Part shown: one piece after another, positions 1-35,932 of the stretch
Layout: every line of letters starts with the position of its first letter
Position numbering within the stretch: position 1 is the stretch's first letter
Assembly (NCBI GenBank): GCA_947650875.1
Contig: CANSXE010000013.1
Span: 1-35,932, forward strand
Direction: 5' to 3'
Source: an uncultured Bacillota bacterium
GTDB lineage: Bacteria > Bacillota > Clostridia > Oscillospirales > Oscillospiraceae
DNA length: 35,932 nt
The notes under the pieces: model-generated
The model's database searches: none
What the model was told of the DNA's origin: nothing
What the model saw: the letters and a program-made list of their open reading frames with translations, nothing else
Program-made: the position numbers and the translations under genes

Positions 1-414
1 AAGAGCGTGGACAGCCCCGAGGGGGAGGAGGTGCCCAACTACCGCACCCAGGTGGTGCTGGGGGCGGAGGAGGTGAAGTCCCTCACCCTGAACGCCTACC
101 CGGGGGCCGACCTGTCCGGCGACCCGGCCGGCTGGTTCGGAGAGGCCAGCCGGAACGAGGGGGGCGGGGTCATCTCGGTGCCCCTGGGAGGCGTCACCCT
201 CACCGGGGGGCAGGTGCGCTCGCTGTTCTCCCTGCGGTCGGCCTGCTTCACCGTGGCCTGGGACGGCAGTCAGTTCACCTTCGACGTGACCGGCTACGGC
301 CACGGGGTGGGCATGAGCCAGTACGGGGCCAACGCTATGGCCAAAAACGGCAGTTCCTTTCAGGATATCCTCACCTGGTACTACACCGGTGCCGAGGTGG
401 GGGCGCTGTGGTAA
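1..414 (+). CDS. SpoIID/LytB-domain protein, C-terminal fragment
   Basis: The reading frame is open from the first base, so this is the 3' end of a gene that begins outside the window; 137 residues are visible. The C-terminal GYGHGVGMSQYGANAMA stretch, followed by a F-x-x-I-L-x-x-Y-Y-x-G ending, is the hallmark of the SpoIID/LytB family. In this family SpoIID is a lytic transglycosylase used in forespore engulfment, and LytB-like members modify amidase activity. The visible part cannot tell sporulation SpoIID from a general SpoIID-domain wall protein. It ends in TAA and is followed directly by a strong hairpin shared with the convergent gene. High GC and codon use match the neighbours. Confidence 0.85.
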   Translation, partial: KSVDSPEGEEVPNYRTQVVLGAEEVKSLTLNAYPGADLSGDPAGWFGEASRNEGGGVISVPLGGVTLTGGQVRSLFSLRSACFTVAWDGSQFTFDVTGYGHGVGMSQYGANAMAKNGSSFQDILTWYYTGAEVGALW

Positions 415-450
415 AAAATCCCCGCCGCTTGCAGAAACGGCGGGGATTTA
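415..450. terminator. bidirectional intrinsic terminator
   Basis: Inverted repeat AAATCCCCGCCG / CGGCGGGGATTT (416-427 and 438-449) with a 10-base loop. The flanking A and T bases give a short U tract in either direction. It sits between the convergent SpoIID-type gene and the minus-strand SLH gene and probably serves both. Confidence 0.8.
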
Positions 451-458
451 TCATGTCC

Positions 459-2012
459 TCAGCCCATGGCCCGGTACAGGAAGGTGACAATCTCCCCGCG
501 GGTACAGGTGTTGTTGGGGCTGAACGTCGTGTCGCTTGTACCGGCGGTAATGCCATTCTCTACCGCCCATGTAACCGCAGACGCATAAGCAGCATTGGAG
601 GGAATATCGGTAAACACTGTAGAACCTGTGGATTCGGGGCCTATCGTGATTATGCACCCATACTCATACAGACCTTCTTGTCCATCATGAAACACAACCA
701 GTCCAACAGGATATGAAAAAGGAGCGAAGGAATTTTCAACAGGCCCATTGACAATGTCAACCATCTCGTTGCTGGAGCTAGTGGTAAATGTTTTGTTGCC
801 CTCAATGAAGTAGCCAAAGACAGGCCCCGAATAATTCCCCTTGATATTCAGCGTACTTCCGGGCTTGACTGTAATCAGATTGGTTTTAACAGTCTCAGTC
901 TCTTTTAGGTTCCCCCAAAGTTCAATATCCTCGTGATCGCCGATTGTGACCGTGGTATTCTCCAATATTGCGGCACTAAAGTCGATGCTGTAGGGATGAC
1001 CGTCACTGGTTCCCGAGATCGTTTGCGTGCTGTATCCAGAGGACTTGACATTTGGGCTCCCCGCCAGCTTCCAGAGGTATTCCATCACCATGGCCCGGGT
1101 GCAGGGAGTGCTGGGGTTGAGCTTATTCCCGGACACCAGACCCTTGCCGGCCGCCCAAACCGCCGCTTTATAGAAATAGTCGCCGGTGGAAATGTCGCTG
1201 AACGGATTGCGGCCCGTGGGCTCAGGCTTGCCGTTGGCGTTCCAGAGGAAGGTCAAAATCTCCGCCACAGAGCAGGTCTTTTCCGGGGAAAAGGTGGTCG
1301 CGCTGGTGCCGCTGGTGATTTTCCGGTCCACCGCCCACTTCACCGCCTTGGCGTAGTAGGCCCCGGCTTTCACGTCGGTAAAGCCGCCGGCGGGAGCTTT
1401 GGCTAAATCTGAACGAAGCTGCATGATCGCATCGGTGGCCTTATCCTCGTGCCACCAGTAGTTATCCCCGCCGAAAATTTTTATATCATCCTCTTTCCAC
1501 GCTTTATCAAGGCTATTGACTGTTTCGACAGTCCCGTCCGCATAGTAAAGCTTGTATATCGGGTCTGGAAGATTTCCCTGATCATCCAATAACCATTCGC
1601 GATAAAAATATGCAAAGCTATCACATACAGCGGCTTTCCCCGGCTGACGCACCAGGAAAATATTGGATTCTGAAACTCCCCCACCTGGTCCTATTGATGC
1701 TTCATTCACAGTCTGCACGGCTCTGCCGTTTTGCATCGTCCAAATGAAAATATGTGCGTTGTCGCCTGTGTAGCAAATCACAATCAGTTCGGGCGTACCA
1801 TCTGCGTCCATATCCTCCAAAGTGGCGTACTCCAGGCCATCGCCGCCGGAAACCGAAACAATGCCGTACTTGTTGATTTGCGCGGTCAAAACATCATAAT
1901 ATGCTTTCCGAGTGTTGGCATCCAGTCCCGACGTATCCACCGCGAAGGCGGGGACCGCCAGCCCCAGACACAGGGCCAGGGTCAGCGCAAGGGAAATCAG
2001 TCGTTTTTTCAT
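459..2012 (-). CDS. Secreted protein with three SLH repeats and an inserted domain
   Basis: 517 residues. The start at 2012 gives an MKKRLISLALT signal peptide ending near AFA-VD, with GGAAAGGAAG as ribosome site 8 bases upstream; longer in-frame starts lack both. The mature N-terminal ~190 residues carry an MDADGTPELIVI segment typical of secreted proteins of unknown role in gut clostridia. Two SLH repeats follow (FTDVKAGAYYAKAV... and FSDISTGDYFYKAA...). About 130 residues of unrecognised, beta-rich sequence come next, and a last SLH repeat (FTDIPSNAAYASAV...) ends the protein. SLH triads bind pyruvylated secondary wall polymer, so the protein is probably wall-attached. Splitting of the triad by an insert is unusual. 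The ligand or enzymatic role is unknown. Confidence 0.85.
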   Translation of the reverse strand: MKKRLISLALTLALCLGLAVPAFAVDTSGLDANTRKAYYDVLTAQINKYGIVSVSGGDGLEYATLEDMDADGTPELIVICYTGDNAHIFIWTMQNGRAVQTVNEASIGPGGGVSESNIFLVRQPGKAAVCDSFAYFYREWLLDDQGNLPDPIYKLYYADGTVETVNSLDKAWKEDDIKIFGGDNYWWHEDKATDAIMQLRSDLAKAPAGGFTDVKAGAYYAKAVKWAVDRKITSGTSATTFSPEKTCSVAEILTFLWNANGKPEPTGRNPFSDISTGDYFYKAAVWAAGKGLVSGNKLNPSTPCTRAMVMEYLWKLAGSPNVKSSGYSTQTISGTSDGHPYSIDFSAAILENTTVTIGDHEDIELWGNLKETETVKTNLITVKPGSTLNIKGNYSGPVFGYFIEGNKTFTTSSSNEMVDIVNGPVENSFAPFSYPVGLVVFHDGQEGLYEYGCIITIGPESTGSTVFTDIPSNAAYASAVTWAVENGITAGTSDTTFSPNNTCTRGEIVTFLYRAMG

Positions 2013-2059
2013 CAGTGTATCTTCCTTTCCGTTTTTTGGGGATTTGTGCCTTAGAAACA

Positions 2060-2088
2060 ATTATACCCAAGAGCGCAGGGGATTGCAA
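2060..2088 (-). promoter_or_regulatory. sigma-A promoter of the SLH protein gene
   Basis: On the minus strand TTGCAA (2088-2083), a 17-base spacer, then TATAAT (2065-2060). It lies about 50 bases upstream of the start at 2012. Confidence 0.75.
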
Positions 2089-2163
2089 GGACCATTGCCG
2101 CCGGTATTCAGCTGTTTTGGAAAAATTTTTCAAAAAACCCTCCATTTCAAATATGAATAAATC

Positions 2164-2192
2164 TTGACAGAAAAGATGTTTGCCTTTACAAT
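2164..2192 (+). promoter_or_regulatory. sigma-A promoter of rny
   Basis: TTGACA (2164-2169), 17-base spacer, TACAAT (2187-2192), one base off consensus. Transcription would start near 2199, giving an unusually long leader of about 178 bases before rny. Confidence 0.8.
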
Positions 2193-2198
2193 GTTCTG

Positions 2199-2376
2199 TG
2201 GACAAATATTGAAAAACCTGTGGGGATGTTTTTCAGTTGCCGCAGGGGGGACAGGCAGCCCGCCTGTCCGGCCCCTTGCGGCCTTTTACTGAATGCCTGC
2301 GCCGGCCCAACCCGGCGTCAGGCTCCGCGGCGGTCCGCTGCGGACACGAAAAATTTTGGAGGTGTAACAAGACTCA
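2199..2376 (+). promoter_or_regulatory. structured 5' leader of rny
   Basis: The untranslated leader holds three consecutive stem-loops. The largest is at 2240-2281, with outer arms CCGCAGGGG / CCCCTTGCGG and inner arms GGACAGGC / GCCTGTCC, followed by CCTTTT. The second is at about 2295-2323 (GCCTG-x-GCCGG / CCGGC-xx-CAGGC). The third is at about 2327-2346 (TCCGC / GCGGA). No known riboswitch was recognised. Regulation by attenuation or by self-cleavage of the RNase Y message is possible but only inferred. Confidence 0.5.
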
Positions 2377-3930
2377 ATGGACCCAATTTTAGCAGTTGTC
2401 GGCATGATTGTCACGCTGATAGTGGGCGCGCTGGGCGGCGCGGTCTTTGGCTGGAACCGCCGCAAGGCTACCGCCGAGCGGGAGATCAAATCCGCCGAGG
2501 ACGAGGCAACCCGCATTGTCAACGAGGCCTATAAGAGCGCCGAAAGCAAAAAGCGCGAGGCCCTGGTAGAGGCCAAGGAGGAAATCCTCAAGGCCAAGAA
2601 CGAGCACGAAAAAGAGGTCAAGGACCGCCGCTCCGAGCTCCAGCGCCAGGAGAACCGCCTTCAGCAGAAGGAGGAAAACCTGGACCGCAAGATGGAGAAC
2701 ATCGAGCGGAAGGAGGAGCAGCTGTCCGGCAAGCTGGCCAAGCTGGACGCCACCCAGGCCGAGGCCGAGGCCCTGAAGCAGAAACAGGTGGACGAGCTGG
2801 AGCGCATCTCCGGCTACACCGCCGAGGAGGCCAAAAACTACCTCCTCAAGCAGCTGGAGGAGGACGTCACCCACGAGTCGGCCATGAAGATCAAGGAGAT
2901 CGAGGCCCGCTTCAAGGACGAGGCGGACACCCGCGCCCGTGAGATCATCTCCCTGGCCATCCAGCGCTGCGCCGCCGACCATGTGTCTGAGGCCACTGTC
3001 TCGGTAGTCCCTTTGCCTAACGACGACATGAAGGGCCGCATCATCGGCCGGGAGGGCCGGAACATCCGCACCCTGGAGACCCTCACCGGGGTGGACCTGA
3101 TTATCGACGACACCCCCGAGGCCATCACCGTCTCCTGCTTCGACCCGGTGCGCCGGGAGATTGCCCGGCTGGCTCTGGAGAAGCTGATCCTGGACGGCCG
3201 CATCCACCCCGCCCGCATCGAGGAGATGGTGGAGAAGGCCAAGCGGGAGGTGGACATGGTCATCAAGTCGGAGGGCGAGCGGGCCATCTTCGAGACCAAC
3301 GTCCACGGCCTGCACCCCGAGCTGGTGAAGCTGCTGGGCCGGATGCGCTACCGCACCAGCTACGGCCAGAACGTGCTCAACCACTCCATCGAGGTCAGCC
3401 ATGTGGCCGGGCTGCTGGCCGCCGAGATCGGCGCCAACGTCACCGAGGCCAAGCGGGCCGGCCTGCTCCACGACCTGGGCAAGTCCATCGACCACGAGGT
3501 GGAGGGCTCCCATGTGCAGATCGGCGTGGAGCTGGCCCGGAAGTACCGGGAGAGCGAGAACATCATCCACGCCATCCACGCCCACCACAACGACGTGGAG
3601 CCCAAAACGGTGGTGGCCTGCCTGGTCCAGGCGGCCGACGCCATCTCCGCCGCCCGCCCCGGCGCCCGGCGTGAGAATCTGGAGAACTATATCAAGCGGC
3701 TGGAGGCCCTGGAGGAGATTACCTCCTCCTTCAACGGGGTGGAGAAGTCCTTCGCCATCCAGGCCGGCCGCGAGGTGCGCATCATGATTAAGCCCGAGGT
3801 CATCAGCGAGGATCAGATGGTTCTCCTCGCCCGGGAGATCGCCAAGAAGATTGAGGACGAGCTGGAGTACCCCGGCCAGATCAAGGTCCACCTCCTGCGG
3901 GAGACCAAGGCCATCGAATACGCCAAATAA
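2377..3930 (+). CDS. rny: Ribonuclease Y
   Basis: 517 residues, the usual length of RNase Y, the membrane-anchored endoribonuclease that starts bulk mRNA decay in Firmicutes. Residues 1-25 form the N-terminal anchor. Residues about 30-185 are a highly charged coiled coil. The KH RNA-binding domain is at about 215-275, with the signature [12 protein letters not shown]. The HD phosphohydrolase domain follows, with the metal-binding HD pair at residues 365-366 (LLHDLGKS) and the downstream HAHHNDVEP segment. The start codon is preceded by GGAGG at a rather long 14-base spacing. It appears to be a single-gene unit, with its own promoter and long leader upstream and a strong terminator downstream. 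Confidence 0.97.
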
Positions 3931-3937
3931 GAAAGAA

Positions 3938-3977
3938 AACCCCTGGAACGCCCCCCAAGCGTTCCAGGGGTTTATTT
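3938..3977 (+). terminator. intrinsic terminator of rny
   Basis: ACCCCTGGAACG / CGTTCCAGGGGT hairpin directly after the stop codon, with TTTATTTT as U tract. Confidence 0.9.
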
Positions 3978-3993
3978 TAGCTTTACCTTGCAA

Positions 3994-4030
3994 GGAGGGG
4001 GGCTTTTGATGCAGCTCTGTGCCCCTACAG
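3994..4030. repeat. degenerate GTAGGGGC-type repeat end
   Basis: On the minus strand GTAGGGGC followed about 20 bases later by GCCCCCC. It resembles one end of the GTAGGG...CCCTAC repeats at 5440, 11262 and 32454. Its TAG supplies the stop codon of the FAD oxidoreductase gene. Confidence 0.4.
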
Positions 4031-5413
4031 TCTCTTACATACGGCCCGCGCCGCCTGGACGCCCGACGCTCCGGCCTGAGCCAGCCCTCTGGTAACGCCG
4101 GCGCCGTCGCCGGCGGCGAAGAAGTTGGGCAGGGCGGTCTCCAGCTCCTCGCTGAGCTGGAGACGGGCGGAGTAGAACTTTACCTCGGCGCCGTAGAGCA
4201 GGGTGTCGTAATTGGCGGTGCCGGGGGCGATCTTGTCCAGCTGGTAGATCATCTCAATGAGGTCGTCCAGCTGCCGCTTGGGCAGGGTGAGGGACAGGTC
4301 CCCCGGGACGGCGGCGGTGAGGGTGGGCCGGACGGTGGACTTGCCCATGCGGTGCTCGTTGGTGCGCCGGCCGCCGACAAGGTCGCCGAAGCGCTGGACC
4401 AGCACCCCCCCCGCCAGCATGTTGGACAGGGAGGCCACGTGCTTGCCGTAGCGGTAGGGCTCGTTGAAGGGCTTGGTGAAGCGGTTGGAGACCAGCAGGG
4501 CGAAGTTGGTGTTCTCAGAGCGGAGGGCGGGGTCGGCGTAGGAGTGGCCGTTTACCGTGTTGATGCCCTCCACGTTCTCCGCCACCACATGGCCGTAGGG
4601 ATTCATACAGAAGGTGCGCACACTGTCGCCGTACTGTTTGGTGCGGTAGACCAGCTTGGACTCGTAGACCACGTCGGTGATGTGCTCGAAGATGACAGCG
4701 GGCAGTTCCACCCGGACCCCCACATCCACCTGGTTGTTCAGCAGCTCCAGCCCCAGGTCCTTGCACTGGTTGGAGAACCACTCCGCCCCCGAACGGCCGG
4801 GCGCGGCGATGAGGTATTTGCAGCTCACCTCGCCGCCTGTGGCCAGGATCAGGCGGTAGCCGTCCTCCGCCTTCTCGATGGAGGCCACCTCCGTGTTAAA
4901 ACGGAACTCCAGCTTGTCCATCAGCCCCTCATAGATATTGGTGAGGATGCGCAGGTTGTTCTCGGTGCCCAGGTGCTTGCACCGGGCCTGGAGGAGGTGG
5001 AGATCGTAAGCCAGGGCCCGACGGGCCAGCTGGCGGGCGGCCGCGCTCTCGGTGGAGAACACCTCGGTGGTGGCCCCGTGGGCCACGTTGATGGAGTCTA
5101 CATAGTCGATCAGCTCCATCACATGGGCGGGCTCCATAAAGTCGGTGAGCCAGCCGCCGAACTGGGTGGTGAAGTTAAACTTGCCGTCGGAGAAGGCCCC
5201 CGCCCCGCCGAAGCCGCACATGGTGTGGCACACGGGGCAGTGGATGCACTCCTTCACCTTCCCCGCCACAATGGGGCAGCTGCGGTGGTAGATGTCCGCC
5301 CCCTGGTCCAGGGCGAGCACCTTCAGCTCGGGGTGGAGATGGGCCAGCTCGTAGGCGGCGAAGATGCCCGCCTCCCCGCAGCCCAGGATAACAACGTCGT
5401 ATCTGGCGTTCAT
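4025..5413 (-). CDS. FAD-dependent oxidoreductase (COG2509 type)
   Basis: 462 residues. The N-terminus YDVVILGCGEAGIFAAYEL is a Rossmann dinucleotide-binding motif (GxGxxG at residues 11-16). The C-terminal FFAAGDGAGVTRGLAQA motif is the second FAD-contacting signature, ending in a short helix. The segment CPIVAGKVKECIHCPVCHTMCGFGG has a cysteine pattern (C-x2-C-x3-C) characteristic of the uncharacterised FAD dehydrogenase family COG2509. A redox role, perhaps with a metal or disulfide centre, is likely, but the substrate is unknown. The start at 5413 has AAAGGAG seven bases upstream. The gene is monocistronic by its spacing. Its stop codon lies within a dispersed-repeat-like GTAGGGGC sequence. 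Confidence 0.85.
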   Translation of the reverse strand: MNARYDVVILGCGEAGIFAAYELAHLHPELKVLALDQGADIYHRSCPIVAGKVKECIHCPVCHTMCGFGGAGAFSDGKFNFTTQFGGWLTDFMEPAHVMELIDYVDSINVAHGATTEVFSTESAAARQLARRALAYDLHLLQARCKHLGTENNLRILTNIYEGLMDKLEFRFNTEVASIEKAEDGYRLILATGGEVSCKYLIAAPGRSGAEWFSNQCKDLGLELLNNQVDVGVRVELPAVIFEHITDVVYESKLVYRTKQYGDSVRTFCMNPYGHVVAENVEGINTVNGHSYADPALRSENTNFALLVSNRFTKPFNEPYRYGKHVASLSNMLAGGVLVQRFGDLVGGRRTNEHRMGKSTVRPTLTAAVPGDLSLTLPKRQLDDLIEMIYQLDKIAPGTANYDTLLYGAEVKFYSARLQLSEELETALPNFFAAGDGAGVTRGLAQAGASGVQAARAVCKRL

Positions 5414-5439
5414 AGGGTTCTCCTTTCTTTTTGGGGCAT

Positions 5440-5508
5440 GTAGGGACGGCCTGCTGCCGCCCGTATTCCCATTGCCGTATCGACGGGGCGGCCACAGGCC
5501 GCCCCTAC
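5440..5508. repeat. GTAGGG...CCCTAC palindromic repeat element
   Basis: 69 bases, beginning GTAGGGACGGCC and ending GGCCGCCCCTAC. Each end folds into its own small GC hairpin (right: GGGGCGGCC-ACA-GGCCGCCCC), and about 22 unrelated bases lie between. It has the same architecture as the element at 32454-32616 and lies in the leader region of the FAD oxidoreductase gene. Confidence 0.65.
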
Positions 5509-5526
5509 GGGGTTCTCATCTCTTAA

Positions 5527-5555
5527 AGTATACCATACCTCTCAGCAAAACACAA
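5527..5555 (-). promoter_or_regulatory. possible promoter of the FAD oxidoreductase gene
   Basis: Minus strand TTGTGT (5555-5550), 17 bases, TATACT (5532-5527). The -10 is good and the -35 weak. It overlaps the U tract of the preceding terminator. Confidence 0.4.
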
Positions 5556-5580
5556 CGGCCCGCCGGGACCGGCAGGCCGA
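5547..5580 (-). terminator. intrinsic terminator of the zinc-ribbon gene
   Basis: Minus strand CGGCCTGCCGG / CCGGCGGGCCG hairpin followed by TTGTGTTTT, 15 bases after the stop codon. Confidence 0.75.
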
Positions 5581-5594
5581 AAAGGGTGGAGGAT

Positions 5595-5990
5595 TCAGCA
5601 TTTTTCCTGAAAACTGGCGCCGCAGCTGCGGCAGGTGACGGTGATCTTGCCCCGGCCCCGGGGGACGCGCAGCCGCTGGCCGCAGCTGGGACATTTGAAA
5701 TAGACGTGCTCCTTATCCCGGCGGATGGTACGGCGAAAGTGGAACCACTGGATTACGGGGCCGACGGCACGCATAAATTTGGCGTTTTCCCGCCTCCGCC
5801 GCTCCAGGTTGTGAGAAAGCAGGCGAAACAGCGTTATAAACAGCAGTACAAAGCCTGCCACATAGAGCAGCTCCAGCCTGGTAAACAAAAATACCAGATA
5901 AAGCAGCAGATAGAGACCCAGCAGGAATAAATTCAGTTGATCGTTTCCGTAGCGGCCGTACATAAAGCGCTGAATCGCGTTTCGGATCAT
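5595..5990 (-). CDS. Small membrane protein with C-terminal zinc ribbon
   Basis: 131 residues from the ATG at 5990, chosen because AAGGAGG lies seven bases upstream; longer in-frame starts have no ribosome site. Two hydrophobic helices at about residues 18-33 and 37-52 are followed by a strongly basic linker (LERRRREN). A C-terminal zinc ribbon follows, with two cysteine pairs (CPSCGQRLRVP ... CRSCGASF). Such proteins are common in gut clostridia and are usually left as zinc-ribbon hypothetical proteins. The ribbon would face the cytoplasm if both helices span the membrane. Function unknown. It has its own terminator and diverges from the dCMP deaminase gene. Confidence 0.8.
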   Translation of the reverse strand: MIRNAIQRFMYGRYGNDQLNLFLLGLYLLLYLVFLFTRLELLYVAGFVLLFITLFRLLSHNLERRRRENAKFMRAVGPVIQWFHFRRTIRRDKEHVYFKCPSCGQRLRVPRGRGKITVTCRSCGASFQEKC

Positions 5991-6142
5991 GAAAGTGCCT
6001 CCTTGGCTGAACAGACACGGCAGGCGCGACCGCCTGCCAATATACACGATTTATGATAACCTCTCCCGCCTGCGCCGTCAAGACGGTATTCGTAAACAAT
6101 ATGTAAATTTCAAGTCCATTTCCCTACTTTTTTACGAAATAC

Positions 6143-6171
6143 TTGCGGCGGAGCCGGAAGTGCGCTATACT
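6143..6171 (+). promoter_or_regulatory. promoter of the dCMP deaminase gene
   Basis: TTGCGG (6143-6148), 17-base spacer, TATACT (6166-6171). It ends 32 bases before the start codon. Confidence 0.7.
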
Positions 6172-6203
6172 GTCGTTATCAATCGAATCCGGGAGGGTAC
6201 GCC

Positions 6204-6698
6204 ATGAATCGCATCGACAAGGAAAATTATTATCTGGACATTGCGGAAACAGTGCTGGAGCGCTCCACCTGCCTGCGCCGGTGCTATGGGGCCATCATCG
6301 TCCAGCACGACGAAATTGTCTCCACCGGCTACAACGGCGCCCCCCGGGGGCGAAAGAACTGCGCCGACCTGGGGATGTGCACCCGGGAGACGCTGAACAT
6401 CCCCTCCGGCCAGCGGTATGAGCTGTGCCGCTCGGTCCACGCCGAGGCAAACGCCATCATCTCTGCCGCCCGCAGCGAGGTGCTTGGCGCCACCCTCTAC
6501 ATGGTCTGCAAGGACCCGAAGACGGGCGCGCTCATCCCCGAATCCACCTCCTGCTCCATGTGCCGCCGCCTGATTATTAACGCCGGCATTTCCCGTCTGG
6601 TTATCCGGGACACCCCCGACAGCTACCGGGTGGTGGATGTACAGCGGGACTGGGTGGAGCAGGACGACTCCCTGCCCCAGCTGGTGCAGCACGGTTGA
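6204..6698 (+). CDS. dCMP/cytidine deaminase family protein (ComEB type)
   Basis: 164 residues, typical for deoxycytidylate deaminase, which converts dCMP to dUMP for thymidylate synthesis. The zinc and catalytic motifs are complete: H79-A-E81 (SVHAEANAI) and C117-x2-C120 (SCSMCRR). The N-terminal YYLDIAETVLERSTC and NGAPRG segments are standard for this family. The start at 6204 is preceded by GGAGGG. B. subtilis calls the orthologous gene comEB within the competence operon; here the gene stands alone behind its own promoter. A broader cytidine deaminase specificity cannot be excluded. Confidence 0.92.
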   Translation: MNRIDKENYYLDIAETVLERSTCLRRCYGAIIVQHDEIVSTGYNGAPRGRKNCADLGMCTRETLNIPSGQRYELCRSVHAEANAIISAARSEVLGATLYMVCKDPKTGALIPESTSCSMCRRLIINAGISRLVIRDTPDSYRVVDVQRDWVEQDDSLPQLVQHG

Positions 6699-6805
6699 CC
6701 ATCCGCCTGTAAGTGCCTTTGGCAGGGGAGAGACAATATCTGCGGCTGGAACACTTCCGGAAAGGGATAACGTTCTCAGAAAGTGTAAACAAATTATGAA
6801 CCCTA

Positions 6806-6834
6806 TTGCTTTTTGAAGCAGTGTGCGTTACAAT
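6806..6834 (+). promoter_or_regulatory. promoter of htpG
   Basis: TTGCTT (6806-6811), 17 bases, TACAAT (6829-6834). The -10 overlaps the outer end of the CIRCE palindrome, so a bound repressor would cover the start site. Confidence 0.8.
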
Positions 6835-6873
6835 ACGGTTAGCACTCGGATGATATGAGTGCTAACCGTATTG
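6831..6873. promoter_or_regulatory. CIRCE operator (HrcA site) with extended arms
   Basis: TTAGCACTC (6839-6847), exactly nine bases, GAGTGCTAA (6857-6865): a perfect CIRCE consensus. The palindrome continues outward without mismatch for eight more bases on each side (CAATACGG / CCGTATTG), giving 17-bp arms. HrcA is the established CIRCE repressor, so htpG should be heat-induced by loss of HrcA. The long arms would also form a very stable hairpin at the 5' end of the mRNA. Confidence 0.95.
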
Positions 6874-6912
6874 TTATTAAATAACTTTAATATACATGGA
6901 GGAATCAAAATT

Positions 6913-8829
6913 ATGGCAAAGAAGCAATTCAAGGCGGAATCCAAGCGGCTGCTGGACCTGATGGTCAACTCCATCTACACCCACAAGGAGATTTTCCTCC
7001 GGGAGATCATCTCCAACGCCAGCGACGCCGAGGACAAGCTGGCCTACAAGTCCCTCACCGACGACAGCGTGAGCGTCAAGCGGAAGGACCTGAAAATCAC
7101 TATCGTCCCCGACAAGGAGGGGCGGCTGCTCACCGTGTCGGACAACGGCGTGGGCATGAGCAAGGAGGACCTGGAGGCCAACCTGGGCACCATCGCGAGG
7201 AGCGGCTCCGGCCAGTTCAAGGCCGGTCTCAGTGAGGACGACAAGGCGGCGGATAAAATTGACGTGATCGGTCAGTTCGGCGTGGGCTTCTACTCCGCCT
7301 TCATGGTGGCCGACCATGTGACGGTGATCTCCCGGGCCTGGGGCTCTGACGAGGCCTGGATGTGGCAGTCCGACGGGGCGGACGGGTATACCGTCACCTC
7401 CTGCGAGAAGGAGACCCCCGGCACCGATGTGATTATGCACATCAAGGCCAACGCCGAAGGGGAGGACTACGACCAGTATTTGGACACCTATAAATTACAG
7501 GGGCTTATCAAAAAGTATTCCGACTACATCCGCTACCCCATCGTGATGGAGGTGGAGGACTACCGCCAGAAGGAGAAGCCGGAGGACGCCGGCGAGGACT
7601 ACAAGCCCGAGTGGGAGACCGTCAAAGAGTGGAAGACCCTCAACTCCATGGTGCCCCTGTGGCAGCGGCAGAAGTCCAAGGTGAAGCCCGAGGAGTACAA
7701 CGCCTTCTATAAGGAGAAGTTCAACGACTGGCAGGACCCGCTCACCGTCATTCACACCAGCGCCGAGGGGGCGGTCACCTATAAGGCCATGCTCTACATC
7801 CCGGAGAAGACCCCCTACGACTTCTACACCCGGGAGTATGAGAAGGGTCTCCAGCTCTACTCCTCCGGGGTGCTCATTATGGACAAGTGCGCCGACCTGC
7901 TCCCCGACCACTTCCGGTTTGTCAAGGGCGTGGTGGACTCCGCCGACTTCTCCCTGAACATCAGCCGCGAGGTCCTCCAGCACACCCGGCAGCTGAAGGT
8001 GATCGCCTCCGCCCTGGAGAAGAAGATCAAAAACGAGCTTCTCAAGATGCAGAAGGAGGACCGGGAGAAGTATGAAAAGTTCTGGTCCGCCTTCGGCACT
8101 CAGCTGAAATACGGCGTGGTGGCCGACTACGGCCAGCACAAGGAGATTTTGCAGGACCTGCTGCTGTTCTGGTCCTCCAAGGAGGGGGCCAACACCACCC
8201 TGGCCGCCTACAAGGACCGGATGCCCGAGGACCAGCCCTTCTACTACTACGCCTGCGGCGAGAGCGTGGAGAAGATTGCCAAGCTGCCCCAGGTGGAGCG
8301 GATTCTGGACAAGGGGTATGAGATTCTCTACTGTACTGAGGACGTGGACGACTTCGTGATGAAGGGCCTGCGGGAGATAGACGGCAAGGAGTTCAAGTCG
8401 GTCACCGAGGAGGACGCCCTGCCCCAGTCCGACGAGGAGAAGAAGGCGGCCGAGGAGAAGGCCGAAGCCGGCAAGCCGGTGCTGGAGGCCGTCAAAGAGG
8501 CCCTGGGGGACCAGGTGAAGGAGGTGCGGGTGTCCGCCATCCTCAAGTCGGGGGCCTGCTGCCTGTCCGCCGACGGACCGGTCTCCATCGAGATGGAGCG
8601 GTATATGCGCAAGGTGGAGGGCGGCCAGCCCATGAAGGCTGACCGGGTGCTGGAGCTGAACGCCGATTCCGCCCCCTTCGCCGCCCTGAAAAAGGCGGTG
8701 GACGCCGGGGACAAGGATACCGTGGCGAAATATGCCAAGCTGCTCTATGCCCAGGCGCTCCTCCTAGCCGACCTGCCCCTGGAGGACCCGGCGGAGTATA
8801 CCGAGCTGGTGTGCTCCCTGATGATTTAA
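6913..8829 (+). CDS. htpG: Molecular chaperone HtpG (Hsp90)
   Basis: 638 residues starting at MAKKQFKAESKRLL. This ATG has GGAGG ten bases upstream; the in-frame ATG at 6859 lies inside CIRCE and has no ribosome site. The N-terminal GHKL ATPase domain shows REIISNASDA (the catalytic Glu and the ATP-binding Asn), DNGVGM, NLGTIARSGS, and the glycine-rich GQFGVGFYSAFMVAD lid. The middle domain contains LYSSGVLIMD and LNISREVLQ, the conserved arginine segment that reaches the ATP. The C-terminal third is the dimerisation domain, without a eukaryotic MEEVD tail. It is a cytosolic ATP-driven folding chaperone. The gene is monocistronic, with a sigma-A promoter under CIRCE control and a strong terminator. 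Confidence 0.97.
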   Translation: MAKKQFKAESKRLLDLMVNSIYTHKEIFLREIISNASDAEDKLAYKSLTDDSVSVKRKDLKITIVPDKEGRLLTVSDNGVGMSKEDLEANLGTIARSGSGQFKAGLSEDDKAADKIDVIGQFGVGFYSAFMVADHVTVISRAWGSDEAWMWQSDGADGYTVTSCEKETPGTDVIMHIKANAEGEDYDQYLDTYKLQGLIKKYSDYIRYPIVMEVEDYRQKEKPEDAGEDYKPEWETVKEWKTLNSMVPLWQRQKSKVKPEEYNAFYKEKFNDWQDPLTVIHTSAEGAVTYKAMLYIPEKTPYDFYTREYEKGLQLYSSGVLIMDKCADLLPDHFRFVKGVVDSADFSLNISREVLQHTRQLKVIASALEKKIKNELLKMQKEDREKYEKFWSAFGTQLKYGVVADYGQHKEILQDLLLFWSSKEGANTTLAAYKDRMPEDQPFYYYACGESVEKIAKLPQVERILDKGYEILYCTEDVDDFVMKGLREIDGKEFKSVTEEDALPQSDEEKKAAEEKAEAGKPVLEAVKEALGDQVKEVRVSAILKSGACCLSADGPVSIEMERYMRKVEGGQPMKADRVLELNADSAPFAALKKAVDAGDKDTVAKYAKLLYAQALLLADLPLEDPAEYTELVCSLMI

Positions 8830-8872
8830 AGACAACGGCCTTGACGGATAAGCGTCAAGGCCGTTGTTTAAT
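8830..8872. terminator. terminator between htpG and the acyltransferase gene
   Basis: Perfect 15-bp arms ACAACGGCCTTGACG / CGTCAAGGCCGTTGT (8832-8846, 8853-8867) with a six-base loop and TTTA after it. It lies between convergent genes and may act in both directions. Confidence 0.85.
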
Positions 8873-8895
8873 AGATCAGCAAAACAGCAGTACCA

Positions 8896-9909
8896 TCAAA
8901 TCCATTTTCGCAGAGGGGGAATCATCCGCAGCCCTGCGGTGATAAGGGCGCTGACCCCGAAAATAAGCAGCTCCCACAGCAGTACGGCGGCCAGGGGGTG
9001 CATCCATTCCAGCAGCATCTCATGAAGAAACTCGGACAGGTGCATCACCATGTCTGACAGCAGATAAATGCCAAAGGTGAGCCGGCCCAACCGGTCCAGC
9101 CCCCGCTCCAAGCCCGGAGAGACGGGTCGCCGGGTGAAGCTGTATTTTACGCAGATATAGAAGCAGGCGGAGGACCCGACGATGGTGATGAGACGCCAGT
9201 TGTCTAAAATGAGGTAGCGGGAGGAATTTTGCAGATAAAACAGGTAGGTTCTCCACACCTGAAAGACAATCAACAGGATAAACGTGCACAGGCAGCGGCG
9301 GAAGACCCGTTTTGTCATGGGTACATACCGCTCAATATAATAGCCCAGCAGGACCAGCCCGATAGGGGGGCCGATAAGGCCGGCGATGAAGTGGGGGGAC
9401 AGATTGAGAAAGGGGATCAGGGGGACTGTCCCCAAAACGCCCACAGAGAGGAACAGCAGGTAGCCCAGATACTGCCTGTCCAGGGCCTTGACAAGCTTTT
9501 GCAGAATGGGCAGCATGAACAGCAGAGCCAGATAGAGATAGAGATACCAGTAGGCGTTGGTAACATAGGTCTGGGGCAGCTTGAGCAGGAAGTCCCCGAT
9601 GCTGAAAACGGTGTCATTTCGCACGGAATAGTAGGCGTAGTAGAAAAAGGAGCCTACCACCAGCACCGTAAAAATCCGCACCAGCCGTTCCGCCGTTTTC
9701 TTCGGTGTGTCCTCCTTCTCCAGCAGCAGCGCGCCCATAATGAGGAGGAACAGCGGAACGGCGACCTTACAAATGAAAAAGTAAGTCAGGGAGGAGAACC
9801 AGAGAGGGCTGGGGGACGAATGAAGGAAAATAGAGCTGTTGGTATGATTGACAATCACCAAAAAACAGGCGGCAATCCGCAGACATTCGATATAGGTTTT
9901 TTTCTGCAA
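8896..9909 (-). CDS. Acyltransferase 3 family membrane protein (TTG start)
   Basis: 337 residues beginning LQKKTYIECLRIAACFLVIVNHT. No ATG fits this N-terminus. A TTG at 9909 has AGGAGG eight bases upstream, and a good promoter sits just before it, so TTG is taken as the start. The N-terminal IECLRIAACFLVIVNHTN pattern (R and H on the first helix) is the signature of acyltransferase-3 (OafA/NodX-type) integral membrane enzymes. These transfer O-acetyl or similar groups from acyl-CoA to sugars or cell-surface glycans. About ten hydrophobic helices follow, the normal number. The acceptor cannot be deduced and no glycan genes are adjacent. The upstream frame up to 10089 has no start features and is not included. 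Confidence 0.85.
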   Translation of the reverse strand: MQKKTYIECLRIAACFLVIVNHTNSSIFLHSSPSPLWFSSLTYFFICKVAVPLFLLIMGALLLEKEDTPKKTAERLVRIFTVLVVGSFFYYAYYSVRNDTVFSIGDFLLKLPQTYVTNAYWYLYLYLALLFMLPILQKLVKALDRQYLGYLLFLSVGVLGTVPLIPFLNLSPHFIAGLIGPPIGLVLLGYYIERYVPMTKRVFRRCLCTFILLIVFQVWRTYLFYLQNSSRYLILDNWRLITIVGSSACFYICVKYSFTRRPVSPGLERGLDRLGRLTFGIYLLSDMVMHLSEFLHEMLLEWMHPLAAVLLWELLIFGVSALITAGLRMIPPLRKWI

Positions 9910-9946
9910 AGTGCTCACCTCCTGGGCAAACGGGAGTTTAAAGTGA

Positions 9947-9975
9947 AGTATATCATAGGAAATTCCCGTTTTCAA
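9947..9975 (-). promoter_or_regulatory. promoter of the acyltransferase gene
   Basis: Minus strand TTGAAA (9975-9970), 17 bases, TATACT (9952-9947). It fits a message with a leader of about 30 bases and supports the TTG start at 9909. Confidence 0.75.
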
Positions 9976-10052
9976 TATCTTTGGAAGCATTTCCCGGGAA
10001 TACCGCTCTGAAGCAGGCCGTTCCGGCGCGGATTTCCGGGCCTGGGGAGCAA

Positions 10053-10061
10053 TGGTATAAA
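10053..10061 (+). promoter_or_regulatory. extended -10 promoter of the CBS gene
   Basis: TGGTATAAA at 10053-10061 matches an extended -10 (TGnTATAAT type); no clear -35 is present 17 bases upstream. Confidence 0.45.
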
Positions 10062-10067
10062 CCCCCG

Positions 10068-10119
10068 CCCTTTCGGGTAAACTGGCCATAAGTCAATTTT
10101 TACCGAAAGGGTGTTTTTC
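10068..10119 (+). promoter_or_regulatory. leader hairpin containing the CBS gene ribosome site
   Basis: CCCTTTCGGGTAAA (10068-10081) pairs with TTTACC-GAAAGGG (10099-10111) with one bulge, followed by TGTTTTT. The GAAAGGG in the right arm is also the ribosome site of the gene starting at 10121. The hairpin could therefore end transcription or block translation. Confidence 0.5.
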
Positions 10120-10120
10120 C

Positions 10121-10549
10121 ATGCGGGTAAAGGATTTAATGAACGCCGGTGCAGTGACGGTGGAGCCGGCCTCGTCGGCGGCGCTGGCCGCCCGGCTCAT
10201 CAGCCGGCACAACGTGGGGGCGCTGCCGGTGTGTGGCCCGGACCGCCGGCTGCGGGGGATGGTCACCGACCGGGATATCGTGCTGCGGTGCGTGGCCGCC
10301 GAGGAGGACCCGGCCCAGACCCCGGTGCGAGATATTATGACCCGCTCCTGCGCCACCGTGGCTCCCGGGGACGACTGCCGGGAGGCCACCCGGCTGATGG
10401 CCCTCCACCAGGTCCGCCGCCTGCCGGTGGTGGAGGGCGGAAAGCTGGTGGGGGTGATCTCCCTGTCCGACCTGGCCCGCAGCGGCCGGTTCGGCATGGA
10501 GGCCGCCCAGGCCCTGAGCGAGATTTCGGAAAATATTGTGGTCCGCTGA
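10121..10549 (+). CDS. Tandem CBS-domain protein
   Basis: 142 residues made of two CBS repeats (about 1-60 and 68-125), a complete Bateman module. Characteristic pieces are VKDLMNAGAVTVEP, GALPVCGPDRRLRGMVTDRDIVLR, VRDIMTRSCATVAP and RRLPVVEGGKLVGVISLSDLAR. Stand-alone Bateman proteins bind adenine nucleotides or S-adenosyl ligands and act as energy or redox sensors; no ligand can be assigned from sequence. The ATG at 10121 has GAAAGGG nine bases upstream, inside a leader hairpin. The gene ends 11 bases before a terminator that also carries the next gene's -10 box. Confidence 0.92.
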   Translation: MRVKDLMNAGAVTVEPASSAALAARLISRHNVGALPVCGPDRRLRGMVTDRDIVLRCVAAEEDPAQTPVRDIMTRSCATVAPGDDCREATRLMALHQVRRLPVVEGGKLVGVISLSDLARSGRFGMEAAQALSEISENIVVR

Positions 10550-10579
10550 TTGGACAAAACCCCTCCTGTGCCCTATAAT
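10550..10579 (+). promoter_or_regulatory. promoter of trmO inside the CBS terminator
   Basis: TTGGAC (10550-10555), 18-base spacer, TATAAT (10574-10579). The -10 box is exactly the loop of the terminator hairpin that ends the CBS gene. Confidence 0.65.
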
Positions 10580-10599
10580 AGGGACAGGAGGGATTTTTT
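10561..10599 (+). terminator. terminator of the CBS gene, overlapping trmO promoter and ribosome site
   Basis: CCCTCCTGTGCCC (10561-10573), loop TATAATA, GGGACAGGAGGG (10581-10592), then ATTTTTT. The right arm contains AGGAGGG, the ribosome site of trmO, whose ATG begins at 10600. Confidence 0.75.
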
Positions 10600-11265
10600 A
10601 TGGAGCTGACCCCCATCGCCTATATCCGCAGCGATTTTTCGGAAAAATTCGGTATCCCACGGCAGAGCGGCCTGGTGGAGGAGCTCACCGCCGCGGTGGT
10701 CTTTGAGCCTGAATACCGGGACCCCAGCGCCTTCCGGGGGATGGAGGGGTTCTCCCACCTGTGGCTGATCTGGGAGTTTTCCCGGTCCCGGGGGTGGTCG
10801 CCCACCGTCCGGCCGCCCCGGCTGGGGGGGAATAAGCGGCTGGGGGTGTTTGCCACCCGGTCCCCCTTCCGGCCCAACCCTCTGGGGCTGTCCTGTGTCC
10901 GGCTGGTGGAGGTCCGGCAGGACCGGGCGCTGGGGCCTGTTCTCGTCGTGGCCGGGGCCGACCTGATGGACGGCACCCCCATCTACGATGTGAAGCCCTA
11001 CCTGCCCTACGCCGACTGCAAGCCTGACGCGGTGGGCGGCTTTGCCGCCCAGCCCAAGGGGGCCGATTTGACGGTGGACTGTCCCCCGGCGCTGCTGGAC
11101 CGCGTGCCGGAGGACAAGCGTTCCGCCCTGCTGGCCGTGCTGGCCCAGGACCCCCGGCCCCAGTATCAGGACGACCCGGAGCGGGTGTACGGCATGGCCT
11201 TCGCCGGGCTGGAGGTGAAATTCCGGGTGGCGGGGGAGCGGCTGACGGTGACGGAGATTGTGTAG
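10600..11265 (+). CDS. trmO: tRNA (N6-threonylcarbamoyladenosine(37)-N6)-methyltransferase TrmO
   Basis: 221 residues. The TsaA/TrmO (UPF0066/VirR-like) fold is shown by the N-terminal PIAYIRSDFSEKFGIPRQ, by GFSHLWLIWEF, by GVFATRSPFRPNPLGLS, and by DLMDGTPIYDVKPYLPYAD. In E. coli the enzyme methylates t6A37 of certain tRNAs using S-adenosylmethionine. The C-terminal ~70 residues with the EDPERVYGMAF-like segment (here DDPERVYGMAF) match full-length members. The ATG at 10600 is seven bases after AGGAGGG. The stop codon TAG is the first part of a GTAGGGGC palindromic repeat. Confidence 0.93.
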   Translation: MELTPIAYIRSDFSEKFGIPRQSGLVEELTAAVVFEPEYRDPSAFRGMEGFSHLWLIWEFSRSRGWSPTVRPPRLGGNKRLGVFATRSPFRPNPLGLSCVRLVEVRQDRALGPVLVVAGADLMDGTPIYDVKPYLPYADCKPDAVGGFAAQPKGADLTVDCPPALLDRVPEDKRSALLAVLAQDPRPQYQDDPERVYGMAFAGLEVKFRVAGERLTVTEIV

Positions 11266-11288
11266 GGGCGCAAAATGTGTGCCCCTAC
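11262..11288. repeat. short GTAGGGGC...GCCCCTAC palindrome
   Basis: GTAGGGGC (11262-11269) and its exact inverse GCCCCTAC (11281-11288) with 11 bases between. It appears to be a minimal copy of the repeat family seen at 5440 and 32454. It overlaps the trmO stop codon; it may also act as its terminator, though no U tract follows. Confidence 0.6.
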
Positions 11289-11322
11289 AGCAGGTGGAAC
11301 CTTAAAAAATTTCAAAAACCTA

Positions 11323-11353
11323 TTGACTTTCCCCTTTCTGGATGGTGTACAGT
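11323..11353 (+). promoter_or_regulatory. MerR-type promoter and operator 1 (protease gene)
   Basis: TTGACT (11323-11328), 19-base spacer, TACAGT (11348-11353). A 19-bp spacer is the defining property of promoters twisted open by MerR-family activators. The spacer holds a degenerate dyad, ACTTTCC-N7-GGATGGT. It is nearly identical to the second copy at 12175-12205. Confidence 0.75.
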
Positions 11354-11377
11354 GTCCTCAGAAAGGAGCTGAAGAGC

Positions 11378-12178
11378 ATGGAAAATAATCTGATGGTGGC
11401 CCAAGCCACGATGATAGCCATGGCATTGGCCGGGATATTTACGGTGGTCCTTCCTCTGGGACTGGGGATCTTCTTTTGGAGGAAAACTGGGGGGCGCTGG
11501 CGGTTTTTCTTCCTTGGCTGCGTGATATTCCCTGTGTTTGCCCTGGTGCTGGAGCAGCAGGCCCACAGGCTGCTTCTGGGAGGTCTGCTGGGCCCGGCAC
11601 TGCAGGGAAATCTCTGGCTGTACGCCCTGTACGCCGGTCTGATGGCCGGGGTATTTGAGGAGTGCGGGCGGTGGCTGGCCCTCAAATTAACCCTGCGATG
11701 GAGCCGGGGACCGGAAGATGCCTTGATGTATGGCGCGGGCCATGGTGGAATTGAGGCAGTGCTGGTGGCCGGGATGACCATGCTGAACAACATTATCATT
11801 TCCCTGGCGCTGAACCGGGGCGGACTGGCAGCTCTGGAGGACCTCATGGGACCCATCCCGGAGGCGGGGATGGCGGCAATCCAGGGTATGGCCGCTGCTC
11901 CGGCGGGTCTCTACTTCTGGACGGCCTTTGAGCGGCTGTCAGCAGTGGGCTTGCACATCGCCCTGTCGGTACTGGTGTATACCGCCGTCCGCAAGCGGGG
12001 GAAGTGGTATTGGTTCCCTGCGGCAATTCTGATTCATACCCTGATGGATATGACGGCCGTTTTGACAAACGCCCTTTTCCCTGTTGCCGTCACAGAGGGG
12101 ACAATTGCCCTGCTCGTCCTGGGGGTGATATTCCTTGCCCGAAAAATTTATTTGGATGAAAAGCAGAAAACCCCTTGA
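11378..12178 (+). CDS. YhfC-family intramembrane metalloprotease
   Basis: 266 residues with about seven to eight hydrophobic helices. The candidate metal ligands and catalytic residues of the YhfC/CPBP-like group are visible: E94-E95 (FEECGRW), H122 and E126 (GAGHGGIEA), and H220 with D224 (HTLMDM). These proteins are predicted membrane-embedded proteases; substrates are unknown. The ATG at 11378 has AAAGGAG nine bases upstream. The mRNA leader would be only about 18 bases. It is transcribed from a MerR-type promoter matching that of the downstream membrane-MerR operon, which implies co-regulation. The stop codon TGA is embedded in the -35 box of that second promoter. Confidence 0.82.
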   Translation: MENNLMVAQATMIAMALAGIFTVVLPLGLGIFFWRKTGGRWRFFFLGCVIFPVFALVLEQQAHRLLLGGLLGPALQGNLWLYALYAGLMAGVFEECGRWLALKLTLRWSRGPEDALMYGAGHGGIEAVLVAGMTMLNNIIISLALNRGGLAALEDLMGPIPEAGMAAIQGMAAAPAGLYFWTAFERLSAVGLHIALSVLVYTAVRKRGKWYWFPAAILIHTLMDMTAVLTNALFPVAVTEGTIALLVLGVIFLARKIYLDEKQKTP

Positions 12179-12205
12179 CTTTCCCCCTTGTGGAAGGTGT
12201 AGAGT
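12175..12205 (+). promoter_or_regulatory. MerR-type promoter and operator 2 (regulator operon)
   Basis: TTGACT (12175-12180), 19-base spacer, TAGAGT (12200-12205). The dyad ACTTTCC-N7-GGAAGGT has one mismatch. It shares 25 of 31 positions with operator 1 by eye, and it overlaps the stop codon of the protease gene. Confidence 0.8.
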
Positions 12206-12228
12206 AGGGGCAGAAAGGGGGATTGCCC

Positions 12229-12879
12229 ATGAAAATCAACGAGGTAGAGACCCAGGTGGGCATCACCAAGAAGAACATCCGCTTTTATGAGGAGCAGGGG
12301 CTGCTCTCCCCCCGGCGCAACAGCGAGAACGGCTACCGGGACTACGGCGAGACGGAGGTGGCCGTGCTGCGGCAGATCAAGCTCATGCGCAAGCTGGGCG
12401 TGCCCCTGGAGGAGATTCGCAGGATGCAGGCCGGGGGCACGGTGGCCGACGGCATGCGCCGGCACCTGGTCACCCTGGAGCGGGAGCAGAAGAGCCTGGA
12501 GCAGTCCATTCAGCTGTGCCAGTCGTTAAAGGACCGGGAGGAGCGGCTGGACAGCCTGGACGCCGCCGCCCTGCTGGAGGAGATGGACCGCCTGGAGCAG
12601 ACCGGCACCACCTTCCAGGACAAGCAGAAGCACGACGCCAAGCCCGTCCGGTACGCCGGGGCGGTGGTGATGGCCCTGCTGACCACCGCCCTGATGGCCG
12701 CCCTCATCGTGCTGATGGTGTGGGGCTTCACCGTGGCCCCCGCCGACGCCCCGCCCCTGCCGCTGCTGCTTGTGCTGGTGGCCATTCCGGGGGTGATTAT
12801 CCTGGGCGTCCTGCTGGCCCTGTTCCAGAGGATTAAGGAAATTCAGAAAGGAGAGGAAGACGATGCGAAAAGCTACTGA
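12229..12879 (+). CDS. Membrane-tethered MerR-family transcription regulator
   Basis: 216 residues from the ATG at 12229, which follows AAAGGGGG. The N-terminal winged helix-turn-helix (1-70) is a clear MerR DNA-binding domain: TKKNIRFYEEQGLLSPRR, NGYRDY, LRQIKLMRKLGVPLEEI. A coiled coil at about 75-125 should dimerise it. In place of a soluble effector domain there are two hydrophobic helices (about 142-167 and 178-199), then a cytoplasmic tail KEIQKGEEDDAKSY. Known MerR members with such an anchor are few. The promoter in front has MerR architecture, so autoregulation is likely. The gene overlaps the next by 17 bases. Confidence 0.9.
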   Translation: MKINEVETQVGITKKNIRFYEEQGLLSPRRNSENGYRDYGETEVAVLRQIKLMRKLGVPLEEIRRMQAGGTVADGMRRHLVTLEREQKSLEQSIQLCQSLKDREERLDSLDAAALLEEMDRLEQTGTTFQDKQKHDAKPVRYAGAVVMALLTTALMAALIVLMVWGFTVAPADAPPLPLLLVLVAIPGVIILGVLLALFQRIKEIQKGEEDDAKSY

Positions 12880-13141
12880 ACCGCGAAAGGAACAGCTGAA
12901 AAAGCTGTGGTCTCGTTTCCGTTTCATCGCGGCAATTACCAGCCCGTTCTGGATGCTGGCCCTGTTGATTGAGGGCAGCTTGGGCACCCGTCTCCTGGGG
13001 GCGGCGGTTCTGCTGCTAATTCCTGTATGCGTTCTGTACTCCTACCGCTGGGTGGCTTATGTGGTGGGAATCCTTTTCGCTGTTGGTCAGCGGCGGGAGG
13101 AGATTAGGAAAGGAGAGGAAAACGATGCAAAAAACTACTGA
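12863..13141 (+). CDS. Small two-helix membrane protein A with KGEE tail
   Basis: 92 residues. A basic N-terminus (RKEQLKKLWSRFR) is followed by helices at about 21-40 and 45-74. The tail REEIRKGEENDAKNY closely matches the tail of the upstream MerR protein. No family name is recognised. The start at 12863 lies inside the 3' end of the regulator gene, and GGAGAGGAA within the regulator's KGEE codons is the ribosome site, so translation is coupled. Likely role: a partner or paralogue of the regulator's membrane module. Confidence 0.8.
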   Translation: MRKATEPRKEQLKKLWSRFRFIAAITSPFWMLALLIEGSLGTRLLGAAVLLLIPVCVLYSYRWVAYVVGILFAVGQRREEIRKGEENDAKNY

Positions 13142-13397
13142 CAAGAAGGGCCACGGCCTGATGGGCGGCGTGATCGTGACGGTGCTGGTGGTGGGCTTTG
13201 TCCTGCTGTTTCTGGCATTTTTGCTCCAGATGCTGGGCCCCCTGTTCCCCTTCCTGGGCGAGCTGGGAGCCAGCCTTGGAATCCTTCTGTTCTACGTCGG
13301 GGCCATCCTGGCCGTGGGGGTCGGCGTCGTTGCGGCGCTGATCCAGCGGTGGAAGGAGGTCAAGGGGGGAGAAGAGGATGAAGCGAGAAAGTATTGA
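13125..13397 (+). CDS. Small two-helix membrane protein B with KGEE-like tail
   Basis: 90 residues from the ATG at 13125, preceded by AAAGGAGAGGAA. Two long hydrophobic helices lie at about 14-41 and 47-73, and the C-terminus WKEVKGGEEDEARKY carries the same tail as its neighbours. The start overlaps the preceding gene by 17 bases. A longer in-frame extension upstream to 13059 overlaps more and lacks a ribosome site, so it is not used. Unrecognised; probably a duplicate of protein A, diverged in sequence but not in layout. Confidence 0.78.
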   Translation: MQKTTDKKGHGLMGGVIVTVLVVGFVLLFLAFLLQMLGPLFPFLGELGASLGILLFYVGAILAVGVGVVAALIQRWKEVKGGEEDEARKY

Positions 13398-13623
13398 GAA
13401 GCGCGCGGCGGTGAAGTCGGCGGTGCTGAGCACCCTGTTTCAGGTGCTGGGGGCGGCGGCCCTGCTCCACCTGCGGACCTTGGGCCCGCCGGAATGGCTG
13501 GCCGGCCTGATGCTGATTCTGGCCGTTGCCGACCTGATCACCATTCCCTTCACCTTCACCGCCCTGTGGCAGCGGGTGCGGGAGATTGAAAAGGGCGAAC
13601 TGGAAGAAGCCAAAAAATACTGA
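13378..13623 (+). CDS. Small two-helix membrane protein C with KGE tail
   Basis: 81 residues. Basic N-terminus (MKRESIEKRAAVKS), helices at about 14-32 and 38-62, tail VREIEKGELEEAKKY. It overlaps the previous gene by 20 bases with GGGGGGAG upstream. It is the last of the series and has no overlapping gene behind it. Its conserved tail therefore cannot be explained by a ribosome site needed for a following gene. Confidence 0.78.
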   Translation: MKRESIEKRAAVKSAVLSTLFQVLGAAALLHLRTLGPPEWLAGLMLILAVADLITIPFTFTALWQRVREIEKGELEEAKKY

Positions 13624-13650
13624 TTCCATTTTTATAAGGAGGACAATATT

Positions 13651-13962
13651 ATGCTGCTGGTAAACATCGACTACATCCCCGGGAAGGAATTTGAGGTGCT
13701 GGGTATGGCCAAGGGCACCGTGGTCCAGTCCAAGAACTTCGGCAAGGACTTTATGGCCGGCATGAAGACCCTGGTGGGCGGCGAGATCACCGGCTACACC
13801 GAGATGCTCAACGAGGCCCGGCAGATCGCCGTCAAGCGCATGGTGGACGAGGCCGAGGCCCTGGGGGCCGACGCGGTGGTGAACATCCGCTACGGCTCCT
13901 CCGCCGTGATGCAGGGGGCCGCCGAGGTCATCGCCTACGGCACCGCAGTGCGGTTCAAATAA
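13651..13962 (+). CDS. YbjQ/UPF0145-family protein
   Basis: 103 residues, the normal length for the YbjQ (DUF74) family: N-terminal IDYIPGKEFEVLGMAKGTVV, then VGGEITGYTEMLNEARQIAVKRMVDEAEALGADAVVNIRY and a C-terminal YGTAVRF strand. Family members form compact pentamers annotated as heavy-metal-binding on weak grounds; true function is unknown. AAGGAGG lies eight bases upstream. With a 27-base gap to the preceding gene and a terminator right after it, it is the last gene of the membrane-MerR operon. Confidence 0.92.
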   Translation: MLLVNIDYIPGKEFEVLGMAKGTVVQSKNFGKDFMAGMKTLVGGEITGYTEMLNEARQIAVKRMVDEAEALGADAVVNIRYGSSAVMQGAAEVIAYGTAVRFK

Positions 13963-13970
13963 ACAGATGC

Positions 13971-14002
13971 AAGGGACGGTCTGAAGACCGTCCCTTCTTT
14001 CA
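13971..14002 (+). terminator. terminator of the membrane-MerR operon
   Basis: Perfect 12-bp palindromic hairpin AAGGGACGGTCT-GA-AGACCGTCCCTT (13971-13996) followed by CTTTC. Confidence 0.75.
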
Positions 14003-14014
14003 GAAAATCTTAAT

Positions 14015-14043
14015 TTGACAAGTTTTTTCAGCAGGACTATAAT
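14015..14043 (+). promoter_or_regulatory. perfect consensus sigma-A promoter
   Basis: TTGACA (14015-14020), 17-base spacer, TATAAT (14038-14043). Every consensus base is present, which suggests strong expression of the gene at 14084. Confidence 0.92.
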
Positions 14044-14083
14044 CCAAGCAGTGCACCCCACAACAAATCAGGAGATGACTGTT

Positions 14084-14977
14084 ATGTTTGGATTTGGAAA
14101 AAAGGAGGCCAAAACGCTGGAGGAGCGGTTGGCCGAGCTGGAAAAGAAGCAGGATTGGGCTGGGCTGGCCAAGGCCTATTATGAGCTGGGGGTTTCCGCC
14201 ATGGACGGGGGCGATCTGAACCACGCCCAGCTGTGGCTCCACCGGGCAGATACCATCTACAGCGCTGACGACACCACCTATGAGAAGGTGGGCGACAAGC
14301 TCACTGACGACTGCTCTGACCGTATCGGAACCCTGGAAGACGAAGAAGAACTGTTCTATAACGCCGTCCTCGCTGAGATCGAGGAGAAATCGGAAGATCT
14401 GCTCCCCCGGCTCCGGGCATGGGGACTGCTGTCCATGGCCCGGCTGGTGAAGCTGGGAGAGCAGCTTTCAAAGCTGCCCGGCTGCGCGGTGCTGGGCGAG
14501 CTGGGCTGGGCGGTGGATATGATGGCCCGCTGCTTCCAGGCGCCCCCCTCCCAGGAGGAGTATCAGCACCTGATGGATGTGTGCAACGCCCTCTATGAGC
14601 TCAACGGCAAGAAAATTTATTACACCGGTCAAATCGAAGTCCCCGGAAAAGCTCCCTTCCAGCTGTTCGACCTGAACGGCATGTTCGGGGTGGAGCAGGA
14701 GCTCAACGGCTACATCGACAGCCATCTGCGGCTCGTAGCCGCCCTGAGCCAGGGGGCGGAGGAGCTGCCCAATGCCGAGAGCAGCATCGTGGCCTGCGCG
14801 CTGCTGCCCGACTACTACGTCCGCACCGGGGCGGGCCAGCTGGAGGAAGTCCCCCAGATCAAGGCCGAGCTGGCACGCATCTGGAGCGACTATGAGTTTG
14901 TCCGGGACCGCTTCTCCTGGGAGGAGACCGCGGAGAAGATTGCAGCGTACAAGCAGCTGGATATTTTGGCAGGTTGA
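14084..14977 (+). CDS. Unrecognised 297-residue soluble protein
   Basis: Starts MFGFGKKEAKTLEERLAELEKK at the ATG at 14084, with AGGAGA about nine bases upstream; an ATG at 14075 overlaps that site. No signal peptide or membrane segment. Residues about 15-75 look like a helical TPR/SEL1-like repeat pair (WAGLAKAYYELGVSAMDGGDLNHAQLWLHRAD). The rest is mixed helix and strand, rich in Glu and Leu, with no catalytic motif that I recognise. It has a perfect consensus promoter and a terminator to itself, so it is likely an abundant cytosolic protein. A housekeeping or immunity-like role cannot be distinguished. Confidence 0.8.
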   Translation: MFGFGKKEAKTLEERLAELEKKQDWAGLAKAYYELGVSAMDGGDLNHAQLWLHRADTIYSADDTTYEKVGDKLTDDCSDRIGTLEDEEELFYNAVLAEIEEKSEDLLPRLRAWGLLSMARLVKLGEQLSKLPGCAVLGELGWAVDMMARCFQAPPSQEEYQHLMDVCNALYELNGKKIYYTGQIEVPGKAPFQLFDLNGMFGVEQELNGYIDSHLRLVAALSQGAEELPNAESSIVACALLPDYYVRTGAGQLEEVPQIKAELARIWSDYEFVRDRFSWEETAEKIAAYKQLDILAG

Positions 14978-14985
14978 ACACAAAC

Positions 14986-15022
14986 AGCCCCGGGCGGCGC
15001 GAAACCGTCCGGGGTCATTTTG
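14986..15022. terminator. terminator between convergent genes
   Basis: CCCCGGGCGG / CCGTCCGGGG hairpin with a seven-base loop and TCATTTT after it, nine bases past the stop codon at 14977. Confidence 0.7.
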
Positions 15023-15030
15023 TATGGTGC

Positions 15031-16584
15031 TTATGGCATAGCGGACACAAAGGGCTCGTCGGCGTGGAGCTCCCGGCGGCGGTCCAACAGCTCCTGGGGG
15101 ACGTCGGGCCAGGTTTCAAAGGAGCCGGGGGGGAGGACGGTCAGGGTCAGGTCTTCGGCCAGCTTGAACCGCAGGGCGAAGTTGTGGGCTCCCTCGGCAC
15201 TGTTGGGGAGACGGGGATACCACCACAGATTGTCGTACCGGTCGGCGGGCAGGGTCAGGGTGTGTCCGCCCTCCGCCCGGGCCTGGTTGGTCAGCGACCA
15301 GCACAGCAGATTGCAGGCCAAAACATGGGAACCCCGCCAGACCCAGGGGGCCATCAGCAGAAGGGTCAGCGTTCCGGCGGCCAGCTGGCCCGCCCGCCGG
15401 GACAGGGCCAGAAGCGGGGCGGCCTCGTCTGCGGCCACCAGGGCGGTGAGGATCAGGGGGAAAAAGTAAAACCGCTCCCCCAGCATTCCCGCGGCGGAGA
15501 TGGGAGCCAGGGACAGCGGGGCGGACAGATAGAGCAGGATGCGGCCAATCTTATCCCGCAGGCCGTCCGTCTGGAGGAGCAGTGCCAGGAAGGGAACCGC
15601 CCAGCACAGGCAGGAGACAAAGGCGGCGGGCAGGGTGTTGGGGGAATGTCCGGTCCAGACATAGCAGCCGTAGCCCAGAGGGAGCAGAGACAGAACCCAC
15701 AGCTTTTGCAGGGGGCTGCGCCAAAAGGCGCAGCCGGTGATGACGGCCAGCGGCAGGGCGATATGACAGCCGTGGCAGAAAGCCATGGGCAGCAGATAGC
15801 CGACATAGCGCCACAGGACTGATATCAGAATGGTGAGGGGGCCGTCGTGTAGGGTGAAGGTCAGTCCACGCCGTCCCCCCAGGGCCGCCCCCTCGTGGAG
15901 CAGCTGAAGAATCATGGAGTTGAAGAACATGAAGTAGACTGCCGCCGCCGCTCCGGCCAGACAGGCCCAAAAGGGGGCGCGGAGGGAGGGGTCCCGAATG
16001 GCCCAGAGGGCCAGGATCATACTGGCCCCGAAGAACAAAAGGGTTAAATTCTCCAGGAAAAGCCCCATAGCCAGGGTGAGCACAAAGAGTATGGCGGCCC
16101 AGAGCCAGGGCCGGCTGCGGGTGCGCTCCACATGGCGCAGGGCGGTGAGCCAGAGCAGGAAGAACAGCGCCGACATGGCGTAGTTGCCAAAGCCGGATAC
16201 CCAGCCGTAGACCTCCCGCCAGATGGGGCAGGGCATGAGCAGGACCGCCCCGTTGGACAGCAAAAAGGCGGGGAGGAAGGATGGAGAGGAGGTCCCCTTC
16301 CCGTCCCGGACGGCGAGAAGGGCCATCAGGCAGGGGATCAGGAACATGGTGAGCCACATGATGACAATCCGGGCCAGGGAGGAGTGGCAGAGGAGCACGG
16401 CGAAGAAGTTGCCTACATAGCGGGTGTTGAGAAGGCCCTGAAGCCACCAGCGCACCCCAACGTGAACGCCCCACTGAAGGTCGTCAATAAAGCTGTAGTG
16501 GGCGGCGCCCGCCAACAGCCCCCAAAAAAGAAAGGAGACGGCGACGGCGACCCGGCTAAGTCGGGTCATGCGTGGGTTTGACAA
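15031..16584 (-). CDS. Polytopic membrane protein, DUF6056-like (TTG start)
   Basis: 517 residues with about 11-12 hydrophobic helices and a soluble C-terminal ~110 residues. The start is taken as TTG at 16584, because AAGGGGG lies seven bases upstream; an ATG at 16569 has no ribosome site. The pattern SFIDDLQWG near the N-terminus and YGWVSGFGNYAMSALFFLLW in the first third resemble DUF6056/GT-C-type glycosyltransferase-like proteins, in which an acidic residue of the first loop is catalytic. That assignment is tentative. Only 15 bases separate it from the DUF1846 gene upstream, so the two form an operon. Possible role: lipid-linked sugar transfer at the cell surface. Confidence 0.75.
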   Translation of the reverse strand: MSNPRMTRLSRVAVAVSFLFWGLLAGAAHYSFIDDLQWGVHVGVRWWLQGLLNTRYVGNFFAVLLCHSSLARIVIMWLTMFLIPCLMALLAVRDGKGTSSPSFLPAFLLSNGAVLLMPCPIWREVYGWVSGFGNYAMSALFFLLWLTALRHVERTRSRPWLWAAILFVLTLAMGLFLENLTLLFFGASMILALWAIRDPSLRAPFWACLAGAAAAVYFMFFNSMILQLLHEGAALGGRRGLTFTLHDGPLTILISVLWRYVGYLLPMAFCHGCHIALPLAVITGCAFWRSPLQKLWVLSLLPLGYGCYVWTGHSPNTLPAAFVSCLCWAVPFLALLLQTDGLRDKIGRILLYLSAPLSLAPISAAGMLGERFYFFPLILTALVAADEAAPLLALSRRAGQLAAGTLTLLLMAPWVWRGSHVLACNLLCWSLTNQARAEGGHTLTLPADRYDNLWWYPRLPNSAEGAHNFALRFKLAEDLTLTVLPPGSFETWPDVPQELLDRRRELHADEPFVSAMP

Positions 16585-16599
16585 AGCAATCGCCCCCTT

Positions 16600-18087
16600 C
16601 TATCTGTGGTACAGCTTATTGGTCTGATATTTGGGCTCGCAGGTGAGCTGAAGACCCAGCCGCTTATAGGTGGTGGTGTCCGCCGGAGAGAGAATCACCG
16701 AGCAGTGGGCCTGGCAGCCCTTGAGGGCGGCCAGCTGTTCCAGAGCCCGGGCGGCCTTGGGCTCGGCGTTGGCGGAGGAGGCCAGGGCGATCAACACCTC
16801 GTCGCTGTGGAGCCGGGGGTTGGCGGAGCCCAGGTAGTCCACCTTGACCTTCTGGATGGGCTCGATGGCACTCTGGGCGATGAGGTGGACGCCGTGGCCC
16901 CCTGCCCCGGAGAGCCTTTTCAGGGCGTTGAGCAGGGCGGCGGCGGAGCAGCCCATCAGCTCGGAGGTCTTGCCGTCCACGATGGAGCCGTCGGTCAGCT
17001 GGATGGCCATGGCGGGCTCGCCGGTGGTCTCAGCCAGCTCGTTGGCCCGGGCCGCCACCGGACGAATCTCCGGGGTGATTCCGGCCTGCTGCATCAGCAG
17101 CTCCAGCTTATACACCGCGCTGTCTGAGCCCTTGCCCTGGCGGCGGTCACACAGGGCGTCGTAGTACCGGCGGATGATCTCCTGGTTGGCGGCCTCCTGA
17201 CAGACCTCGTCGTCTACAATGCAGTTGCCTACCATATTCACCCCCATGTCGGTGGGGGACTGGTAGGGGCAGGAGCCGGTGATCTTCTCAAACATGGCGG
17301 CCAGCACGGGGAAGACCTCCACGTCCCGGTTGTAGTTGACGGTGGTCTCGCCGTAGGCCTGGAGGTGGAAGGGGTCGATCATGTTCACGTCGTCCAGGTC
17401 GGCGGTGGCCGCCTCGTAGGCCAGGTTCACCGGGTGCTTCAGGGGCAGGTTCCAGATGGGGAAGGTTTCAAACTTGGCGTACCCCGCCACGGTGGCCCGT
17501 TTGTGCTCGTGGTAGAGCTGGGAGAGACAGGTGGCCATCTTGCCGCTCCCCGGGCCGGGGGCGGTGACCACCACCAGGGGGTGGCTGGTCTCGATGTAGT
17601 CGTTTCGGCCATAGCCCTCGTCGCTGACAATTTTGGCGATGTTGTGGGGGTAGCCCTCAATGGGGTAGTGGCGGTAGACCTTCAGCCCCAGCCCCTCCAG
17701 CCGGGCCTGGAAGGCGTCGGCGGCGGGCTGGCCGGTGTAGCGGGTGACCACCACGCTGCCCACATACAGCCCCCGGCCCCGGAACTGGTCGATGAGCCGG
17801 AGCACGTCGCTGTCGTAGGTGATGCCCAGGTCCCCCCGGACCTTGTTCTTCTCAATGTCGCCGGCGTTGATGGCGATGATAATCTCCGCCTTGTCCCGGA
17901 GCTGCTCCAGCATCCGCAGCTTGCTGTCCGGCTCAAAGCCAGGGAGCACCCGGCTGGCGTGGTAGTCGTCAAAGAGCTTGCCCCCGAACTCCAGGTAGAG
18001 CTTGCCCCCGAACTGGGCGATCCGGTCCCGGATATGCTGGGACTGGGTGGTCAAATATTTCTCGTTGTCAAAGCCTCGTTTGGACAT
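16600..18087 (-). CDS. DUF1846 family protein
   Basis: 495 residues, the usual size of DUF1846 proteins, which are widespread in Firmicutes and structurally known but without a proven reaction. Conserved pieces visible are the N-terminal GFDNEKYLTTQSQHIRDRI, the AGDIEKNKVRGDLGITYD segment, a phosphate-loop-like APGPGSGK at about 176-183, and NPRLHSDEVLIALA near the C-terminus. It is probably a cytosolic nucleotide-dependent enzyme. The ATG at 18087 has AAAGGGAG upstream; an earlier in-frame ATG at 18132 lacks one. It is first gene of a two-gene operon with the membrane protein at 15031. Confidence 0.92.
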   Translation of the reverse strand: MSKRGFDNEKYLTTQSQHIRDRIAQFGGKLYLEFGGKLFDDYHASRVLPGFEPDSKLRMLEQLRDKAEIIIAINAGDIEKNKVRGDLGITYDSDVLRLIDQFRGRGLYVGSVVVTRYTGQPAADAFQARLEGLGLKVYRHYPIEGYPHNIAKIVSDEGYGRNDYIETSHPLVVVTAPGPGSGKMATCLSQLYHEHKRATVAGYAKFETFPIWNLPLKHPVNLAYEAATADLDDVNMIDPFHLQAYGETTVNYNRDVEVFPVLAAMFEKITGSCPYQSPTDMGVNMVGNCIVDDEVCQEAANQEIIRRYYDALCDRRQGKGSDSAVYKLELLMQQAGITPEIRPVAARANELAETTGEPAMAIQLTDGSIVDGKTSELMGCSAAALLNALKRLSGAGGHGVHLIAQSAIEPIQKVKVDYLGSANPRLHSDEVLIALASSANAEPKAARALEQLAALKGCQAHCSVILSPADTTTYKRLGLQLTCEPKYQTNKLYHR

Positions 18088-18136
18088 GGTTTCTTCTCCC
18101 TTTCTCTCTCCTCGGTAAATCAACAAATACACCAGT

Positions 18137-18166
18137 ATTTTACATCGTGAGGGGGAGAAACGTCAA
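18137..18166 (-). promoter_or_regulatory. promoter of the DUF1846 operon
   Basis: Minus strand TTGACG (18166-18161), 18 bases, TAAAAT (18142-18137), about 50 bases upstream of the start. Confidence 0.65.
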
Positions 18167-18171
18167 GAAAT

Positions 18172-19257
18172 TTATTGCGGCAGGGTCAAATCACCCTCCT
18201 GAATCCAGCCAATTTTACGCAGAATTTCGCAGAAGACCACCGAGAGCACGGCGGGGAGGATAAAGCAAATCAACGCCAGTCCCAGCCAGTCAAAGCCGGT
18301 AATGGCTGCCTTGGTTCCGGCGGCTACATCGTTGACCCAGCCCGTCCACACACCCAGCTGGCCGCAGAAGCCGCAGGTGCCCATGCCGGAATTGATGGCC
18401 GCGCCGTTCATTTCCAGCTTGAACAGACAGGTGGCGATGGGGCCGGTGACGGCGGAGGCCAGGGTGGGAGGAATCCAGATGCGGGGGTTCCTTACGATGT
18501 TGGGCATTTGCAGCATGGAGGTGCCGATGCCCTGAGACACCAGCCCGCCCCAGCGATTTTCCCGAAAGGACATAAATGCGAAGCCCACCATCTGGGCGCA
18601 GCAGCCGGCCACGGCGGCTCCGCCGGCCAGGCCGGTGAGCCCCAAGACCGAACAGATGGCCGCCGAAGAGATGGGCAGGGTGAGGGCGACGCCCACCAGT
18701 ACGGATACCAGAATACCCATCAGGAAGGGCTGGAGGACGGTGGCCCGCATGATAAGTACGCCAAAAGCGCTGGCCGCCTGGCCGATGGGGGGAGCAATCA
18801 CCCAGGCCGCGCCGACACCAACCAGGATGGTAACAATGGGGGTGACCAGGATATCCACCTTGGTCTCTTTGGACACGGCCTTGCCAAACTCGGCGGCGAT
18901 GATAGCCACAAACAGTACGGCCAGCGGGCCGCCCGCCCCGCCCAGGACGTTGCAGGCGTAGCCCACTGTCACCAGGGAGAAGAGCACCATGGGCGGGGCC
19001 TGGAGAGCGTAGCCGATGGCCACCGCCATGGCCGAGCCGCTCATAAAGGAACAAAGGCCGCCAATGGTGTAGCCCACGTCGTTGATTTTGAGAATCTGGG
19101 CGGTGAGGAAGCCGATGTGGAACTGACTGCCCAGGGTATTCAAAATGGTGCCGATGAGTAGGGAGCAGAACAGGCCCTGGGCCATGGCCCCCAGGGCGTC
19201 GATGCCGTAGCGCTTGGCGGAAATCACAATGTTTTTCCGATGGAGAAATTCTTTCAT
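18172..19257 (-). CDS. PTS EIIC-like permease, orphan
   Basis: 361 residues with about ten hydrophobic helices; member of the PTS_EIIC_2 group by overall pattern (GYALQAPPMVLFSLVTVGYACNVLGGAGGPLAV..., LPISSAAICSVLGLTGLAGGAAVAGCCAQMVGFA). The start at 19257 (MKEFLHRKNIVIS) has AAAGGTGA seven bases upstream. No EIIA, EIIB or sugar-metabolism gene is adjacent, so substrate and phosphorylation partner are unknown. Proteins of this type may act as permeases without the phosphorylation chain. It is controlled by a consensus promoter with a 32-bp palindrome right behind the -10. Confidence 0.82.
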   Translation of the reverse strand: MKEFLHRKNIVISAKRYGIDALGAMAQGLFCSLLIGTILNTLGSQFHIGFLTAQILKINDVGYTIGGLCSFMSGSAMAVAIGYALQAPPMVLFSLVTVGYACNVLGGAGGPLAVLFVAIIAAEFGKAVSKETKVDILVTPIVTILVGVGAAWVIAPPIGQAASAFGVLIMRATVLQPFLMGILVSVLVGVALTLPISSAAICSVLGLTGLAGGAAVAGCCAQMVGFAFMSFRENRWGGLVSQGIGTSMLQMPNIVRNPRIWIPPTLASAVTGPIATCLFKLEMNGAAINSGMGTCGFCGQLGVWTGWVNDVAAGTKAAITGFDWLGLALICFILPAVLSVVFCEILRKIGWIQEGDLTLPQ

Positions 19258-19288
19258 ATCAATCACCTTTTTCACATAGAAGCAAATT

Positions 19289-19320
19289 AGCCATACAAGT
19301 GTCATGACACCTGTATGGCT
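19289..19320. promoter_or_regulatory. 32-bp palindromic operator
   Basis: AGCCATACAAGTGTCATG (19289-19306) continues into its inverse copy through 19320; only one pair is mismatched. The core is TGTCATGACA. It starts directly after the -10 box of the EIIC gene on the minus strand, over the expected transcription start, as expected for a repressor site. It has no U tract, so it is not a terminator. Confidence 0.7.
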
Positions 19321-19348
19321 ATTATAACGGCTGGGGTGGATTTGTCAA
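19321..19348 (-). promoter_or_regulatory. promoter of the EIIC-like gene
   Basis: Minus strand TTGACA (19348-19343), 16 bases, TATAAT (19326-19321); both hexamers are perfect. Confidence 0.85.
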
Positions 19349-19351
19349 GCC

Positions 19352-20248
19352 CTAGTCCTCATTCCGGTAGGGGTCCAGAACGATGTAGACCACGGCGCAC
19401 AGGATGCCGGCCACGGCGAAGACCCACCAGGCGGTGCGCCACAGGTCCAGAGCCAGGCCCAGCCCCACATAGAGGGCGGCGGTGAGGGTCATCAGGGTGG
19501 CGCAGATGGTGTTAATGAGACCCTTGCGCTTTTTGACCTCCGGGGTGGGGTTGTTATCCCGGTTGTACTCGTCGATTTTGTACTTCTCCTCCTGGATACC
19601 GGCGTAGACAAAGGCGGTCACCGCACCGGAAACGATGAGCAGGAAGACGGATATGGCGTAGGACTCAAAGGGCTCCTCCTCGGGAAATCTGGAAAAAAAC
19701 AGCAGCAGCAGGGCCACGTCGAAGAGGATGGCCCCCACACCCCCGGAGATAAACCAGATAAATTTCTGCCGGAAGGCCTGCCGCTCCTGTGGGGTGTAGA
19801 AGTCGGTAAGGACGGGGTAGGCCTTGCGGAAGTTGTCGTTTTGCAGGCTGCTGACTACCATCACCACTGTACAGACGGCGATAATCAGCAGCAGAACGGC
19901 GGAGGTACGGTACTCGTCAACTCCCTTTGCTTCCAGCAGACCGCACAGCCCCACCCCGGCGATGATGCCCCCGATGGCAAAGGCCATGCGCTTGGAGAAG
20001 CGGTTCATAAATTTGTCGTACTGGGCGGTGTCCTCCACCAGGCTGTCCTCCACGCTGCCCCGCATCAGGGTGTCCAGATTTACCTGATACAGGTCGCAGA
20101 TGCGCAGAATGGTGTCCATCTCCGGGTAGCTCTGGGCGCTCTCCCATTTGCTCACACTCTGGCGGGAGACCTCCAGCACCTCGGCCAGCTGTTCCTGGGT
20201 CTGGCCCCGGCGGGTGCGGAGAAATTGCAGGTTGTCGGAAAATGCCAT
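19352..20248 (-). CDS. XRE-type regulator with C-terminal membrane helices
   Basis: 298 residues. Residues 5-60 are a Cro/CI helix-turn-helix (LRTRRGQTQEQLAEVLEVSRQSVSKWESAQSYP). After a short linker there are six hydrophobic stretches (about 90-107, 118-135, 165-184, 194-213, 240-262 and 268-288), so the DNA-binding domain is anchored in the membrane. Such proteins are common in clostridia and usually lack a defined target. The ATG at 20248 has AAGGAGG eleven bases upstream. It follows another membrane-anchored XRE regulator on the same strand with a gap of 119 bases. Confidence 0.85.
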   Translation of the reverse strand: MAFSDNLQFLRTRRGQTQEQLAEVLEVSRQSVSKWESAQSYPEMDTILRICDLYQVNLDTLMRGSVEDSLVEDTAQYDKFMNRFSKRMAFAIGGIIAGVGLCGLLEAKGVDEYRTSAVLLLIIAVCTVVMVVSSLQNDNFRKAYPVLTDFYTPQERQAFRQKFIWFISGGVGAILFDVALLLLFFSRFPEEEPFESYAISVFLLIVSGAVTAFVYAGIQEEKYKIDEYNRDNNPTPEVKKRKGLINTICATLMTLTAALYVGLGLALDLWRTAWWVFAVAGILCAVVYIVLDPYRNED

Positions 20249-20367
20249 GTTTACATGTACCTCCTTGGGTTTGGGATGGTCTCAGCATACCCCAACACCG
20301 CCCGCAACTCCACCGATTTTGTGTTGCGTTTGGAGATTTTCCTGTCAACTTTCAGTTGCGCGGGGGT

Positions 20368-21015
20368 TTAATCCCCTTTTCTGCCCTGTTTCCACAGCAC
20401 ATAGGCCAGAATCAGCCCGCCGATGACCATAATCAGTCCGATCACCAGGGCCAGGGTGGGAATTGCCATCATCACCGACCGAATCCCGGAAAAGGGAGAC
20501 GGCTGTGCAATTCCCAGTTCCCCCATAATGGCCGCCTCCAATTCCGGGGGACCGCTGTAGGTCCAGCCGCCTCCCATGCCGAAGCTGCCCATGTCGCCCA
20601 TGCCCCGGAAAAAACCGGAGACCATGAACCGTCCCACAAGGCCGAACAGGGTCAGGCCAGCCCCCTCCAGCGCCAGGTACACCCCGGCCAGCCAGCCCCA
20701 CCGGCGGACCATCCGCCCGACAAAGCCGGGGAGACCGGACCCCGGCGCGGCCTGAGGGGGCGGCGGGGGCGCGGAGGGCTCCTGGGCCGGCGGCGGAGAC
20801 GCGGGCCGCTCCGGCTCCGCCCCCTCGTCCAGCAGGTGGTCGGTGGTCACGCCGAAGGCTCTGGCCAAGGCCAGCAGCTTGTTGATGTCCGGGGCCGCTT
20901 CGTCCAGCTCCCATTTACTGACCGCCTGGCGGGACACCCCCACCCGGGCGGCCAGCTCCTCCTGGGACAGCTTGCCCTGCCGGCGGTAGTAGGCGATCTT
21001 TTCGTTCAGCTTCAT
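20368..21015 (-). CDS. XRE-type regulator with proline linker and membrane segments
   Basis: 215 residues from the ATG at 21015, preceded by AAAGGAGG. Helix-turn-helix at 5-60 (YYRRQGKLSQEELAARVGVSRQAVSKWE). A proline-rich low-complexity linker occupies about 70-95 (PERPASPPPAQEPSAPPPPP). Two hydrophobic helices follow at about 108-130 and 185-208, separated by a Gly/Met-rich stretch (RGMGDMGSFGMGGG). The architecture suggests a tethered DNA-binding protein that responds to membrane events. Target unknown; it may regulate itself, the next regulator or the upstream lysozyme gene. Confidence 0.85.
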   Translation of the reverse strand: MKLNEKIAYYRRQGKLSQEELAARVGVSRQAVSKWELDEAAPDINKLLALARAFGVTTDHLLDEGAEPERPASPPPAQEPSAPPPPPQAAPGSGLPGFVGRMVRRWGWLAGVYLALEGAGLTLFGLVGRFMVSGFFRGMGDMGSFGMGGGWTYSGPPELEAAIMGELGIAQPSPFSGIRSVMMAIPTLALVIGLIMVIGGLILAYVLWKQGRKGD

Positions 21016-21049
21016 GGGGATACCTCCTTTATTATGGCCCCAGCTTAAC

Positions 21050-21103
21050 AGAAAAGGCGGTTGCGGTCCACCAGGGAGGGCTGGAACTTTCCGCAACCGC
21101 CGG
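21050..21103 (-). terminator. terminator of the lysozyme gene with competing hairpin
   Basis: On the minus strand GGCGGTTGCGG (21101-21091) pairs with CCGCAACCGCC (21066-21056) across a 24-base loop and is followed by TTTTCTGTT. An additional CGCAACCG (21108-21101) just upstream can pair with the same left arm, giving an alternative structure. Confidence 0.65.
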
Positions 21104-21114
21104 TTGCGAAGGGC

Positions 21115-22509
21115 TCAGTGGGGCATGAGCCAGCTGTAATCCGGCTCGGTATACTCCCAGTTGGCCCAGTCGGGGACAAGGCAGATGTTCAGGTCCACCC
21201 GGCCCTCGATGCCGTCCACCGCGCCGCTGCTGGAGTACTGCCACATGCTGTAGTGGTAGCGGAAGCTGGTGGGGGCGGTGTCGATGGTGTAGTGGGCCAG
21301 CCAGAAGGGGTAGTCCTGCAAATACTCCAGGGCCAGGCCGCCGTTATACACCTTCCGGGGGCTGCCGTAGGTCATGGGTATGTAGCCCGCGTCCTCAATC
21401 ACCTTGCAGAAGGCCAGAGCGCAGGCGGTGACGGTGTTGCCGTCGCAGCCCTGGGTGCGGGAATCCTCCTTGTCCTGCTCCTCCCAGTCGAAGACCACCG
21501 GGTAGGTGACGTGGTAAGGCTCCATCCACTCCAGCAGCTGATAGGCCTCCTCCTCCGCCTCGGCGGGGGTGAGGGCCTGGGAGAAGAAGTAGACCCCCAC
21601 CTCCATGCCGTTGGCCAGTGCGCCGGACATGTTGGCGTCGAAATATGCGTCCTTCTGGATGGTGCCCTGGGTGTAGCCCCGGTAGCCCGCCCGGACCATG
21701 GCAAAGCGCATCCCGGTGGCGGCCACTCGGGACCAGTCAATCTCCTTCTGATGGGCGGAGACGTCAATCCCCCGGGCATGCCAGCTGCCCAGGTAGGAGA
21801 GATAGCCTGTCTCCTCATCCAGGCTGTAGGAGTCGTTGTGGTAGGTGTTGGTGCGGATAAGCTGGGGCTCGGGGAGGGGATAGCCATAGGTCATGTTGTA
21901 GTAATTCATGGCGTAGTTCATGACGATGGTGGCCCCCTCTGCCCGGGTGGTGTTGCTCTGGGGCAGGAAGGTGCCGTCGGTGTTGCCGGTCATCATCCGC
22001 GCGTCATAGGCCCATTCCACGGCGGAAAGAGCCCAGCTGGAGACAGTATCCCGGTCTGTGTAGGGGGCCTGCGCGGAGGGCTTTTGCTGGCCCCGGTTGC
22101 TCCAAAGGAGAACCGCAATCTCCTCCCGGGTGATGGATGCGTCGGGCCGGAAGGTACCGTCCTCATAGCCGCTGACCACGCCGTTTTCTTTGGCCCAGCG
22201 GATGGCGGGCAGATTGGGGTGGTCCGCTACGTCGGTAAAGGGCAGTTTCCCAGACTCCTCCATGGCAGGGGAGCCCTCCAGCCGGTAGAGGGCCTCGGCC
22301 AGGACGGCTCGGGTCAGGGGCTGTTCCGGCTCAAAGCTCCTGGCGGAGGGGCCGTCCATCAGCAGGTGCTGCTGGCAGAAGGCAATGGGCTTGGAGTACC
22401 AGGCCCCGTGGTCTACATCCAGATAGGTTGTGTTGGCGGCCTGAAGGGGAGTCAGGCTCAGGGTCAGCGCCAGCGCCAGGCCGGCGGCCAGGGATTGGAA
22501 TTTTTTCAT
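21115..22509 (-). CDS. SLH-anchored GH25 lysozyme
   Basis: 464 residues. Signal peptide 1-25 (MKKFQSLAAGLALALTLSLT...). Three SLH repeats lie at about 27-80, 90-140 and 149-205, including GYEDGTFRPDASITREE and GNTDGTFLPQSNTTRAE. A glycoside hydrolase family 25 domain spans about 245-455: RGIDVSAHQKEIDW with D249, YPVVFDWEEQD with the catalytic pair D341/E343, and MWQYSSSGAVDGIEGRVDLN near the end. GH25 enzymes cleave the N-acetylmuramic acid bond of peptidoglycan, so this is a wall-bound muramidase for growth or remodelling. The start has GAGG six bases upstream. Confidence 0.95.
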   Translation of the reverse strand: MKKFQSLAAGLALALTLSLTPLQAANTTYLDVDHGAWYSKPIAFCQQHLLMDGPSARSFEPEQPLTRAVLAEALYRLEGSPAMEESGKLPFTDVADHPNLPAIRWAKENGVVSGYEDGTFRPDASITREEIAVLLWSNRGQQKPSAQAPYTDRDTVSSWALSAVEWAYDARMMTGNTDGTFLPQSNTTRAEGATIVMNYAMNYYNMTYGYPLPEPQLIRTNTYHNDSYSLDEETGYLSYLGSWHARGIDVSAHQKEIDWSRVAATGMRFAMVRAGYRGYTQGTIQKDAYFDANMSGALANGMEVGVYFFSQALTPAEAEEEAYQLLEWMEPYHVTYPVVFDWEEQDKEDSRTQGCDGNTVTACALAFCKVIEDAGYIPMTYGSPRKVYNGGLALEYLQDYPFWLAHYTIDTAPTSFRYHYSMWQYSSSGAVDGIEGRVDLNICLVPDWANWEYTEPDYSWLMPH

Positions 22510-22571
22510 TGTCTGCCTCGCTCTCTATAGGTTGCTTCAGGGGAAGGATTTCCCATTTGTCGTACCCTGTC

Positions 22572-22601
22572 AGTATAACACGAAGGCCCTGCCGGGCTCA
22601 A
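22572..22601 (-). promoter_or_regulatory. promoter of the lysozyme gene
   Basis: Minus strand TTGAGC (22601-22596), 18 bases, TATACT (22577-22572). Confidence 0.6.
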
Positions 22602-22623
22602 CAGTATTTTTTTGGAAATCAGA

Positions 22624-22663
22624 GCAAAAGCTGTCCCCCGGACCGCTGCGGTCCGGGGGACAG
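22624..22663 (-). terminator. terminator of the pxp operon
   Basis: Perfect 15-bp arms CTGTCCCCCGGACCG / CGGTCCGGGGGACAG with a three-base loop and CTTTTG on the minus strand, immediately after the DUF1445 gene. Confidence 0.88.
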
Positions 22664-22667
22664 AACA

Positions 22668-23495
22668 TCAATCCGCTTTTTGTTTTTTCTCCTCCAGGTA
22701 GTCGTTGAGCTCGGTGTTCAGCACGTCGGTGATGAACATATGGCCCGGGGCGTGGGTAATCACAATGGGGGGCTTGGCGTTCTCCACCGCGGCCTGGGGG
22801 GTGACGCCGCAGGGCCAGAAGACGGTGATCTCACCGGGGTAGATATCCACCGCCTCGCCGTAGTCGGGTTTCATGGCATCGGCCACCCCTACCTCCGCCG
22901 GGTCGCCCATGTGGACGGGGGCGCCGTGGACGTTGGGCATCTTTACGGTGATATCGTAGGCCTTTTTGGCGTTCTCCGGGGTCATGGGCCGCATGGAGCA
23001 CACCATGGGGCCCTCGAAGGGGCCGGCCTTCACTGTCTGGATGTTGGTCTTGAACATGGGCACGTTCCGGCCCTGGGCGATGTGGCGCACCTCGATGCCC
23101 TCCCGGATCAGGGCCTCCTCAAAGGAGAAGGAGCAGCCGATGAGGAAGCCCACATAGCCCTCCTTCCAGTATTCCGAGGCGTCGGTGAGCTCCTTGGTAA
23201 ACACGCCGTTCTCGTAGACCCGGTAGCGGGGGATATCGGTGCAGATGTTGCCTCCCTCCCCCATGTCGTGGGTGTCGGGGGTGCCCTTGATGATCTCCAG
23301 AATGGGGCAGGGGAAGGGATTCTTCTTGGCGTACTCCTCAAAGTCGGCGGCGTACTCCGGGGGCAGGATCACGAGGTTGGCCTGGGCGTAGCCCCGGCAC
23401 ATGCCGGCGGTGGGAAAGTCGATAACGCCCTCCCGGATGAGCTTGCGCACCTCAGCGGGCTTCATGTCGATGTAGGGGGTAATGTCAAATGCCAT
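22668..23495 (-). CDS. DUF1445 protein (YcsI type, putative hydro-lyase)
   Basis: 275 residues, matching the DUF1445/YcsI family in length and motifs: LIREGVIDFPTAGMCRGYAQANLVILP, FPCPILEIIKGTPDT, FLIGCSFSFEEALI, RPMTPENAKKAYDIT, ITVFWPCGVTPQAA and ITHAPGHMFITD. Related proteins include a mammalian D-glutamate cyclase, which reversibly interconverts D-glutamate and 5-oxo-D-proline. That fits the neighbouring oxoprolinase genes. The start at 23495 has AAGGAGG seven bases upstream. It is the last gene of the pxp operon; a dispersed repeat separates it from pxpC. Confidence 0.9.
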   Translation of the reverse strand: MAFDITPYIDMKPAEVRKLIREGVIDFPTAGMCRGYAQANLVILPPEYAADFEEYAKKNPFPCPILEIIKGTPDTHDMGEGGNICTDIPRYRVYENGVFTKELTDASEYWKEGYVGFLIGCSFSFEEALIREGIEVRHIAQGRNVPMFKTNIQTVKAGPFEGPMVCSMRPMTPENAKKAYDITVKMPNVHGAPVHMGDPAEVGVADAMKPDYGEAVDIYPGEITVFWPCGVTPQAAVENAKPPIVITHAPGHMFITDVLNTELNDYLEEKKQKAD

Positions 23496-23515
23496 AATGT
23501 GCCTCCTTATTTTTT

Positions 23516-23645
23516 GCCCCCCTTGCTAAAGGGGGGAGGGCCGCGAAGCGGCGGGGGGATTCCGTCGATAGACACGGCTCAATAGGACGGAATCCCCCAG
23601 TCATTCGCTTCGCGAATGCCAGCCCCCTTTGGCAAGGGGGCCTTT
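23516..23645. repeat. dispersed inverted-repeat element between pxpC and DUF1445
   Basis: Outer hairpins GCCCCCCTTGCTAAAGGGGGG (left) and AGCCCCCTTTGGCAAGGGGG (right) are inverted copies of each other. Inside them are CGCGAAGCG on the left and ATTCGCTTCGCGAAT on the right, then GGGGGATTCCGTC / GACGGAATCCCCC near the centre. About 130 bases with no coding capacity; typical of small non-autonomous elements in gut clostridia. Confidence 0.8.
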
Positions 23646-23652
23646 TGGGGCT

Positions 23653-24594
23653 TTAAGCGTTGATCCTGCTCAGTGCCTTCATGGCGGAGCGCTGGGCCAG
23701 CAGCAGGCCCTGAGCGTACTCCACCGGCACCTTGACAAACTGCACCTTGTCCCCCGCTTTTAGCTGGGCCAGGGTGCGGAAGTCGGCGGTGATGACGGTG
23801 GCGATCTTGGTATAGCCGCCGGTGGTCTGCCGGTCGCCCAGCATGATGATGGGCGTACCCGCCGAGGGCACCTGGATGGCGCCGAAGGCGATGCCGTCGG
23901 AGATAATGTCGCCGCCGTCCTTGTGGGCGATAACGGGGCCGTCCAGGCGGCAGCCCATGCGGTCAAACTCGGGGGTGACGGTGTAGGTGCCGCTGAGGAA
24001 GGTATCGACTCCGGCGTCGGTAAAGGCGTCGTCCTGGGGACCCAGCACCACCCGGAGGGTGTACACCGGCTTGGGCGCGAACTCGGGCTTGAGCACCCGG
24101 TCCTCCATCCGGCTCAGGGTGTCCACAGGGGCCCGGAACCCGATCTGGTCTCCCTTCTCCAGCTTGCGGCCGTTGAAGCCGCCGATCTTGGCTTTCATGT
24201 AGGTGGACCGGCTGCCCATGGTAAGGGGGATGTCCAGCCCGCCGGCGAAGGCGATAAAGGCCCGGCAGCCCGACTTTGGGGCGGTGAATTTCAGCACCTG
24301 CCCCGCCTTGACGGCCACCGCCTGGTAGTTGGGGATGGCGTTGCCGTCCAGGGTGGGGCCCAGGTCGCCGCCGGTAATGGCGATCACGTTCGCCCTGTCA
24401 AACTGGAGCTGGGGGCCCATCATGGTGCACTCCAGCACCGCCTCCCCCTGGTCGTTGCCGGCCAGAATGTTGGCCAGAGCGGCAGACCGGGGGTCCATCA
24501 CCCCGGACACCGACACGCCGAACTGCTGATAGCCGATGCGGCCCTGATCCTGGACGGTGGTGAGCAGGCCGGGGTTCAATACGGTGATACTCAT
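23653..24594 (-). CDS. pxpC: 5-oxoprolinase subunit C (biotin-dependent carboxyltransferase-like)
   Basis: 313 residues. The family pattern is complete: N-terminal VLNPGLLTTVQDQGRIGYQQFGVSVSGVMDPRSAALAN, GGDLGPTLDG, RAFIAFAGGLDIPLTMGSRSTYMK, and C-terminal IMLGDRQTTGGYTKIATVI. PxpC works with PxpA and PxpB in ATP-driven opening of 5-oxoproline to glutamate. In B. subtilis the homologue is KipA. It starts with a 4-base ATGA overlap with pxpB, so the two are translationally coupled, and the products are known to act as a pair. Confidence 0.95.
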   Translation of the reverse strand: MSITVLNPGLLTTVQDQGRIGYQQFGVSVSGVMDPRSAALANILAGNDQGEAVLECTMMGPQLQFDRANVIAITGGDLGPTLDGNAIPNYQAVAVKAGQVLKFTAPKSGCRAFIAFAGGLDIPLTMGSRSTYMKAKIGGFNGRKLEKGDQIGFRAPVDTLSRMEDRVLKPEFAPKPVYTLRVVLGPQDDAFTDAGVDTFLSGTYTVTPEFDRMGCRLDGPVIAHKDGGDIISDGIAFGAIQVPSAGTPIIMLGDRQTTGGYTKIATVITADFRTLAQLKAGDKVQFVKVPVEYAQGLLLAQRSAMKALSRINA

Positions 24595-25331
24595 TTTCCG
24601 CCCTCCTTCCTGGGGTGACGCTTGACTTGATAGCCCTCTGCCGCCTCCTGGGCGGCTATTTTGTCAAACTCCGCCTGATCGATGGCATAGAACTTGATGT
24701 ACTGGCCCGCCTGGGGCAGGATGGGGGTGGCCCGGCCAGCGTCGTACATCCGCACGGGGGTGCGGCCGATGAGCTGCCAGCCGCCCGGGGAGTCGATGGG
24801 GTACACGCCGGTCTGAGAGCCGGCGATGCCCACCGAGCCGGCGGGAATTTTTACACGGGGAGTTTTCAGCCGGGGGGTGGCGATGGCCTCGTCCATGCCG
24901 CCCAGGTAGGTAAAGCCGGGGGTGAAGCCCAACATGTAGATCAGGTACTCGGTGGAGGTGTGGATCTTGATGACCTCCTCCTCCGTCTTGCCCGCGTGCT
25001 CGGCTACAAACTTCAGGTCTGGGCCCATCTCCTCCCCGCCGTAGAGGACGGGAATCTCCAGCACCTCGCTGGGGGGGATGGTAATTTTGTCCAGCTGGCC
25101 CAGCAGGCCCTTCAGCTTCTCCATGAGGGGGGCATAGCGGATAACCTCCGGGTCGTAGTGGACCATGAGGGAGCGGTAGGTGGGCACCGTCTCCACGATG
25201 CCGGAGATGCTGCTGCTGCTCAGGGCAATGTTGAAGGCGCGTATCTGGGCGTTGATGGGTTCGCTGATCTCGTTGCCGAACTCCACGCACACCGAGGTAT
25301 CGCCCGTCAGCAAAAATCTTACGTCAGCCAT
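24591..25331 (-). CDS. pxpB: 5-oxoprolinase subunit B (KipI-like)
   Basis: 246 residues. Recognised by LTGDTSVCVEFGNEIS at the N-terminus, PTYRSLMVHYDPE, IPVLYGGEEMGPDL, and the conserved YMLGFTPGFTYLGGMDEAIATPRLKTPR followed by GSVGIAGSQTGVYPIDSPGGWQLIGRTP. PxpB is the phosphorylating partner of PxpC in 5-oxoproline cleavage; in B. subtilis KipI also inhibits the sporulation kinase KinA. The start at 25331 has AAAGGAG seven bases upstream. An attenuator-like hairpin separates it from the transporter gene. Confidence 0.95.
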   Translation of the reverse strand: MADVRFLLTGDTSVCVEFGNEISEPINAQIRAFNIALSSSSISGIVETVPTYRSLMVHYDPEVIRYAPLMEKLKGLLGQLDKITIPPSEVLEIPVLYGGEEMGPDLKFVAEHAGKTEEEVIKIHTSTEYLIYMLGFTPGFTYLGGMDEAIATPRLKTPRVKIPAGSVGIAGSQTGVYPIDSPGGWQLIGRTPVRMYDAGRATPILPQAGQYIKFYAIDQAEFDKIAAQEAAEGYQVKRHPRKEGGK

Positions 25332-25344
25332 AGGCGGCTCCTTT

Positions 25345-25396
25345 CTTCAAAATAGCGGGCGGACCGTATTCAGGCCCGCCCGACGCATGTGCGTCA
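25345..25396 (-). terminator. intra-operon hairpins between the transporter gene and pxpB
   Basis: Minus strand GACGCACATGCGTC, then CGGGCGGGCC / GGTCCGCCCG with a six-base loop and CTATTTT. It may be a partial terminator lowering expression of pxpB, pxpC and the DUF1445 gene relative to pxpA. Confidence 0.5.
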
Positions 25397-25401
25397 GTAA
25401 A

Positions 25402-26646
25402 TCAGCCGCCGGTGAACAGTTTGCCCAGCTCACCGATCTTCTGGAGGAAGGTGACACCGCCCAGGTAGGCGGCGGCCAGAGCCACGATGACGCCCAGGAC
25501 GATAAGAATCATGGGGTGTTTGTAGTTGCCCACGATCTTTTTGTTGCGGCTGGCGATGAGAATGATGCCCAGGGAGATGGGCAGGATCAGGCCGTTGATG
25601 GCGCCGGCCAGAATGACCATAGCCTTGGGGCTGCCCATCAGGAACATAACCAAGGTAGAGAAGGCGATGAAGCCCGCCACAAACCAACGCTCGTTCTTCA
25701 TGATGAAGGGGTGCAGGGTCTTCAGGAAGGAGACGGAGGTATAGGCCGCGCCGATGATAGAGGTAGTGCCGGCAGCGAACAGGGACAGGCCGAACAGGCG
25801 GTAGCCGATGTCGCCGGCGGCCTGACGGAAGGCCTCGGCGGCAGGGTTGCCGGCAGTGGAGACGGCCTCGATGGCGGCGGCGCCGCCAACAGTGCACACG
25901 CCCAGAACGGCCAGGAACAGCAGGATGCGCACAGTGCCGGACACAGCGATACCGGTCAGCACGGACTTGCGGAAGTGGGGCACGTCCTCATTTCCGCCGT
26001 AGCCGGCGTCCAGCAGGCGGTGAGCCCCGGAGAAGGTGATGTAGCCGCCGCAGGAGCCGCCCAGCAGGGTAATCATGGGGAAGAGCAGATCGCCGGGATT
26101 CTCAGGGGTGAAGATACGCATTGCGGCCTCGCCCACAGGGGGGTTGCTGGTAATGCAGACATAGAGGATAACCACCAGAATGATGGCGCCCATGACCTGG
26201 GCTACCTTATCCACCAGAGTCTTTCCGCTCTTGGACAAGAAGATGCAGATGCCCAGGCCGCCGCCCAGCAGGTAGCCGATCTTCTCGGGAATGCCGGCCA
26301 GAGCGTTCAGGCCGAGGGCGGTGCCGCCCACGTTGCCGATATTGAAGGCCAGGCCGCCAAAGGCGACCAGAATGGCCAGAATCACGCCGAGACCGGGGAT
26401 AATCTTGTTGGCAATATCCTGCCCGCGCAGGCCGGAAGCGCCGATGACGGACCACACGTTGGCCTGGGCGATGATGTCCATGATGATAACACATACGATG
26501 ACAAAGGCGAAGGAGGACAGATACTGTGCCGTAAACTGGGACGTCTGAGTCAGGAAGCCGGGACCGATGGCGGACGTGGCCATCAGGAAGGCCGCGCCCA
26601 GCAGCACCGACATGCTCTTGGTCTCGTTTTTGTTTTCGTTACTCAT
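25402..26646 (-). CDS. NRAMP-family divalent ion or solute transporter (YcsG type)
   Basis: 414 residues with about 11 hydrophobic helices. The N-terminal SAIGPGFLTQTSQFTAQY replaces the DPGN motif of true NRAMP metal transporters in helix 1 by a GPG-type sequence, as in the YcsG branch next to pxp genes. GYITFSGAHRLLDAG and AAGTTSIIGAAYTSVSFLKTL are other family segments. Because the metal-binding D and N of helix 1 are missing, transport of Mn2+ is doubtful. Uptake of the pathway's organic substrate is more likely from context; this is inference. GGAGG lies nine bases upstream of the start at 26646. Confidence 0.88.
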   Translation of the reverse strand: MSNENKNETKSMSVLLGAAFLMATSAIGPGFLTQTSQFTAQYLSSFAFVIVCVIIMDIIAQANVWSVIGASGLRGQDIANKIIPGLGVILAILVAFGGLAFNIGNVGGTALGLNALAGIPEKIGYLLGGGLGICIFLSKSGKTLVDKVAQVMGAIILVVILYVCITSNPPVGEAAMRIFTPENPGDLLFPMITLLGGSCGGYITFSGAHRLLDAGYGGNEDVPHFRKSVLTGIAVSGTVRILLFLAVLGVCTVGGAAAIEAVSTAGNPAAEAFRQAAGDIGYRLFGLSLFAAGTTSIIGAAYTSVSFLKTLHPFIMKNERWFVAGFIAFSTLVMFLMGSPKAMVILAGAINGLILPISLGIILIASRNKKIVGNYKHPMILIVLGVIVALAAAYLGGVTFLQKIGELGKLFTGG

Positions 26647-26696
26647 TTAAGTACCTCCAAAATAGTCAGTTTTCCTCTCTCTTGCAAAAACGAATC

Positions 26697-26740
26697 GATG
26701 TCATTTGCCCTGCAAATGACATCTCCTTTGTCAAAGGAGA
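26697..26740. repeat. double hairpin, half copy of the 23516 repeat family
   Basis: GATGTCATTTGC-CCT-GCAAATGACATC (26697-26723) and TCTCCTTTG-T-CAAAGGAGA (26722-26740), adjacent. Order and sequence parallel the right half of the element at 23516-23645 (GTCATTCGC...GCGAAT, then CCCCCTTTGGCAAGGGGG). It lies between pxpA and the transporter gene. Confidence 0.65.
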
Positions 26741-26778
26741 TTGATTTCCCTTTCCTTTTTCAACCAAAATATTCCAAA

Positions 26779-27546
26779 TTACACGATGTCAGCAATGGGA
26801 GCAATGGTGACCCCCTCGGCTTCCAGCCGGGCCCGGATGTTCTTGACGAACTCTACCGCAGAGGGGTTGTCGCCGTGGACGCAGATGGAGTGGGCGTCGA
26901 TGGAGACCTCCTCGCCGGTGATGGCGGTGACCTTGCCCTCGGTGACCATGCGGATGGTGCGGGCGATGGCCTCGTCCTTGTCGTGGATCACCGCGCCGGG
27001 CTTGGAGCGGGGCACCAGGGAGCCGTCGGCCTGATAGGCCCGGTCGGCAAAGACCTCGCTGGCGATCTTCAGGCCCACCTGCTTGCCGGCCTCCAGCATC
27101 TTGCTGCCGGCCAGACCCAGCAGAATCACGTCCTTGTCCACGCTGGCGATGCCCTCGGCAATGGCCAGAGCCAGGTCCATGTCCTTGCCGGCCATGTTGT
27201 ACAGGGCTCCGTGGGGCTTGACGTGCTGGAGCTTCACGCCGTTGGCGGCGGTGAAGGCCAGGAGCGCGCCCATCTGGTACTGGATGTAGGCCTTGGCCTC
27301 CTTGGGGGAGCAGACCATGTTCCGGCGGCCGAAGCCCATCAGGTCGGGGAAGCCGGGGTGCGCGCCCACCGCCACGCCGGCGGCCTTGCAGGCGGCAACC
27401 GTCTTGTCCATCACCAGCGGGTCGCCGGCGTGATAGCCGCAGGCCACGTTGGCGGAGGAGACATGGGCGATAACCGCTTCGTCCATACCGATGGTATAGG
27501 CGCCGAAGCTCTCGCCCAGGTCGCTGTTGAGATCTACTTTGTACAT
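26779..27546 (-). CDS. pxpA: 5-oxoprolinase subunit A (LamB/YcsF family)
   Basis: 255 residues, the standard length. Diagnostic segments are [15 protein letters not shown] at the N-terminus, [78 protein letters not shown], and [14 protein letters not shown] near the end. PxpA carries the hydrolytic part of the PxpABC 5-oxoprolinase. The start at 27546 has AAGGAGGT eight bases upstream; upstream in-frame codons include the sigma-54 promoter and are excluded. It is first gene of the sigma-54-driven operon. Confidence 0.96.
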
Positions 27547-27582
27547 AACAAAGACCTCCTTCAAAATTTTTGCACATATTTT

Positions 27583-27602
27583 GGAAGCAAGTTTTGTGCC
27601 AA
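27583..27602 (-). promoter_or_regulatory. sigma-54 promoter of the pxp operon
   Basis: Minus strand TTGGCACAAAACTTGCTTCC matches the -24/-12 consensus YTGGCACG-N4-TTGCW, with GG of -24 and GC of -12 correctly spaced. Transcription would start near 27573, about 27 bases before the pxpA start. An NtrC-type activator gene is adjacent. Confidence 0.92.
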
Positions 27603-27686
27603 TTTTAAAAAACAGAAGGACGGGGAGAAAAAATGGAAATTTCCGGGGATTTTGCATTTTTTTAACTTGTTTTTTGGAACGCCCGT

Positions 27687-27732
27687 AAAAAACGAACGCT
27701 CTAGTGTGCGATTTCGCACATCGGGGCGTTCG
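27687..27732 (-). terminator. terminator of the two-component operon
   Basis: Minus strand CGAACGC (27732-27726) pairs with GCGTTCG (27699-27693), followed by TTTTTT. The loop contains a second hairpin, TGTGCGA-AA-TCGCACA, which is also the likely activator site. Confidence 0.75.
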
Positions 27733-27742
27733 ATTTCGCACA
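27705..27742. promoter_or_regulatory. upstream activator sites for the NtrC-type regulator
   Basis: Perfect palindrome TGTGCGATTTCGCACA at 27705-27720 (TGTGCGA-NN-TCGCACA). The half CGATTTCGCACA is repeated exactly at 27731-27742, 22 bp later, two DNA turns. It lies 105-140 bp upstream of the -24 box, the usual enhancer distance. Confidence 0.72.
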
Positions 27743-27750
27743 GTGCTTTG

Positions 27751-29118
27751 CTAAACTTCTCCGCCGCTCTCCGATTCCAGCCGGCGCTTCAGGGTAAAGC
27801 GGGTACAGCCCAGCAGCTCTGCCGCCCTGGACAGGTTGCCCCCGGACAGCTCCATGGCCCGGTCGATGTAGACCCGCTCAAAGGCGTCCATCTCGTGGCG
27901 CAGGTCGATGGCCCCCTGTTCCAAATCATACATGGGAAAACTGGGGCCCGGAGCCGGCCGGTGGGGGGACAGGGCCAGACCGGTCTCGTCCCCGGTGAGC
28001 AGGTCCCCCTTGCTGAACAGGGTGCACCGCTCCATCACATTGCGCAGCTCCCGGACATTGCCCTGCCAGTGGTATCGCGTGAGCACAGCCAGGAAGTCGG
28101 GGTCAATCCCCTGAATGGACTTGTTGAATTTCCGGTTGAAGTGCTCCAGATAGAATTGGCAGAGCACAGGAACGTCCTCCGGCCGCTCCCGCAGGGGCGG
28201 GATGCTGATCTGCATCACATTCAGCCGGTAGTACAGGTCCTCGCGAAAGTTTCCCTTGCGTACCTCCTCATCCAGATTGCGGTTGGTGGCGGCGACAACC
28301 CGGATGTTGACCTCGATATCCCGCAGGCCGCCCACCCGCTTGAAGGTGCGGTCCTCTAAAAAGGTGAGCAGCTTGGCCTGCATGGCCAGGGGCATCTCGC
28401 CAATCTCGTCTAAAAAGACGGTGCCGCCGTTTGCCAGCTCCATCAGGCCCTTTTTGGTCTTGGCCGCGCCGGTAAACGCCCCCTTCTCATAGCCGAACAG
28501 CTCTGACTCCAGCAGATTGGGGGGAATGGCCCCGCAGTTGATTTTAACAAGGGGCTTGTTCCGGCGGGCACTGTTGTCGTGAATGTTGTGGACCACAACC
28601 TCCTTGCCCGTTCCGGTTTCGCCGCAGATGAGCAGGTCCACCGTGTCGTTTTCGGCCAGTACCTGGATATTGCCGCGGATCTGCTGCATGGCGGGGCTGA
28701 CGCCCAGCAGACACCGGGGGCGCAGCTTCATCAGCTCCAGACTGCGGCGGCTGGTCAGCTGTTCCATCCCCCGCCGGATAATCAGGTCTACCTGCTCCAG
28801 ATCGAAGGGCTTTTGGACGTAGTGGCTGACCCCCAGCTTCATGGCTTCCACCGCCTGGGAGACAGAGCCGTAGGCGGTCATCAGGATGACCTGAACGTCC
28901 TCATCCAGCCGCTTGAAGTCAGAGATATGGTCCAGACCTGTCTCGTCCCCCAGGCGGTTGTCCAGCAGCACCACGTCGGGGCGGAAGGCCTCGGCCCGCG
29001 TCAGCCCCTCCGAAATGCTCCCTGCGGTATTCACCTGATAGCCCAGGTCGGACAGGCCGCCCTCCAGGGTCATGCGGATCAAAAACTCGTCGTCTACTAC
29101 CAATACTTTGTATTTCAT
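27751..29118 (-). CDS. NtrC-family sigma-54-activating response regulator
   Basis: 455 residues. Receiver domain 1-120 with acidic pair D9/D10, phosphoacceptor D53 (LLDNRL) and K103 (VQKPFD). AAA+ domain about 135-375 with Walker A GETGTGKE (166-173), the sigma-54-contacting GAFTGA loop (213-218), Walker B GGTVFLDEIGEMP, and the arginine finger region NFREDLYYRLNV. A Fis-type helix-turn-helix ends the protein (LSRAAELLGCTRFTLKRRL). It should drive the sigma-54 promoter 150 bases downstream of its own gene. It starts with an ATGA overlap with the kinase gene. Ligand is inferred, not seen. Confidence 0.97.
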   Translation of the reverse strand: MKYKVLVVDDEFLIRMTLEGGLSDLGYQVNTAGSISEGLTRAEAFRPDVVLLDNRLGDETGLDHISDFKRLDEDVQVILMTAYGSVSQAVEAMKLGVSHYVQKPFDLEQVDLIIRRGMEQLTSRRSLELMKLRPRCLLGVSPAMQQIRGNIQVLAENDTVDLLICGETGTGKEVVVHNIHDNSARRNKPLVKINCGAIPPNLLESELFGYEKGAFTGAAKTKKGLMELANGGTVFLDEIGEMPLAMQAKLLTFLEDRTFKRVGGLRDIEVNIRVVAATNRNLDEEVRKGNFREDLYYRLNVMQISIPPLRERPEDVPVLCQFYLEHFNRKFNKSIQGIDPDFLAVLTRYHWQGNVRELRNVMERCTLFSKGDLLTGDETGLALSPHRPAPGPSFPMYDLEQGAIDLRHEMDAFERVYIDRAMELSGGNLSRAAELLGCTRFTLKRRLESESGGEV

Positions 29119-30767
29119 AACGTCCCTCCTGTTCCGTGGAAGGTTAAAATTACCTCGGTGCCCCCTCTGGGGACGCTGTGAATGGCCAGGCTTCCGCCGT
29201 TTTGCTCCAGCAGCCGCCGGACAATAGACAGCCCCAGGCCTCCGTCCTTCCCGCTTAAAGCCCGCTCCAGCGTCTGGGGAGACATTCCGGACCCGCTGTC
29301 TGACACGGTGACTGACACTGTGTCCTGAACTGCCCGGCCCGTCAGTGTCACTCTGCCCCCGTCCGGCATGGCCTTAATGCTGTTGTTGATAAGATTGATA
29401 AGTATTTGCCGCAGCTCCTGCTCGTCGGCAAAGAGCCAGAGCTTGCCGTCCATCTCCACCGCCAGGGTGATCCCTTTGTTCTCCATCACCTTAAAATACA
29501 GCATCATCAGCTCGTCGCACAGGGCGTTCAGGCTGACGGTGGTCTTTTCGCTCTCCCGCTTTCGGGAGAGGTTGAGCAGGTTTTCGATCAGCAGATTGAC
29601 CCGGTCCACCTCCTTGACCATCTCCCGGCACAGCAGGATGTCCCGCTCCTCAGACAGCTTTCGTCCCACCACCTGGAGCCCGGCCCGGATACCGGCCAGG
29701 GGGTTGCGGGCTTCATGGGCCACATCGGCGGCCAGCTGGCCGGTATAGGCCAGCTTCTCGTCCCGGCTGATCTTTTCCTCCATGTGCTTTTTATAGGTCA
29801 CGTCGTCAATGGTGCACAGGGTCCCCCAGCTGGAGCCGTCCTGGTTGCGCAGACGCCAGGCCCCGAACTCGTAGTCCCGGATCTTGCCGCCGGTGTCCCG
29901 CATCCGGGCGGGGGCGGGGAGCACCTCGTCCCGCTGGACCATCTCGGCCAGGAGGGTCCGCAGGTCCCGGTTCAGATGGTCCCATTCTCCCTCCAGGCTG
30001 AGCATGGCGCCGGCGCGGACGTTTTGAAAGATAATACGGTTCTCGTGGTCATACACCACCACCCCCAGGGGGAGGTTTTCCACGATGCTCTCGTTCAGCG
30101 TTTTTACCCGTGTCAGCTCCCGGGTGTAGCCCCGCAGACTCTCCATCATGGACTGGAAGGCTGCGGCCAGCTGTCCCGTCTCGTCCCGGCGGCGGGTGTA
30201 CTCCACCGCCAGGTCCTCCGCACGGTCGGGGGTCCGGCTGACCTGGGTACACACCTCGCTGAGCTTGCGCAGGGGAGCGGAGATGTTGTTGGCGATGAGT
30301 ACGCTGGCCTGAACAATAATGAGCAGCATGGCGATGGCGGCCAGAATCATGTACCGCTGTTCCTCTATAAACTCCGCGCGCAGTTCCCGCTGGTCCAGAC
30401 AGTACAGCACCCGCCAGTTCAGGCGGTTGGAGGTGCTGTCCTCCAGCACCAGCTCTTCGTCTCCGGGGGTTCTGCGGCCAAAGAGGAGCTGCCCGTTGGC
30501 GTCATACAGAAACAGGCTGTCTCCCTGGTAGGTGCGCTCATATTTTTTCAGCAGGTCGTCCGGGTTCAGCCAGTAGTTGCCCGCGTTGATGTCGGAGTTG
30601 ATATAGGCCGCCAGGGCCTTGGCGTTTACCGACTCGGTTTCGATTTTCACGTTGTATTCCGTCTGGTACAAAATCCAGCAGAAGCAGACTACGGTAATCA
30701 GGCTGATGCAGACGAAGGGCGCCAGAATCTTGTTCTCAATGGTGACGGTCAAATGCCGTTTCATCAT
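29115..30767 (-). CDS. Membrane sensor histidine kinase
   Basis: 550 residues from the ATG at 30767 (an ATG at 30764 has somewhat better spacing to GGAGGGG and is equally possible). Transmembrane helix about 14-34, an extracytoplasmic region of about 100 residues, helix about 138-162, HAMP-like linker to about 225, PAS-like domain about 225-330, HisKA with H351 (ADVAHEARNPLAGIRAG) and the ATPase domain with N461 region (LINLINNSIKAMPDGG), DSGSGMS and GGLGLSIVRRLL. It should phosphorylate D53 of the downstream regulator. It overlaps the symporter stop by ATGA and the regulator start by ATGA, so three genes are coupled. Confidence 0.95.
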   Translation of the reverse strand: MMKRHLTVTIENKILAPFVCISLITVVCFCWILYQTEYNVKIETESVNAKALAAYINSDINAGNYWLNPDDLLKKYERTYQGDSLFLYDANGQLLFGRRTPGDEELVLEDSTSNRLNWRVLYCLDQRELRAEFIEEQRYMILAAIAMLLIIVQASVLIANNISAPLRKLSEVCTQVSRTPDRAEDLAVEYTRRRDETGQLAAAFQSMMESLRGYTRELTRVKTLNESIVENLPLGVVVYDHENRIIFQNVRAGAMLSLEGEWDHLNRDLRTLLAEMVQRDEVLPAPARMRDTGGKIRDYEFGAWRLRNQDGSSWGTLCTIDDVTYKKHMEEKISRDEKLAYTGQLAADVAHEARNPLAGIRAGLQVVGRKLSEERDILLCREMVKEVDRVNLLIENLLNLSRKRESEKTTVSLNALCDELMMLYFKVMENKGITLAVEMDGKLWLFADEQELRQILINLINNSIKAMPDGGRVTLTGRAVQDTVSVTVSDSGSGMSPQTLERALSGKDGGLGLSIVRRLLEQNGGSLAIHSVPRGGTEVILTFHGTGGTL

Positions 30768-32221
30768 CTCCCCTCCCCCATACGCCGCTCTGCGGCGGAG
30801 ACCAGGAGCATGGCGGCTGTGGAGAGCGGCACGCCGAACATGGCCGGGTGGGCGGTCAGCGCCCCGGTATAGTACAGGGGGTACAGAATCAAAATTGACC
30901 CGCAGCCCACAAGAATACAGGCCCAGATTCCGTATTTGGTCAGCCGCATATTCAGCAGCGTGCCGTACAGGGGGGGAAAGAGGAGGATGCTGACAATTCC
31001 CCATATATCGCCGCCGTAGGACAGTGTGAAATTGGGCGGGTTCAGGGTGAGGAGCATGGAGAAGGTCCCCCCGCCGAAGACGGCCAGTCTCCCAAGGGTT
31101 ACCGTCTGCTTGGCGGAGATGTCCCGGAAAAAGATTCCGGGCAGTACGTCGTAGGAGAAGGAGGAGGCGATAAGCAGGAGCTGGGAGTTGGCGGTGGACA
31201 CGCAGGCTCCAATTACGGAGAAGAGGAAGAATCCGCTCCAGGGGCCGTACAGCTCGTTGTTAATCAGGCGGATGAGAATTCCGTCGGTGGTCTCGGCAAA
31301 GGGGAGGGAGGGAATCAAAACCCGCATGCCCAGGGCGATGTTGGTGAGGAGAAAGTAGATGACGGCCAGGAGAAGCAGGGAATAGACCACGGTGCGCTGG
31401 GCGGTTTTCTGGTCCCGGGCCCCCAGCAGCCGGACCAGGTATTGGGGATTTGCTGCCAGTCCCAGCCCCCAGCCCCAAAACATGCTCAGGCTGACCAGCG
31501 GGGTGTACCGGCCGCCGAACAGGGCCAGAAGGTCCCCGGGCTGGTTGGGCGAGACGACAGCGGCGTGGGCGCGGCCCGAGAGCTGTCCGGCCTGGCTGTA
31601 CAGGGTCCCCAGCCCGCCCGCCTGGGAGACAACGGAGAAAAACAGCACAATCAGGCTGATTGTGAGCAGAATCAGGTTAAACATGTCGGTGCGCACCACC
31701 GAACGGTAGCCGCCGAAGGTGGTATAGATGATAAACAGATATACCATGACCACCGCCACGGGGTAGGGGATGTCAAACAGGGCGGAGGCCACCATGCCGA
31801 ATCCCTTGTACTGGGCCACCAGGTAAAAAATGTACACCAAAATAAAGATGACGCCATAGACGATTTGCAGGGCGCGGGAGCCGTAGCGGATACGGAACAG
31901 CTCCGGAACGGTGATGATGTTGTTTTGATACAGTCTCCGGGTCACAAGCCCCAGCAAAAACGCCCCCAGAAACCAGGGAACCACCGAAAAGATCAGGGCA
32001 GGCAGGCCATCCTCATATACACTGCCGGTCAGGCTGAGGATGGTAATGGCGGAAATCCAGGTTCCCGTAAAGGTACATACGCACAGGGGCAGGTTCACCT
32101 TCCGCTCACAGATAAAATAGTCCTCCGGCGTGTTCGCGTCCCGCAGGCTGCTCTTTCCGATAATCAGCAAGACAATCGAGTAGACGCAAAAGTAACATAG
32201 ATACAGTAGGGTCCTGCTCAC
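30764..32221 (-). CDS. Sodium:solute symporter family protein (GTG start)
   Basis: 485 residues with about 13 hydrophobic helices, the SSS-family number. Recognised by TPEDYFICERKVNLPLCVCTFTGTWISAIT at the N-terminus, GYRSVVRTDMFN, and the sodium-site-like GACVSTANSQLLLIASSFSYDVL. The start is GTG at 32221, with GGAGG nine bases upstream; no suitable ATG exists. Being coupled to a histidine kinase gene, it probably imports the substrate of the pxp pathway or acts as a co-sensor, as symporter-linked kinases (CbrA type) do. Substrate is inferred from neighbours only. Confidence 0.92.
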   Translation of the reverse strand: MSRTLLYLCYFCVYSIVLLIIGKSSLRDANTPEDYFICERKVNLPLCVCTFTGTWISAITILSLTGSVYEDGLPALIFSVVPWFLGAFLLGLVTRRLYQNNIITVPELFRIRYGSRALQIVYGVIFILVYIFYLVAQYKGFGMVASALFDIPYPVAVVMVYLFIIYTTFGGYRSVVRTDMFNLILLTISLIVLFFSVVSQAGGLGTLYSQAGQLSGRAHAAVVSPNQPGDLLALFGGRYTPLVSLSMFWGWGLGLAANPQYLVRLLGARDQKTAQRTVVYSLLLLAVIYFLLTNIALGMRVLIPSLPFAETTDGILIRLINNELYGPWSGFFLFSVIGACVSTANSQLLLIASSFSYDVLPGIFFRDISAKQTVTLGRLAVFGGGTFSMLLTLNPPNFTLSYGGDIWGIVSILLFPPLYGTLLNMRLTKYGIWACILVGCGSILILYPLYYTGALTAHPAMFGVPLSTAAMLLVSAAERRMGEGR

Positions 32222-32264
32222 AATGTTCTACCTCCGATATGGCCAATGATCCTTTTTCAACAAA

Positions 32265-32294
32265 ATCATACCATATCCCCCAGGGGGATTGCAA
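32265..32294 (-). promoter_or_regulatory. promoter of the symporter-kinase-regulator operon
   Basis: Minus strand TTGCAA (32294-32289), 18 bases, TATGAT (32270-32265). The spacer contains ATCCCCCTGGGGGAT, a 15-bp palindrome, a possible operator. TTGCAATCCCC also occurs in the promoter at 2060-2088. Confidence 0.65.
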
Positions 32295-32337
32295 CCGAAA
32301 TTCGACTGTCCAACCCGGATTGCAACGCCGGAGTCCA

Positions 32338-32362
32338 TAAAAAAGGGCGCACTGCGCCCTTA
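32338..32362 (-). terminator. minus-strand terminator with no obvious gene
   Basis: AGGGCGCA-C-TGCGCCCT with an A-run on the left, so reading on the minus strand gives a hairpin followed by TTTTTT. It could stop antisense or read-through transcripts before they enter the symporter operon. Confidence 0.55.
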
Positions 32363-32453
32363 CTTCCATTAAATGTATGGAAACGTACCACTTTGGGGGA
32401 GTTTGCGGTATGGGTAGAGGAGGATTCGTGTCTATACGCGTGGATACGCATAT

Positions 32454-32616
32454 GTAGGGACGCTTCACGAAGCGTCCGCCCAATCGGAACAAACCGGTAC
32501 CGAACGACACCGACTGGTTCCGCAAAATAAAACCGCACGAATGAAAGAGGTCAGAAAAAAACGGACGCATCAATGAAAGGAGTCAAAAAAGCGGACGCAT
32601 CGTGATGCGTCCCTAC
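32454..32616. repeat. GTAGGG...CCCTAC element with internal direct repeats
   Basis: 163 bases. The left end GTAGGGACGCTTC-ACGAAGCGTCC and the right end GGACGCATCGTGATGCGTCCCTAC are each hairpins, and the outer bases are inverted copies. The right half holds two direct repeats, 32540-32570 and 32572-32600 (AATGAAAG-x-x-GTCA...CGGACGCAT). It has no coding capacity. The ribosome site of the next gene lies 8 bases past its end. Confidence 0.7.
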
Positions 32617-32638
32617 GGAAAAAAGGAGGAACAAACTC

Positions 32639-33103
32639 ATGCCAACCAATCACACACCCAACTACGCATTAAGCCAATGGTCCCAGGACGACCACATTCT
32701 GATGGAGGATTTCAACGCCGACAACGCGAAAATCGACGCCGCGCTGGCATCACAGGCGGAGACGCTGACCGATCACGCTGCCGTGCTGGCCAAGCTGAGC
32801 AACTGCCGGGTCCACTTTACCAGCTATGTGGGCAACGGCATCTGCGATCTGGAGCACTCCCCCCGAATTCCGCTGCCGGGGGTGCCTAATCTGCTCATTG
32901 TGTGCGGGCACAGCCAGTGGATGCTCTATCAGCCCGAATCGGGAAGCATCGCCCATGTCATAAACGGAAGCCTGACCGGTTATTTTGGCGTCGGCTGGGA
33001 CGGCAGCACGGCGATTTTGCATCAGGCTCCCAGCAACGAGAGCAAACATATGAACAGCAACAACGTGAAATATTACGCTATCGCTATCTACGCCGCACAG
33101 TGA
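32639..33103 (+). CDS. Orphan protein with phage tail-protein-like N-terminus
   Basis: 154 residues from the ATG at 32639, preceded by AAGGAGG. The N-terminus TPNYALSQWSQDDHILMEDFNADNAKIDAAL is the kind of opening found on tail-fibre or tail-associated proteins of clostridial phages. A short coiled coil (ASQAETLTDHAAVLAKL) links it to a C-terminal domain rich in Gly and aromatic residues (YVGNGICDLEHSPRIP..., KYYAIAIYAAQ). That end resembles tail-fibre tip domains. No other phage gene is nearby, so it is an isolated remnant or a domesticated protein. Exact function unknown. Confidence 0.8.
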   Translation: MPTNHTPNYALSQWSQDDHILMEDFNADNAKIDAALASQAETLTDHAAVLAKLSNCRVHFTSYVGNGICDLEHSPRIPLPGVPNLLIVCGHSQWMLYQPESGSIAHVINGSLTGYFGVGWDGSTAILHQAPSNESKHMNSNNVKYYAIAIYAAQ

Positions 33104-33107
33104 GCAA

Positions 33108-33140
33108 AAGAGCCCCCGGGCCTTGCGGCCCGGGGGAATT
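33108..33140. terminator. bidirectional terminator
   Basis: CCCCCGGGCC / GGCCCGGGGG arms (33113-33122, 33127-33136) with a TTGC loop. Minus-strand reading ends in CTCTTTTG, so it serves the large minus-strand gene better than the plus-strand one. Confidence 0.75.
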
Positions 33141-33168
33141 CGCTTGGATGGAGGGGAATCAGCCTACG

Positions 33169-35932
33169 TTATACGTTAAAGGTTCCGGTAAAGACCTCGT
33201 CCTGTCCGGTAATCCGGATGGTGTAGGTGTACTCACCCTTGGGGAATGCGGTATTCGCGGCAATGTAGCCGCTGGCGCCGGAGGTACGGGGACCCGCACC
33301 GATATCCACGTAGAAGTAGTGGAATCCAGCGGTAGGCACGCTCACACCCGTCTCAGCGTAAGCCACCTGATTATCCTTGTCCACGATGATCAGGTCGACA
33401 GTCGCGGCGTTAGCCTTGGTGTTGAAGGTGAAGTAGCGGATGTTCGCCTGGCTGCTGGCGTTGGGGGCCCCGGGGTCCTTGCCGGTCAGGCCGGTAACGC
33501 TGTAGACACCGTACTTCTGAGCGCTCAGAGCAGTCTTGATGTCGGCGGCGGTCGCATTAGTCCCAACCTTCACGGCGGGCACGTTAGACTCGGTCTGCTC
33601 CTCATTCTGGCTGGGATCGGTGCCGCCCTTGCTGTCGAAGACAACCCAGGTGGCGCGGCCGGTGCCGTCCAGAACGGCGCTGATGGTGCCGACGTAATTC
33701 TTGCCGTTGGCATCGTTCTTGTCGTAGTCCACCAGGTAGTCCCAGGCTTCCTTCAGGCCGGTGGCCTCGGAAATCTTGCGGCTGCCGCGGATGCCCTGGA
33801 TGATGGTGATCTTGGCGTCCTCGCGGACAGCCAGACCCTCGTCGCCGCTCTCATCCTCGTTGTACAGGGTCAGACCGGCACGGTCGATAACCAGCTCGTC
33901 AGCGTCGGCAGCGGCGATCTTCATGTAGCGGATAACTTCGTCGTCGGTGTTGATGTTCCAGCCGTTACTCTTGTAGGCGAAGATGTAGTCATTGTGTGCA
34001 CTGGTGGTGCTGGCGGTCAGGTCGCTTTCAAAGGGCTCGGCGCCTACCACATAGCCGTCAGCGTCGAAGGACAGGCGGAACAGATAGCCAGTGTCGTAGC
34101 CATAGGGCGTGCTCAGAGCATCATCGTCCTCAGTGGCCTTCAGGATATTACGGACGGTGTTAACGGCGTCGGTGTACTCGCTCTTGATCTTCAGCTCCTG
34201 CTTCTCACCGTTGACAATGCCGTTGTAGCCCCAGTAGTAGGTGCCGTCGCTGGCGCGCTCCTCGTACTTGGCATTCTCATAGATGTAGGCATAGTTGTTG
34301 GTGGAGCCGGAGTCCTTGCCGACAATGACAGCGCCGATGATGTAGTTCTTGCCGTCAATCACAGCATAGACGGAGGGGTCACCCTTGTCTTCCGTGTCGT
34401 CGTTATTCGTGTCGTACCAGATGTCGTCAGACTTGATGTTGACGTTCTGAACGCCGGTGTAGACGTTCTTCACCTCGTTGATGACATAGTAGGCCGCGCC
34501 AATCTTGGTATCCTGGCTGGTGCCCACGGTGAGGAACACGGAGTTCTGGTCACCATAGGCGCGGTTCACCTGGGTCATATTGCTAAGACCGCTAGTCGTG
34601 TCGCTGGGGGCCTTGTCAAAGGGAATCTCGCCGTAGTTGTAGCCGCTCAGACGCAGGTTGCTGCTCTTGATCTCCACATTGCCGGCGCCGGAGCCGTCAC
34701 CCAGGGCTGTGGCGAACTGGCGGTCCTGTTCTACGGGGGACAGGGTGTACACGCCGGTGGTCTCATTCTGGGTGTAGGTATACCAGGTGTTCATCTTGGC
34801 GCCGTACTGGCCGGTGGTATCCGTCTCAGTGTCGGAATCCCACAGACGGTAGCTGGCGGTATCGGTATTGTTGGGAGCAGTGGTGCCATCGCCATTGGGG
34901 TCGGCATTATAGGCCTTGATGTTGTCGTTGGTGGCCTTCACATTGACCTGGATGTTCTTCATGGTGCCGTCCAGGAAGATGGCGCTGGCCTTGGCGTCGC
35001 CGTAGGCGGTGTTGCTGCCGCTCAGGTCGAAGCCGGTGACAAACACATAGTTATCGGTGCCGCTGTACAGCTCCACGCCGATGGCGTTGCCGTACTGGTC
35101 CAGATAAATGTTGTAGGTCTTGTTGGTCAGGTTGTCGTTGTAGAAGTAACGGTCCAGAGTGTCGGCCTTGTACTCCAGTTTGGCGTTGGCGTCGTAGGTC
35201 TGGCCGTCGGTCACCAGGCTGGAGATGGTGCTGCCGTCAGCGCTGGTGCCAGTTTGGCTGGTGCCGCTGCTGTACCGGGTGATAACCTTATCGGTCATAA
35301 TCTCGGTGTCCATCAGGGTGACAATACTATAGTCACTGTAGGAGCCGGGGTTGGTGTGGCTGTCGGCCACCCACTTCACCAGCATGAAGTCGCCTTCCTT
35401 CATGTCAGCGATCTCGGGGAAGTCCTCAACCTCCAGAGTGTGGCTGACCTGGGTGTTGGGATAATACACCTCAACGCGCAGCTCCTCCCGGGCCTTGCTG
35501 TAATCGGAGATGGCCTTGGCCAGGTAGGTGTTGATGATGGCTACGGTGATCTCTTTGGTCTTGTCGTTCACATAGACCTCGGTCAGCACGCCGCGGCCGG
35601 TGTTCTCCATGTCCTTGTCGTTGTTGCGGGTAAAGTTGGCCTTGATAAAGCGGTTGTAATTGGTGTCGGGGGCACTATACAGAGCGCCGTCCACATAGAC
35701 ATCCAGGCTGTACTTGGAGTCAGTCACCACAGCGCTGCCCAGCAGGCTGTACATGTCGGAGCCCGTCACGCCTGTGGTGGATTCCTTCCGCATGATCTCG
35801 CGCTTGGCATAGGTGCCGATTTTGTCGCTCTTATAGGACCAGCAGCGGGAGGGACGGCCGAAGTCGTCGATGGCGTCGTCGTCCAGGCGCAGGTCGCCGT
35901 CGTAGAGCTCCTCGCCCAGCTGCACATAGTAC
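33169..35932 (-). CDS. Large probable surface (S-layer-like) protein, C-terminal part
   Basis: The frame is open to the right edge (Y-Y-V-Q-L-G...), so only the C-terminal 920 residues are seen and the start is outside. The sequence is acidic, very rich in Asp, Asn, Thr, Tyr and Gly, and nearly free of cysteine, with repeated aromatic beta-strand patterns (NYVFVTGFDLSGS, EVYYPNTQVSHTLEVEDFPE). The last 110 residues form an Ig-like domain (ATVDLIIVDKDNQVAYAETGVSVPTAGFHYFYVD...). These features fit an abundant secreted surface or S-layer protein; N-terminal SLH repeats would be expected beyond the window but are not seen. Codon use is strongly biased, as in highly expressed genes. Confidence 0.8.
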   Translation of the reverse strand, partial: YYVQLGEELYDGDLRLDDDAIDDFGRPSRCWSYKSDKIGTYAKREIMRKESTTGVTGSDMYSLLGSAVVTDSKYSLDVYVDGALYSAPDTNYNRFIKANFTRNNDKDMENTGRGVLTEVYVNDKTKEITVAIINTYLAKAISDYSKAREELRVEVYYPNTQVSHTLEVEDFPEIADMKEGDFMLVKWVADSHTNPGSYSDYSIVTLMDTEIMTDKVITRYSSGTSQTGTSADGSTISSLVTDGQTYDANAKLEYKADTLDRYFYNDNLTNKTYNIYLDQYGNAIGVELYSGTDNYVFVTGFDLSGSNTAYGDAKASAIFLDGTMKNIQVNVKATNDNIKAYNADPNGDGTTAPNNTDTASYRLWDSDTETDTTGQYGAKMNTWYTYTQNETTGVYTLSPVEQDRQFATALGDGSGAGNVEIKSSNLRLSGYNYGEIPFDKAPSDTTSGLSNMTQVNRAYGDQNSVFLTVGTSQDTKIGAAYYVINEVKNVYTGVQNVNIKSDDIWYDTNNDDTEDKGDPSVYAVIDGKNYIIGAVIVGKDSGSTNNYAYIYENAKYEERASDGTYYWGYNGIVNGEKQELKIKSEYTDAVNTVRNILKATEDDDALSTPYGYDTGYLFRLSFDADGYVVGAEPFESDLTASTTSAHNDYIFAYKSNGWNINTDDEVIRYMKIAAADADELVIDRAGLTLYNEDESGDEGLAVREDAKITIIQGIRGSRKISEATGLKEAWDYLVDYDKNDANGKNYVGTISAVLDGTGRATWVVFDSKGGTDPSQNEEQTESNVPAVKVGTNATAADIKTALSAQKYGVYSVTGLTGKDPGAPNASSQANIRYFTFNTKANAATVDLIIVDKDNQVAYAETGVSVPTAGFHYFYVDIGAGPRTSGASGYIAANTAFPKGEYTYTIRITGQDEVFTGTFNV

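What the first reader, a model, noticed from the sequence alone, without database searches (positions are those of the whole stretch)
11323..13962. A membrane-tethered MerR regulator and a YhfC intramembrane protease share twin MerR-type promoters
Two promoters, 850 bp apart, have the same unusual layout: TTGACT, exactly 19 bp, TACAGT or TAGAGT, with the same ACTTTCC-N7-GGAAGGT-like dyad and only about 18-25 bases to the start codon. One drives a predicted intramembrane protease, the other a MerR protein ending in two membrane helices plus three small membrane proteins and a YbjQ protein. MerR activators are known to need such long spacers. The inference is one regulon in which a membrane signal, possibly through cleavage by the protease, changes MerR activity.
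Basis: partly seen in the sequence, partly recalled or inferred. Interest (0 to 1): 0.82.

Follow-up and report, generated by a model that had tools for sequence, protein, structure and literature searches.

The report
Membrane-anchored MerR envelope-stress regulon
In a family of gut bacteria, a gene switch that appears to be anchored in the cell membrane seems to turn on a set of membrane-protection genes, including the membrane protease next to it, through one shared type of promoter.

Summary
Two promoters 852 bp apart share TTGACT, a 19-bp spacer, TANAGT and the same dyad. They score 47.4 and 40.7 with a matrix not trained on them; the next best place in the window scores -0.9. Comparative genomics supports "one regulon". 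In the 80 closest named loci fetched, the MerR with two C-terminal membrane helices is followed by YbjQ in 80 of 80 and led by the site in 78 of 80. Of 26 YhfC genes directly upstream of it, 24 carry the site. Three unlinked YhfC genes from other lineages carry it too. Over 400 sampled family genomes, 51 of 73 with this MerR have two or more sites; 14 of 327 without it have any. Further sites lead MacAB-type efflux operons, PF00144 hydrolases, ABC transporters, NfeD-SPFH, a PLD-type enzyme and YhfC. Best reading: a membrane-embedded MerR sensor of envelope stress with constant partner YbjQ, working like Bacillus sigma-W. YhfC is a target, not the general trigger: 16 of 21 genomes with this MerR gave no YhfC match. 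Binding, signal and cleavage are untested.

The parts
11323..11353 (+). MerR-type promoter of YhfC: TTGACT-19-TACAGT with dyad
   Evidence: Sequence; 26.4 bits with profile R1, which was not trained on it; conserved island in 23 YhfC leaders, mean information 1.38 against 0.50 and 0.40 bits in the flanks
11378..12178 (+). YhfC intramembrane protease family (PF10086), 266 aa; EE..GR, HGG.E and H residues conserved
12175..12205 (+). MerR-type promoter of the MerR gene: TTGACT-19-TAGAGT with dyad; its -35 box overlaps the YhfC stop codon
   Evidence: Sequence; equivalent site in front of 20 of 20 relatives' MerR starts printed and 78 of 80 named loci
12229..12879 (+). MerR regulator with coiled coil, two C-terminal membrane helices and tail R.KEI.KGE..DA..Y, 216 aa (called MerR-TM here)
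   Evidence: PF13411 72.6 bits; AlphaFold; fold nearest CadR/CueR; alignment A2
12863..13141 (+). Small two-helix membrane protein 1, paralogue of the MerR hairpin and tail; start overlaps the MerR end by 17 nt
13125..13397 (+). Small two-helix membrane protein 2, same tail
13378..13623 (+). Small two-helix membrane protein 3, same tail
13651..13962 (+). YbjQ family protein (PF01906), no membrane helix predicted, no Cys or His; downstream of MerR-TM in the relatives examined
   Evidence: 126 bits; hydropathy; no Cys or His; 20 of 20 and 80 of 80; in L312 it has a site of its own
13971..13996 (.). 11-bp inverted repeat after YbjQ, probable terminator of the unit
   Evidence: One search lists it on the minus strand only; on the plus strand it is followed by CTTTC (my reading). 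The scan found 4 terminator-like sites against 4.1 expected in shuffles, so the call alone is no evidence

Best explanation
The region is the core of an autoregulated cell-envelope-stress regulon. The MerR protein is probably anchored in the membrane by a hairpin of two helices with only about 8-14 residues between them, so it most likely reads the state of the membrane itself rather than a soluble ligand. When the membrane is disturbed, the hairpin is thought to change the MerR dimer so that it untwists 19-bp-spacer promoters and activates them. It activates its own operon (MerR, usually one or more hairpin paralogues, YbjQ) and, depending on the genome, a MacAB-type exporter (often with a TetR gene), a beta-lactamase-fold hydrolase, an ABC exporter, NfeD-SPFH proteins, a PLD-type (cardiolipin synthase-like) enzyme, or the intramembrane protease YhfC. 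YbjQ is the constant neighbour and, with the hairpin paralogues, probably sets the response. YhfC is one of the induced protective enzymes; because its gene runs into MerR it also gives a second positive-feedback input. Shown by computation: the sites, their conservation, gene order, co-occurrence and target list. Inferred: binding by this MerR, activation rather than repression, the membrane signal, and the roles of YbjQ and YhfC.
For: (2) With a profile of MerR auto-sites only, 73 of 73 sampled genomes with MerR-TM have a match and 51 of 73 have two or more (141 matches, 68 beyond one per genome), against 14 of 327 genomes without it (18 matches). (3) The reversed profile gives no hit at 19.7 bits or more in 120 genomes (best 17.8), where the true profile gives 18 non-auto sites in the 21 genomes with MerR-TM and 3 in the 99 without. 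(4) YhfC: 24 of 26 MerR-linked copies have the site against 0 of 22 other family YhfC leaders scored; on the YhfC tree the site label needs at least 3 changes, so one gain without losses does not explain it. (5) Recurrent targets: of the 18 non-auto sites, 8 MacAB, 3 ABC, 2 NfeD-SPFH, 2 YhfC, 1 PLD-type enzyme, 1 PF00144, 1 without class; of 40 more examined, 18 MacAB (2 of them weak), 7 PF00144, 3 YhfC, 3 ABC, 1 NfeD-SPFH, 8 without class. (6) These classes resemble the sigma-W regulon of B. subtilis: yknWXYZ and the flotillins floA/floT (passages of PMC8144471), pbpE (passages of PMC3498285). (7) MerR proteins repress, then activate, 19-20-bp-spacer promoters by distortion (passages of PMC9909328).
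Against: No binding, expression or stress data. 29 of 120 family genomes have YhfC but only 2 carry the site at it, so control of YhfC is a lineage feature; three genomes with MerR-TM (G072, G101, G109) have a YhfC without the site. In two of the 80 loci the MerR lacks a site of 20 or more (L274, L296) and in L276 it is weak (20.4). Five of the 14 site-positive genomes without MerR-TM were looked at: in G066 and G202 the site leads other, larger MerR genes, in G353 a YhfC, and in G008 and G077 no known class. Eight of the 14 belong to genera with MerR-TM (five incomplete genomes, G129, G149, G222, G353, G379; three near-complete ones of g66, G066, G145, G202), so sharing of the site between MerR proteins is likely at least there. 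Eight of 40 further sites lead no recognised class. That PbpE is PF00144 and YknXYZ MacAB-like is recalled. Membrane insertion is predicted only.
Confidence: 0.72

Rival explanations
1. Regulated intramembrane proteolysis: YhfC cuts the MerR hairpin and releases an active or inactive MerR.
For: YhfC keeps conserved EE, R and H residues, is next to MerR and shares its site; DUF2324 is called another PrsW-like peptidase in a passage of PMC3482391 (that DUF2324 is YhfC is recalled).
Against: 16 of 21 genomes with MerR-TM have no PF10086 match at E 0.001 and keep the site; three YhfC genes with the site are not next to MerR and group with other YhfC lineages. Feedback cleavage in the YhfC-bearing lineages only remains possible; some of the 16 genomes are incomplete.
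Confidence: 0.12
2. The dyads are generic MerR sites used by other MerR proteins of the cell; the likeness of the two promoters reflects family consensus only.
For: A site occurs in front of sibling MerR genes in G066 and G202 and, weaker (17.8 bits), G112; the half-sites look like the usual MerR-family ones (recalled).
Against: Strong co-occurrence with MerR-TM (51 of 73 with two or more against 14 of 327 with any), auto-site conservation 78 of 80, and a reversed-profile control without comparable hits.
Confidence: 0.08
3. A metal-resistance unit: MerR metal sensor plus a heavy-metal-binding YbjQ.
For: Nearest solved folds are CadR and CueR; Pfam calls YbjQ 'putative heavy-metal-binding'.
Against: The MerR is far below the CueR, CadR, ZntR and MerR equivalog cut-offs (for CueR 56.9 against 147.4 bits); the window YbjQ has no Cys or His; no metal transporter class was recognised among the targets examined.
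Confidence: 0.06

Closest known systems
MerR-family activators (CueR, CadR, BmrR)
   Same: Winged-helix domain, dimer coiled coil, palindrome inside a 19-bp spacer (PMC9909328 passages)
   Different: The C-terminal ligand part is replaced by a two-helix membrane hairpin and a conserved tail; the recognised targets are envelope genes
Transmembrane one-component transcription regulators (BcrR, HigX and others)
   Same: DNA-binding domain and membrane helices in one polypeptide, suggested to read the state of the membrane (passages of PMC10269533 and PMC13384398)
   Different: MerR-type promoter with a dyad in a 19-bp spacer, constant YbjQ neighbour and duplicated hairpins; MerR as a family name was not found in the main text of PMC10269533 (its supplement was not open to me)
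Sigma-W regulon of Bacillus subtilis
   Same: Overlapping effector classes: YknWXYZ-type exporter, flotillin operons, pbpE (passages)
   Different: Control here is assigned to a MerR protein, not a sigma factor; YhfC as a target
YhfC / PrsW / CAAX-protease superfamily
   Same: PF10086 match, conserved E, R and H residues, fold like APH-1 and more weakly Rce1
   Different: Placed under the MerR-type promoter in more than one YhfC lineage; substrate unknown

Membership tests
MerR family | N-terminal MerR winged helix-turn-helix | tested here: met
   PF13411 2.9e-20, above the curated cut-off; fold nearest CadR/CueR
MerR family | Dyad inside a 19-20-bp promoter spacer of regulated genes | tested here: met
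MerR family | Binding and untwisting of the promoter | not testable with these tools
   Needs footprinting and transcription assays
MerR metal sensors (CueR, CadR, ZntR) | Equivalog score above the curated cut-off | tested here: not met
   CueR 56.9 against 147.4, CadR-PbrR 43.8 against 151.45, ZntR 43.6 against 167.95 bits
Transmembrane transcription regulators | DNA-binding domain plus membrane helices in one protein | tested here: met
   By prediction only: hydropathy and AlphaFold helices 140-169 and 177-215
Transmembrane transcription regulators | Located in the membrane and active from there | not testable with these tools
   Needs fractionation or imaging
YhfC intramembrane proteases (PF10086) | Profile match and conserved E, R and H residues | tested here: met
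   159.7 bits; invariant E94, E95, R98, H122, E126, H220 in 28 rows
YhfC intramembrane proteases (PF10086) | Peptidase activity | not testable with these tools
   Needs an assay
Regulated intramembrane proteolysis system | Protease regularly present with its substrate | tested here: not met
   For YhfC: PF10086 in only 5 of 21 genomes with MerR-TM. Other proteases were not tested
Sigma-W type ECF system | ECF sigma factor with anti-sigma factor controlling the targets | not tested
   No sigma or anti-sigma gene among the proteins of the unit; the genome was not searched for one. Only the list of targets is alike

The most novel reading that the evidence does not exclude
An intramembrane-sensing MerR: a transcription factor that distorts promoters while embedded in the membrane, its hairpin sensing lipid or envelope perturbation directly, tuned by a dedicated YbjQ partner and by free copies of its own hairpin that can pair with it. 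It would run a sigma-W-like defence in a major gut family and take in effectors such as YhfC repeatedly through new copies of one 31-bp promoter.
Probability: 0.45. Interest if true: 0.85.

Novelty: new variant of a known kind. Interest (0 to 1): 0.7.

Why it matters
It gives a testable candidate for how a large group of gut bacteria (genomes titled Lawsonibacter, Flintibacter, Pseudoflavonifractor, Oscillibacter and relatives) may sense membrane damage. It gives YbjQ, a family without a known role that I could find, a probable regulatory partner, and YhfC proteases a regulatory context. It suggests that promoter distortion by MerR proteins can be driven from within the membrane, and the 31-bp site can be used to predict targets in other genomes.

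Tried and rejected

Rows dropped and limits: for the YhfC tree I left out seven duplicates of other rows (L103, L107, L276, L277, L287, L301, L311), L113 (cut by its contig end) and L253 (no leader to score); L278, with a degenerate site, was counted with the site group. Six YhfC loci without a BLAST hit (L116, L118, L119, L121, L123, L124) are in no YhfC count. In one search the opposite-strand hit on the same place in G082:C25 was not counted; the match totals may include such doubles, and 'one per genome' stands for the auto-site although G213 and G308 have a weak one or none. The 40 further sites were chosen from the listed rows, whose list was cut; they are not all of the further matches, and two of them (G353, G202) lie in genomes without MerR-TM. 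The genome searches score only the best first-look candidates, so weak matches can be missed. In one search the L036 row was placed one base off, which slightly lowers the information of the site columns. The 'SLH' reference was a badly bounded frame and its hits are not used. Alignment A5 held one wrongly oriented row and was replaced by A6.
Full report
WHAT IS THERE. The window holds, on the + strand, a YhfC gene (11378-12178), a MerR gene (12229-12879), three small membrane protein genes (12863-13141, 13125-13397, 13378-13623) and a YbjQ gene (13651-13962), followed by an 11-bp inverted repeat at 13971-13996. The exact layout occurs three times in the assembly, twice here. With the window's own site left out of training, the two places score 40.7 and 47.4 against -0.9 for the next best place in the window and at most 12.3 in 40 Markov sequences.

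THE REGULATOR. The MerR has a normal MerR DNA-binding domain, a coiled coil and then two helices of membrane character (hydropathy; AlphaFold mean pLDDT 84, helices 140-169 and 177-215), with a very short turn between them. It ends in a tail, R.KEI.KGE..DA..Y, which the three small proteins also carry; they are homologues of its hairpin. The last codons overlap the start of the next gene by 17 nt in the window, and the YbjQ start directly in relatives without small genes, so translation is probably coupled. In 20 genomes examined, 22 of 25 matches to this hairpin-and-tail domain lie in MerR-TM operons. Cys97 is at least 90% conserved in 20 rows; its role is open.

CONSERVATION. In 120 sampled family genomes, 21 including the window's own have this MerR (E 3e-44 or better). 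All 20 relatives' loci have YbjQ just downstream, and the site stands before the 20 relatives' MerR starts printed, a little degenerate in some of the more distant ones (L048, L051, L053). YbjQ follows in 80 of 80 and the auto-site is present in 78 of 80 (L274 and L296 lack it, and in L296 a site stands before an upstream gene). Of 348 genomes sampled across the phylum only the window's own matched at E 1e-40.

YHFC. Directly upstream of MerR, YhfC was found in 21 of the 80 named loci, and 19 of these have the site; of the others, L253 ends 26 bp before the YhfC start and L278 has a degenerate site. With the window and four genomes not among the 80 (L187, L188, L191, L192) the count is 24 of 26. 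In 23 such leaders the site is a conserved island, 1.38 bits per column against 0.50 and 0.40 in the flanks. Three YhfC genes not next to MerR also carry it (L212, L236, L245). In 22 other YhfC leaders from the family no score exceeds 3.7; these include genomes with MerR-TM (G101, G109), so not every YhfC is a target. On a tree of 49 YhfC proteins (28 with, 21 without the site; L278 counted as with) the site label needs four changes, at least three by supported branches: the three unlinked cases sit among YhfC proteins without the site, so different YhfC lineages probably came under the same promoter separately. That is my strongest argument that control of YhfC is functional. YhfC keeps its conserved E, R and H residues and its model resembles APH-1, with Rce1 as a weak match.

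THE REGULON. A sequence profile of 21 MerR auto-sites was run over 120 genomes: 18 non-auto sites at 19.7 bits or more in the 21 genomes with MerR-TM, 3 in the 99 without. The same profile reversed gave none at that level (best 17.8). Over 400 genomes, 73 have MerR-TM by profile (E 4e-68 or better; the next best match is 9e-46); all 73 have a site match at E 0.003, 51 have two or more (141 matches, 68 beyond one per genome), against 14 of 327 genomes without it, with 18 matches (Fisher p 5e-34, not corrected for relatedness). Eight of those 14 are of genera with MerR-TM members: five incomplete genomes (G129, G149, G222, G353, G379) and three near-complete ones of genus g66 (G066, G145, G202); in G066 and G202 the site leads a different, larger MerR. 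The window's own genome also has a weaker site (17.0 bits) before MacA and MacB-type ATPase genes.

TARGETS. Of the 18 non-auto sites: MacAB operons 8, ABC transporters 3, NfeD-SPFH 2, YhfC 2, PLD-type (cardiolipin synthase-like) enzyme 1, PF00144 hydrolase 1, no class 1 (G073:C25). Of 40 further sites examined: MacAB 18 (two of them weak matches; 10 of the other 16 with a TetR gene first), PF00144 7, YhfC 3, ABC 3, NfeD-SPFH 1, no class 8 (one search lists candidate first genes for seven of the eight; the eighth, L246, leads sibling MerR genes). Classes are by BLAST to references taken from these loci themselves; Pfam was run on ten of them.

HOW IT PROBABLY WORKS. MerR proteins bind between -35 and -10 elements that are 19-20 bp apart and activate by distorting the DNA (passages of PMC9909328; listing and start of abstract of PMC8113463). 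Here the ligand domain is replaced by a membrane hairpin with hardly any extracytoplasmic part, which argues for sensing inside or at the membrane; this is inference. The target classes match envelope defence: in B. subtilis, sigma-W drives yknWXYZ (protection against the SdpC toxin) and the flotillin operons, and pbpE (passages of PMC8144471 and PMC3498285). That YknXYZ is MacAB-like and that PbpE has the PF00144 fold is recalled. I conclude that this is a MerR-based system that works like the sigma-W response but is not shown to be related to it. YbjQ is constant and in L312 has a site of its own, so it is probably both partner and target; its biochemical role is unknown, and solved relatives (1y2i, 2gtc, 1vr4) are called hypothetical or UPF0145.

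Right: promoters, genes, one regulon, likely membrane signal. Not supported: YhfC as the general switch, since 16 of 21 genomes with MerR-TM have no PF10086 match at E 0.001 (some of these genomes are incomplete, but G039 is 98% complete). A lineage-specific feedback by cleavage remains possible.

KNOWN OR NEW. Membrane-bound one-component regulators are known as a class (PMC10269533, passages and one section; PMC13384398, passages). My phrase searches for membrane-bound MerR proteins found no paper in the held library, and no word beginning with membrane or transmembrane occurs in the main text of the MerR review PMC9909328. Supplementary tables were not open to me, and most subscription papers are not held, so MerR members may be listed elsewhere. 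I file it as a new variant of a known kind.

On re-reading the calls I corrected the account of the 14 site-positive genomes without MerR-TM, the E-value and the description of the 80 named loci, and confirmed the target classes of the first set by BLAST.

Noticed in passing
L055-L062 and L064 (for example L057:5196-6590 and L059:4682-6106): A second kind of membrane MerR: MerR domain fused to an RDD membrane domain (PF06271 in the two tested) and a C-terminal region. All 9 looked at have a different promoter-like sequence, TTGACTGT... in the 19-bp-spacer register, starting 51-117 nt before the assumed start.
   Followed up: partly
L065, L246, L180: A third kind: MerR proteins of about 289-308 aa; the three read in full (L065 and two in L246) have two C-terminal membrane helices by hydropathy. 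Those in G066 and G202 are led by the same dyad as the MerR studied here.
   Followed up: partly
window 12860-12880 and equivalents in relatives: The conserved tail codons of the MerR also encode the probable ribosome-binding site and start of the next gene (overlap 17 nt), so protein and translation-coupling constraints are mixed there.
   Followed up: no
L227, L237: Two sites lead similar, probably secreted proteins (MNSIGKRLGALGTAAVL... and kin) of unknown link to the regulon.
   Followed up: no
window 14015-14043: A perfect consensus sigma-70 promoter (TTGACA-17-TATAAT) stands before the gene at 14084, for which Pfam has no match.
   Followed up: no
L029 (G058:C91) and G249:C195: Contigs with two MerR-domain genes close together.
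   Followed up: no
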